NCBI RefSeq assembly: GCF_002237575.1
Contig: NZ_CP022535.1
Location: 248,001 to 312,000, forward strand
DNA length: 64,000 bases
Direction of reading: 5' to 3'
Source of the DNA: Spiroplasma corruscae
GTDB lineage: Bacteria > Bacillota_I > Bacilli_A > Mycoplasmatales > Mycoplasmataceae
Shown here: piece after piece, positions 1-64,000 of the stretch
How positions within the stretch are numbered: the stretch's first letter is position 1
How the letters are laid out: every line of letters begins with the position of its first letter
The notes under the pieces: model-generated
Told to the model about the DNA's origin: nothing
What the model saw: the letters and a program-made list of their open reading frames with translations, nothing else
Databases searched by the model: none
Made by a program: the position numbers and the translations under genes

Positions 1-40
1 TTAATATAATTTTGTTTTAAAAAAGAATGGAGAATACAAA

Positions 41-1621
41 ATGACAAAAATTACTAATAAATATTGGTATTTAATTTTTATTTACTCTCTAATTGCTTTG
101 GTATCAAATGCTGGTTTAGTATATGGTGGAGTTCGATTATCGAATGTTCTAGAAGATGTCTTTAACAGTGATATGGATATGGCCATAAAAGATACTTTAA
201 TAGTAATGGGAAGTTTTATAGTTGGAATTCTATTTTATTATTTTGCAGAAATAACAAGTGTTGGGATAACTAAAAAACTTAATGTAAGTTTAAAAATGTA
301 TATAACTGCAAAAATTAATTCTTTATCAGATGAAGAATTTAGTAAATTTAAAAAAGGGGACTTTATTTCATGATATACAAATGATATTGAATCAATTGGT
401 AATATGGTCTTTACAAGCGTATTTAATATATCTAGTGGAATATCTAGCGTAATTCTATCGACTTATGCAATATTTAGATTCCATTGAATTATTGGGTTAT
501 CATTATTTGGAATTACATTATTAATGATTATATTACCTTCGATTTTTCAAGGTTTGGTATCAAAAAGAGCGCAAGTTATGTCTAAAAATCAAGAAGAGTT
601 TTCAAATAGAGTTGAAAATTTATTAAATGGATATCGTTTATTTTCATACATTAATAAAAAAAGAGTTTTTAAACATTTGATTAAAAATAGTACATTAAAA
701 GTTGAGAAATCAGTGGCTTCATATGGAAATGCTAAATCAACTCAACAATCAGTATTGTTTGCTTTAATGATAGCTAGCCAATTAATAATGATGTTTGTTT
801 CAATTTTTCTGGCGTTAAATAATAAAACAGATAAAGGTACAATGTTATCTGTCGCAAATATATCTGGTACATTTTTCCAAGGAGTGAATGCTTTATTTGG
901 TTCAATGTTCACAATTAGAGCTGGTGTGATGATATTTAAAAAATTTGTTTTTAAAAATACTCAAAACGAGTATGTATCAAAAAATATAAAGTTTAAAAAC
1001 TTAGAAGTTAAAAACTTAAAATATAAAATAAATAACAGTGTTGTATTTAATGAACTAAATCTTACTATCGAAGATAGTAAAAAATATTTAATTGTTGGTG
1101 AATCTGGTAGGGGTAAAACCACACTTTTGAAACTAGTATTTGGTTTAATAGATGATTATCAAGGAGATATTATATTAAATAATAATCTTAGTTATAAAGA
1201 ATTAGATAAAAACGATATAAAAGATATTATATTTTATATTCCTCAAGAAACTTTTATTTTTAATGATACTTTAAGAAATAATATAACTTTATTTGACGAT
1301 AGTATAAGTGATGAACAAATAATGGATGTAATTCAAAAAGTAAATTTAACAAAATGAATCAAAAAAAATAGTTTGGACACAATTATAAACAGTGAATTCA
1401 AAAACTTGTCAGCTGGAGAAATGCAAAGAGTTTCATTAGCTAGAGCATTAGTTTCAAATAAACAAGTTCTATTATTTGATGAATCAACAGCAAACTTAGA
1501 TGCTGAAAATAGAGGGTTAATTGAGAATCTATTTGGAAGTCTTAACAAAACAATTTTATTTATTTCTCATACAGCATTAGTCGAAAATAATAAAAACTTT
1601 TATCAAGTAATAAAAATATAA
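41..1621 (+). CDS. ABC exporter, fused membrane and ATPase domains
   Basis: A half-transporter of 526 residues with its membrane domain (about residues 1-300) fused to an ATPase domain; such proteins dimerise to export peptides, lipids or drugs across the membrane. Walker A reads GESGRGKT near residue 353, the signature is LSAGEMQ near 456, Walker B is VLLFDES near 476, and a switch histidine lies in FISHTA. In-frame TGA codons at 371 and 1355 encode Trp, so the reading frame is one gene. A TATAAT at 5-10 and a GGAG-type ribosome site precede the ATG. The stop overlaps the next ATG by one base (TAATG), so the genes are probably coupled. The substrate is unknown; with the next two genes, export of or defence against an antimicrobial peptide is a guess. 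Confidence 0.85.
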
Positions 1622-2330
1622 TGATTATATTAAAAAACATGAACAAAGAAATAGATAAAAAAAATATATTTGAAGATATTAGTTATAAATTTTTAGTTAA
1701 TAAATTTACAGCAATTGTTGGAAGTTCAGGTGTTGGTAAAACAACATTATTAAACATTATATCTGGATTAGATAAAGCAACCTCTGGTGAAGTTTTTGTT
1801 AATGGTTATTCAATAAGTAAACTTAAAGAACCTAAGATCACGAAGTTCAGAAGTGTGAATATTGCATACATTTTTAAAATTATAATTTAGTAGAATATTT
1901 AAATGTTATAGAGAATATATTATTAACATGCAATATCAATAAAGAAAAAGTTAATAAAGAGAAATTAGATAAGATATTAAATATATTAAATCTAAAAGAA
2001 AAACAGTTAAAAAGTGTTAATGTTTTATCAGGCGGAGAACAACAAAGAGTTGCAATTGCTAGGGGATTAATCGGAGACAATAAATTAATAGTTGCAGATG
2101 AACCAACCGGAGCCCTTGACTATTATAATAAAAGGAAAATTTTAAATTTAATGAAAGAAACTACTTCCCAATTTAATAAAACATTAATTATTGTAACTCA
2201 TGATATTTATGTCGCAAATCAGGCTGATGAAATTTTATTACTTAAAAATAAGAAACTTATAAAATTAAACAAAAAACTTGAAGAACAAGAATTTCTAAGA
2301 ATGTTATCTAAAGCTGATTATAATGATTAA
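1621..2330 (+). pseudogene. LolD/MacB-type ABC ATPase broken by one-base frameshift
   Basis: ATPase partner of the FtsX-type permease that follows. The first frame has Walker A GSSGVGKT (residues 34-41) and runs into TAG at 1888. The -1 frame continues at 1878 and carries the rest of a normal domain: NYNLVEYLNVIENI, LSGGEQQRVAIARG, LIVADEPTGALD and the switch histidine in VTHD. The break lies at T5A4 (1871-1879), exactly at the Q-loop: family members read IFQ-N-Y-N here, and loss of a single C from CAA explains it. With that base restored the protein would be 236 residues, the usual size. Either a true recent inactivation or a sequencing indel. The end overlaps the permease start by 8 bases. 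Confidence 0.8.
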
Positions 2331-3624
2331 GATATTTTTCAAGCAATTTCTTAATAATATAAAAATATATACAGGTTTATTTTTAATATTATTAATAACT
2401 TCTATATTTTTATCAACTTCAAGTTTGCTGTTAACTAATTGTATTTATGCCATTATTAATAAAGAAAGTCTAAATATATTAAATCCGATTTTAATACTAA
2501 ATCTATTTAGTGGTTTGGCAGGTATCATTATATTTTTAGGCTTATTTTCAATATTCAGTTGTATAAATTTAACAATTAGTTTAAAAAGAAAACATTATAA
2601 TTTGTTAAGAGTTCTAGGTCTTAGTTTTAAAAGGATTAAAATAACTATATTTTATGAAATTATGATCTTAGTAGCTATTACAATAAGTTTATCTTTACCT
2701 ATATCAGTTCCATTATCTAAATTGCTTTTAAATTATTTAAAAGAAAATAATGCAATTGAGCATAATTTTTATATATTTAAAGAGTATGAGTATCAATATA
2801 TTTATGTAATTGCTACCTTTTTGTTCATAATATTAGTTACTTTATTAGCAACAATTAGTATAAAAAACCTGAATTATAGAAGTTTATTGAAAAAAACTTC
2901 TAACAAAACAAAACATATTTTTAAGATAATATTTGGGGCAATATTTTTATTAATTCCTTTAGCATTAGTTTTTAACAAATATACAATGGAAGGTGAATTA
3001 GGTCAAGGTTTGATAATTAATTTCATAATTAGTTTTATAATTGGGTTCAGTATTATTGGCAAAGGGTTAATCGGTTGAGTATTATTCAAAATATATAAGA
3101 AAACAAATACTTATTTTATAAAAATAATGTTTGGTTCCATATTAAAGAACTTAGATCAAATATTTTATGCCTTAGTATTATTGATTTGTACTATAATGTT
3201 CAGTTCTTATGCAGTTACTTTAACTAATTTAACTCAATATAATAACAATATAAATAATTTTATTCCTGTTACAAATGTATTTTTGTTAATTATATTTTGT
3301 TATAGTTTTATAATCTTTTCTAACTCTTTAGTAATTTATTTAATTGAACAAAGAAGCGACTATAAATTACTTAGAGTAATAGGTTTAAGAAGGCAGACTT
3401 CTAATTTATTATTAATATTTTCTACAATGATTATTTCTTTTATAACAGTTTTTATATGATCAATAACTTATATTATTTTTATTGGTATGTATTATTATTG
3501 AAATTCTAATATTAGTTACTTATTAATTAATATAAAAAAGGTTTTCATCATAAATATTATTATAATATTGTTAAATCTGTTGGTCTCTATTGGTCCAATA
3601 GTTTATATAAGCTGAAAATATTAG
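2323..3624 (+). CDS. FtsX-like ABC transporter permease
   Basis: Hydrophobic protein of 433 residues, apparently two repeated halves of four membrane spans each. Each half has the FtsX-family motif after its first long spans: RKHYNLLRVLGL in the first, RSDYKLLRVIGL in the second. This arrangement resembles BceB/MacB-type permeases, which move or remove peptides or lipoproteins with a LolD-type ATPase; here that ATPase is the frameshifted gene just upstream, overlapping by 8 bases. Trp-encoding TGA codons occur at 3076, 3457, 3499 and 3616. It is the last gene of the three-gene unit and is followed by a strong terminator. Specific substrate unknown. Confidence 0.8.
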
Positions 3625-3643
3625 TACATAAACGAAAAAAAAT

Positions 3644-3682
3644 AAAAACCTAATTATTAGACATCATTTAATTAGGTTTTTT
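3644..3682 (+). terminator. Rho-independent terminator after ABC permease
   Basis: Inverted repeat: AAAAACCTAATTA at 3644-3656 pairs with TAATTAGGTTTTT at 3669-3681, with a 12-base loop and a run of six T. It ends the transporter unit. Confidence 0.85.
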
Positions 3683-3751
3683 ATTCTAAATATTTTAATA
3701 ATAAATAATTTAACCTTATTTTTATTTAAAATTATATAAAGGGGAAAAATT

Positions 3752-4255
3752 ATGTTAAATAAAGAGCAATTATTGTATTTAAGCGAAAAACAAGAACAAT
3801 TAGATAATTATATTATTTCAACTAAAGGTCTAGAATTAAACGAAGATATGGATAATAAGAAATTAATAGCACTTTTAGTAGAAATTTCTGAGTTTGTTAA
3901 TGAATGTAGAGCATTCAAGTTTTGATCAAATAAACCTTCAAGTGAAAAAGAAGTTGTATTAGAAGAGTTTGTTGATGGCTTACATTTTATTATTAGTATT
4001 GGAAATAATGTTTTATATAATTTTTCAAATTTCGAGTATAAAAAAGAAGGTAATGGTGATTTAAATATTTGGACATTAGAAATGTATAATAGTATTATGA
4101 GCTTTTATAGTTTTAGAAGTCATAAAAACTACGCTGCAATGTTAAACAAGTTCTTAAATTGCTTATTTATTTTAAATTTCTCATCTGAAGATGTTATTAA
4201 TTCTTACAATTTTAAAAATAAAACAAATTTTGAAAGACAAGATAACAATTATTAA
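3752..4255 (+). CDS. Dimeric dUTPase (all-alpha, MazG-like fold)
   Basis: Protein of 167 residues that hydrolyses dUTP to dUMP and pyrophosphate, keeping uracil out of DNA and supplying dUMP to thymidylate synthase. It has the acidic helices of the dimeric dUTPase family: LLVEISEFVNECRAFKFWS in the first metal-binding helix and EEFVDGLHFIISIG in the second. A TGA at 3924 encodes the Trp of FKFWS, which is why the gene is easily missed. ATG at 3752 has AAGGGGAA eight bases upstream. It lies alone between a terminator and an unknown gene. The product for the other thymidylate steps (dCMP deaminase, ThyA, DHFR) is encoded about 40 kb away. The fold assignment rests on motifs only. Confidence 0.75.
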
Positions 4256-4267
4256 TTAGGAGGTAAC

Positions 4268-5344
4268 ATGGATACAACAAAAAAAAGTTCCATTAACTAT
4301 AAACCAAAAAACCCAAATGATCCCAAGATGCCTAATCTAACTGGTCAAAATAGGGAAGAAATTAATTCAAAAGTTAAAGAAGAAATCATAGAAAAAGTTT
4401 TCAAAACAACTAAAGTAGGAGACGATGAACCATTTTCAGATAATTCAAAAGCCAAAAGTTTAATTAATAGTTTAAAGCAAAAACTAGCTAATAAAGAAGA
4501 TGAAGATAAAAATAAGGATGATAATGAAGAGTCTAAACCTAAAATGGTTATGCCAGATCCAACCTCTGATTTAAATATTGTTAACCATCTTAGAAATAGA
4601 GGTTCAATTAGTAATAGAATTCTACATCAAAACACAAAAGATAAAATGAAAACTTTAAGAGAAGATCACCGTATTAGTTTAAAAAAAGACGAAATTGATT
4701 TAATTGCTGAAACATTTAGAGAAAAGGTTGTCAGAGTGTCTCCAAACTCAGTTGTTTTAAAAATATCAAAGTTTGGTTTAGAAATTTATAAAAATAACGT
4801 CGATAAAAGATATTGGGTAGTGGCAATTTGTTTTGATGAATTGTTTAACCCCGCTAAATTAGCTTTTACAAACTTTTGAACTGGTGGAGCTTTTATTGGT
4901 TATGGTTTTGATTATTTAGAAGAAACTATTGAAAAAGCAAAGGATTTATCTAATAGTGGGAGAACAGGTAATATATATTGAAAAGATTTTGTTGTTGATT
5001 GAAATAAAGAAACAAATAGATTTGTTACATCTGATGAACCTAAGCAATTTAAGTACAGTGAGTATAAAAAAATAATTGAATGATATAAACAAAACAAAGT
5101 AAGAATTTGTGTAAAAAATAAAAATAGAAAAGATTATGAAGATTTAATGAAAGAAGTAAAGGAAAAGAAAGCAAAAGGAGAGTTTGTATCACCACTAGCT
5201 TCATTACAAGCTAAAATGATAGATAAGCCTAGAAAAGCTACTTTTGTTTTTGGTTACCCGGTTGAGAAGTCTGATTATAAAGGAAAGGAATATGTAAAAC
5301 CAGAAAATAAACTTTATGAAATTGGTTTTGCGTTCACTGACTAA
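4268..5344 (+). CDS. Conserved-looking protein of unknown function
   Basis: 358 residues, not recognised. The first ~110 residues are low-complexity, rich in Lys, Asp, Glu and Asn, and probably disordered. From about residue 115 the protein becomes globular-looking (a stretch with HLRNRGSISNRILHQ, then KDEIDLIAETFREKV), with Trp-rich segments around TNFWTGGAFIGYGFDY and DFVVDWNKET. No signal peptide or membrane span is visible, so it is probably cytoplasmic. Trp is encoded by TGA at 4877, 4979, 5000 and 5081. An AGGAGG site at 4258-4263 supports the ATG. Its stop overlaps the start of the SpoU methyltransferase by one base (TAATG), suggesting coupled expression and possibly a role in RNA or ribosome biology, but that is only context. 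Confidence 0.7.
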
Positions 5345-6105
5345 TGAAAGTAATTGATTCAATTTCTAATAATTTAATAAAACACATAATAGATTTAAAA
5401 AATACAAGTTATCAAAAAGAACAAGGTAAATATTTAATTGAAGGCGAGAAGATGGTTAAATTAGCCTATGATTTAAATAAAGTAGAATATATTTTAGTAA
5501 CAGAAAAATATAATTATGAACATTTCAAACATGAAAATAATTTAATTATTATAAGTGAAAAAGTTTCTAAAAAAATAACTTCCTTAAAAAATCATCAAGG
5601 TTACTTTGCCGTATGCAACATTGATACAGCTAATTTTAATGATAATTCAAATTATTTGTTATTAGACGATATCCAAGACCCAGGAAATATGGGTACTTTA
5701 TTGCGTTCTGCATGTGCTTTTGGTTTTCTTAATGTAGTTGCATCAGAAAATACGGTAAGTTTTTACAATGATAAAGTTTTAAGAGCTACTATGTCAAATC
5801 ATTTTTTATTAAATTTACACGTTGTTTGTGATTTGGAAAATTTTATTAAAGAAATTAAAAATGATGATATTGAAATCATTGGTAGTTATTTAGGGGATGA
5901 AATAGTATCAAACCATTTAAGAATAAAAACAAAGAATAAAGTAGCTTTAATCCTTGGTAATGAAGGCAAAGGAATTAATAAACAACTTATAAAATACTTC
6001 GATAATAATATTATAATAAAAATGGACAATGGTGTAGATAGCTTGAACGTTGGTGTTGCTGGGTCAATATTAATGAAAGATATTTATTATCAAAAATCAG
6101 AATAG
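5344..6105 (+). CDS. SpoU/TrmH-family RNA 2'-O-methyltransferase
   Basis: 253 residues. SpoU-family enzymes methylate ribose 2'-OH groups of rRNA or tRNA using S-adenosylmethionine bound in a trefoil knot. The three family motifs are present in order: LLDDIQDPGNMGTLLRSACA (motif 1, with the Asn and Arg), ALILGNEGKGI (motif 2), and MDNGVDSLNVGVAGSILM (motif 3). The N-terminal ~100 residues form a substrate-binding domain typical of RlmB or of the YsgA-type 23S rRNA enzymes. The exact target nucleotide cannot be told. The start overlaps the upstream stop (TAATG), so it is translationally coupled to the unknown gene before it. Confidence 0.85.
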   Translation: MKVIDSISNNLIKHIIDLKNTSYQKEQGKYLIEGEKMVKLAYDLNKVEYILVTEKYNYEHFKHENNLIIISEKVSKKITSLKNHQGYFAVCNIDTANFNDNSNYLLLDDIQDPGNMGTLLRSACAFGFLNVVASENTVSFYNDKVLRATMSNHFLLNLHVVCDLENFIKEIKNDDIEIIGSYLGDEIVSNHLRIKTKNKVALILGNEGKGINKQLIKYFDNNIIIKMDNGVDSLNVGVAGSILMKDIYYQKSE

Positions 6106-6114
6106 AGGTAAATA

Positions 6115-7530
6115 ATGAAAGAATATAAAGCGCTAATTAATGGAGAATTTATTAATAACGGAGAATGACTTGAAGTATTAGACCCATTTAAAAATGAGGT
6201 TGCAGGTAAAGTTACTGCATTAAAAGCCGAAGATATTGAACATGCTTTTAAATCTGCAAGAGCAGCGCAAGAGAGTTGAGAGAAAACTGACTTAGTGAAA
6301 AGAATTGAATTACTGCATAACTTTAGAAATGTTCTATTAAAAAATAAAGATGAAATTGCAGCCGTAATGACTAGTGAAATTTCTAAAAGTTTAAAGGATT
6401 CTTTAACAGAAGTTGTAAGGACAGTAGAACTAATAGACTTTACTCTTGAAGAAGCAAAAAGAATGGAACCCTTATCTATGACTGGAGAAGGAATGGGTGC
6501 TAAAAATAAGATAGGTATATTTTCAAGAGTTGCAAAAGGAGTTATACTTGCAATTTCCCCCTTCAACTATCCTTTCAATTTAGCTTTAGCAAAAATCGTT
6601 CCAGCATTAGTGATGGGAAATACTGTTGTTTTTAAACCTGCGACTGCAGGAAGTTTAGTTGGTGCATTAATTGGTGAATTATCAATTCAAGCAAACTTTC
6701 CAAAAGGAATTTTTAATGTTGTTACTGGAAGAGGAAGAGAAATTGGTGATATTATCACTACTAACAAAGAAATTGATATGATTTCATTTACTGGTAGTGT
6801 GTCTATTGGAAATAACATTAAAGAAAAAGGAAGTAGTAAAGATTTGGTTTTAGAGTTAGGTGGAAAAGACCCTGCACTTGTTTTAGATGATTTAGACTTG
6901 CATAATTACGCAAAACAAATAGTGGATGGTGCTTTTGGTTATTCAGGTCAAAGATGTACTGCTATAAAAAGAGTTATTACAACTAATAAGATTGCAGATA
7001 AATTAGTACCACTTTTAATTGATAATATAAATAAACTTACAGTAGGATCTCCATATGAAAATAAAGATATTACCCCAGTAATAGATCAAAAATCAGCCGA
7101 TTTTATTAAAGGTTTAGTTGATGATGCAAAAACTAAAAAGGCTAAAATATTAGTTGGAAATAAGTTTGAAAAAAATCTAATATGACCAACACTAATTGAT
7201 AATGTTACTCTTGATATGAAAGTTGCTTGAGAAGAACCGTTTGGACCAATTCTTCCAATTATTAGAATTGAAGACATTAATGAAATGATAAAAATATCAA
7301 ATGACTCCAACTTTGGTTTACAAGCAAGTGTATTTTGTAAAGATATATCACTTGCAATACAGGTTTCAAAGAAAATAAAAACTGGTACTGTAAATATTAA
7401 TGGTAAATCACAGAGAGGACCGGATTGTTTTCCTTTTTTAGGTATTAAAGATTCAGGTCAAGGAGTACAAGGTGTTAAAGAATCACTTATAAGTATGACA
7501 AGATATCACGGTATTGTAATAAACTACTAA
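6115..7530 (+). CDS. gapN: NADP-dependent non-phosphorylating glyceraldehyde-3-phosphate dehydrogenase
   Basis: 471-residue aldehyde dehydrogenase. GapN oxidises glyceraldehyde 3-phosphate directly to 3-phosphoglycerate, making NADPH but no ATP; in Mollicutes, which lack much of the oxidative pentose pathway, it is a likely NADPH source. The segment VILAISPFNYPFNLALAKIV, the catalytic Cys in FGYSGQRCTAIKRV (residue 281) and the Glu in LELGGKDPAL (residue 247) match GapN more closely than generic aldehyde dehydrogenases. Length is normal. Trp TGA codons at 6166, 6277, 7183 and 7228 lie in frame, so the real start is ATG 6115, preceded by GAGGTAAA. No terminator follows; a promoter for the next gene lies about 15 bases downstream. 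Confidence 0.9.
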
Positions 7531-7540
7531 GAGTGTTAAC

Positions 7541-7569
7541 TTGTTTTTTAGTTTAAAATATTGTATTAT
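7541..7569 (+). promoter_or_regulatory. Candidate sigma-A promoter, TTGTTT-17-TATTAT
   Basis: TTGTTT at 7541-7546 and TATTAT at 7564-7569 with 17-base spacing, about 40 bases upstream of the membrane-protein ATG at 7612. In such AT-rich DNA chance matches are common. Confidence 0.45.
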
Positions 7570-7611
7570 TAAGTAAATATGTATATGGGTTTACATGAAT
7601 GGGGTTAAATA

Positions 7612-8808
7612 ATGAATAAATTTAAGTTACTTTATATAATTTTTTTACCAATAACAATTTTTTTGAGTTTTTTTAGTAGTTTTATATTTATTGACAACTG
7701 AACGAATCAACTATACTTTTTAAATGCTTTGAGTGATTGAAGTATCAAAATTGTAAGTGTATTCCAAATACTTATGTTATTTGCAATTATTATTAATTTA
7801 ATAATTTGATTTGTATCATTATTAGTTAAAGAAGATAAAAAATTAAATTATATTAGAATAATATCTATTGCATTTATTTTATTGGCAATACTATTAGAGC
7901 TATTTGTAATTACTATTAATCAAAAAGATCTTTTTAAATTAAGTTTTAAAATTATTTTAAATATAGTTTTATCATTGTTATCATTGTTATCATTTATTTC
8001 TTGTCTTGTTTTTAATATTATTTATGGTGTTAAAGGTAATGTGAGTACTACTAAAAAAGGAAAAGTTGTTATTACTAAACAACCTTTCACAAAACCAACT
8101 CAAGAAGTAGTTGTTGAAGAAGAGACTCTTACTTCACATAACTTATCTAATAAAGACAAAGAACAATTAGTTGAAAAAAGCTTCACTTCTACCCCAAATG
8201 AAGAAACTTTTAATATTTCAGATAAATTATCGGAATTAAAACATAATTTACATAATAATGTAATTCCTGAAGGTATTGAAAACTTTATTCCTAAAAGTAA
8301 GCAAGTAAGTCAAAAGATTGAAGAGGATACTCAAGATGAGACAAATAATACATATTTTGAACCTTCTAACGAAGAACAGAATTATGATGATTTTGAGACC
8401 ACTAAAACAGCAGATTTAAATCCAACTACATTAGTTAAGGAAAACCCCAACAATGCCTATACAGGCCCTATAGACCCCTATAAACAGACAATTGTACCTA
8501 GAAGATTTGAAGGTGTCAAAAGTGGAAAATATAGCACTCCAATAGGAAATATTGCAGCTTTAAACATGGAAAATAAAGAACCTAGAAAAAAACCCTTATA
8601 TGATGAATCTTACCAAGGAAAGATTTTTTTAGGTGATTCAGATCGAATTTGAGATGCGTTGAAAAAACAAGCAACAGATGTTTATAAAATAAAACCAAGA
8701 TCCAATTTAAGAAAAGATATTACAGAAACAGTTGTAGACCCACTAAATAGTGTAGAAAAAAAGAATAATGATAAAAAAAATGTTTCTACAATTGACTGAG
8801 ATGACTAA
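7612..8808 (+). CDS. Membrane protein with long disordered cytoplasmic tail
   Basis: 398 residues, not recognised. Four predicted membrane spans occupy about residues 8-28, 48-68, 78-103 and 108-138. Then comes a tail of some 255 residues rich in Glu, Gln, Asn, Pro and Thr, with little sign of globular structure apart from a C-terminal segment containing KIFLGDSDRIWDALKKQA and a terminal TIDWDD. Trp is written TGA at several sites, so ATG 7612 (GGGG ribosome site) is the true start. It is alone in its unit, between gapN and the rRNA operon, and ends in a terminator. The architecture would suit a membrane anchor for a cytoplasmic scaffold, but this is speculation. Confidence 0.7.
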
Positions 8809-8811
8809 AAA

Positions 8812-8834
8812 ATAACTCATAAGAGTTTTTTTTA
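8812..8834 (+). terminator. Rho-independent terminator before rRNA operon
   Basis: Short hairpin AACTC (8814-8818) with GAGTT (8823-8827), flanked by A-rich left arm and eight T, just after the stop at 8808. Confidence 0.7.
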
Positions 8835-8893
8835 CTTTTTTAGCGAAAAAAGTAAAAAAAATAAAAAAAAATAAAACTTTTTTGTAAAAACTA

Positions 8894-8920
8894 TTGATTA
8901 TTGATTTTAAAGGTGATAAT
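8894..8920 (+). promoter_or_regulatory. Candidate rRNA operon promoter
   Basis: TTGATT at 8894-8899 and TGATAAT ending at 8920, spacing 15, lie upstream of the 16S processing stem and about 150 bases before mature 16S. The assignment rests on position and partial consensus only. Confidence 0.4.
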
Positions 8921-8939
8921 CTCTTAATTGTCATTGTTT

Positions 8940-8977
8940 GAGTGACAGAAACGATCTTTGAAAACTAGATAGAACAA
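8940..8977 (+). other. Left arm of 16S rRNA processing stem
   Basis: This stretch, containing TCTTTGAAAACTAGATAG, is nearly the reverse complement of 10658-10694 behind 16S. The long helix would loop out 16S rRNA and is the usual RNase III cleavage target in Firmicutes precursor rRNA. Confidence 0.75.
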
Positions 8978-9069
8978 CCAATTATTTGTACAATTAATTG
9001 TTCAATTATTTGAGTAAACTAAACAACAAAAAAAGAGATATAAAGCCATGAATCAAAATTTCACATTTT

Positions 9070-10590
<1,521 letters not shown>

Positions 10591-10880
10591 CTATGGAGTT
10601 AAACATAGTTAAATAAATAAGCTGAGTGAAAATGATTAACAGCTTATGGCTTATATCTTGGTTCTATCTAGTTTTCAGAGATTGTCTCAGTCACACTGAC
10701 TTGACGATTTCTGAAAAGAAATGAAATCGTTCTTTGAAAACTGAATATTAGATGAATTAGACAATTTTATTTTTCTTACGTTTCAATATAAACGTAATAG
10801 TAACTTAATAAGTTTTACTAAGAAAACTAAAATTTCAATTTTATATAGATTATCTATATTTGCAATAAGGTTTTTCTTTA
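10591..10880 (+). other. 16S-23S spacer without tRNA genes
   Basis: 290 bases. It holds the right arm of the 16S processing stem (10658-10694) and the left arm of the 23S stem (10726-10754, containing TTCTTTGAAAACTGAATATT). No tRNA-Ile or tRNA-Ala is present, as usual for Mollicutes. Confidence 0.85.
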
Positions 10881-13788
<2,908 letters not shown>

Positions 13789-13827
13789 AAAGAATCTTAT
13801 AAACAATTGCTTTATAGATATATATAA

Positions 13828-13856
13828 CATCTAATATTCAGTTTTGAGAGAATGAT
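13828..13856 (+). other. Right arm of 23S rRNA processing stem
   Basis: CATCTAATATTCAGTTTT and following bases pair with 10726-10754 upstream of 23S, closing the 23S precursor loop. Confidence 0.75.
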
Positions 13857-13895
13857 TTAGTTATTTTTTAAATAACTTTTCTCTCTAAGAAAAAG

Positions 13896-14003
13896 ATCTG
13901 GTGATTATGGTGCTGAGGTCACACCTGTTCCCATACCGAACACAGAAGTTAAGATCAGCTACGCCGACGATAGTATAATGCGAAAATAGGAAGTTGCCAG
14001 TCC
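13896..14003 (+). rRNA. rrf: 5S ribosomal RNA
   Basis: About 107 bases. Contains the conserved CACACCTGTTCCCATACCG segment and the complementary ends CTGG and CCAG. It is co-transcribed with 16S and 23S and ends directly at the terminator. Confidence 0.95.
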
Positions 14004-14033
14004 AAAAAAAACCTACTTATGTAGGTTTTTTTT
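14004..14033 (+). terminator. rRNA operon terminator
   Basis: Perfect stem AAAAAAAACCTAC / GTAGGTTTTTTTT around a TTAT loop, immediately after 5S. Confidence 0.92.
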
Positions 14034-14157
14034 ATAATTAATTTTATAAATTTTTGTCCTTATCCTTAATATATTAAATATTGTTTATTATAAGTTTTTT
14101 ATTACATATAATTTTGTCTATTTATGGTATGCCTATACTAAGATTGTAATTATATAG

Positions 14158-14163
14158 TATAAT
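14158..14163 (+). promoter_or_regulatory. Candidate -10 of pheST operon
   Basis: TATAAT at 14158-14163, just upstream of the AAGGTGG ribosome site of pheS. No convincing -35 at the right distance. Confidence 0.4.
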
Positions 14164-14182
14164 GTTTATAAAGGTGGGTTTT

Positions 14183-15229
14183 ATGTTAAATAAAATAGAA
14201 CAATTACTTGTAGAATTTAATAAAGAAATTAAATCAACTAAAACTAAAGCAGAACTTGAACAAGTAAAGAAAAAGTATCTTGGTAAAGATTCTTTAATGA
14301 ATGACATTTTGAGAAACATCAAAAGTTCAAGTGTTGAAGAAAAAAAATTAGTAGGACAAAAATCAAACGAAGTAAAAAACTCTATGCTTAAATTAGTTAA
14401 TGAGTATAATGAAAAGTTTGAACTAGATACTTTAAAAAAACAATTAGAAGTAGAAAAAATTGATGAAACAATTCCAGGTATAAAATGAAAAAAAGGGACT
14501 ATACATCCTTTAAACATAGTCATTAACGAGGTTTGTGAAATATTTAAGGAATTGGGATATCAATTAATAGATGGTACTGAGTTTGAAACTGATGAATTTT
14601 GTTTTCAAAAATTAAATATTCCAGTAGGTCATCCTGCAAGAGATATGCAAGATACATTTTATATTGATAATGAAACAGTTTTACGTACGCATGCTACTAA
14701 TATAACAGCAAGAATGCTAACATATTGTGGCGAAAATAATTTAAGTGACATGGCCGTTTTAAGTTATGGTAATGTTTATAGAAGAGATGATGATGATGCA
14801 ACTCATTCGCATCAATTCATGCAAATGGATGTATTTGCAATCGGTAAATCAATTAGTTTCGCGAATTTAAAGTGAATACTAGAACATATGTGCAAAAGGT
14901 TATTTTCAAAAAATACCAAAATTAGAATGAGACCAAGCTTTTTCCCATTTACAGAACCATCTGCAGAAGTAGATGTTGAATGTATAATTTGTAAAGGTAA
15001 AGGTTGCAAAATATGTAAATTTACTGGATTTATTGAAATATTAGGTTCAGGAATGATAAGTCCAAATGTATTAACTCAAAATGGATTAAATCCAGAAGAG
15101 ATCACAGGTCTTGCATTCGGTGTAGGAATCGAAAGAATCGCAATGCTAAAGTATAATTTAAAAAATATTCGAGACCTATATGAAAATGATATTAGATTTT
15201 TAGAACAATTTACTTATTTTGGAGACTAA
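14183..15229 (+). CDS. pheS: Phenylalanine-tRNA ligase alpha subunit
   Basis: 348 residues, normal length. Catalytic subunit of the alpha2-beta2 enzyme that charges tRNA-Phe. An N-terminal coiled coil (residues 1-90) binds tRNA, followed by the class II core: motif 2 region [20 protein letters not shown] and motif 3 [16 protein letters not shown]. The insert [16 protein letters not shown] carries four Cys. ATG 14183 is chosen over the in-frame ATG at 14162 because AAGGTGG (14171-14177) lies between them at the right distance. Trp TGA at 14486 and 14873 are in frame. It is followed 12 bases later by pheT. Confidence 0.95.
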
Positions 15230-15241
15230 GAGGAATATAAG

Positions 15242-17644
15242 ATGTACATTACAAGAAGATGATTAAATAAGTTCATAGATTTAACTGGTGTAAAAGATAA
15301 TGAAATTACAAAATCTTTAAATACATTAGGTTTTGAGGTCGAATCATACAAAGACTATTCAAAACTAAACGATAAATTAAAGATAGTTCATGTTGGAAAT
15401 GTTACTCCAATAGAAGGAACTCATTTAAATTTCTGTTTTATTGATAGCGGAGAAGACTTGGTGGTACCCGTTGTTTGTGGTGCGCCCAACATAAAAGAAG
15501 GCGATTATGTAATTTGAGCCGAACCAGGAAAAACAATATCCACTGGTCAAACACTCTCTCAAAAAGAAATAAAAGGTAAAATTTCTGAGGGTATGATTTG
15601 TTCATTAACAGAAATAGGTATGAATACAGAAGTTCAAAATAATGAAGACTTAGAAGGAATTTACAAGATTCATACCAAGGATGAGTCTTATAAGTTAATA
15701 GGTTCTGATGCTGCACTTGATAAAATCGGTTTTTTAGACTCTGTTTGAGAAGTTGATTTAACTTTAAATAGAAGTGATGCATTATCTGCATTTCAGCTAC
15801 TAAAAGAAGTTGCAAATTATTTTAAAAAAGATATTAAAAACTATTTTGAAAATTTTGAAATCAAAATTAATAATACATTCAAAAAAATTGATATCAAAAT
15901 ACACAAAGAATCAGAGAAGTTAATTAAATATTTAGCTTACTCATTTATTAATCTAAAGGATATTTTTTCGATTGATAAATATGAAAATTTTATTTATTCA
16001 TCTGATGATATTTGATTAAAATTTAATGGTGTAAAAAAAGAAGATAATTTTTTTGAAAATATCGCAAATATGTTAGCTATTGAAACAGGGCAACCTGTTT
16101 TAATATTAGACGCTGATAAAATAGATAAACTTGAGTATGTTAAAATTAATGATGGTGAGAAAGAATTCTTGCAATTAAACTCAAATGGAGTAGAGGTATC
16201 TAAAATTGGTATTTCAATTGTTGATGAATTTAAACCTAATTTAAAAACAAAAAACTTATTAACAATATTTGCAGGTTATGATAATGTCTTTATGAGAAAT
16301 CAACAAAAAGTATTTAATGCAAATACTGTAGCATTGCAAAGATTTACTAAACCACTTTCAAATAGTATTGTTTCTGACTCTGCAAAAAGATTAATTTACA
16401 TATTAGATAGATATAAAATATTCTCATCAACATCAGGTCTTATTGATGTAATTAAACCAGAAATAATTAAGAATGTAATCAGAGTTTCGGTTAATTTCAT
16501 TAATAAATTAATCGGAGTAAGCTTATCAAGTAAAGAAATAATAGATTTATTTGAATTATTAGATTTCAACATTACAATTGAAGAAGATATTTTAGTTTTT
16601 GAAGTAGATCCAAAAAGAACTGATATTTCTAATTCTTCAGATATTTGTGAAGAAGTGGCGAGATTATATGGTTATGACAATATAGAATCTAAACCGCCTT
16701 GTTTAATAGCTAATTCAAATAAAAAAGACTTAAACTTAAAAATTAAAAACCAATTAGATTCTTATTTATACGGAAACGGCTTTAATAATATAAAATCATA
16801 TTCATTAATCTCAGAAGAAAATAATAATAAATGAAATCTTTTTGGAATTGAAAAACCAATTAAATTAATGTCACCATTAAGTAAATTTAAAGAAATTTAT
16901 AGAACTAATTTGTCATGGTCTATAATTGATACAGCTGGTTTTAATGCTGCTAGAGGTACAAAAAACTTAAAGTTATATGAATTTGCTGATATTTATAATC
17001 TTAATGGTTTACGTGAGAAACATTTATCAATATTGATATCTGGAACTTTACATAATGAAAAATATAATAATTTACATTTAAAATCTTCTTTTTATTATAT
17101 AAAAGGGATATTAGAACAAATTATAACAAGTTATAATTTAAATATTAGTGACATTACATTTGAAGAAATGAAAAAAAGAGTTATTGATATACACCCATAT
17201 ATATGTTATGAAGTATTTTATCTAAAAGAACTTATAGGATTTGTATACAAATTAAACCCTAGATTTGAACAATCATTAAAACTAGATCATACATATGTAT
17301 CTGAATTGAACATTAGTAAAATAGAAACTTTAAAAAAACCACAAATATTAATAAGTGAAATTTCAAAATTCCAGAAATCTACTAGAGATATTACATTTGT
17401 TTTAGATGATAAAGTTAAATTTATAGATGTAGTTAATAAATCTATTAAGAACTTAAAAAATTTAGTCAGTTGAGATTTAATTGATATTTATGTTGATGAA
17501 CTTTTAGAAAAAGAAAATAAAAGATCAATTACAATCTCATTACAATTTAATTCAAATATAAATCAATTAAAAGAAGAGGATATTAACAGTGATTTTGCCA
17601 AAGTAGTTGATTGTCTAAAAAAAGATAACATTGAGGTAAAATAG
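15242..17644 (+). CDS. pheT: Phenylalanine-tRNA ligase beta subunit
   Basis: 800 residues, the usual bacterial length. Partner of PheS. Domains in order: an N-terminal tRNA-binding OB fold (HVGNVTPIEGTHLNFCFIDSG, then VVCGAPNIKEGDYV), the B3/B4 editing domain, the B5 domain (VISSSKEIIDLF-like region ending in DISNSSDICEEVARLYGYDN), the inactive class II core and a C-terminal ferredoxin-like anticodon-binding domain (FQKSTRDITFVLDDKVKF). Many Trp residues are TGA. ATG 15242 is preceded by AAGAGGAA. The yceD-like gene starts one base after the stop. Confidence 0.95.
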
Positions 17645-17645
17645 A

Positions 17646-18134
17646 ATGCTTAAAAAGGACTTTTATTTAAATAGTAAATTACAAATTAATGAATTTTTTT
17701 CAGAAGTAATAGAACTTAATAAGGAATTACTTAAGAAGGTTAGGAATTTAACTATAAAAGGAACTGCTTATTTTGATAAAAATATAAATTTACTTTCAAT
17801 TAACTCGATTATTAAATGTGATATTTTTGTTATAGATGCTCGTGATGGAACTGAGTTTTGGCTTAATGACCAAAGTTATGATTGAATTGACGAATATTGT
17901 TTTGACTTAAAAAATAGTGATCAATATAACCTGGTAATAGGAGAAGATTTTGATTTTAAAGAGTATGCAATTGAACAAATACTTTTAAATATTCCTATAA
18001 ATTTAACAAATAATTATGGTAAAATTTCTTATGTTGCTAACAATTATGTTTTATTATCTGAAGATGAATATCAATTAGAAGAAAAAAATAAAACTGATGA
18101 TAGGTGAGACAAATTAAAAGAGTATAAATTTTAA
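17646..18134 (+). CDS. YceD/DUF177-family protein
   Basis: 162 residues. The family is known for standing directly upstream of rpmF and for being linked, in other bacteria, to 23S rRNA accumulation; its biochemical activity is unsettled. The match is based on the central DARDGTEFWLNDQSYDWIDEY, the acidic region after it, the C-terminal DDRWDKLKEYKF, which is the usual ending of the family, and on the position 16 bases before rpmF. The ATG lies one base after the pheT stop, so it is likely read from the pheST transcript. Trp TGA at 17883 and 18105. Confidence 0.75.
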
Positions 18135-18150
18135 ACATGGAGGTGAAAAT

Positions 18151-18327
18151 ATGGCTGTACCATTTAGAAAGACCAGTAAAGCTGCTAAGAATAAGAGAAG
18201 AAGTCACTTAGCATTAGTAAGCTCTGCTATAATTTCATGTTCAAACTGTGGAAGTATGATTAGACCACATAGAGTTTGTCGTGAATGTGGACATTATAAA
18301 AACAAAGAAGTAAAAAAAGTAGACTAA
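18151..18327 (+). CDS. rpmF: 50S ribosomal protein L32
   Basis: 58 residues, small basic large-subunit protein. The start MAVPFRKTSKAAKNKRRSH is the family signature, and CSNCG plus CRECG supply four Cys for a zinc ribbon. Strong ribosome site TGGAGGTG before the ATG. Followed by a terminator, so it ends the pheST-yceD-rpmF unit. Confidence 0.95.
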   Translation: MAVPFRKTSKAAKNKRRSHLALVSSAIISCSNCGSMIRPHRVCRECGHYKNKEVKKVD

Positions 18328-18356
18328 ACTTGCAATTTAATAGCAAGTTTTTTTTA
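18327..18356 (+). terminator. Rho-independent terminator after rpmF
   Basis: AACTTGC (18327-18333) pairs with GCAAGTT (18343-18349), followed by eight T in total. The left arm starts inside the rpmF stop codon. Confidence 0.9.
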
Positions 18357-18387
18357 TTTTTAATCGACTTATATAATGGAGGTTAAT

Positions 18388-18717
18388 ATGAAAATACCAA
18401 TGTATAAAGAAATTTTTAATCAAATTATCCCATTAACTATAAATTATTCATTAAAAGAGTTGGATATTAATTGTTATGACTTTAATTGAAGTATTGATGA
18501 GTTTGCAGACTTATTAGAAGAATTACACCCTGTAACCGCAACATCCTTGTTAAAAGCTTTTAAATTTTATTATAATTTATTATTAAAACAATTTATTAGT
18601 GCTAATAAAGAGAATTTTACTAATAGAAATATAAATGTATTAATGATGAATCATCTTACAATAATGACTGATATTGATAATAGTATTACAACTTTTGAGG
18701 CAAAAGTAAGACACTAA
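18388..18717 (+). CDS. Small protein of unknown function before mraZ
   Basis: 109 residues, not recognised. Mostly helical-looking, with a hydrophobic-aromatic middle (LLKAFKFYYNLLLKQF) that is too short and polar at its edges to be a clear membrane span. One Trp is TGA (18487). A TATAAT at 18372-18377 and a GGAGG ribosome site at 18378-18382 are so close together that the transcript leader would be only a few bases. It lies between the L32 terminator and the mraZ promoter, so it is its own unit. The reading frame, ribosome site and codon use look genuine, but no function is suggested. Confidence 0.65.
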
Positions 18718-18734
18718 AATATTATCAAATTCCC

Positions 18735-18791
18735 TTGAAAATACTATAAAGTGGTATATAATAATAGTTGTGTGGGAGAAAGTGGGGCATT
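18735..18791 (+). promoter_or_regulatory. mraZ promoter with three phased MraZ-like boxes
   Basis: TTGAAA (18735-18740), 16 bases, TATAAT (18757-18762). Three GTGG boxes overlap it: AAAGTGG with GTGG at 18751, TGTGGG with GTGGG at 18772, and AAAGTGGGG with GTGGG at 18782. Their starts are 21 and 10 bases apart, so all three lie on one face of the helix. MraZ of Mycoplasma gallisepticum is known to bind AAAGTG[T/G] repeats upstream of its own gene, so autoregulation is likely. Confidence 0.75.
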
Positions 18792-19223
18792 ATGCTATTC
18801 GGAAGTTTTGAACATAATCTTGATAGTAAATTAAGACTTACAATACCGTCTAAACTACGTAATAAACTGGGGGCGGTTGTTTACGTAACTAGAAGTATTG
18901 ATGGTCAATGTTTAGAAATTAGAACTCCAGAAAACTTTAATGAGTTTTATAAGAGTTTACAAAATCAAAACACACTACTTTCATCTGCTCGTACTGTAAT
19001 TAGATCTATTTTTTCAAACACAGATGAGGTACAAATTGATAGTTCAGGAAGAATTAAACTTCCTGCCAATTTACTTGAAGAAGTAGGAATTGCAAAAATG
19101 GTTCAAATCACTGGGGCTGGTGAGTGAATCGAAGTATGAGATAAAGAGAAATTTATTGCTTACGATAAGATGGCTAAAAAAGAGCTTGTAGAAGCTGCTG
19201 AAAAATTGGGCGGAGTTAAATAA
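18792..19223 (+). CDS. mraZ: Transcriptional regulator MraZ
   Basis: 143 residues, typical length. MraZ is a ring-forming DNA-binding protein with two SpoVT/AbrB-like half domains and controls the division and wall (dcw) cluster. Both copies of the DxxGR-type motif are visible: HNLDSKLRLTIPSKLR and QIDSSGRIKLPANLLE. ATG 18792 was chosen because the protein then starts MLFGSF as in other MraZ proteins; a TTG further upstream is in frame but lies within the operator boxes. Trp TGA at 19125 and 19137. It heads the mraZ-rsmH-ftsA-ftsZ unit; rsmH starts 2 bases after its stop. Confidence 0.95.
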
Positions 19224-19224
19224 A

Positions 19225-20169
19225 ATGGAAAAAGAACATATATCCGTATTACTTCAAGAATCAATTGATATATTAGATTTAAAAAATAATGGATTATATG
19301 TTGATTGCACTTTGGGCAGGGCTGGTCATAGTGCAAAAATATTAGAAAAATTAAAAGAAGGTCATTTATTTTGTATTGATCAGGATGATGATGCAATTAA
19401 ATATTCCGAAAAAATACTTGAAGCAATTTCAAGTAATTTTACTATTTTGAAGGGAAATTTTATAAATATAAAATCATTATTGTATTTAAATAATGTAGAA
19501 AAAGTCGATGGAATTATTTACGATTTAGGAGTTTCAAGTCCGCACTTTGATAACCCTGAAAGGGGTTTTAGTTATCGTTTAGATGCTTTATTAGACATGA
19601 GAATGGATAATAACAATAACAAAGTCACTGCAAAAGACTTAGTTAATAATCTAAGCGAACAAGAACTTACAAATATATTATTTAAATATGGTAATGAAAG
19701 TTTTGCACCAAGAATTTCAAAGAAAATATGTGAGTATCGTATTGGACAAGAGATAAAAACAACATTACAATTAGTTGAAATTATAAAATCAGCATTACCA
19801 CAAAAGGTGTTAAAACAAAAAAAACATCCAGCGAAAAAAACATTTCAAGCATTAAGGATATATGTAAATAATGAGATTGAATGTTTAAAATTATCACTTG
19901 AACAAGCACAAAGCATATTAAATATAAATGGTGTTTTAGCAATAATAACTTTTCATTCATTAGAAGAAAAAGTCGTAAAAGAGTTTTTTAAATCGCTATC
20001 ATATGATATAAATGAGAAGTTTTACAAAAAGTTACCAATTAGTATAGAATTAAATAAAAAGTTTGAAATATTAACAAAAAAACCAATTAAGCCAAAATCG
20101 TTAGAATTAGAAAATAATAATAGAAGTCATAGTGCTAAGTTATGAGCAATTAAGAAAGTGGGTGATTAA
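19225..20169 (+). CDS. rsmH: 16S rRNA m4C1402 methyltransferase RsmH
   Basis: 314 residues, normal length. RsmH (MraW) methylates N4 of C1402 in the decoding centre of 16S rRNA using S-adenosylmethionine. The SAM-binding stretch YVDCTLGRAGHSAKIL lies near residues 25-40; GIIYDLGVSSPHFDNPERGFSYR carries the conserved DLGVSS motif; LAIITFHSLEEKVVKEFF is the catalytic FHSLED motif. The C-terminus ends ELENNNRSHSAKLWAIKK, the common NPRSRSAKLR-type end. Part of the mraZ cluster, directly after mraZ and 2 bases before ftsA. Confidence 0.95.
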
Positions 20170-20171
20170 AT

Positions 20172-21683
20172 ATGTTTAAAGAAGTATATGCTGTTCTTGA
20201 AGTTCAACGTGATGAAATTAAATTTGCTGTTGGTATTTTTAGAGATAACAGAGGTCTAAAGGTAGTTTATAAAGAAAGAGTTAAAGGAACTTGATTAACT
20301 GATGAAGATGAAATAATTGATATTAATAGAGTTTCACAAAAGTTAAGAAAAGCAATCAACTCGTATAATGCAAACTTTAAAGACAAGTTAGTTAGAATAT
20401 CAGTAGTCCTTCCTTCTAAGACTTTGCAAATCAAAGATGTTAGTTCTCATATAATAGTAAATTTCCCAAACATTGTTACACACGAACATATTAGATTATT
20501 ACACAGTGAAGCTAATAAGATAAACTTTGATAAAAGAAATGTCATGATAAACATAAAACCTTATAATTTTATTATTGATAATCAATTTGAATTTGGTATT
20601 ACACCAATCAATGCTCCAAATGTGCATAGCATAACTATGTTAGCAAAAATATATACAGTAAACCAGAAGGTTTATAAATCATTTAAAGAAGTAATAAAAC
20701 AATCAGATATAGATTCATTACTTATCACAAGTGATATGTTCTCGATAGCTAGACAAATAAATAGTGAAGCATCTTTTAAAGAGAATTTTATAACTATTAA
20801 CTGAGGTAAAAATCAAACTGATATAGGTTATTTTTGTAAAGAAACCCTAGTAAAAAAAGAAACTGTTAGTTTTGGAATTAAGGATATAATCTCAAATATT
20901 GCAACTAAATTAAATTGTAAAAATGATGTAGCTGAGAAATATATATTCAAGTTATTAGATTTCTCATCTAACGACCAAAATGAATCTATAATTTATAGAA
21001 AATATATTTCTAAAGATAAGTTATTAAGTGAGTTAACTGCTAGTCAAATTAAAAATTTAGTTATAGAAGAATTAAATTGAATAGTTGATAAAACTGATGC
21101 ATGTATTGAAAATGAACTAAAAGAAAGTATCCATGGATTTAAAATTTTACATGTCGGTAAAATGACTGAAATTGCTGGTTTTGAAAAGATTTTACAAAGA
21201 AGTAAGTTTAAGAATAATGCATCTGTATATTACTCACTTGTTACAGGCGCGAGTGAAATTTGGTTAACTAGTATTTGTGGTATGATTAAAATGGTAAGAA
21301 TTTATAATAAAAACTCGGATAAACTAATTACAAGTAATTTGGAAATTGATAAGAGTCAAATTATGCAACCACTTAATAATCAAAACTTAAATATAAACAA
21401 TCAATTTAATAGGGGGATTGTCAATCCAAGAATTCTTAAACAAGTTCAAAGAAATTATGTTCAGAGAAACCATAATAACATTGGTTCAAAAACCCAAAAC
21501 AATGGTTTGCATTTTCAGAGAAATATGCAAAATAATGCAAATTTTTCCCATTTTAATGCAAATTTAGGGCAAAATAATCATAGTTGGCAAAATAACAATC
21601 AAGTGGATAAAAGTTATGGGTATCAAAATAACGGCGTACCTATTAATAATGAGTTTATGAATGATAAGACAAAGAATAGATAG
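20172..21683 (+). CDS. ftsA: Divergent FtsA-like protein with Asn/Gln-rich tail
   Basis: 503 residues. FtsA is the actin-like anchor that ties FtsZ to the membrane. Position (between rsmH and ftsZ) and parts of the fold suggest FtsA: the N-terminal strand segment MFKEVYAVLEVQRDEIKFAV, the phosphate-2 region ITINWGKNQTDIGYF followed by VSFGIKDIISNIA, and the GFEKILQRS segment. The usual DIGGGT-type loop is degenerate, so ATP binding is doubtful. From about residue 397 a ~107-residue tail is rich in Asn and Gln and surely disordered; FtsA usually ends near 420 with an amphipathic helix, which is not evident here. TGA codes Trp at several sites. Confidence 0.7.
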
Positions 21684-21697
21684 TAAAGGTGAAAAAT

Positions 21698-22981
21698 ATG
21701 GCATTAGATAAGAATTTTAAACAAACTGCAAGAATTAAAGTTATCGGAGTTGGTGGTGGAGGTTGTAACGCCGTTAACAGAATGGTTGAAGATAATGTAC
21801 AAGGTGTAGATTTCTTCATTGCTAACACAGATGCGCAAGTACTTTCTGCAAGTATTGCCCCAAATAAAATTATTTTAGGGGAAGAATTGTCGAAGGGATT
21901 AGGAGCGGGTGCTAACCCAGAAATTGGTAAGCAAGCCGCTATTGAATCTGCAGAAGAAATAAGAAATGCTCTTTCTGATTCGGACCTTATATTTGTCGCT
22001 GCTGGAATGGGTGGAGGAACAGGTACAGGTGCTGCACCTGAAATTGCAAAAATTGCAATGGAAACTGGCGCTTTGGTAATTGCTATTGTTACAAAACCAT
22101 TTAGGTTTGAAGGAAAATTAAGAAACTCATACGCTGTTAAAGGTATTGAAGAACTTAGAAAATATGTTGATTCAATTATCACAATTTCGAATGATCGATT
22201 ATTAGATATAATTGGTTCAATACCTGTTAAAGAATCATTTAGAGAAGCAGATAATATCTTAAAGCAAGGAGTTCAAACAATTACTGATTTAATCGCTGTC
22301 CCAGCCGTCATAAATCTAGACTTTGCTGATGTTAGAACTGTTATGAAGGGTAAAGGTAATTCTTTATTTGGAATTGGGATTGGTTCTGGTGAAGACAAAG
22401 CTATAGAGGCTGCAAATAAAGCTATAACTTCATCTTTGCTAGAAACATCTGTTAGAGGTGCAAAAGATGCAATAATTAACGTAACAGGTGGAAAAAACGT
22501 CACTTTAAATGACGCTTATGATGCAGTAGATATTGTTCAACAGGCAAGTGGTGAAGATGTAAATATTATTTTTGGTATTGCTATAAATGAACATTTAGGT
22601 GATGAATTAATAGTTACTGTTATTGCAACTGGTTTTGATGAAGATTATGAACCTGCACATGTCTCAAATAATATTACAACAAATAATACTACACCTAAAA
22701 AACCGGCTCAAGCTGAGCAAAGCTTATCAGAAGAAATAGTACCTGAAGACTTAGAAACTGCTTATGAACAAAGAACTAGTTTTTTGAATTCAAACGAAAA
22801 AAGACATGAATTTGTTAAGAGAACAGAACAAGATAATAATAAAATAAACGAGAGAGTAGACCGTTGAAAAGAAAATAGAGTTGAACAAAAGTCTTCAAAT
22901 CAACCAAAAGTTGCTCAAAAAATTGAAGATACAGAAGATGATGATGGTGATTTTCCAACTTTCTTAAGAAAAAAATGATAA
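21698..22981 (+). CDS. ftsZ: Cell division GTPase FtsZ
   Basis: 427 residues. Tubulin-like GTPase that forms the division ring. IKVIGVGGGGCNAVNRM near the start and AAGMGGGTGTGAAPEIA (tubulin signature) bind GTP; NLDFADVRTVMKGKG is the T7-loop region. A variable acidic linker follows, ending in the conserved peptide DFPTFLRKKW that binds FtsA or other partners. ATG 21698 is preferred over an in-frame GTG at 21689, which is part of the ribosome site AAAGGTG. Last gene of the mraZ unit; a hairpin terminator follows at 23055. Confidence 0.97.
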
Positions 22982-23520
22982 TTTAAAATAATATAAATAG
23001 AATTTACAATAGAAAGTAAAGTGGAAAAATAATTTATACAGATATTATATTTTTACGCTGACAATGTTCGGCGTTTTTAATTTTATCTTTTTAAGAAGCT
23101 AATAAAAAAATTATAATTCCTGATTGTATATTGTATTATCAAATTTTTTCATTGAAGTTATGTAGTTAAGATTTTTCAAAACTATTGTAATTGCTATATT
23201 TAATACAAATAACTCGATAATTTAGTATGATTAAAACTTTCTAATTCTATATATAAATTTCGTATTTATTAAATATTTTAATTTTCTTATTTTTAGAATT
23301 AAATTTAGTCTTTAATAATTTCTTTTTTGTTAATTATTTAAATTATTTGTTATTCTTGCTATATATAGTTATAAATTTTAATATACTATATTCATTTTAT
23401 AATGGTTATTTTTTTACATAAAAAATATATAGTTAAGAAACTATTAAATACTAAATATTATATAACCTCTGATTCTTGCAATTTAAACCTTGCTTTGTTA
23501 TTATCATAAAGGAGTTGAAA
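22982..23520. other. AT-rich intergenic region between ftsZ and opp
   Basis: About 540 bases with no gene seen on either strand. It contains the ftsZ terminator (23055-23078) and, at the right end, a possible promoter TTGCAA (23476-23481), 17 bases, TATTAT (23499-23504). A single AAAGTGG at 23018-23024 resembles the MraZ box. The rest is featureless AT-rich sequence. Confidence 0.6.
23055..23078 (+). terminator. Rho-independent terminator after ftsZ
   Basis: ACGCTGA (23055-23061) pairs with TTCGGCGT (23067-23074) with one G-U pair, followed by T5. Among the few GC-rich spots of the gap. Confidence 0.75.
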
Positions 23521-23649
23521 ATGCCGTTTTGTATTTTTTATAAATTGACATTTTTTTATGCGGTTTTGTATATATTTTTAACTTTAAATAAAATTATAAT
23601 ACAAATTATTAATTTATATATCATTCTAATTTGTAGGGAAGTAGTATAG
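23521..23649 (+). CDS. Possible 42-residue hydrophobic small protein
   Basis: ATG at 23521 has a very good ribosome site, AAGGAG, at 23509-23514. The 42-residue product is almost wholly hydrophobic, with a likely single membrane span (LTFFYAVLYIFLTL onward). It would have its own promoter (23476-23504). Against it: the consensus promoter of the opp operon lies inside this frame, the region is AT-rich where hydrophobic frames arise by chance, and no homolog is known to me. It could be a real small membrane protein or an opp leader peptide. Confidence 0.3.
   Translation: MPFCIFYKLTFFYAVLYIFLTLNKIIIQIINLYIILICREVV
23545..23574 (+). promoter_or_regulatory. opp operon promoter, TTGACA-18-TATATA
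   Basis: Perfect -35 TTGACA at 23545-23550 and TATATA at 23569-23574 with 18-base spacing. A transcript would start near 23581, about 80 bases before oppB. Confidence 0.6.
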
Positions 23650-23662
23650 GAAGGAAATGTTT

Positions 23663-24883
23663 ATGAAATTAGATCAACAAGATCTCATTAATGTAGATAA
23701 AGTTGATAAAATATTTGAAGAGATTGAATTAAATGATAACGAAACAGATTTAAAAAAAAGTAAGTTTGATAAGTTGAAATTCTTTTTTAAAAAACGCGGG
23801 AATAATTTAAAAGAATTTATGGGAAAATCACCTTTATTTAGTTATGCCTTAAAAAGAATAATATATGCTTTTATTACTCTTTATATCGCAATTTCAATTA
23901 TTTTTATCATGTTGAGTGTTGTTACAACTGATTCAGCCTATTTATCAGGTGTTAATTTAGAAAAATTAAATATTGAGTACGGTAGTGAACAATATCATAG
24001 ATTATTGGATAATAAAAAACGTCTTTATGGTGCTTATGGGAGTGTATTTCAACAATTATTTATTTATCTTAGAAATGTTACTCCATTTATACCAAAAGAA
24101 ATTATAAAGAATCCTAGTTTGGTAGGAACCGAAATTGTTGGGGAAAAAACAACAGTATGGTTTTATCTAGGCGCATTCATGAATAGTGCAAGCGGTGGTG
24201 TCCCAGGTACACCAGTTCTTGACGCTTTCTCTAAATCAATTCCTATTTCATTTAGTGTTGGTGCTATCGCTGTTGTTCTTTCGTATATTATTGGTGTTCC
24301 TCTTGGTATTTTAGCGGCAAAGTATAAAGACAAATCAACTGACAGCGCAATTAATGGAACAAGTTTAATAATAACTGCAATACCATCTCTTGTTTTAATA
24401 TCTTTATTATACAAAATGTCTATTTATGTATTTGGTGCTAATGGTACTTATGCAGATTCGAACTTTAGTACAAAAATTTGACCAGTTTTGGGGGTTATGT
24501 TATTAATAATGCCTTACATAATCGTTAATACTAGAAGATATGTTATTGATGAAATGACTTCTGATTATACAAAGTTTGCAATTTCCAAAGGTCTAAGCTC
24601 AAGATATGTATTTTATGTTCATATATTTAGAAATGCAAGCATAAGATTAGTGAAAACAATGCCTGAAATATTTGTTATCACATTATTTGGTTCTAGTATT
24701 CTTGTTGAAAGACATTGATCTATTGATGGTATGAGTAAGTTTATTTTAAATGGTGTTTCTAATAAAGATACATATGTTGTTTTAGGATATATATTTATAT
24801 CAGCTTCAGCTGGTGTTTTCTCGAGTTTAACAGGAGACTTATTACTTGCGGTAATGGACCCTAGAATTAAGTTGACAAAATAG
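23663..24883 (+). CDS. oppB: Oligopeptide ABC transporter permease OppB
   Basis: 406 residues. One of two permeases of the peptide importer. An N-terminal cytoplasmic extension of about 60 residues precedes the first span (RIIYAFITLYIAISIIFIML). The binding-protein-dependent permease domain follows, with the ATPase-contacting EAA-type loop SKGLSSRYVFYVHIFRNASIRLV. ATG 23663 is chosen because AGGAAGG at 23648-23654 is 8 bases before it, versus 2 before the in-frame ATG at 23657. Trp TGA at 24479 and 24716. First gene of oppBCDFA; oppC starts 10 bases after. Confidence 0.92.
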
Positions 24884-24893
24884 AAAGGTATTT

Positions 24894-25856
24894 ATGGAAC
24901 AAAATTTATACTCTCTTGAAGAGATGCAACAAATTAACCCAAAATTATTTAAATTAATTGGTAGTAAGTTTGAAGAAGCGGAAAGAATAAACAACAAACC
25001 TTATAGCTATTGAAAATCAGTATTTACAAGAGTTTTAAAATCAAAAACATTCTTAATTTCAATCATATTATTAGTAATTGTAATAATTATGGCTTCTTCA
25101 ATAGGGATTGGTCAAGAACCAGTTCCTGTAAATCCACCTTCAATTAATATTGAAGCACCAAGTCTAGAACATTTATTTGGTTTAGGTAGATTTGGTGAAG
25201 ATTTATGAACCAAGATGTGAATTGGTACAAGGACTACTTTGATATTTACATTTATCGTTGCTCTTGTTCAAATAGCTTTAGGAATAGTTATTGGTTCAAT
25301 ATGAGGTTATTATAGAAAATTAGATATTACTTTTATTGAAGTAACAAGATTTTTAACATTAATACCTTCTCTAATTTTATGATTAATAGTAATATTTTTA
25401 TTTGGTGGTATTTCTACTCTTCCTATAATTATTTTTGCAATCTCTCTAACAAGTTGGATTGAATTATCAAGTATAATAAGAGTTCAAATTATTATCATTA
25501 GAAATGCAGAATATAATATTGCATCTAGAGTTCTTGGTACTCCAAATCATAAGATTATTAAAAAAAATATATTACCAAAAATACTTCCAATTATCATTCA
25601 AACATCAACTTTTGCAATACCAACTGCTATTGGATTAGACTCTTTGCTAGCGTATTATAATTTTGGTTTTGTAACAAATAGTTTAGATCAGGCTTCATTG
25701 GGTTCAATATTAAACGAATTATTATTAGGTTCTGATTGAGAAGTTTACCCACATTTATTAATTATTCCAGTAATATTTGTTGGAGGAATATCATTATTAT
25801 TTTTCTTAGCGGGAAAAGTATTTGCAGATTCACTTGACCCTAAAACTCATAGATAG
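24894..25856 (+). CDS. oppC: Oligopeptide ABC transporter permease OppC
   Basis: 320 residues, usual length. Second permease of the peptide importer. An N-terminal cytoplasmic segment leads to the first span near residue 50, then FGLGRFGEDLWTKMWIGTRTTL, which is the typical OppC loop (LGTDxxGRDL.. in other bacteria), and the EAA loop SRVLGTPNHKIIKKNILPKIL near the C-terminus. Several Trp codons are TGA (25010, 25206, 25218, 25302). Ribosome site GAAAGG before ATG 24894. It pairs with OppB to form the channel. Confidence 0.93.
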
Positions 25857-25864
25857 GATTTACA

Positions 25865-27724
25865 ATGAATAAAGAAAATAGAATTTTATCAGTTAGAAAT
25901 ATGGAAGTTAAATTTCAAGTTAGAGGTAGATTTTTAACAGCTATTAGAAATGTTGATCTTGATATTTATAGTCAAGAAATATTAGCCATAGTTGGAGAAT
26001 CTGGTAGTGGAAAGTCTGTTATTACTAAAACATTTACTGGAATGATTGAATCAAATGGTTGAATAAGTAATGGTTCAATAGTCTATAGACCTGAAGATAA
26101 TAGTAATTATTTTGATAAACCAATAGACATTGTAAATTTACAAAGTCCACTTATTGCTAAAGATCTTATTAAAAATGTAGTCAAAATAGGAAAAGAAAAT
26201 ATTAAAAAGGCATACAAGCAAATAGATAATATATATAAGTTAATACCAACTTATTCATCAACTAGTGCATACAAAATTGAAAAAGATATTAAATTTTTAA
26301 ACAAATTATCATTATCAGAGGGTAATGCTCTATTCAAAGAAAATATTTTAAACAAAATACAAGATTTAAAAACTATTTTAATTTCACTTAAACTTATTGA
26401 TTCTGTTAAAACTCATAAGCACAAAATTGTTTTAGAAAGTTTAGGTCAAAAATTAAAAGAACAAGAATTAAAACTTGATATTAGTAAAAATAAAATGTTT
26501 AGCAAAAATAATAATTCTCCAAAGTTTTATTCTAAAATTGAAGAAATAAAATTAAATATTGAATTATCAAATAACTTAGAATTAGCAAAAAGTAAAATTA
26601 ATAACTTATATGATGAAATAATTATTAATGAAATTAATATAAAAAAAATAAAGAAACTAAGCCTAAAAGCTGAAAGCAATATTAATCGTCTAATTAAAAT
26701 TATAAGCACTTATATTGATACAAATACAATTAATGATATCGATAAAAATTTTATAATTGATTTTTATATAAATAATCTTTCTCTAAATAGAATTCAAAGC
26801 GAATTAAAAGATATTTGCATGGACATATTAGATAATAAAACTATAGATTTAAACCATTTAGAAAATATAATTTATGATTGAAACAAAATTAGAGGAATTT
26901 CAATAATAAGTAAAATCAGAGCTATTAAAGAAGTTAGAAAACTACGTGGTAAAACAATAGCAACAATATTTCAAGATCCAATGACTTCATTAAATCCATT
27001 ATTATCAGTTGGTTTTCAAATATCTGAGGTTTTAAGAAAACAACAAGGTATGTCAAGAGGAGATGCGAAAAAAGAAGCTATAAAACTATTAGAACAAGTT
27101 GGTATTAATGATGCTGCAAAACGTTATAAAGATATTCCCGGAAAATACTCAGGAGGAATGAGACAACGTGTTGTTATTGCGATTGCATTGGCGTGTAGAC
27201 CGAAAATTCTAATTTGTGATGAACCAACCACTGCATTAGATGTAACTATCCAAGCACAAATATTAGAACTAATTAAAAAACTACAAAAAATTTATAAATT
27301 TACAGTAGTTTTTATAACACATGATCTTGGTGTTGTAGCTAAAATCGCAGATAGAGTTGCAGTTATGTATGCTGGTCAAATAGTTGAAGTAGGAACTATA
27401 AAAGATATATTCAATGATTCAGCTCATCCATATACTTGAGCACTGCTTTCTTCACTACCGCAACTTGGAAAAAAAGGTGAAGAACTATTTTCTATCGAAG
27501 GTACACCACCATCACTTTTCAATAATATTAAAGGTGATGCGTTTGCACCAAGAAATAAATATGCATTAGAAATTGATTATATTAAAGAACCGCCAATGTT
27601 CAAAATAAGTGAAACTCATTACGCAAAAACTTGATTACTAGATGAAAGATCTCCAAAAGTGGAAAAACCAGAAGTACTTAAGAATCTTAAAAGTAGAATC
27701 AAAGAAGTGGAAAAGGTAGGATAA
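25865..27724 (+). CDS. oppD: Oligopeptide ABC transporter ATPase OppD with large insertion
   Basis: 619 residues, against about 330-360 for usual OppD. Energises peptide uptake with OppF. Walker A GESGSGKS is at residues 44-51, but the Q-loop (IFQDPMTSLNPL) comes only near residue 370; the extra ~265 residues between them are Lys/Glu/Asn/Ile-rich, helical and probably coiled coil. After that the protein is ordinary: signature YSGGMRQRVVIAIAL near 428, Walker B ILICDEPTTALDV, switch His in FITHDLGVV, and the C-terminal OppD/F region. TGA at 26060, 26879, 27437 and 27632 encode Trp. Start 25865 lies 8 bases after oppC. Confidence 0.92.
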
Positions 27725-27727
27725 CAT

Positions 27728-29887
27728 ATGTCTAATAATAATGAAACATTATTAAATATTAGGGACTTAGTTATAGAATTTAAAAGCAAAGGTAAAAGAA
27801 ATATTGCTGTTAAAGGGGCAAACTTTGATGTTTATAAAGGAGAAATCTTTGGTTTAGTTGGAGAATCTGGTAGTGGAAAAACCACAATAGGTAGAGCTAT
27901 TGTAGGGGTGCAACCAATTAAAGATGGGACCGTTTATATTAATGGACAAGTTTTAGTTGGTAAACCAACCAATCTTAAAATTCTTACTAAAAAGATTGGG
28001 AGTTATATTTCAATTATGAAAGTTAGAATGAATGTAACAAGTTCAGAAATCAATGATAGAATAAAATATTTAAAAAATGTTTATGAAAAACTTAAAACTA
28101 ATACTTTAACAGATAATGAATTTAAAAAAATTCAAAGTGTAAATAAAATTAACTACATAAATGATGTTGTATTATCTGATTTAAGGTTAATTAATAAAAT
28201 TGTTTTATTTGAAGATAGAATGATAAAGTTTGTAAGCGGTATTAGTGACTATATTGATAGTATTCCTAATAAATTGGAAAAATCAATATTAACAAAGTTA
28301 GAAGAAACAAAAAAAACTATTTTAAAACTAAAAAAATATGTAGATACAATATATAAATCGATACAAAATATATCATTACTAAAACATAGTATAAATAAAT
28401 TTGAAGACTTATTAAAAAACTTTTATGAACTTATGGAAAACTGATCTACAATTGTAAAAAACCATAGAGAATTTTTAACAGATTTGAAATGATTTGAAGA
28501 AATGCATAAACAATTATTAGCTCTTTCATCACCAATGAGTAAGAGAAGTAAATTTATAGATTTTTACAATAGTAAAGTATATATAAGTCGTTCAGACTTT
28601 TGAAATGAGTGTAATAGACAATTAAGTATAATGAAGTCTAATAATGTTTCAGAAAATGATAAAGAATATCAACTATTATTATCGTTCCTAACAGATTTTT
28701 GAACATCAAAAAACATTAACATTAAAGCTATTGGAAAAATATTTAAAGATTTTAATAAAAACAAAACTATAACAAATAAAATTAAGTATCTTTCTACATT
28801 ACTAAAAGAAACAGTATTTGAAAAAGAGCTTAAAAAAATAATTGACCAAAATAGCATTGATGAAAAAGCAATAATTTTATTAGAAAATGAATATAAACAA
28901 ATAAAAAAAGTAATATCTAAAAACATAGTTAAAGATGATGAGTTAATCAATTATTATTACTCATGAAAAAATATCGAAAAACCTTATTCCAAAGAAGAGG
29001 AAGAATCATTTATAGAGCTTATTAATTTTTTAGATATGCCTTCATTAGATGAAATAATTAAAAATTCTTATTTAGGAAAGAAAAAAACAAAAGCTGAGAA
29101 AAAAGAATTTAGAAGAAATGTTCAAATGATTTTCCAAGATCCTGGTTCATCTTTAAATGATAGAATGGCTATTGAAGAAATAGTTGCGGAAGGATTAGAA
29201 AACTACCCTCAATTATATAAAGATGAAAATCTTAAAAAAGATTATTTAAACAGGTATAATGCAGAAAACCCAAATAATCAACTAACAATGGATAAAGTAA
29301 AGTGAAATGATGTTAAAAAGGATATCATATTAAATGCTATAACATCGGTTGGTTTAATACCAGAACATCTCTCAAGATACCCACATGAATTTTCTGGTGG
29401 TCAAAGACAAAGGGTGGGAATTGCAAGAAGTTTAGTTATGAAACCTAAAGTAATTGTTGCTGATGAACCGATATCAGCTCTTGATGTTTCTATAAGAGCA
29501 CAAGTTTTAAATTTATTTAAAAAGTTCCAAACTAAAATGGACCTAACTTATATATTTGTTGCACATGATTTATCCGTAGTAAGACACATAGCTGACAGGA
29601 TTGCTGTAATTTATAGAGGGCAAATAGTTGAACTAGCTGATGCAGAAGAATTATTTAATAACCCATTACACCCTTATACAAGAGCATTGTTATCAGCAAT
29701 ACCAATTCCAGAACCAGATTTATCAAATGAAACAAAACTACTAACTTATGAACCTGAAAACGAGCATGTAGATTACTTATTTGATCTCCCTTATTTTAAA
29801 GAAGTTAAAGAAGGGCATTTTATATGAGCGAATAAAAGAGAAATAAGAAAAATTAAAAGCGAAATAAAGCAAAAGGAGCTGAATTAA
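27728..29887 (+). CDS. oppF: Oligopeptide ABC transporter ATPase OppF with large insertion
   Basis: 719 residues, about twice the usual OppF. Walker A GESGSGKT is at residues 45-52, the Q-loop [13 protein letters not shown] near residue 470. About 370 extra residues fill the gap, rich in Lys, Ile, Asn and Glu, with heptad-like leucine spacing suggesting coiled coil. Then come the signature [15 protein letters not shown] near 557, Walker [14 protein letters not shown] and the switch His in VAHDLSVV. Catalytic motifs are intact, so the protein should be active. Trp TGA at 28442, 28490, 28601, 28700 and others. It follows oppD by 3 bases; its stop touches the oppA start. Confidence 0.92.
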
Positions 29888-32197
29888 ATGCATAGAATAT
29901 TTAAAAAATTAATATCCTTATTTAGTTTAGTCGGTGTAACTACAATTGTTGCTTCTTCTACTATTTCTTGTGGTATTTCATTAGATTATTTAATGAACAG
30001 AGAAACTGATGTTGATGTTTATAAAGATACTTATAGTTACAATGTTACAAGTTGAAATACAGCTCATACTATGCAAGCACAAGATGCAATAATATTAGCA
30101 AATACATTTGAAACTCTTTTATCTACTGATCAATACGGAAGAATATATGGTGCTTTGGTTGAAAGTGAGTATGGTGCAAATGAGTCAAATAAATTAGATC
30201 AAAACTCAAACTCAAACTATAATTATGTTGGTGTTCATAATGGTGATTATACAGAATGAACTTATAAATTTAGAGACAATTTATATTGAACTGCATCTGA
30301 CGGAACCAAAGGAAGAAAAATTTTACCTTCAGACGTAATTAGAGCAGCGAGATATGCTCTAATTCCTGGAAATGGGTCTGATGTTTCAAGTCTTTATACT
30401 TCTTTTATACAAGGAGCACAAGAAATCTTTGATGAAACTGCAGAGCTTGAAAACAAAGATGGCGTAACACAAGAAGAAATAAATAATGTTTTTAATAAAT
30501 ATTATAATAGTAATAAATTTGGGATAATTCCTAACGATGATGCAAATACAATAAAATTTAAACTATCACAAGGATCTCCTTTTTTTGAAAGTTTATTAAC
30601 ATACTCTGTTTTTTCTCCAATTTATGATGAAACAAAATCAGATATGAAAAATTACAATGATACATATTTTGATGGAGCATACCTACCTAAACAAGTAAAC
30701 CCTAATAGTAAAATTGTATTAGAAGCTAATCCTAACTATGTCTTAAAAGACGATGTAAATATTAAAAGATTAGAGTTTAACTATTTAGAAGGAGCTTCAT
30801 CTTCAAGAACAAGAACCTTATTTGAATCTAATTCAACATCAGGGTTTATTTTAAGTGCAGATGATTTAAAAGGTTGAAATGATTATATTGGTAGTGATTA
30901 TAATAATCCAAGGTTTGAAGGAGCATATGCGACAAAGTCAGTAGAGTTAGCCGGAACCTTTGTTATGTTTTATAACTACTATAATAGAAATCTTAATGAT
31001 GCATCACGCGGAGTCATCGAACAAAAGAGAGCGCTAAATGCTTCAAGATTGTTGCAATCAACTGATGTAAGAGCATTTTTAAGTACGTCTTTAGATAGAT
31101 CAAAAGCTGTCAGATATTTATCAAAAACAATCGATGAAGTGGGTAAACCTTCAAAAATGATTAGAAATGTTTTTACAGGTTATAGTGTTGCACAAGACCC
31201 TAGCAATAATAACAAAGATTATACTAGATTTGTATCGGATGTATTTGATAATGAAACAAATACATCTGGGAAAAATTCAAGTGGTGAATCAAGTGGTGAA
31301 TATACTCTTCAGGATGGAAATGACCCGTTACTAAATAATAGTAAAAAAATAATGCATAAAGACAGAAATGAACTAATTAATTCTATTAATAAATTTATTA
31401 AAGATAACAATATTGAATCAATTAGAAGTGATAATAGAATTGAACTAAGTTTAGCATTGTCTCCATCAACAAGTAATTCATTTAATCCCTATATCAATTT
31501 TATGATAAAAGATTTTAATAATATTGAAAATAACCCTCTATATATAAAAACTTGAACCCCATCATCGAATGATGATTATAGAGGAATTGGTCAAGAAGGT
31601 AGAACAGACTTATTTCTAAGCGGATGGTCTCCAGATTATAAAGACCCTTCAACATTCTTAGATACTCTTACATTTAATGGTTCATATAAAGGGTACATAA
31701 ATACAAATAAGGTGTTTGATAAATCAAAGGCCAATGATAAAGACTATCAAGAAATTAATAACTCTGGATACTATATTAGGAATTCTTTAAAAACAACAAG
31801 TTCTGTTGAAATGTTTACAGGTCTTAATGAATTTGAAACATTAAATGCGATAAACTCTAAAATAGTCGACAGTATAACTAGGAGATATGAAGAGTATGCA
31901 AAGCAAGAGTATAATTATTTTTATAAATATTTCTTTATGTTACCTTTATACACAAAAGCAATGCCTATTCAATATGTTGTTAACTATATTCAACCATATT
32001 CTAGATCATACGAAGCATTTGGAACGGGTCAATATAAATTTTATAAGGCATATCAAAATAAAAAACTTTTAAATAAAGCAGAGCTTGAAGATTTTATGAA
32101 GAAATTTAAAGTTGCTCAAGAAAAAGTTGATAAAGATTGAAATAGTTGTCGTTTTGGAGCTGAATGGTCAAACGGTAATGATAATTGTTTACAATAA
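29888..32197 (+). CDS. oppA: Oligopeptide-binding lipoprotein (OppA-like)
   Basis: 769 residues. Substrate-binding subunit of the peptide importer, anchored outside the membrane by a lipidated Cys. N-terminal KK, hydrophobic stretch, then lipobox ASSTISC with Cys 28 as the predicted modification site, to be cut by LspA. The body has solute-binding family 5 features: a domain starting YSYNVTSWNTAHTMQAQDAI, DNLYWTASDGTKGRKILPSDVIRAARYAL, and GGWSPDYKDPSTFLD-like region near the end (SGWSPDYKDPSTFLDTLTF). Many Trp are TGA. The ATG follows the oppF stop directly, and a terminator follows, so oppA closes the operon. Confidence 0.9.
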
Positions 32198-32243
32198 AAT
32201 ATACCCAAATATTAGAAGTTTCTAATTAACGGGTATTTTTTTT
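32197..32243 (+). terminator. opp operon terminator
   Basis: Outer stem AATATACCC / GGGTATTTT encloses an inner hairpin ATTAGA-AGTT-TCTAAT, followed by eight T. Immediately after oppA. Confidence 0.85.
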
Positions 32244-32269
32244 ATATAATATTTATTGAAGGAGATTTT

Positions 32270-33202
32270 ATGGATTTTTTAATAGAAAATTTATTTAATT
32301 TATTAAATAAAAGAAATATAGATTCAAGAGATTATCTAAGTAAATTTAAGTCGGTTGATATTATTAAACTTTATGAAGATGCAGTTGATAATGAAATAGG
32401 TAATGATTTCAAACTTAATATTGATTATAACTTAATTAAAGAAACATCTTTTAAGTCATTTGATGATAAAGAATTAAAGGCAATATATAGTAAAAATAAA
32501 AAGTCAAAAGTTTGAGTAGTAAGTTTACATGGATATTCATCTTCAAAAGAATCTTCATTTATTTCAAGTTATTTTTTAAGCAAATTAGGTTTTAATTTAT
32601 TTTCATTTGACTTTAGAAACCATGGTAGTTCAGATCCATCTCCAATAACACTTGGAGTACACGAACATAAAGATTTAGAAGCAGCCTTAACTTTTTTAAA
32701 TAATAATTTTAAAGTTAAAAAAGTGATTTTGATTGGATATAGCATGGGAGCCCATGTCTTAAATCGTTTTGCATTATCTTCAAATTATAAAAAGTATAAA
32801 GTTAAACTTGGGATATCTGACTCAACTTTTTTACATTTAAATGAAGTTTTAAAAACTTTACTGTCTAGTTATGTTAAAATTTTAAATAATAAAATGTCTG
32901 AAGGTTTAGTAAAGAAACTTTTAGAGATGTATAATAAAAAGCATAAGATTGATGTTTTAGAAAAACCTATCTTTGAAACATTATCAATATGTAAAAAGTC
33001 ATTTCCGATTTTATTTATACATTCAAAACAAGATCAAATAACTAGTTATAAAGATTCAGAAAAAATTTATGAAATGAGAAAACATATTATAAAAAAAGAT
33101 CAAATTAAAGTATTTGAAACAGGAGAACATATTAGAACATTTATTGAACACAATCATGAATATATGAAAATGGTTTATAACTTTGTTAATAAAAATAAGT
33201 AG
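32270..33202 (+). CDS. Alpha/beta hydrolase
   Basis: 310 residues. Serine hydrolase fold: oxyanion segment VVSLHGYSSSKES, strand VFLNLFSFDFRNHGSSDPSP-type region (FNLFSFDFRNHGSSDPSP), nucleophile elbow IGYSMGAHV with the Ser, acid in FIHSKQDQITSY, and His in FETGEHIRTF. These are the features of the BAAT/YfhR-type cytoplasmic hydrolases; the substrate (lipid, peptide or acyl ester) cannot be told. No signal peptide, though residues 1-15 are hydrophobic. TATAAT at 32245-32250 and GAAGGAG precede the ATG. It is followed 11 bases later by the degenerate ABC ATPase, so it may be part of that unit. Confidence 0.85.
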
Positions 33203-33213
33203 AGGGTATAAGG

Positions 33214-34482
33214 ATGGAACAAAAAGATTGAATTGTAACATTAGAGAATGTTTCTAAAGTATTTAATAAAAAAATTTGAGCTATTAAAAAAGTTAATTTA
33301 AAAATTTTTAGGGGAGAAGGAGTAAGTGTAATTGGTCCTAATCAATCTGGAAAAAGTGTTTTGGGTAGATTAATAGCAAGTCAAATAAAAAATACCGGTG
33401 GAATTTTAGAATATAATTTTAATCAAGGTAATGCATTGTCATCTATTGGGTTTCAATTTAGACAAACTACATGACCTGATGGATTTAAAATAAAAGAAAT
33501 TTTTAATTTGTATAAAGAAATTTTTAATATTAATGATAAAGAATGACTTGATGAAATTATGTTTACTTTTGATATAACTTCAAGATGAAATAAAGTTTTA
33601 AATAGTTGTAATACTTCTTGGTTACAACTTTTTTCAATTGCGTTAGCTATAATACATAAACCAGAATTAGTTGTTCTTGATGAAGTTTCATCAACAATTG
33701 GAATTGATTTTAAAGTGAGAATTCTAAATTTTCTTAAGAAATATAAAGAAAACAATAATGCTACTTTCGTAATAATATCACCAGATGACTCTACTTTTCA
33801 CTATTTATGCAATAGAGTTGTTGTACTAGATACTGGATTAATAATTTCTGATGATTACACCGATGATTGGGATAAGAATATAAACTTTGAAACTTATTCT
33901 TTACAAGTGATGGAAGCGATTGTTAATAAAGAAGTACAAGTTAAACCTGACCCAATTTTTAAACCAATAATTCAAAACTATGAAGTTCACTATAATTTAT
34001 TTAAAGAACAATATAATAAGTTTTTAGAAATTAACCAAGAGTATGAAAATGAACCTGAAATTGTTGAAGTGAAAAATATTAATTACTATATAAATGAACT
34101 TTATAATCAACTCATCGCTGTATCAACAACTGCTTTAAACAAAAAAAGCATTGAATCTCTAAAGGGAATGATTCATCAATTAATTACATATATGAAAAAA
34201 ACAAAAAAGGCTATATGAAAAATTGATTCAGACTTACCTTATAAAAAATCAATTTTTATTTTTTTAGATAAAGTAGTATTTTTCTTTTTTTATTTAGAAA
34301 ACACTTTAATGAAAATATTTAAATCTAATAATATATTAAATTATGCTAGTGAAAAAACTACTAGCATGACAGAAAAAGAAATTAGTAAGTTAGTATTATT
34401 AAAGAAAAAGTATATTCAAGAAGAAATTAGGTTAATGAAACAAGAAAATAGAATCATGAAAAGACTAGAAAAAATGAAGTAA
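33214..34482 (+). CDS. ABC-2 type ATPase with degenerate signature and C-terminal extension
   Basis: 422 residues. The ATPase domain (about 1-215) has Walker A IGPNQSGKS and a Walker B-like LVVLDEVSS with its Glu. Where the LSGGQ signature belongs the sequence reads NSCNTSWLQLFSIALAI, and the switch His position reads VIISPDDS, so hydrolysis by the standard mechanism is doubtful. A 200-residue C-terminal extension, largely helical and charged, follows. The fold resembles the TagH/Wzt-type ATPases of polysaccharide exporters (IWAIKKVNLKIFRGEGVSVIG), which also carry C-terminal domains. It is read with the two permeases behind it (14 bases apart). Confidence 0.75.
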
Positions 34483-34495
34483 GAAGGTAAAATAG

Positions 34496-35485
34496 ATGAG
34501 ATATAGCAAAAGAAAAATATTTAAAATAATATTAGGCATACAGTTCACAAATTATAGAAGTGATATTTTTTTAATCTTTTCTGGTTGATTCATAACAATT
34601 ATTACTATGGTGGTTTGGCTTGCTTTTAAAAATGCTGGTCAAAATATAGTATACGATTCTTTTATATTAGCAAGTGCAATAGGAATCGGTACTATTAGAA
34701 ATTGTCTTTTCAATTTTATTAAAACTATTCATGATTTTAAAACTAATTTATTCTTTCAAAGATTATTTAGTACTTCGTTATCTAAAAGTCTTGTCTTTAC
34801 TTCGATGATATTGTTTAATCAACTTGTAAATTTAGTTGTTACAGGAATATTAATTATGATAGCAATGGCATTTGAAGATCAAAGGGAGTTAATAAAAAAT
34901 GTTAACTGAGCTGTATTTTTTGCTGGGTTCTTTCTGTTAGTTTTTTTATCTAATGTAATGGCTTTTATTATTGGTATGAGTTGCAAAAAAATAGAATTAG
35001 CATTTGTAATTGGTAATTTATATTATTATGGGCCTGTTTACTTGCTAGGTCTTGGTATTCCTTATAGCACACTTGAAAAATCAGAAGGTGTTATAATTTC
35101 TAGTTTTTTATTCCCACAAAGGTACATGCTAAACATAATGGCATCAGGTTGAGTTAATGATCCAAGAATGGAAGTAAATTCATTTAGTTATGGTGGTAAT
35201 TTTTGAATACCCTATTTAGTAAGTGTAATATTAATACTTATATCCATTATTATTTTAGTAAAAATATTTAGAAATATGTTTGAAGATATGAATAAGAAGT
35301 ATAAAAATTTTTCAAATACCAAGAAACATCTTGGTTTAATTTATGCTATAAAAAGGGCATCAACAACTGATGAGTTAGAGCAAATAATAGAACTAAGGAA
35401 TTTATTAAATAAGAGCACGAAAACTAAAACTTTAAAAATAAAAGGTGGAAGAGGAAATGTCAGAAGCAAACAAAGTGGTAATTAA
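34496..35485 (+). CDS. ABC-2 type permease, first of a tandem pair
   Basis: 329 residues, about six membrane spans followed by a basic cytoplasmic tail of some 70 residues. Typical ABC-2 permease layout: early spans, then a long conserved block with LASAIGIGTIRNCLFNF, EDQRELIKNVNW and FPQRYMLNIMASGWVND. These three motifs recur in the next gene, so the two are paralogs likely to form a heterodimer. Partner of the degenerate ATPase upstream. Trp TGA at 34586, 34907, 35150 and 35204. Its 3' end overlaps the next gene by 29 bases. The substrate is unknown; a lipid, glycolipid or polysaccharide is possible by analogy. Confidence 0.75.
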
Positions 35486-36503
35486 GCAAAATAGTAATAA
35501 TTACAAAGTATTTAATAGGTTATATTGATTATGAATAAAATCATTCATTTTTTCACCATTAAATATGTTTTTAGGTGTAGTTATAATTATATTTACACAA
35601 TTTATATGATTATCATTTAAAAGCACTGATCCATTCATCTTCGCAAGTGCATTAGGTAGTTTGATAGTTAGAAATGGTTGTCATACTTTTTATCGAACTA
35701 TTAATATGAGTAGAATTACAGGTTTTACAGAAAGATTAACTTATTCTAAAGCTAACAATTATTTGAGACCAATATCTCATTTAGCTGCTAGTTTAACAAT
35801 TAATTTTATTGTTGGTTTAATAATGCTTACGTTAACTGTAATATTTTTTAAAGAACAAAGACAACTTGTTAAAAATGTTAATTGATATATGTTTATAAGT
35901 GGTGCATTCTTATTATGATTATTATCAATATTAATATGCTATACAGTTTATATATTTTATAAAAATTACATGTTAGGTAATATTGTTGTGATAATTATCT
36001 TTATGCTTTGTTATAATTTACTTGGTCTTGCATTCCCATATCAAAGTATCGCAAAACTTGAATGGCTTAATTTAATATTATATTTTCTACCGCAAAGATA
36101 TATGATGAATGTTATGCAAGCTGGATGGGTCAATGCAACGAATTTAGTTTATAGCTCTCCAGAGTTTCCATCATCAAGTGTAGATTTTAAACTAACTACA
36201 CATTTATGAGTACCATATTTAGTAACATTTGGCTTCATATTTTTCTTCTTTTTACTAAGTTTTATGCATATTAATAAAAAAGCTAAGCAGTTTAAGAAAG
36301 ACAGTTATGGTGCAAGTGTTATAGCAAAATTATCAAATAAATATATTAGAGATTTAAAGAGATGTAGCTCAATAAGTGAACTTAATTCACTAAGAGATAA
36401 ACATTTTGAAGAAACCGGTAGAACAGATTTAACTAAAAAGAAAGTTACAAAATCAACGATTTTTAAGAAAAATATTCAAAATAAAGAAAAAAAAGTAAGG
36501 TAA
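35457..36503 (+). CDS. ABC-2 type permease, second of a tandem pair
   Basis: 348 residues with about six membrane spans and a basic C-terminal tail. Paralog of the gene before it: FASALGSLIVRNGCHTF, KEQRQLVKNVNW and FLPQRYMMNVMQAGWVNA correspond one to one. ATG 35457 is preceded by GAGG at 35451-35454 and lies inside the end of the upstream gene (29-base overlap), so translation is probably coupled. Trp is TGA at several sites. Presumed to form the membrane part of an exporter with its paralog and the degenerate ATPase. The stop is 2 bases before the DivIVA-like gene. Confidence 0.75.
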
Positions 36504-36505
36504 TT

Positions 36506-36853
36506 ATGGAAGAAAACGAAATACTGAAACAAAAAATATTAGCTTTAGAGAAAAAATTAGAGATTTACCATAAAAAAGAAGAATACTTAAATAAAGGAAT
36601 TGATAAGGTTCAAGGAATTTATGAAGTTACAAGACAAAATGCTGAGAAAATAATATATAAATCAATCGGTATAGCTCATGCATTAAAAGATGATATGGCA
36701 ATAACATTAAAAAAAATTCAAGCAGACCCTAATAACATTCATGAATATGTAAATGAATTATTATATAAAAATAGTCATTTATTTAATGATGACAATGAAG
36801 TTATTAAAAAAAATATAAGTGAAATTGTAATAAAAATTATTAATAGTAACTAA
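36506..36853 (+). CDS. DivIVA-like coiled-coil protein without N-terminal domain
   Basis: 115 residues. Starts ENEILKQKILALEKKLEIYHKKEEYL, then a helix with TRQNAEKIIYKSI. This resembles the second coiled coil of DivIVA (typically LEEKLEHYKNLEDTLQ and NAQKEAELII). The DivIVA N-terminal membrane-binding domain is absent. Position supports the link: in Bacillus divIVA sits directly before ileS, as here. DivIVA marks poles and septa in walled bacteria; a role in a wall-less cell is unknown. It may instead belong to the ABC unit upstream, whose last stop is 2 bases away. ATG has AAGTAAGG before it. Similarity is judged by eye only. Confidence 0.6.
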   Translation: MEENEILKQKILALEKKLEIYHKKEEYLNKGIDKVQGIYEVTRQNAEKIIYKSIGIAHALKDDMAITLKKIQADPNNIHEYVNELLYKNSHLFNDDNEVIKKNISEIVIKIINSN

Positions 36854-36884
36854 AATATGTATATAATAATTATATAAATATAAA

Positions 36885-37121
36885 ATGCATAAGTAAGACA
36901 CGGATTTTTGTAGAAAACTTAAAGAGAGCTAATGGTTGGTGTGAATTAGTAGGGATCACATAAATTTATCACTTACTTCAGTCATGGGGGAAGAAAAACA
37001 ATTTGTTTAGTAGAACTCCTCGTTAGATTGCGTAAATATCAAAATTAAGGGACACTATTGTAGTGTCTAAAATAGGATGGTACCGCGTAGAAAATTCGCT
37101 CCTATACAGGAGTTTTTTTTG
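36885..37121 (+). promoter_or_regulatory. T-box riboswitch of ileS
   Basis: Senses uncharged tRNA-Ile and prevents premature termination. Stem I closes with AAGTAAG (36891-36897) and CTTACTT (36972-36978). The specifier loop reads AGGGATCACA with ATC (Ile codon) at 36955-36957 followed by A. The T-box bulge AGGATGGTACCGCG is at 37074-37087, near the canonical consensus. The competing terminator, CTCCT-ATAC-AGGAG plus T8, lies at about 37100-37121. A TATAAT at 36862-36867 could be its promoter. All T-box parts are present in order. Confidence 0.93.
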
Positions 37122-37139
37122 TTTTTAAGGAGGAAAAAA

Positions 37140-39863
37140 ATGGAAAAAAATTATAAAAATACTTTGCTTATGTATCAAACAGAATTTGATATGAAAGCAG
37201 ATTTAAAAACCAAAGAACCACTTATAGAAAAAAATTGAGAAGAAAAAGATATTTATAATAAAAGAATTATAAATAATAAAGGAAGAAAAACTTTTATCCT
37301 ACATGATGGTCCACCATATGCAAATGGAAATATTCATGTTGGTCATGCATTAAATAAAATCTTAAAAGACTTAATTATAAGATGAAAAAACCATACAGGT
37401 TATTGCTCTCCTTACATAATGGGTTGAGATACTCATGGCCTTCCAATCGAAACAGCAATTACAAAAACTGGTATTGATAGAAAAAGCATGGACCCAGTTG
37501 AGTTTAGAGAATTGTGCAAAAAATATGCACTAGAACAAATTGATGTACAACTTAATCAATTTAAAAGATTAGGAATCTTTAGTGATTATAATAATAAATA
37601 TTTGACCCTTACTCATGATTTTGAATTAAGTGAACTTAGACTATACAAAGAAATGGTTAAAAAAAATTTAGTTTATAGAGATTTAAAACCAATTTATTGG
37701 TCTCCTTCAAGTGAGTCTGCTTTAGCTGAGGCTGAAATTGAATATAAGGAATTAAGATCTCCAAGTGTTTACGTAGCCTGTGAAATAATTAATAATAATG
37801 ATTTTAATAATACTAATTTAGTTATTTGAACAACCACTCCTTGAACACTTCCTGCAAATCAATTGATTGCTTTTGGAGAGGAATTAGACTACTGCGTATT
37901 AAATAATAAAGATACAAATAAAAACTATATAATAGCAAAAGACTTAGTAGAACAATTTACAGAAACAGTGGAGTGAAAAAATTATAATATTGTCAGAGAA
38001 TATAAGGGTAAAGAATTAGTAAATCTTACTTATAAACATCCATGGTATTTAGATAAAACTGGGTTTACTGTAATTGGTCACCATGTTACTAGTGAATCTG
38101 GAACTGGTTTAGTTCATATTGCTGGTGGATTTGGAGAAGATGACTTTTTAATAGTAAAATCTCATAATATTAAACCATTTGCACCAATAGATAACCAAGG
38201 AAAATATGATGTAACTGTAAATGATAAAAGACTTGAAGGAATATTCTACGAGGATGCTAATAAAATAATAGGACAAGACCTTGAAAGCCGTGGAATTTTA
38301 ATTAAACTTAAGTTTGTTAAACACTCATATCCGCACGATTGAAGAACAAAGTTACCAGTAATTTTTAGAGCTACTAGTCAATGATTTTTAGGCTTAAGTT
38401 CTGTAAAAGAGGAAATAGATAAAGTAATTGTTGAACAAGTTAATACAAATCCAGAATGGTCTAAAGAAAGACTAAGAAATATAATTAAAGAAAGAAATGA
38501 TTGAACAATATCAAGGCAAAGATTATGAGGTGTCCCGATTATTGCATTTTTTGATGAAAAAAAACAACCTCGTCTAGATTTAGAAGTAATTGAACATGCA
38601 ATTAATGTAATAGAAAAATATGGTACTAATGCTTGGTTCAAAGAAGATGCTGATTTCTTTTTACCAACAAAATATAAGAATAAAGGTTGAGAAAAAGAAA
38701 AAGATATATTAGATGTATGATTTGATTCGGGGTCATCAAACATAGCACTTCAAGATATATGAGGTTATGAACGTCCTTATGATATGTATTTAGAAGGTAA
38801 TGATCAATATAGAGGTTGATTTAACTCTTCGTTAATTAACTCTGTTGTATATGATGGTAAACCAGCATATAAATTTGTTATTACACATGGAATGACAAAT
38901 GATGAAAAGGGTAAAAAGATGTCTAAATCCCTTGGCAATGTTATTGATCCTGTTGCCATTACAGATGATTTAGGAGCTGATATACTTAGACTTTGAGTAT
39001 TCACTACAGACTTCACAGATGATCAAAGATTAGGAAAAGAAATACTAAAACAAGTTTCAGAATCATATAGAAAAATTAGAAATACTCTTAGATTTTTACT
39101 AAATAATTTAGTTGACTTTAACCCAGAGACTGATTATCAAAGAGAGCTTGAGGAAGTCGATAAATATGCACTTCACAGGTTATCAAAAGTAAAAAACAGT
39201 TACCACAAAGCTCTTGATGTTTATAATTTTAACCAAGGTTATAAATTGTTAAACAACTATATTGTTAATGATTTATCTTCTTTTTATCTAGATTTTATTA
39301 AAGATATTATATATGTATATGCAAAAGACTCAAAAAGAAGACGTCAAGTTCAAACGGTTATGTATGAACAACTATGATGTTTATTAGATTTATTAAAACC
39401 AGTTCTTGTACATACTGTTGAAGAGGTCTATTCAATAATGAATCTTAATGATAAAAAAGAATCAATACATTTAGTTGATTATAAAGAACAAAACTATCTA
39501 AAAGATGAGGAATTTGATTCTAGATGAAAGAAAATAATGGAGTTTAAAACAGTTGCATATGAAGCGCTTGAACATGCTAGAAATGAAAAAATAATTAAAA
39601 AAAGTTTCGATGCCTTGTTAGAAGTAACTTTAAGTAAGGAATACTCATTTTTAAAAGATGTGAAAGACTTAAATAAAATATTTATAGTAAATACAATTAA
39701 ATTCTCAAATGATTTACTTAAAGATGATTCAATAATAGCTAAAATTAATGTAAAATTAAAAGAAGGTCAAAAGTGTGCAAGATGTTGAACAATTTCAGAT
39801 GAACTTAAAGATGATGTTTGTGAAAATTGTTATGATGTTTTAAAACAGTTAGGTGAAATTTAG
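37140..39863 (+). CDS. ileS: Isoleucine-tRNA ligase
   Basis: 907 residues, usual size for the bacterial enzyme. Class I synthetase: HIGH-type motif [16 protein letters not shown] near residue 60, KMSKSLGN near 593 with DEKGKK before it, CP1 editing domain between them, and a C-terminal zinc knuckle with CARCW and CENCY. Many Trp are TGA (for example 37239, 37380, 37428). Start ATG 37140 has AAGGAGGA just upstream. Expression is controlled by the T-box leader. lspA begins at the base after its stop, and the order ileS-lspA-rluD is the Firmicutes one. Confidence 0.97.
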
Positions 39864-40628
39864 ATGAAAGATAAAATTACTTTTGTAACTAATTATCTTA
39901 AAAAACATAAATATAATTGGAAATTTAAGGTATTAATATGTATGCCTTTAATTTCCTTTTTGTTGTTTTTTGACTGAATTTCAAAATACTTAATAGAAAT
40001 TAATATGAAACAAGGAGAAACTAGAACCTTTATAAAAGGTTTAATAAATTTTGATTATAAAATTAATCCTGGTGCTGCTTACGGGATGAACTCTGGAAGC
40101 CCAATTTTAGCAATATCTATTGCAGCGGTTGTTTCATTTTTTATCTTAATAATTTTTATTTTTGTTAGAGAAAAGTACTGGCTTATAGGAATTACTTTAA
40201 TGGTAGCAGGTAGTTATGGAAATTTATTGGCTAGAATGTGGGCTCCAGAAGAAGCTGTTACAGGAATAAAAGGTGGAGTAATTGATTTTTTACATTGAGA
40301 TTTTAGTATTCTCGGATCAAACGGATATATTTTTAACTTGGCAGACTTATTTGTAAATATTGCTGTTGTAATGTTAGTTATAGCATTTGTTATCTATGTA
40401 GTAGATGGTTTGATGAGATATAAGTATAAAAGCAATACAATACTTTATAATGAATATACTGAATATAAAGATTCTTTAAAAGAATTATATTTAATTTATT
40501 GAGCAAAGTTCTATAAAAAAGATCACGAGTATTATTTAAAGTTTAAAGATTATTTAGCAAAAAGAAAAGAACTAAGTAATAATTGGAAGGCATTAAAAAG
40601 GGAAAAAGTTAATGGAACAAAAAATTAA
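39864..40628 (+). CDS. lspA: Lipoprotein signal peptidase with C-terminal extension
   Basis: 254 residues, about 90 more than usual LspA. Aspartyl protease in the membrane that cuts lipoprotein signal peptides before the lipidated Cys. Four spans: about residues 26-43, 75-98, 102-116 and 157-182. The catalytic Asp residues are in GGVIDFLHW and in YIFNLADLFV, the family's two conserved blocks. Extra C-terminal residues (about 185-254) are charged and Tyr/Lys-rich, on the cytoplasmic side. Likely substrates here are OppA and the thioredoxin-like lipoprotein. Starts at the base after the ileS stop and overlaps rluD by 17 bases. Confidence 0.92.
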
Positions 40629-41529
40629 GTATAGTTTTTTATCAGAGCCAATTAGAATAGATAAATATTTAGTTCAACAACTTACTGATGATTATAATTT
40701 TTCTAGAACATATATTCAAAAAATAATTGAACAAAAAAAAGTCAAGGTTAATGAAGAGGTGGTCAACTCTAAATATATTTTACAACCAAATGATACTATT
40801 GAAGTTCTGATCCCAGAACCAGAAAAGTTAGATACATTACCAGAAGATATTGATTTTGATATCATATATGAAGACAATGACATCTTAGTTATAAATAAAC
40901 CTAATGGATTAGTAGTTCACCCAGCTCCAGGTAATTTATCAGGAACATTAGTAAATGGTTTATTATTTAGAATTAAAAATCTTTCTTCAATTAATGGTGT
41001 CTTAAGACCTGGAATAGTTCACAGAATAGATAAGAATACCAATGGTTTATTAATAGTTGCAAAAACGGATAATGCACATAAAGTATTAGTTAAAATGCTT
41101 GGTGAAAATAAAATATATAAGGAATATATTGCTTTAGTGCATGGAGTTGTTGAATCAAATAAAGGTTTAATTGACGCTCCGATTGGTAGACATAGAACTG
41201 ATAGGAAAAAAATGGCTGTGACTGAAGTGAATTCTAAGAGAGCAATAACAAAATTTGAAGTGTTAAAGAGATTTACTAAACACTCATTATTGAAGTGTGT
41301 AATAGATACAGGTAGAACTCATCAAATCAGGGTGCACTTAAGTTATATAAATCATCCAGTACTGGGTGATTCTTTATATTCATATAAAGAAGACTCAAAA
41401 ATTGAGTATGGTCAATACTTGCATGCTCATAAACTGGTCTTTAATCATCCTATAACTAATAAAAAATTAGAATTTGTATCTGAAATTCCTGACGAATTTA
41501 ATGTTAGAATAAATATGATAGAAAATTAG
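40612..41529 (+). CDS. rluD: RluD-family 23S rRNA pseudouridine synthase
   Basis: 305 residues, normal. Converts uridines of 23S rRNA (helix 69 in E. coli RluD) to pseudouridine. An N-terminal S4 RNA-binding domain (IRIDKYLVQQL.. to KVKVNEEVV) is followed by the RluA catalytic domain: RPGIVHRIDKNTNGLLIVAKT with the catalytic Asp, and KCVIDTGRTHQIRVHLS. In Firmicutes (Bacillus ylyB) this gene follows lspA, as here. ATG 40612 lies inside lspA (17-base overlap). The exact target could be another site of the RluC/D group. Confidence 0.9.
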   Translation: MEQKIKYSFLSEPIRIDKYLVQQLTDDYNFSRTYIQKIIEQKKVKVNEEVVNSKYILQPNDTIEVLIPEPEKLDTLPEDIDFDIIYEDNDILVINKPNGLVVHPAPGNLSGTLVNGLLFRIKNLSSINGVLRPGIVHRIDKNTNGLLIVAKTDNAHKVLVKMLGENKIYKEYIALVHGVVESNKGLIDAPIGRHRTDRKKMAVTEVNSKRAITKFEVLKRFTKHSLLKCVIDTGRTHQIRVHLSYINHPVLGDSLYSYKEDSKIEYGQYLHAHKLVFNHPITNKKLEFVSEIPDEFNVRINMIEN

Positions 41530-41537
41530 GTGTAATT

Positions 41538-42878
41538 ATGAAGGTAGATTTAAATAAATTAAAGCTAAATTTGATTAATTATTTAGTTAAAGTTGAAAAG
41601 TATAAAGCTATTAAAGAATATAGTAATGAATATGTTACTTATTTACACAATGATAAGAAAGAATTTAAAATATTAAGAGTTACTATTGGTTACCCTGTAA
41701 CTAGTGATGGGAGTTTAGATAAAATAAAATCATCTCTTAGATCTGGCAAAAGAGAAAAAATTAATATATTAAATATTGCTTTTTCAGATGAAGTTGAAGA
41801 AATTATTTTAGAGGGAATTACAATCACTGTAAATAGTTTAGATTCCATAAAAGAAAAACTAAATACTCATTTTTCAAGAATAGTAAAAATTAAAGATGAA
41901 TCTACAGTTAATCAAGATGATAATGAAGAAAATATTGAAAATCTTTCTAATGAAGAACTCTATGATATGTTATCAAATCCTTCAAAATCTGATAATGTTA
42001 AATTAAAAACAGCGGTTGCAAGAATGAAAATTACAACTATAAACTCTTCAATATTATTTATATTTTTCTTTCTATTACCACTTGCTTCATTATTAGCAAC
42101 GTTCTTTTATTTAAGTAAATTAAACGTTCTACCAGGGGCTATTGATTTATTCTTTGGTGCTACTAATAGAAATTTAACTAATGTTGGTAATCAATGATGA
42201 AGAATATTTACCTACGGGTTTACTGCTAATATTTATGATGGTAGTATAATGAGTCTATTGCTAATTTTATTAGTATCTGGTACTGCAGTTAAATTATCAA
42301 AATATACAGAGGGATTAGTTGGTCAATGAAAATTTTCAGTGGCAGTATTTGTATCTTATCCTTTATCTGGTTTCTTTGTATCTGTTTTAATACCAGTTTC
42401 TGATGCTATATTTTCTGGACCTTTTGTTATACTATCAAGTGTTGTAGGAGTTCTATGTGTAACAACTTGAAATAAAAAAGCTGATCCAATAACTTTATTT
42501 TCAAAAAATAGATTATTTTTTCCATTGATAATGTTAATTTTATTCCCCTTCGTTTTAGGGAAATATAATGACTACATAATTATTATCATGGGGATGGGAA
42601 TTGCGGCTTCAATTACTTTATTATTCCAATACAATTGAAAAAACAAAGATTGATATTTAATATTCCCATTGTTCATCTTAATTGCTCCAACATTAGTTGC
42701 ATTAATAGCTATTTTTATACCGGTACCATCACCTGCACTTGATACAAAATATACACTTACAGCTTTAAATATGTACCTTTATTATAATATTTTTGATCAT
42801 AATCAAGTGAATAGTATTATTGAGGCTAATGGTTGATATTGCAGATTTGCTTCTGATGGTAGTATTTGGTGGTTTTAA
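41538..42878 (+). CDS. Rhomboid-like membrane protein lacking the usual catalytic residues
   Basis: 446 residues. A soluble N-terminal region (1-165) is followed by about seven spans. Motifs resemble rhomboids: NQWWRIFTYGF (the WR motif of loop 1), GTAVKLSKYTEGLVGQWKF (where rhomboids have G..lE...G) and SGPFVILSSVVG where GASGA..G with the catalytic Ser is expected. The GxSx Ser is replaced by Pro-Phe, and no His follows in the expected place. So it is probably an inactive rhomboid relative. Bacillus YqgP also has an N-terminal soluble domain. TGA Trp at 42195, 42198 and others. Its TAATG stop overlaps the deaminase start. Confidence 0.6.
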
Positions 42879-43351
42879 TGCCAAAACGCAATAATTATAT
42901 AGATTGAGATACTTATTTTCTTGCAATGGTTAAATTAAATGCGATGAGAAGTAAGGACCCAGATACACAAGTAGGAGCAATAATTGTTAATGACCTAAAA
43001 CATATTGTTTCAACTGGTTATAATGGTTTACCAAGGGGATTGAATGATGATGATTACCCTTGAAAAAGAGATGAAACTTTAGAAAAAAGTAAGTATGCGT
43101 ATGTAGTTCATGCTGAATTAAACGCAATATTATCATCTAATAGCAACGTAAGAGATTGTATAATCTACACAAGTTTATTTCCATGTAATGAATGTGTAAA
43201 AAGCATAATTCAATCTGGCATTAAAAAAATTATTTATTCTAATGATAAGTATGATGGAACTGCACAAAATATAGTAGCAAAAAAAATGCTAAAAGATGCA
43301 AATATTGAAACAGTTTATAAAAAGGAAGTATTTTTAGAAATAAAATATTAA
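42878..43351 (+). CDS. dCMP deaminase
   Basis: 157 residues. Zinc deaminase (dCMP to dUMP, feeding ThyA). The zinc motif is complete: HAELNAIL (His and catalytic Glu) and PCNECVKSII (two Cys). LAMVKLNAMRSKDPDTQVGAII and the GYNGLPRG loop are typical of the ComEB/dCMP deaminase family. Trp TGA at 42908 and 43061. Start overlaps the preceding stop by one base. A terminator follows, closing the ileS-lspA-rluD-rhomboid-deaminase run. Confidence 0.9.
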
Positions 43352-43353
43352 TT

Positions 43354-43381
43354 AATGATTGCCAAGGTAATCATTTTTTTA
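43354..43381 (+). terminator. Rho-independent terminator after dCMP deaminase
   Basis: AATGATTGCC / GG-TAATCATT hairpin with a short loop, followed by seven T. Confidence 0.8.
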
Positions 43382-43420
43382 TAAACAAATTGTAGTATTA
43401 TATATTAAGATTAATTTAGT

Positions 43421-43429
43421 TGTTATAAT
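43421..43429 (+). promoter_or_regulatory. Extended -10 promoter, TGTTATAAT
   Basis: TG-N-TATAAT at 43421-43429, directly upstream of the CvpA-like gene (ATG 43454), with AAAGGGG ribosome site after it. No clear -35, as is usual for extended -10 promoters. Confidence 0.5.
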
Positions 43430-43453
43430 ATTTAAAATAAAGGGGTATATTTA

Positions 43454-45049
43454 ATGATAATAAATATTGGGCCATGATGATTATTTGATATTTTAAGCTT
43501 TGCGATAATCATTTCTTCTACAATATATGGTATTAAAAAAGGATTTTTAGTACTTTTTTATTTCTTATTTTTACAGGTTTTAATTATTGTGCTGTTACTA
43601 TTTATTCCAGCTTTAATAACTAATGCCTTAGTCCCAAGTATTATGAATGGAGTAAATAAATGAGATCCTTCTAGTTGATTTGAATCGGTTAGTAAAGAGA
43701 TTGTAAATTTAATAAATAGCTTGTTACCAAATTCAGGTGGTAATTCTAAAGAAAATATTGGAATTAATGGTAAAAATGTATCTTACGAACTAGCAAAAAC
43801 TATAATTGCTCTTGTAGTGTATATTGTAATAAGTATAGTAATATTTATAATTGTAAACTTAGTTGGATTTTTGACATATTTAGGTTTTAGAAAAAGAATA
43901 AAAAATGTAAAAGTCTTCGGTAGGGCAGACTCTTTTTTAGGTGCAATCCACGGTTTATTTTTAGGATTTACAATATCAATGGGAATATCATTTATTGCCT
44001 CATTTCCATTAATATCAACTGAAAATCAAAGTCTAGGTGCACTTAGTTTTAATGATATGACTAATGAAGAAATACAAGAATATATTAATGGTGATACAGC
44101 TTACTCAAAATATTCATTATCTAAAAAACTTAATATGGGTATCCCAAATATACCTTCCTATAGTTTTACTTATACTAATGTTTGTTCAATGAAATATGTT
44201 GTAAAACCAACAACAATAATTAGTACTCAAGTGCTATCAAATAATTCTACGTCTTCTATATCAGACTTTTATTATAATTATGAAGATATATTAGCAGAAG
44301 GTTACTCATCAAATAATGTACTTGATGTTCCAGTTAGTTATTGCATTGAAACTATGCCAAAAGATTCTAAGACATTATTTAGACTTATCTCTGAAATAAT
44401 GTTAATGGGTTCTAAATTATATGTAAAAGGTAATGAAGTTGAAAAATCACCTTTATTTAGTATAGATTTAATTAATGCTCTTGATGAATTTTATTATGAC
44501 CAACTAGAACCAAATAATTATGAAACTAAAGTTCATGATGGTTGATTAAATGAAAATCAAATGATTAATTTCTATGAATGATCTGAAAAAAAAGCAAATG
44601 GCAATGTAACTTATCTAGAGCAATTAAACCCATTTATCAAACTATCAAATTATATTAATGATAATTGAAGAAGAAACTCAAGTAATCAAGAAAGAAAATT
44701 GGTTTCAGTGTTTAAAGACCCTTCACTTACTTATAACTTCTTCAGAAATCTTTATTATGTTAATAGTATTACAAGAAATGATTTAGACACTTTACCAACA
44801 TTATCTTCAACTTTAACATCTTTATATTTCTTTAATGGTATGGAAATCTCTCCATCTGGAGAATTAAAATTAGGTAGATTTAAATCAAAACCTGAGACAG
44901 AAACAGAGAATGAGAGTTCTGAACCAACAATTGCCGATATTGTTCATAATGATGATAATTTTTGGGAAACATATAATAGAAGAGGTAATATTTGGCTAAA
45001 ATATTATTTCTCATTTATGTACGAGGGTGAATGAGGTTATAATGAGTAA
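43454..45049 (+). CDS. CvpA-like membrane protein with large loop domain
   Basis: 531 residues. The N-terminus (WWLFDILSFAIIISSTIYGIKKGFLVLFYF) has the CvpA pattern of D, a span, and RG..KGF; a later segment, GRADSFLGAIHGLFLGF, matches the D..lG...GL..G motif of CvpA. About four spans lie in residues 7-180; the remaining ~350 residues form a soluble domain without spans, probably outside the cell. CvpA proteins are linked to colicin V release and envelope integrity, and their role is not settled. The large extra domain is unusual. TGA Trp at 43475 and elsewhere. It overlaps acpS by 8 bases. Confidence 0.65.
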
Positions 45050-45377
45050 TGTTGGCATAGATATTATTGAAATTAAAAGAATAAAGTTATCAGACAAATT
45101 TATTAATAAGATTCTTCACGAAGATGAAATCCAAATAATAAAGACATTTAATTCAACCAAAAGAAAAAAGGAGTTTTTAGCGGGCAGATGAGCCGCTAAA
45201 GAATCAATTCAAAAAATATTTGATGAAAAGATTTCAATGTCTAAAATTAATATTGGATATAAAAATGAAAAACCAACAATTTTTAATGTAGAGTTAAGAA
45301 ATGTATCGCTATCAATAAGTCACGAGAAAAGATATTGTGTTGCAGTTGCTATAGTTAGTAATCAATCAGGGGGATAA
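45042..45377 (+). CDS. acpS: Holo-[acyl-carrier-protein] synthase
   Basis: 111 residues, usual size. Transfers the phosphopantetheine arm from CoA to acyl carrier protein. VGIDIIEIKRI with the magnesium-binding Asp, FLAGRWAAKESIQK with the Glu, and the SISHEKRYCVAVAI end are the family motifs. Start 45042 is inside the CvpA-like gene's end (8-base overlap). thyA starts at the base right after its stop. Trp is TGA (45189). Confidence 0.93.
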
Positions 45378-46247
45378 ATGATTCAATATATTAATTTAAT
45401 TAAAGATATTTTAAAAAATGGTGAAAAAAGAATGGACAGAACTAAAACTGGTACTTTATCAAAGTTTGGTACTCAATCAAGATATGATTTAAGAGAAGGT
45501 TTTCCACTTTTAACAACGAAAAAAATGTTTTTTAAGGGGATTGTCCATGAAATGCTGTGATTTATTAAAGGAGACACAAACATTAAATATTTAGTGGATA
45601 ACAATGTTAACATCTGAAATGAATGACCATTTGAAATATATAAAAAGAGTAAAGATTATAATAATGAAACAATTAAAGAGTTTATAGAGAAAATTAAAAC
45701 AGATGATGAGTTTGCAAAAGTTTATGGAGAACTAGGTCCTGTTTACGGAAAACAATGAAGAAATTTTAATGGAATTGATCAGTTAAAAAATTTAATAAAC
45801 AATATAAAAAATAATCCTTATTCAAGAAGACATATAATAACAGCATGAAACCCATCAGAAGTTGAAAAAATGGCGTTACCTCCATGTCACTCGTTATTTC
45901 AATTTTATGTATCTGAGTCTGGTTTTTTAGATTTACAGTTGTATCAAAGAAGTGGAGATATTTTTTTGGGTGTTCCATTTAACATAGCTAGTTACTCACT
46001 TTTGCTTATACTAGTTTCTCTTGAATGTAATTTAACTCCACGATTTTTTGTTCATACAATTGGAGATGCTCATATTTACTTAAACCATATAGATCAGGTG
46101 AATTTACAAATAACTAGAGAACCATTAAAATTGGCAAAGTTAGAAGTTAATTTTGATAATAAAACTATTTTTGATATTAAGTTTGAAGATATTAAACTTA
46201 TAGACTATAAATCGCATCAACAAATAAAAGGAGAAATAGCTGTATAA
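45378..46247 (+). CDS. thyA: Thymidylate synthase ThyA
   Basis: 289 residues, normal. Methylates dUMP to dTMP using methylene-tetrahydrofolate. Family motifs: [29 protein letters not shown]-type N-terminal block, catalytic Cys in [31 protein letters not shown] (dUMP binding) and GDAHIYLNH. Trp codes TGA at 45558 and elsewhere. It follows acpS directly, and its TAATG stop overlaps folA, so the two enzymes that use and regenerate folate are translated together. Confidence 0.96.
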
Positions 46248-46717
46248 TGATTAGTTTAATTTGGGCTCAAACAAAAAATAATGTTATAGGTAAAAATAAT
46301 TCATTACCTTGAAATATAAAAAAAGAAATGCAGCATTTTGTTGATTATACTAGAGGCAAAGATGTATTAATGGGTAGAAATACATTCGATTCTTTAAAAA
46401 AGAAACCTCTACCAAACAGAAAAAATATTGTTATTACTTCAAGACCATTAGAATTAGAGTATAATGAAATAGTGATTTATAATAATTTAAACAACGTTTT
46501 AAATGAATATAAAAAAATTGATAAAGAGCTTGTTGTTATTGGTGGTGCACAAATATTTAATGAAGCAATGAAATATGCTGATAAATTAGTAGTAAGCATT
46601 ATTAATAATAACTATGACGGAAATGTTTTTTTTCCTGATTGAAACAAAGAAGACTTTAATCTAATCAAAAAAAATGAGTGTGAGGAATTTACTATATATG
46701 TTTATGAAAGGAAGTAA
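46247..46717 (+). CDS. folA: Dihydrofolate reductase
   Basis: 156 residues, usual size. Reduces the dihydrofolate produced by ThyA. ISLIWAQTKNNVIGKNNSLPW (substrate-binding N-terminal block), DYTRGKDVLMGRNTFDSL, KNIVITSR and LVVIGGAQIFNEAM (NADPH-binding GG) are the family motifs. TGA Trp at 46310 and 46640. The start overlaps the thyA stop by one base; plsC begins 2 bases after its own stop. Confidence 0.93.
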
Positions 46718-46719
46718 CA

Positions 46720-47604
46720 ATGTCAAAAAAATTAAAATATACACAAGATAGAGACCTTGCAACACCAGCAGAGTTTCACGAGGCTAAAACAAAAAAAGAA
46801 ACTGCATATGTAAGAAAAGGAAAGTTTATTCTTAATTTTTATAATATTTGAAGAACTATTAAAAAAGCTAAAAAAGTTACTAAAAAAATTAAATTAGACC
46901 CAAATTTATATTCAGAAGAGTGAAGATACAATTGAGTTAAAAAGAAAAGTAAAAAAGTATTACAATTATTAAATGTCTATGTAGATGTTATTGGAGTTGA
47001 AAACTGGTTAGATAGAGGAGTAATAATTGCTTCTAATCATCAATCTAATATAGATCCAATATTAATGCTTGCTGTAAATGATTTTGCAAAACAACAACCT
47101 GTTGCTTTTATTGCAAAACAAGAACTTTGAACTCAAAAGATATTTAAACACTTTATGAATTTAATTGATAATGTACCAATCGATCGCAATAATCCAAGAA
47201 GTATTTATAACGCAATAAAAGAAGCTAAAGATTTAGTAACTGAGTATAAAAGAAGCGTAGTTGTTTTCCCTGAGGGAACAAGAAGTGCAAAACAAGAAAT
47301 TAATGAATTTCAACCAGCAAGTATGAAAATAGCGCAAATGGCATATGTTCCAATAGTTCCGGTTACTATAATCGATTCTTACAAATTATTTGTTAAAAGA
47401 CCAAAAGGTCAATTTAGAATAAAAATAATTTTTGGTAAACCAATGATGCCAGAAAAGTTTATTTCATTAAAAACAGAAATGTTAACTAAGAATGTTTATA
47501 AAGAAATTGATAAAAATATGAAAAAATACGAAAATTGAGACCCAATTAAACTTGGTATTAAACCAAAATTTGTTAATAAAAAAACTAGATGTTCATACTA
47601 CTAG
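46720..47604 (+). CDS. plsC: 1-acyl-glycerol-3-phosphate acyltransferase
   Basis: 294 residues. Adds the second acyl chain to make phosphatidic acid. IIASNHQSNIDPIL is the catalytic HX4D-type motif, VFPEGTRSAKQEINEFQ the phosphate-binding block, and IVPVTIIDSYKLF the later conserved strand. An N-terminal extension of about 90 residues, basic and likely membrane-associated, precedes the domain. Some Trp are TGA. Works upstream of CdsA, also in this window. Ribosome site AAAGGAAG lies at the folA end. Confidence 0.88.
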
Positions 47605-47613
47605 GTGCATAAA

Positions 47614-48924
47614 ATGAGTTTTATTTCAATAATTGAGAAAAAAAAGAATAAAATAGAACTTTCTGAAGAGGAAATAAATTTTCTTATTGAAGGTTTTTTG
47701 TCTTCCTCAATAAAAGATTATCAAATGTCTTCTTTTTTGATGGTTGTTTATTTTCTTGGATTGACAGATAAAGAACTATTTTATTTTACAAAAGCAATGG
47801 TTAATTCAGGCTCTGTATACAAGTTAAAAGACATTATAGGACCTATAGCAGACAAACATTCAACTGGTGGAGTTGGAGATAAAACTAGCCTAATTTATGG
47901 TCCTTTGGTGGCTAAGTTTGGTGTTAAAGTAGCAAAAATTTCGGGTAGAGGTTTGGGAAAAACTGGTGGTACAATCGATAAACTTGAAAGTTGTACTGGT
48001 TGAACTAGTGAATTAACTGAGAGTGAATTTATAAATAATATTAATAATGTTGGAATATCAATAATTGGACAATCTAATGAGATAGTACCAGCTGATAAAT
48101 TATTATATGCTTTAAGGGATGTTTGTGGAAGTGTTAATTCAATACCATTAATAGCATCAAGTATAATGTCGAAAAAATTAGCGATAAGAACAACTAGTAT
48201 TGTTTTAGATGTAAAAGTTGGTAAAGGTGCATTTATGGAAAATATTGAAGATGCACTAATTCTTGCTAATAAAATGATAATTATCGGAAAACATTATAAT
48301 AGAGATGTAAGTGTTATGCTAACTAATATGGATTATCCATTAGGCAATGCAATTGGAAATGCATTAGAAGTAAAGGAAGCTTGAGATACATTAAATGGTA
48401 ATGGTCCAAAGGATTTAGAAGAAATTAGTATTTTAGCTGCTGCCATAACATTATTAGATAATAATATTTTTGATGATATTGAGGTTGCAAAGCTTAACCT
48501 AAGAAAAGTCATTAATGATAAAAGTGCTGCATATTTATTAAAAGATTTTGTAGAAAACCAAAATGGTGATTTTAATAAAATTATAAATTTTGATCAATAT
48601 TTTAAAACAAAGTTTGAAATAGAAATAAGAGCTAATGATGATGGATATCTAGTCTATGAATCTGATAAATTTGGTTACTTATCAATGAACCTAGGAGCTG
48701 GAAGAAAAACTAAAAAAGATATAATAGATTATTCAGCAGGAATAAAATTACATAAGTCATCCGGGGAGTTTGTAAAGAATGGAGACTTATTATTTACAAT
48801 GTACACAAATATAAATAATGTTCATCAATTTAATAAAATGGCTGCTTCGTGTTTTAAAATAGTTAAGCAAAATAATAATGAAAAATTAGTGCTAAAAGTA
48901 ATTTCGAAACATTATAATTTATAA
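47614..48924 (+). CDS. deoA: Pyrimidine-nucleoside (thymidine) phosphorylase
   Basis: 436 residues, normal. Reversibly splits thymidine, deoxyuridine or uridine with phosphate. The signature KISGRGLGKTGGTIDKLES and KHSTGGVGDKTSL loop identify the family; Lys, Arg and Ser of the substrate site lie in IIASSIMSKKLAIRTTS. ATG 47614 is taken because AGGTG at 47603-47607 is 6 bases before it; GTG at 47605 is in frame but is part of that site. Trp TGA at 48001 and 48382. Whether it is DeoA or the broader Pdp cannot be told. Confidence 0.93.
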
Positions 48925-48941
48925 TTTTTACTAATTATATA

Positions 48942-48970
48942 TTGATTATTAAGGGGATTTCAAATATAAT
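48942..48970 (+). promoter_or_regulatory. Candidate sigma-A promoter, TTGATT-17-TATAAT
   Basis: TTGATT at 48942-48947, TATAAT at 48965-48970, 17-base spacing. No protein gene follows; it sits just before a structured region that ends in a terminator, consistent with a small RNA start near 48977. Confidence 0.5.
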
Positions 48971-48976
48971 ATAAAT

Positions 48977-49105
48977 GTCTAAAGCAGGTAATAAAACATT
49001 AGCCCATATTGTTTATTTAGCCCTATTAAATATAATTATTTTTAATATATATATAATAAGCTTGTTTTAGATAGTAAGTACTCCGCCCTGAGTACTTTTT
49101 ATTTT
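48977..49105 (+). ncRNA. Candidate structured small RNA between deoA and the tRNA cluster
   Basis: Not recognised as a known family. A 14-pair helix, uninterrupted but with four G-U pairs, joins 48976-48989 (core TCTAAAGCAGG) to 49060-49073 (core CTTGTTTTAGA). Inside are a possible hairpin (about 48991-49016, ATAAAAC with GTTTAT) and another (about 49024-49047, TATTAAA with TTTAATA). TAGCCC occurs twice in apparently unpaired places, and the terminator loop holds CCGCCC. A promoter lies upstream and a terminator at 49076-49105. No ORF with a start and ribosome site is seen. Existence of a transcript is inference. Confidence 0.45.
49075..49105 (+). terminator. Terminator upstream of tRNA cluster
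   Basis: AAGTACT (49076-49082) and AGTACTT (49091-49097) form a stem around CCGCCCTG, followed by a T-rich run. It ends either the deoA transcript or the candidate small RNA. Confidence 0.7.
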
Positions 49106-49135
49106 TTAAATAAAATAAAAAAAGAACAAAAGGCA

Positions 49136-49165
49136 TTGACTTTTAATTAGTATTTTTTGTATAAT
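49136..49165 (+). promoter_or_regulatory. tRNA cluster promoter, TTGACT-18-TATAAT
   Basis: TTGACT at 49136-49141 and a perfect TATAAT at 49160-49165, spacing 18, about 30 bases before the first tRNA. The best promoter match in the window. Confidence 0.75.
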
Positions 49166-49195
49166 TTAAAAGGTTCTTATTTTTATAGGACACTT

Positions 49196-49271
49196 GCTGA
49201 CTTAGCTCAGTTGGTAGAGCAATTGACTAGTAATCAATAGGTCGAAGGTTCGAGTCCTTTAGTCAGCACCA
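49196..49271 (+). tRNA. trnT: tRNA-Thr (anticodon AGT)
   Basis: Full cloverleaf with GCTGACT / AGTCAGC acceptor stem, TTCGAGT T-loop and an encoded CCA end. Anticodon loop CTAGTAA gives AGT, which reads ACU; such an A34 tRNA-Thr is known from Mollicutes. Confidence 0.95.
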
Positions 49272-49275
49272 CAAT

Positions 49276-49359
49276 GGGGAGATAGCGAAGTGGCTAAACG
49301 CGGGTGGCTGTAAACCATCTCCTAACGGTTCGGCGGTTCGAATCCGTCTCTCCCCACCA
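49276..49359 (+). tRNA. trnY: tRNA-Tyr (anticodon GTA)
   Basis: Class II tRNA with a long variable arm (84 bases with CCA). Acceptor GGGGAGA / TCTCCCC, anticodon loop CTGTAAA. Confidence 0.95.
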
Positions 49360-49364
49360 CTTAT

Positions 49365-49439
49365 TGGGCTATAGCCAAGCGGTAAGGCAATGGACTTTGA
49401 CTCCATCATGCGCCGGTTCGAATCCTGCTAGCCCAGCCA
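49365..49439 (+). tRNA. trnQ: tRNA-Gln (anticodon TTG)
   Basis: Acceptor TGGGCTA / TAGCCCA, anticodon loop CTTTGAC with TTG, T-loop TTCGAAT, encoded CCA. Confidence 0.95.
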
Positions 49440-49449
49440 TATTTATTTC

Positions 49450-49525
<76 letters not shown>

Positions 49526-49532
49526 TTAACAA

Positions 49533-49621
49533 CCCCGGGTGGCGGAATTGGTAGACGCACTGGACTTAAAATCCAGCGGTTTTAATAGACCGTGCCGGTT
49601 CAAGTCCGGCCCCGGGGACCA
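49533..49621 (+). tRNA. trnL: tRNA-Leu (anticodon TAA)
   Basis: Class II tRNA of 89 bases. Acceptor CCCCGGG / CCCGGGG, anticodon loop CTTAAAA, long variable arm, encoded CCA. Last of the five-tRNA run. Confidence 0.95.
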
Positions 49622-49637
49622 TTATAGGACTTGAGAT

Positions 49638-49671
49638 AAAACACTTTAATAGTGTTTTTTTTTTTTTTTTT
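49638..49671 (+). terminator. tRNA cluster terminator with long T-run
   Basis: AAAACACT and AGTGTTTT pair around TTAAT, followed by a run of about 18 T. Confidence 0.88.
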
Positions 49672-50120
49672 AAAAAAAGATGATTAATATTAAAAAAATT
49701 TTAAATGTAATTATAAACGAAATAATACTGTGTAATAACAAATTTTTTATTTTAAAATCTGAATTATATTTATATTTATGATACATTTTATTGTTTATAA
49801 AAAAATATTAAATTAAATAAAGTTTGTAGATATATATTAAAGGTAATTAAGGTATCATTTAATAATTACATATTAATTTTTTATCGTTACTAATATTAAC
49901 AATTATTTATATATTAAAACTAAATAATTTTAAAGATTATTAGTTCTTGTTATAAATATATTATTTACAAAAAACATAAAACTATATAAAGGTGACTTAT
50001 TCAATATAAACATAGCATGTTAATTTTGATGGTTTAATCACTATTATATTATTAATTAATTCATAATGAGTTAATAATATACAATCTTGATCTAAAGAAA
50101 ACTTAAGTATATATCAAGCA
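49672..50120. other. AT-rich gene-free region with hairpins
   Basis: About 450 bases without a supportable gene. Notable only at the right: a perfect 11-pair stem TATATTATTAA (50045-50055) with TTAATAATATA (50071-50081), and a weaker CTTGAT / ATCAAG pair at about 50085-50118. No convincing promoter or DnaA box was found. Confidence 0.6.
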
Positions 50121-50156
50121 TAATAAAAACCATTCATATTCGAATGGTTTTTATTA
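50121..50156. terminator. Bidirectional terminator
   Basis: Perfect 15-base inverted repeat (50121-50135 and 50142-50156) with A-rich and T-rich arms, able to act on both strands. It mainly serves the minus-strand lipoprotein gene, whose stop codon lies in the stem. Confidence 0.85.
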
Positions 50157-51029
50157 TCAATTTTTAATTAATGATTTTGAATCAAAATTTAAATCATATT
50201 TTGAAGAATTATATTGTTTAACATCAGATAAACTTATACTTCTAGATTCAGAACTGGTAGTTTCTCCTCCGCTACCTTCAGAAGTTTCTCCTCCGCTTTC
50301 AGCACCATTACCTCCAGAAGTTTCTCCTCCGCTTTCAGTGGCTGAACCAGTATTAATTTTATTAACAAGTTTAGCTTCTATTTCACTATCTAAGAAACTT
50401 TTACCTATTTGTGATACTAAACTTTCTAATGATTTATCAACTCACCCAGTTGTATCCTCTTCAAACCCAACTTCTCAGTCTACAACCTTACCATTTCTAA
50501 TAATCAAGAACATAGGTGTAGCCTTAATCTTATCAAAATATTCTTTAACCTTTTCTTTAGCAACATTTTTCTGAATAGTTTCATTGCTACCGATATTTAG
50601 AGTTAGTTCATAATAAACTTCTGTTAGTTTATCAACTAATCAGGTAACTATGTTTTCACTTCATTTTTCTTTAAAATTATTTGCTTTTTCATCTATTACA
50701 AACTGACGTAAGTTTAGGTTATTGTTTAAAGTTTCACCATAACCAGTAAATGAATCGTTTAAGTTATTTAATGAACTAACATTGTTGTTATATTCACCTG
50801 ATATTTGATTTAATTTATCATCGAAATATTGTTTATTGTATTCAATGTTAGATTCAAATTTTTGACAAAAATCACAATCTTTTGCACCAATATATAATAA
50901 AAAAGTTTCCTTATTATTTATTCATTGCAAGAATTCTTTATAATGCACATTTGAACTACATGAAACTACTGTTGCAGCACTTGAAGTTGCAATAGTTAAT
51001 ACTGACAATGTTGCAAGTATTTTTTTCAA
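50154..51029 (-). CDS. Thioredoxin-like lipoprotein with ESGGET repeats
   Basis: 291 residues, the only minus-strand gene seen. Starts at TTG (51029) with AGGAG before it. N-terminal KK, hydrophobic stretch, and lipobox-like AATVVSC (Cys 24) predict a surface lipoprotein. ETFLLYIGAKDCDFCQKFE is the active-site region of a thioredoxin fold with CxxC, and KATPMFLIIRNGKVV supplies the cis-Pro strand. So it may form, break or sense disulfides outside the cell, or be a bacteriocin-accessory (PedC-like) protein. Near the C-terminus the motif ESGGETS recurs; at DNA level the unit GTTTCTCCTCCGCT starts at 50260, 50284 and 50320. TGA codes Trp. A TATAAT (minus strand) lies at 51071-51076. Confidence 0.75.
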
Positions 51030-51264
51030 ATTAATCACTCCTAAATTACAAATATTATTTTACACATTTAATTATACAATTAGTATAAAAATATTACTTT
51101 ATTACAAATATTTTATGTTTATAGTATAAAAGATTTAAATTTGTATTAAAATTAATAAGAACATAGAAATCTATGAGCATTTTTTAATCTTGTAAAAGAC
51201 TATAAAGCAGTATTTTTTTATGATTAAATAAGTCAACTATATTTTATTTAGAGGAGGTATTAAT

Positions 51265-51408
51265 ATGCGTGAAGGAGTTATTTTACGTTGTACAGTATGT
51301 AAAGAAGAGAATTATATAGCTAAAAACGATAAAAGAAAAGATAAAATCGAAGTGAATAAACATTGTTTTAAATGTAATGCACATCAAACTCATAAACAAA
51401 AAAAATAG
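51265..51408 (+). CDS. rpmG: 50S ribosomal protein L33
   Basis: 47 residues. Start [12 protein letters not shown] with [14 protein letters not shown] gives two CxxC pairs of the zinc-binding L33 form. AGAGGAGG ribosome site just before ATG 51265. It stands about 50 bases before the peptidase gene. In the gap upstream is a small hairpin CATAGA-AA-TCTATG (51162-51175) followed by T6, of unknown role. Confidence 0.93.
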
Positions 51409-51456
51409 ATTGTTTTTCAACTTTGGGGTTGGTTTCGATTGATAGGAGATAAAAAT

Positions 51457-52521
51457 ATGAAAAAAGAAATTCTTAATAAAATTCTTGAAGAAACTAATTC
51501 TCAAGCAATATTATTATATTCACCACAAAATAGGTATTGATTCTCTAGATTTAATTCTAGTTTAGGATATATTTTATATACAAAAGATGAAAGCGTTCTA
51601 TTTTTAGATGGTAGATATATTACAGCTGCTAGAGAGTCTAATTCATTAGTTAACATAAACAAAGTTTTAGAATTTAAAAAGATTTACGAGTTATTAAATT
51701 CTGAAATAGAAAAAAAAGGAATAAAAAAAATATTATTTGAAAGTGATTGAGTATTTTATAATCAGGCAGAATCATTTAAGAAATTTTTAAACGCTGAAGT
51801 TGAGGGCTATAATTTTGATTGTGTCAGAATGATTAAAGATCAATGAGAAATTGAACAAATACGTAAAGCTTGTGACATAACCCATGAAGTATTTCTTGAT
51901 GTTTTATCATACGTAAAACCAGGGATTACTGAAAAAGAACTTTCAAATTATGTGACCAACTCTTTTTTAACAAAGGGTGCAGATAAACTTAGTTTTGATA
52001 CAATTGTTGCAAGTGGTAATAATGGAAGCAAACCACACGCTGTCCCGTCTGACAAAATTATTCAAGAGCATGATTTTGTTACATTAGACATGGGTTGTTC
52101 ATATAATGGGTATTGTTCAGATCAAACTAGAACATTTGTGATGACATCTGACAATGATGCAGTGTTAAAAGAAATTTATCAAATTGTTTATGATGCTCAA
52201 GAGTTAGGAATTAAGGCTATTAAACCAGGTGTTAAAACTAATGATATTCATAAGATTTGTTATGATTACATTGAATCAAAAGGTTATGGACAATACTTTA
52301 CACATGGTACAGGACATGGATTAGGTATTGAGATTCATGAAGAACCATATAATTCTGTATCAGGAGACAAAGTTCTTAAAGAAGGTATGTGTATAACTGT
52401 AGAACCAGGTATCTATATTCCTGGCACTGGTGGAGTAAGAATCGAAGATGACATTTTAGTTACTGAAAATGGATTTGATTACTTAACCACTCCTTTAAGA
52501 AAGTTACAAGTAGTAAAATAA
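51457..52521 (+). CDS. pepP: Xaa-Pro peptidase (M24B family)
   Basis: 354 residues, normal. Metallopeptidase that removes N-terminal residues before Pro or splits X-Pro dipeptides. N-terminal creatinase-like domain (1-130), then the pita-bread catalytic domain with metal ligands: TLDMGCSYNGYCSDQTRTF (two Asp), GTGHGLGIEIHE (His), CITVEPGIYIPG (Glu) and RIEDDILVT (Glu). Whether it is PepP or PepQ cannot be told. AGGAGA before the ATG. It would digest peptides brought in by the Opp system. Confidence 0.9.
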
Positions 52522-52534
52522 TAAGGTGGTCAAT

Positions 52535-53248
52535 ATTACAAATATAAAACACATTGCTCTTATCATGGATGGTAATGGTAGGTGAGCAAAAAAATTTCAT
52601 AGACCAAGAACGTATGGTCATAGAGTTGGTATGCAAAACATATGACCAACCATTTTAGCAATAAAGAAGCAAAAAATTAAATATGCTTCTTTTTATTGTT
52701 TTTCGACAGAAAATTGAAATAGACCGACTCAGGAAGTAGATTTTTTGATTAAATTTCCAGTTGACTTATTTAATACTAAAAAACGTGATAAGTACCTCAA
52801 AAATGACATTAAAGTAATTTGGATAGGTAGAAGAGATAAGTTGCCAAAAGAAACAAGAGAAGCTATTGAAGAAATGGAAGATCTAACAAAAGATTGTAAA
52901 TCATTAATATTTAATATATGCATTGATTATGGTTCATTTAATGAGATTGAACATGCAACAAAATTATTATTAAAGGATTACATTAATTCAAAAAAAAACA
53001 TAGAAGAATTTAGTATTAACGAATTATTTAATAAGTTATATACAAAAGACTCACCACCAGTTGATTTACTTATTAGAACAAGCGGAGAACAGAGATTAAG
53101 TAATTTTATGTTATTACAAGTATCATACGCAGAACTTTATTTTACAAATAAGCATTGACCTGAGTTTTGTGAAAAAGATTTAGAACTAGCTATTGATAGT
53201 TTTAATAATAGAGATAGAAGATTTGGAGAAATAAGAAATGTTAAATAA
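52535..53248 (+). CDS. uppS: Undecaprenyl diphosphate synthase, AUU start
   Basis: 237 residues. Cis-prenyltransferase that condenses isopentenyl diphosphate with farnesyl diphosphate to the C55 carrier lipid. [24 protein letters not shown] has the catalytic Asp; YASFYCFSTENWNRP and LLIRTSGEQRLSNFML are the later family blocks. No ATG, GTG or TTG is well placed: AAGGTGG (52523-52529) sits 5 bases before ATT at 52535, giving a normal-looking N-terminus ([16 protein letters not shown]). ATG 52565 would lose HIALI. GTG 52526 is inside the ribosome site. So the start is probably ATT. Overlaps cdsA by 11 bases. Confidence 0.85.
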
Positions 53249-54305
53249 TGAAATCATTAGTAATGACACAACAATTGAAGCAGAGGTAGGTTCAAATAGA
53301 TTTAAGTCAAAAAATGCTATTTCAAACTTTAAAAAAAGAATTATTACTTCTGTAATCTTTTTAATCTTTTTAGTTTTCTATATTAGTTTAGGGGCTCTAT
53401 ATACATTAATGGGTAAAACTAAAGATATTGAAATTACTGCTTACTTCTCATTTTTAATTACAATAGTTATTTTAGTAGCATCACAATATGAAATAAATAA
53501 GGCTACTAAGCTTGATAAATGATATGTAACTGGCACAATAATTTTTATTTCATTAGTTATTTTCTTATTTCCGGTTAATTCAAACTTATACAGAAATTTA
53601 TCATTTTATAGTTATTTAAATCTAAGTGTATGAGTTCAATCTTGACAATTACCATTAATTATTTTCTTATTCTTCTTAATAATAGTTGTATATGCAGCAT
53701 TAACTGCTAATAAGAATTTAAAAGGTGCCTTAATAAATTTTTCAACAACATTAATAATAGTTTTAGCTCTTAAAGCATTTGTAATTATTTCTTTATCAAG
53801 AATTGATTTTAATGACACAACAATTGGAAGATTTTCATTTAATACAGTTGTTTGAGTTTGACTTATTATAATTTTAAATGATTCTTTTGCTTACTTAGGT
53901 GGTATGAGATTTGGTAAAACAAAGTTAGCACCAAAAATAAGTCCAAAAAAAACATGAGAAGGGGCTGCAATTGGGGCTTCTGTATCATTCTTATTTGGTC
54001 TTACATATGCATTAGTTTTTTATTTTTGTAATCAAGAGAATAAGCCACTATTTGAAATTATGTCTTCGTTAGGTAACAAATCAACTGCATTAGAAATTTC
54101 AATGTATGTATTACTTTCTATAGCATTCCCATTTATTGGACTTTATGGTGATTTATTATTTTCATGAGTTAAAAGAGTATTTAATATAAAAGATTTCTCA
54201 AGATTATTACCTGGACATGGTGGATTATTAGATAGATTAGATTCAATACTATTTTCATTATTTATTCTATTTATTTTAGTAGTTGTAGGAAGTAGTGTAT
54301 ATTAA
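53238..54305 (+). CDS. cdsA: Phosphatidate cytidylyltransferase
   Basis: 355 residues. Makes CDP-diacylglycerol from phosphatidic acid and CTP, the branch point of phospholipid synthesis. About eight spans. [19 protein letters not shown] and [26 protein letters not shown] form the CdsA signature, with the Asp pair. An N-terminal cytoplasmic region of about 35 residues precedes the first span. Starts 11 bases inside uppS. The order uppS-cdsA-dxr-rseP is as in Bacillus. Confidence 0.93.
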
Positions 54306-54306
54306 A

Positions 54307-55434
54307 ATGAAAAGAATAGTTTTATTTGGTGCATCAGGTAGTATTGGGCAACAGTCGTTAGATATTTTAAAAGGATTAAAAGATGATTTTGAATTAATCG
54401 CTATATCTGTTGGGAAGCGAAATGAAACTATAAGCTCAGTAGTTCAAGAATTTCCTACTATAAAAAAAGTTTATTCTTTTGATATTCCATGAAAACTAAA
54501 AAGAGAATATAAATCTATTGAATTTGTCGATAATAATATTGAAAGTTTATTAGATCTGAAACCAGATATTGTAATAAATGCAATTAGTGGAATTAAAGGT
54601 TTGAACATTACAATTAATTCTATCAAGAAAGGAATAACTTTATTAAACGCAAATAAAGAATCAATTGTTGTCGCAGGGAACTTAATAAATAACCTATTAC
54701 AAGAAAACAAAAAAGCAAAATTATATCCTCTTGATTCAGAACATTGTGCAATTTTTCAATGTATAGAAGAAGAGAATAAAATTAAAAAATTAGTATTAAC
54801 TGCATCTGGTGGACCATTTAGAGATTATACTCTTGATGAAACTAAAAAAGTAACTCTTAAAGATGCTTTAAACCATCCTAATTGATCAATGGGTAAAAAA
54901 ATCACTATTGATAGTGCTACAATGTTTAATAAAGCGCTAGAAATAATTGAAGCCTACCATTTGTTTAAAACAAAAAGAATTGATGTTATTGTTCATAAAG
55001 AATCAGTAGTTCATTCAATGGTTATGTTTGAGGATAACAGTATTAAGGCACAACTCTCTTACCCAGATATGAGACAAGTTATAAATTATTTTCTTAACTA
55101 TCCTTCAAGAAAAACATATGATGGTCAAAAGGACTTAGATTGAGAAAAAGGGTTTAATCTAAGTTTTAAAAGAATTAGTGCATCAAGATTTATACCAATT
55201 GAGTTAGCAATGAAATGCATTAGTTCAAAAAATTCAAAATCAATTGCATTAAATGCAGCAAATGAAGTTTGTGTTGATATGTTTTTAAATGGTTTAATTA
55301 GTTTTTATAATATTACTTTGTTTGTAAAAAAAGTTTTTGATGAAGTAGAAGATATAGAGTTAGATAAAATTGAAGATATATATGAATTTGATAAAAGAGT
55401 AAGAAATAAAACAAAAGAAATGATTGAGGTTTAG
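54307..55434 (+). CDS. dxr: 1-deoxy-D-xylulose 5-phosphate reductoisomerase
   Basis: 375 residues, usual size. First committed step of the MEP isoprenoid pathway, NADPH-dependent. [17 protein letters not shown] binds [20 protein letters not shown] and [11 protein letters not shown] with the Glu/Ser metal- and substrate-binding residues follow, with [23 protein letters not shown] after them, which is the family core. ATG 54307 is 12 bases from AGGAAG; an in-frame GTG at 54295 would be too close to it. TGA Trp at 54487, 54883 and 55138. Product feeds UppS. Confidence 0.95.
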
Positions 55435-55435
55435 A

Positions 55436-56647
55436 ATGAGTGCTGGAATGATTGTTTTAGGTATAATTGTTGGTATATTTACTTTATTAGTAATAATAAC
55501 AATTCATGAATTAGGCCACCTATTAGTAGCTAAGTTATTTAAGGCGTATGTTTATGAATTTTCTATTGGGTTTGGTCCAAAGTTATTTTCGATTAAAACT
55601 AAAGAGACTTGAATTACATTTAGAGCTATTCCCTTAGGTGGTTATTGTTCAATTGCATCAGATAAAGCTGATCCACCAAAAGGTAGGGAAAATGAGATTG
55701 TTCCAGATGAAAGAAAACTAGACTATATAGCAAGGTGAAAAAAAATGTTCTTCATTCTTGCAGGTCCTTTTGTAAATCTTTTATTTGCGTTATTATTATT
55801 TACTTTCATTTTCGCAATTGTACAACATAAAAAAAATGATATGACATATTTTGGTGCAGTTTATGATCAAGATAAAGTTGCAGCAAAGGCAATTAAAGAT
55901 AAGGAAGAATCAATTAATTACGTTGGACAAGAATTTGTTATATGAGGTTTTAGACTAACATCAGATGAAAGAAATGGTACTAATCCTATTTTTGATAATA
56001 TTTGCATAGATAGTACTAATGATGAATGTTCAAATGCAATAAATTTGAAAGAAAATAAGCAAGCGGTTGATTATAAAAAAACTGTCTATAATTTTATTGA
56101 TAACTTGGCCAAAGTTGAAGATTCTGATAATAATGTAAAAATAAATTTTTCTTATAAAGAAGTCGATAAATATACTGGAATTGCATTATCTGATATAAAA
56201 TATACAAAAGAATTTGATTATAAAAAGGGAGAGACAGTCGGTATTTCAGCGCCCACAAGATTGTATAAAAATAGTACAGTTGCATATGGAGCGGGTTGGG
56301 CAGAAACTTTTAATGCATCAGTAATGTTTCTAAAAGCTATAGGTAATTTATTTGTAGGTAACTTTGGTGGATTATCAGGTCCTGTTGGTGTTGCAAAACA
56401 ATCTGCTCAAGTACTAAACTCAGCTGAAGATTATTTTTTATTTGCTGCAACAATATCAGCAAACTTATTTATATTTAATTTATTATTCTTCCCACCATTG
56501 GATGGTTATAGATTGATCGAAAACTTCTTTGAAATGGTTTTAAAAAGAGAATTATCACTAAAATATAAAATTATTGTTAATACAATTGGATTTATAGTAT
56601 TTTTATTATTAATAATTGCAGTTACAATTAAAGATATAATTGGTTAA
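55436..56647 (+). CDS. rseP: Membrane zinc metalloprotease RseP/RasP family
   Basis: 403 residues. Site-2-type protease that cuts within membranes, in Firmicutes acting on signal peptides and regulators. TIHELGHLLVAKLF gives the zinc HExxH site, and FFPPLDGYRLIENF the NPDG-type third ligand region. About four spans. The long soluble loop between span 2 and span 3 (residues ~130-285) stands where a PDZ domain usually lies, but no typical PDZ signature could be confirmed. ATG 55436 has GAGG 6 bases before. TGA Trp codons present. polC starts 13 bases after. Confidence 0.88.
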
Positions 56648-56660
56648 CTAAGGGGAATTA

Positions 56661-59600
56661 ATGAATTTACAAACATTTTTAAATAAAATAAATATTTCTT
56701 TCGAAGATAAATATATTGATAATTTAAAAGAATGTAAAGTAGATAAAAAAATTGTAATAAACACAGTTGAAAATTCTATTAAAGTTACATTTAATTTAAA
56801 TAATTTTTTTGATACAAAATTTCTTGAAGTATTTGAAAAAAAAATAAGCTCATGCAAAAGTTTTGACATTAAGTTTTCTTTTAATGTTACAAATAAAAAT
56901 TATAATAAAGAAACTATATGAGATTATATTCTTTATATTAAGGATCATAAATCTGATTTTAAGTCTGGAGCAATAAGTTCTTTAGATTTTAATTCAATTA
57001 ATTATGATGAAAATACTAAGAAAGTAGTTTTTTTAGTATCAAGCTCAGTTGAAAAAGAAATGATATCAAATCATATTGATTACTATAGTTCAAAACTAAA
57101 TAAATATGGTTTTGAGAGTCTATCATTTAAAATTATCGTAAAAGAAAATCATGATAATATAATTAGCATGATTAATGATGAATATGATAAAGTAAAAGCT
57201 ACAAATGTCACTAAACCTATCGAAACTAGTCAACAAAAAATTGTTAAACCTAGATACAAAAGTAATAACGCTTTGTTAGATAATCCCGATTACAAAACAT
57301 TATTAGATTTAGAAGAAAATGCTCAGAACGTGACTATACATGGACAAGTAATTGCAAAAGAAACTCGCAAATCAAAATCAAATAGAAACTTTTACAATAT
57401 ATCTATTACTGATAAAACTTCTTCAATTGTCTGTATTTATTTTCCTAAAAATGATGACCCAACATTTTTTGATGATTTAAATGACAATAACAATAAGTAT
57501 TTAGAACAATATAAGGATGAGTTAATTGGTGTAAATGATTGAGTTGCTTTGAATGGAAATTACACTTATTCTACGTTTGATAAGAATTTTGTATTCTACA
57601 TAAACAAGTTTAAAAAGTTACCTCCAAAAGATACATTAAGAAAAGATAATGCAAAAATAAAAAGAGTAGAACTTCATACACATACTAAAATGTCTGTTAT
57701 GGATGGTGTTAGTAGTGTAAAAGATTATATTAATACTGTAAAAAGTTGGGGATGAAATTCAATCGCGATTACCGATCATTTAAACGTACAATCTTTTCCC
57801 GAAGCCTATGCTGCATTAAATACGATTAATAAAAAAGATACTTCAAATCCAATTAAACTAATTTATGGTAGTGAACTATGTTTATTAAATGAAGATTTTT
57901 GAATTGTTAAAAACCCTAAAAAGCAAAATTTAAGAACAGCTAAGTTTGTTGTATTTGACTTAGAAACAACTGGTTTATCACCAGAATTTGATGAAATAAT
58001 TGAATTTGGTGCAAATGTTTATGACTATGCAAAAGGAACTTCGACTAGGCATGATATATTGATTAAACCAAAAAATAGCATTAGTAAATTCACAACAGAA
58101 TTAACAAATATTACTAATGAAATGCTTTCAAATAAAAATAGCATTGAGATTGAATTTAAAAATATATTATCAATTATTAAAGATGGAATTTTAATTGCTC
58201 ATAACGCAAATTTTGACTTTAACTTTTTACAATCTTGATCATATAAATTAGGGTTTGGGGTTTTAGAAAATACTGTTATAGATACTTTAACGCTTGCTAG
58301 AGTATTAAAACCAGATTTAAAAAACCATAGACTTGGTACAGTTGCTAAGGCTTTTGGAATACTATATGATGAGAAAAATGCTCATAGGGCTGATTATGAT
58401 GCTGAAGTTTTAACAAATATTTATGAACATATCTGAAATTATGCTAAGAAAATTGAAAGCATTGATTTTGATGTTGATTGAAATAAATTTGAACCTAAGG
58501 ATATTTATACAAATGAACATTACAAGAGAATAAAAGGATTGCACGTAAATGTATTAGCCAAAAATCAAGACGGGTTAAAAGATTTGTATAAAATTATTTC
58601 ATATTCACATGTAAAAAATTACTTAGGTAGTCCTAAGATTTTTAAATCTGTATTACAAGAGTTCAGAAAAAAAGATAATATTTTATTAGGTTCTGGTTGT
58701 CAAAACGGTGAAATTTTTGAACTAATAAGAACAGGAACTGATGTTGACTTAAAAAAAGCTATTAGTTTTTATGATTATATTGAAATCCAACCACTTAGTG
58801 TTTATAAAAAACTCTTAGCTATAAATGAATTATCAATAGATAAATTAAAAAAATGCTTACTGAAAATTATAAAATACGCAAAAGAGCAAAACGTAATGGT
58901 AGTAGCTACTAGTGATGCACATTATATAAATCCTGATGATAAAGTTATTAGAGATATTTACATTAATACAAAAGGATTAGGTGGGGTTTATCATCCGTTA
59001 TATGATTTTAGACAAAGGGTAAATGATAATCCAGATCAATTTTTAAGAACCACTGATGAAATGCTAGAAGAATTTAATTGACTCGATAAAGATTTAGCGT
59101 TTGAAATAGTTGTGACAAATTCAAATATTATAGCAGATAAAATTAGTGCTGATATTAAACCATTAAAGTCTGGATTATACACTCCAAATATAGATAATGT
59201 AGATAAATTGTTAACTGAAGAATGCTACAAAAATGCTAAGTCTATATATGGAGATAATTTACCAGAAATTGTAGAAAAAAGATTAGAAAAAGAACTAGCA
59301 TCAATCATAAAACATGGTTTTGCGGTTGTTTATTGAATAAGTCACCTTTTAGTAAAGAAATCAAATAACGATGGATATTTAGTTGGAAGTAGAGGTTCTG
59401 TTGGTAGTTCGTTAGTAGCTACAATGGCGAATATTACTGAAGTTAATCCATTAAAATCGCATTACATTTGCAAAGAATGTAAATTTTCAAATTTTGAAGT
59501 TGATTCAAAATATAAATGTGGTTTTGATTTACCAAAAGCAGTTTGTCCAAACTGTAAAAATGAATTAATTGGTGATGGTCATGACATTCCGTTTGAAACC

Positions 59601-61085
59601 TTTCTTGGATTTGATGGTGATAAGATTCCAGATATTGACCTAAATTTTTCTGGAGAGTATCAAGGAGTAGCTCATAACTTTATTAAAGAACTATTTGGAG
59701 AAAATAATGTATTTAGAGCTGGTACCATTTCAACCGTTGCTGAAAAAACAGCTTATGGTTATGTATTGGGACATTTTGAAAAAAATAATATACCTCAAGA
59801 ATCAATGAGAAGGGCGGAAATTTTTAGACTTGCACAATTGTCAACAGGTGTAAAAAGAACAACAGGACAACACCCTGGTGGAATTATAATATTACCTAAA
59901 GAGTATGAGATTGAAGATTTCACTCCTGTTAATTATCCTGCGGATGATGATGATAGTGATTGATTAACAACACATTTTGATTTTCATTCAATTCATGACA
60001 ATCTTTTAAAAATGGATGTTCTTGGACATGTTGACCCAACAGCTTTAAAAATGTTAAAAGACTTAACCGGCATTGATCCAATTAATATTCCAATTAATGA
60101 CAAAAAAATCTACAATTTATTTTCAAATTTAACTTCGTTAAATTTATCTCCTAATGATATTAATGGAGAAACAACTGGTGCTTTGGGTCTTCCGGAGTTC
60201 GGTACGCAATTTGTTAGATCTATGTTAAGAGAAACTCAACCAAAAACATTTGCTGACTTAGTTCAAATTTCAGGATTAAGTCATGGAACCGATGTTTATA
60301 TTGGAAATGCACAACATCTTATAAAAAATAATATTGCAAATATTTCTACTGTAATTGGTTGTAGAGATGAAATCATGGTTTACTTAATGTCAAAAGGCTT
60401 AAGTGATTCAATTTCATTTAAAATTATGGAGGATGTAAGAAAAGGTAAGGGACTTACAAAAGAGTATATTGAATTAATGAAAAATAATAATGTACCAGAA
60501 TGATATATTGATAGTTGTCAAAAGATAAAATACATGTTTCCAAAGGCTCATGCTACAGCATATGTTTTAATGGCGTATCGTGTTGCATGATATAAGGTAT
60601 ACTATCCTGAGGAATATTACGCAACTTGATTTTCAACAAGAACAGATTTTTTTGATTTAGAAACTTCTTTAAATGGTAAGGATGCTATTCTTAAAAAGAT
60701 AAATGAAATTAAACATAAAATTAACAACAAAGAACCAGTATCTTATAAAGAAAATAGTCTATTACAAGTGTATGAAGTTATACTAGAAATGTTTGCTAGA
60801 AATATTGAGTTTAAAAATATAGATTTTAATGTTTCTGATGCCACAGCATTTAAAGTGGTGATAGAAGAGGGTAGAAAATTTATATATCCTTCATTTAATG
60901 TTATTGATTCGTTAGGTGAAACAGTAGCAAACTCAATTGTTAATGCTAGAAATGAAAGACAAATTATTACGTTAGATGATTTAAAAAGAAGAACTCAAGT
61001 TACACAAACACAAGTTGAAATTTTTAAGAAGTTAAATATATTAAGTTCTCTGAGAAATGATGACCAACTGTCATTTGATTTCTAA
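56661..61085 (+). CDS. polC: DNA polymerase III PolC
   Basis: 1474 residues, usual for Gram-positive PolC. Replicative DNA polymerase with its own proofreading. In order: N-terminal domain, OB fold ([19 protein letters not shown] near 220), PHP domain begins [15 protein letters not shown] near 335, 3'-5' exonuclease [19 protein letters not shown] near 430 inserted in PHP, zinc site CKEC...CPNC near 940, and the polymerase palm including [11 protein letters not shown] near 990 and [11 protein letters not shown]. Many TGA Trp codons. Bacillus has proS between rasP and polC; here it is absent. Confidence 0.97.
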
Positions 61086-61108
61086 AATAAGGCTAAAGGA
61101 AAAATACA

Positions 61109-61591
61109 ATGAATTTAAAAAATATAATTGAAGAAAAAAAACAAGAAGTTATCAATATTTTGCATAAATGTAATTTATCTTTATATGAAATTAATTTTAC
61201 AAAAGAGTTTGACTCTAACGTAATACAATTTTTAGTAGAAAATATTGATATTAGTATTTTAAATATAGATTTCGATAATTTAATAAAGGCAAATGAGAGT
61301 ATTTCTGAATGACTTGATGAAATAGATAACACTAATGAAAAATATTTATTAGAAGTTTCAAGCGCTGGTGCTGAAAGACAAATTAAGAATGAAGAAGTAT
61401 TAAAAAATTGTATTAACAGATATGTATACATAATTCTAAAAGAAGAAGTAGAAGGTTTTAAAGAATTTAATGCAGTATTATCAGAAATAAATAATTATTA
61501 TGTATTCACAATTAATCTAAAAGGTAGAATGAAAAAAATAAAATTAAAATGAGAGCAAATAAAATTAATTAGATTTGCAATAAAATTTTAA
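61109..61591 (+). CDS. rimP: Ribosome maturation factor RimP
   Basis: 160 residues. Helps late 30S subunit assembly. The conserved LLEVSSAGAERQI (family LEVSSPGLDRPL) and the C-terminal KGRMKKIKLKWEQIKLIRFA (SH3-like domain) identify it. TGA Trp at 61310 and 61549. Ribosome site AAAGGA precedes the ATG. In Bacillus rimP is followed by nusA; here a transporter gene follows, 33 bases later. Confidence 0.85.
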
Positions 61592-61608
61592 TTTTTTTTA
61601 TCGATTTA

Positions 61609-61614
61609 TATAAT
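61609..61614 (+). promoter_or_regulatory. Candidate -10 of C39 transporter gene
   Basis: TATAAT at 61609-61614, 10 bases before the ATG, after a T-rich stretch. Context (TCGATTTATATAATGGGTG) resembles that before the unknown gene at 18388. Confidence 0.4.
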
Positions 61615-61623
61615 GGGTGAATT

Positions 61624-63651
61624 ATGAGTTTCAGGTTTCAAACACAAACAAATGAAAATGATTGTGGAGTAGCTGTATCAAGTATGTTAATTAATTTCTA
61701 TTGTAAGAAAAATTATACTTTAGAAGAAGTCCGTTATGTAAATAATATTAGTAATGAAATGTTAAGTATGTATGACATAGAAAATATTTTACTTAATTAT
61801 GGTATAGAATTTACTTCTTATAGTTGTAGTTTTGAGGAACTATTAACTTTAGATTTTAATAAACCAATACTATTGAATATACTAAACGCTAAAAAAGAAG
61901 AGCACTTTATATTATGTCTAAAAAAAAGTAAAGATAAGTTTCTAGTTGCTGATCCAGTTAATAAAGATATTAAATGAGAAAGTATAGAACATATAAAGAA
62001 ACATTATCAAGGCTACATTGGTATTTCTAAGTTAGTAAAAAAAATAATTTTTAAAAATAAAAAATTAGTTAATTGATTTACTTATTTAAGTAATTATAAA
62101 GTCTTTATATATTTCACTTTATTTTTATCATTAATTATAAATTTTTTCATTATTCTAAATAGTAACTTTTTAAAAAAATTTATTAGTGAAATAAATATTA
62201 ATGATATTGAATACAAAAATAAATTTTTTTTAGTTTTTATTTTTTTTAGTACAGTTGAAATAATTGTAACCTTTATATTAAAAGTATTTATAAATAAATT
62301 AAAAAATAGATTAAGAAGAAATATATTTCAAGATTATCGCGATAAGTTGATGTCATTATCTATTGAGAAATTTCATTCCAATAAAAAAGAAGTTTGATTA
62401 AAGAAAATAAGTTACATTAACGATATAGTTGATTTTGTAGTAGACTTTACTATTACTTTACCAATTGAGTTTTTATTATTTTTACTTACTTTAATAATAT
62501 TAATCAATATTTCTCCTGTTATATTAATTTTGATGCTAATTGATAACTTCTTTATAATTATTGTATCTATATTTTTTACAACATTATTAAAAGATAAATA
62601 TATTAGGTTTGAACAAAGATCTATTAAGTTTTCGAAAAAAGTAAGAGAGTTTGTTGATTCGTTTGAAGAAATAAAGTATAAAGGGATAAAAAAGAAGTTC
62701 CAGAAAGATTTGAATTTAGATTCGATAGATTTGTATAATAGTTCAGACGAGTTAATTGAACTTAAGACTAAGATTTCTGTTATAAATAATTTTATTAATA
62801 CTTTTTTTTACTATTTAATATTTTATACATCTTATTTATTAATTTTAAAGAATAACTTTTCGGTCACAGAGTTGTTATTCTATACATCAATAAGTATTCA
62901 CATAAACTCTTTCTTTAATAATTTAAATGCATTTGCTTGTAACATGCAAAATTATAGAATTGCTAGCTCCAATTTGTTCTTTCTTTTTGAAGATGTATTT
63001 AAATCTAAATCTTCTACCTTTATTGAAAAAGTTGATAAGATTGAGTTCATTAATATTTACAAGTATATTAGCAGCAAGAAATGTATCAATAACTTTAATT
63101 ACAGTTTTAAAGGAAACACATTTGTATATGGTAGAAGTGGGTCCGGTAAAACAAGTATATTAAAATTAATTTCAGGACATTTAGAGAGCTATGAAGGAAA
63201 AATATTGATTAATGACAAAGACTTTCAAGAAATTAATATAAATGATTATCAAAATAAAATAATGTACTTAGGTCAATATGATTATATATTTGATGGAACT
63301 GTATGAGCTAATATCCAACAGTTTAAAAACAAAATAGATATGAACATCTTTAAAACTTTTAACTTTTTTGAAATATTAAAGAATAATTGTATTGATATAA
63401 ATAAAGAAATTTATGATAACGGAAATAATCTTAGTAAAGGTCAGAGACAAATTATAAATTTTATAAGTTTATTTTTTACTAATAAAGATGTTTATTTAAT
63501 TGACGAACCATTAAGCAATGTCGAAAAGGATACTGCTTATTATTTGTTTAAAACATTTTATGAATACAAAAAGAAAAGTTTAATTATAATGTGTGATCAT
63601 GATTTAACTTATAAGAACTTTTTTCCTAATAGAGTGGAGGTATCATCATAA
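61624..63651 (+). CDS. Peptidase-C39 domain ABC exporter
   Basis: 675 residues. Exports a peptide while cutting its double-glycine leader. The N-terminal C39 domain (1-130) has Gln and Cys in QTNENDCGVA, and His plus Asp in KEEHFILCLKK and FLVADP. A membrane domain with six spans covers about 150-450. The ATPase has Walker A YGRSGSGKT, signature NLSKGQRQIIN, Walker B VYLIDEP and switch His in MCDHD. It resembles bacteriocin exporters and the Mbov_0121-type peptidase transporters of Mollicutes. TGA Trp at 61975 and elsewhere. No substrate peptide gene was seen in the window. Confidence 0.9.
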
Positions 63652-64000
63652 AAAAGTCGTGAAGAGTATTGTTAATTACAAATATTTTATCTCTATTAAT
63701 TTTGATTGGTATAATGTTAATAACTATTCCGAATATTGTTGTTGGAAATATTTATATAGATAAGTTCATTAATAAATTTGATGAAATTGATAATGAATAT
63801 TACATAATTACTCAATCAAAAATTAATATATCTGATATAAATAAGTTATTTATTGATAATAGTTCTTTCAGAATAGAAGTTGATATGAGTAAAGTTATAC
63901 TTGATAATGGATTAATTAAAGTAGAGGACGAAGAAATAAAATCAAGCATTAAAAATAATGACACTGTATACATTTATCTAAGTAATAAATCTCTACTTAC
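63648..64000 (+). CDS. Membrane protein after C39 exporter (partial, AUA start)
   Basis: Open to the window edge; at least 117 residues. One N-terminal span (SWRVLLITNILSLLILIGIML) with the rest predicted outside. No ATG, GTG or TTG is suitably placed; GTGGAGG (63634-63640) is 7 bases before ATA at 63648, overlapping the exporter's stop. TTG at 63669 would remove the basic residues before the span and lacks a good site. TGA at 63660 encodes Trp. By position it may be an accessory subunit of the exporter, but no family was recognised. Confidence 0.55.

Follow-up and report, generated by a model that had tools for sequence, protein, structure and literature searches.

The gap between deoA and a cluster of tRNA genes in Spiroplasma corruscae raises the question of whether it holds a small RNA (sRNA) gene and, if so, which mRNAs such an RNA would meet. 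We addressed this question in a window of 64,000 nucleotides, by which we mean the whole stretch of DNA analyzed; it comes from a 1.2-Mb Spiroplasma-type genome in which TGA is read as Trp. Mollicutes are usually thought to be almost devoid of remaining regulation, and in the literature searched we found no description of a functional trans-acting sRNA in Spiroplasma or its close relatives.

The deoA-tRNA gap contains a candidate sRNA gene

An initial annotation, made from the letters of the window, had described a promoter, a 14-pair closing helix, two inner hairpins and a terminator in this gap. All of these elements are present and in place:

48942 to 48970, plus strand: promoter, with the −35 element TTGATT at 48942-48947, a 17-base spacer and the −10 element TATAAT at 48965-48970
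48977 to 49102, plus strand: sRNA gene of ~126 nt, delimited by comparison, with its predicted 5′ end at G48977 and its 3′ end within the T-run
48976 to 48989, plus strand: 5′ strand of the closing helix P1, from fold and covariation
49060 to 49073, plus strand: 3′ strand of P1, from fold and covariation
48994 to 49014, plus strand: hairpin 1, from the fold, with loop GCCCA (49002-49006) kept in 20 aligned relatives; the stretch 48997-49005 reads CAUUAGCCC and is predicted to pair with mraZ 19114-19122
49016 to 49026, plus strand: core UUUAGCCCUAU, an exposed loop in invariant alignment columns, forming hairpin 2 in relatives
49076 to 49097, plus strand: intrinsic terminator stem-loop and T-run, with loop CGCCCU at 49084-49089; positions 49080-49088 within it read ACUCCGCCC, the predicted complement of the rsmH ribosome-binding site (RBS)

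The 14-pair P1 helix belongs to the minimum-energy fold (−29.4 kcal/mol, z = −4.45), and none of 200 shuffled sequences folded as low. Outside rRNA and tRNA genes, the plus strand of the window has 10 GCCC words in 58.6 kb, and three of them fall within the 126-nt sRNA, each with an unpaired probability of at least 0.94. The suggestion that two TAGCCC words lie outside paired regions thus holds as to their exposure, but the first GCCC is held in the loop of a small hairpin and not in a plain single strand.

In the single sequence, the promoter is at the level of chance (3 promoter-like sites found versus 4.4 expected) and the terminator match is likewise no better than chance in AT-rich DNA; the case for the sRNA therefore rests on comparison. 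Because TATAAT is invariant in 22 aligned relatives, six bases 5′ of a conserved G, the promoter is credible. Mapped promoters of S. melliferum have the form TAWAAT, 6 nt and then G or A (PMC5138195), and we placed the 5′ end of the sRNA at G48977 because the locus conforms to it. The plus strand is taken as the RNA on the strength of the promoter, the terminator and the helix variants, many of which are G-U pairs that would be C-A on the opposite strand.

The initial annotation saw no protein frame here. A 31-codon frame (MSKAGNKTLAHIVYLALLNIIIFNIYIISLF; 48975-49070, plus strand) does overlap the sRNA, with its ATG at 48975 lying 5′ of the predicted transcript start, but it is open in only a few relatives of the window and closed in most. 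Because no reading frame is kept across relatives, we rejected a small-protein reading of the locus.

Conservation and covariation of the sRNA in Spiroplasma and beyond

A DNA search matched the sRNA in all 20 genus genomes (E 6e-15 or better) and in three genomes of other genera. From 5′ to 3′, the alignment runs through the invariant TATAAT and the conserved G to a start that reads GUCURGRAYAGG and a hairpin of the form CAUUA-GCCCA-UAAUG; these are followed by UUUAGCCCUAU[C/U]AAAU, an A/U-rich part that varies, the second P1 strand and the terminator with its invariant loop CUCCGCCC. The promoter, the loop AGCCCUAU and the terminator loop CGCCC are conserved across relatives, and no aligned member of the genus departs from AGCCC and CGCCC in its loops; the core UUUAGCCCUAU is the most conserved part of the family.

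Consistent with a compact unit closed by a real helix, as initially proposed, P1 covaries, with both-side changes in 8 of its 12 pairs. The covariation score of the whole structure was 0.265 compared with 0.193 ± 0.010 for shuffled controls, none of which (0 of 500) reached 0.265, and it collapsed when the strands were slid by 1-3 columns. In a wider sequence set, both-side changes were seen at 14 pairs, and again 0 of 500 shuffles matched the covariation. The initial annotation had named missing conservation or covariation of the helix in relatives as grounds for refutation; the comparison shows both to be present.

Of 60 family genomes, 36 were matched by a covariance model built from 20 sequences, nearly always with a single match; the sRNA was thus found in five other genera of the family too, including a clade in which both neighbors are different. 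A broader model added six members of the clade g8 (E 7e-4 to 1e-8), and its matches in that clade include one decayed copy. Likewise, most member genomes hold a single copy of the 13-mer TTAGCCCTATCAA, with a reversed-pattern control near zero. In g8, whose genomes measure 1.1-2.2 Mb, the sRNA has a different closing helix and different neighbors (on the ispG side) and retains the promoter, the GUCUAG start, the core UUUAGCCCUA and a terminator with a CACCC loop, which reads CUCACCC at greater length. The decayed g8 copy (G054; L222) has lost its promoter and the 5′ helix strand, and its loop has changed from CACCC to CACTC. Another g8 genome (G050; L221) carries an 11-base tandem duplication (TTAATATGACC) directly after the core, in a block that is otherwise constant in g8.

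Besides chance matches, a contig scan yielded only Spiroplasma sp. TIUS-1 and a fecal Spiroplasma metagenome-assembled genome. Neither model nor 13-mer searches found the sRNA in genera g2-g6 or g10, or outside this family within the order; the weak matches in genera without the sRNA (G031, G024, G020 and G043) lack a promoter and are best taken as chance.

An element acting in cis, as a leader of the tRNA cluster or a 3′ UTR of deoA, would fit the position of the sRNA between deoA and tRNAs in most of the genus. We regard it as extremely unlikely, however, given that the sRNA has its own promoter and terminator, that the five-tRNA cluster has a strong separate promoter at 49136-49165 (TTGACT-18-TATAAT), and that the gene is kept elsewhere without deoA or tRNAs. 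Because the sRNA persists in g8 with other neighbors and the deoA-tRNA gap exists in G024 without the sRNA, the comparison indicates that this is an autonomous gene and no appendage of deoA or the tRNAs. Also near the locus, at 50154-51038 on the minus strand, is a lipoprotein-like gene whose product carries Ser/Gly/Glu repeats and a thioredoxin-like CxxC motif; L055 has a comparable gene next to the sRNA and tRNA cluster. Overall, the alignments argue firmly that 48977-49102 is a real, previously uncatalogued sRNA gene kept in most Spiroplasma lineages.

The sRNA matches no Rfam family

The covariance search against Rfam that had been suggested as a check returned no family at gathering or relaxed thresholds, the best weak match being SpF01 with 21 of 55 bits. 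The view that the RNA is not tmRNA, SRP RNA or RNase P RNA was borne out, as none of these models matched at the locus. The 6S RNA model (RF00013) did not match there either and was not detected in any of the 60 family genomes. This leaves the 6S role vacant, and a divergent housekeeping RNA (6S, tmRNA, SRP RNA, RNase P RNA or mycoplasma MCS4) might fill the locus; the MCS4 RNA of Mycoplasma capricolum, which is 125 nt long, is near the sRNA in size, a likeness by length alone. Against such an RNA stand the Rfam result, the absence of the long double helix with a central bubble that is typical of 6S, and the failure of the R2 model to give a convincing match in the other family genera searched, so that we consider it very unlikely.

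What the locus does have is a free-standing gene with its own promoter and Rho-independent terminator and, at the level of sequence, a conserved unpaired seed complementary to an mRNA encoded elsewhere, as expected of a trans-encoded sRNA. Several redundant C-rich sites, the terminator loop included, are shared with LhrC-type sRNAs. The UCCC loop motif of that type is replaced by AGCCC and CGCCC, and Hfq (PF17209) was found in none of 21 genomes, while control genomes did match; the RNA works like the LhrC type without being a member of it. We thus classify it as a new family of a known kind, that of base-pairing sRNAs, in a host free of Hfq.

The exposed loops complement conserved sites in mraZ-rsmH

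A cluster of GGGC words in the window, seven in mraZ-rsmH (18785-19319) of 28 in 58.6 kb, gave the first pointer to a target. This pointer was post hoc; the scan for conserved 8-mers described below was run without reference to the sRNA. The genes and candidate sites are as follows:

18792 to 19223, plus strand: mraZ, regulator of the division operon and predicted target mRNA (Pfam MraZ, E 1.5e-25)
19225 to 20169, plus strand: rsmH/mraW, 16S methyltransferase gene and predicted target (Pfam Methyltransf_5, E 2e-109)
20172 to 22981: an FtsA-like gene and then ftsZ, downstream of rsmH (Pfam FtsZ)
19206 to 19216, plus strand: site B, TTGGGCGGAGT, at the mraZ end and rsmH RBS; complement of the terminator loop, in 12 of 12 genus genomes
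19113 to 19123, plus strand: site A, GGGGCTGGTGA, inside mraZ; complement of the hairpin 1 and core loops, with GGGCT in 12 of 12 genus genomes
18868 to 18877, plus strand: extra site, TGGGGGCGGT, inside mraZ, in the three nearest species only
19311 to 19325, plus strand: site C, TTTGGGCAGGGCTGG, early in rsmH at the GRxGHS motif, with GGGC in most genus genomes and less constant than sites A and B

At site B, the final mraZ codons, which hold the rsmH Shine-Dalgarno sequence, read TTGGGCGGAG, the exact complement of the terminator loop CUCCGCCC; where this loop is CUCCGCCCAG, the complementarity is lengthened by A-U and G-U pairs. The 8-mer GGGCGGAG, matching the same loop, stands at the rsmH RBS in all 12 genus genomes examined. 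Nine of these were examined after the site had been proposed, as a test, and all nine carry it; it had been seen before in G016 and, in the form CTGGGCGGAG, in G011. The 12 genomes divide evenly at site A: six have TAGGGCTAGG, encoding LGLG, and six have GGGGCTGG, encoding TGAG; GGGCU is fixed in all 12 although residues and register differ. These forms complement UAGCCCUA in the core and CAUUAGCCC in hairpin 1. The predicted terminator-loop duplexes fall at the same mraZ coordinate in 12 of 12 genomes, and those of the other loops do so in most. Because the mraZ-rsmH segment has no GCCC in any genome examined, the sites have no partner in cis.

The initial suggestion that the C-rich loops pair with Shine-Dalgarno sequences, as in some Firmicutes sRNAs, thus fits the predicted pairing at the rsmH RBS but does not extend to a generic anti-Shine-Dalgarno motif: the loops carry GCCC and not UCCC, only 6 of 397 genes have GGGC near their start, and apart from the rsmH RBS the predicted sites lie within coding sequence.

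A G-rich segment might be kept for the protein, for MraZ boxes or for a strong Shine-Dalgarno sequence, with the match to the sRNA a coincidence. In line with this, GGAG is the rsmH Shine-Dalgarno sequence, glycine codons are required at the LGG terminus of MraZ and in the RsmH motif GRxGHS, and MraZ boxes (consensus AAAGTG[T/G]; PMC8475190) account for GTGGGG at the start of mraZ. The region 5′ of mraZ (18730-18790) also has repeats, AAAGTGG and GTGTGGGAGAAAGTGGGG, that resemble MraZ boxes and overlap the promoter and RBS. However, sites A and B are not themselves MraZ boxes, an identical 8-mer is fixed in nrdE, and rare codons (TTG/CTG GGC GGA; GGG) are fixed in 12 of 12 genomes despite AT-rich synonyms. 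Among glycine codons, GGC makes up 4.6% and GGG 7.2%, and of the 142 mraZ codons just two combine invariance with a final G or C, namely GGG-107 and GGC-140, which form the cores of the two sites. Coincidence is accordingly, in our judgment, quite unlikely.

The distribution of sites was compared with that of the sRNA. G024, which has no sRNA, also has no site B. In g12, there is only AGGCGGAG, a partial site B, with no site A, and its RNA has no hairpin-1 GCCC, a pattern that is consistent with loss of both partners, site A and the hairpin-1 GCCC. In g9 and g11, the sRNA is present and site B is absent, and the phylogenetic pattern indicates that the sRNA is older than the rsmH pairing. Because the sRNA family is wider than this pairing, the core loop, which is its most conserved part and does not vary across the family, must have a partner other than, and older than, the sites found.

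Gene scans single out mraZ and nrdE

Our target scan took in about one-third of the genome (270 genes, 309 kb), compared three species that are close relatives of one another and used a simple rule for calling start codons. Among 270 orthologue triples, the conserved 8-mers with at least seven G/C were GGGGGCGG, GGGGCTGG and GGGCGGAG in mraZ and GGGCGGAG in nrdE, together with one in a frame inside 23S rRNA; all but the latter are complementary to sRNA loops. Similarly, in 277 triples, also from about one-third of the genome, the conserved GGGC words in real genes were three in mraZ and one in nrdE. A comparison of 24 protein genes, each with orthologues in 8-12 genomes of the genus, gave the mraZ sites as the only GC-only tetramers kept in at least 90% outside rRNA. 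Taken one at a time, each loop placed mraZ at the top of the 24 genes even though few of them are shorter; shuffled loops reached the observed mean mraZ energy in 0 of 400, 3 of 400 and 0 of 400 trials. Because the gene is G-rich, shuffled versions of the terminator loop still put it in first place in 8 of 20 trials, and the energies are therefore more telling than the ranks.

The second candidate target is:

L127 3488 to 5632 (genome 103488-105632): nrdE, large subunit of ribonucleotide reductase, with GGGCGGAG in the rare codons GCG GGC GGA

This is the same 8-mer as at the rsmH RBS, with a predicted terminator-loop pairing of −18.6 kcal/mol, and it was seen in the three species sampled; it lies at a distance from the RBS, with 434 nt of the aligned frame before it. 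Because the scan took in only about one-third of the genome, the sRNA is likely to have more targets than those found.

Other candidates were set aside. Loop complementarity to rRNA and tRNA was not above that of shuffled loops. The 5′ end of tRNA-Gln in the neighboring cluster (49364-49370, UGGGCUA) complements UAGCCCA of hairpin 1 as a 7-mer; we judged this to be chance, as in other clades the sRNA lies away from tRNA-Gln. A search of the genus genomes for exact complements of the core at other places gave no consistent site. parE (genome 441486) has an unusual RBS, GGUGGGGC, in G000, G011 and G016, with a core-loop pairing of about −15 kcal/mol. Its leader was the top RBS match in the three species and is not conserved in other genus members, so it is no general target; parE is possibly a lineage-specific extra one.

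The sRNA could also be real with its C-rich loops binding a protein, for example of the KH-domain or cold-shock type, and with the G-rich sites in mraZ and nrdE kept for another reason. The core loop is indeed invariant across lineages with differing mraZ sites, and no complementary rRNA site offers itself above the shuffled background. We nevertheless hold protein binding to be unlikely, though less so than the alternatives above: the loops are matched by every GC-rich 8-mer that is conserved outside rRNA in the 309 kb, the three loops independently pick mraZ, and GGGCU of site A is fixed while amino acids and register change.

Discussion

Taken together, the sequence comparisons make it likely that the locus encodes a trans-acting antisense sRNA of ~126 nt, with its own promoter and terminator, that would pair with mraZ-rsmH and nrdE and tie division to DNA-precursor supply. 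Three exposed GCCC loops, in hairpin 1 (UAGCCCA), the core (UUUAGCCCUAU) and the terminator (CUCCGCCC), are available, with P1 holding the 5′ end in a duplex. In the mechanism that we propose, the terminator loop would pair with GGGCGGAG over the rsmH Shine-Dalgarno sequence, and hairpin 1 or the core loop would pair with GGGCU ~95 nt upstream in mraZ. Such a two-point grip would block rsmH translation and, via coupling or decay, levels of RsmH and the downstream FtsA-like and FtsZ products would fall. The full terminator duplex needs two or three pairs of the terminator stem to be opened. Pairing of the same terminator loop inside nrdE would tie division-gene output to DNA-precursor synthesis without Hfq, and a link of the two through the sRNA is probable. 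The sign of control is most likely repression, with activation or control of decay as alternatives. In Mycoplasma genitalium, MraZ represses the division operon and excess division proteins are harmful (PMC8475190), which makes an extra brake on the operon plausible.

Among known systems, LhrC of Listeria is, by analogy, the one that this sRNA appears to work most like. LhrC is ~112 nt long and has three redundant C-rich sites, the terminator loop included, that target a G-rich RBS site (PMC4132741); the likeness lies in size, Firmicutes lineage, the three sites and the RBS pairing predicted here. In contrast, LhrC uses UCCC and not GCCC, has five copies, was found with Hfq, is stress-induced and targets lapB, and we saw no sequence or structural homology between the two. 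Similarly, StsR/UpsM of Rhodobacter sphaeroides brings an sRNA to bear on the mRNA of the dcw division cluster and hence on cell division. There, however, Hfq and RNase E take part, and StsR contacts the dcw 5′ UTR as well as UpsM, itself a UTR-derived sRNA (PMC8307010, PMC5089854); here, in a host in which Hfq was not detected, the predicted sites fall in the coding sequence of mraZ and at the RBS of rsmH. EcpR1 of Sinorhizobium pairs with cell-cycle mRNAs through a conserved GC-rich loop, independently of Hfq, but it is an unrelated RNA of alphaproteobacteria with gcrA and dnaA as targets (PMC4414408). RoxS/RsaE and other UCCC-loop sRNAs of Firmicutes have C-rich loops that block Shine-Dalgarno sequences; here, there is no Rfam match, the motif is GCCC, and one predicted site only is a Shine-Dalgarno sequence.

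We give about an even chance to the fuller reading that this is a dedicated cell-cycle riboregulator of Spiroplasma, Hfq-free, whose three GCCC loops grip the mraZ-rsmH-ftsZ mRNA and nrdE so that division proteins and dNTP synthesis co-vary in a wall-less bacterium. The RNA family is suited to inclusion in Rfam, and its model finds members across the genus. If the proposal is true, post-transcriptional control persists in mollicutes, and the sRNA would provide a handle on the control of FtsZ and MraZ in wall-less cells.
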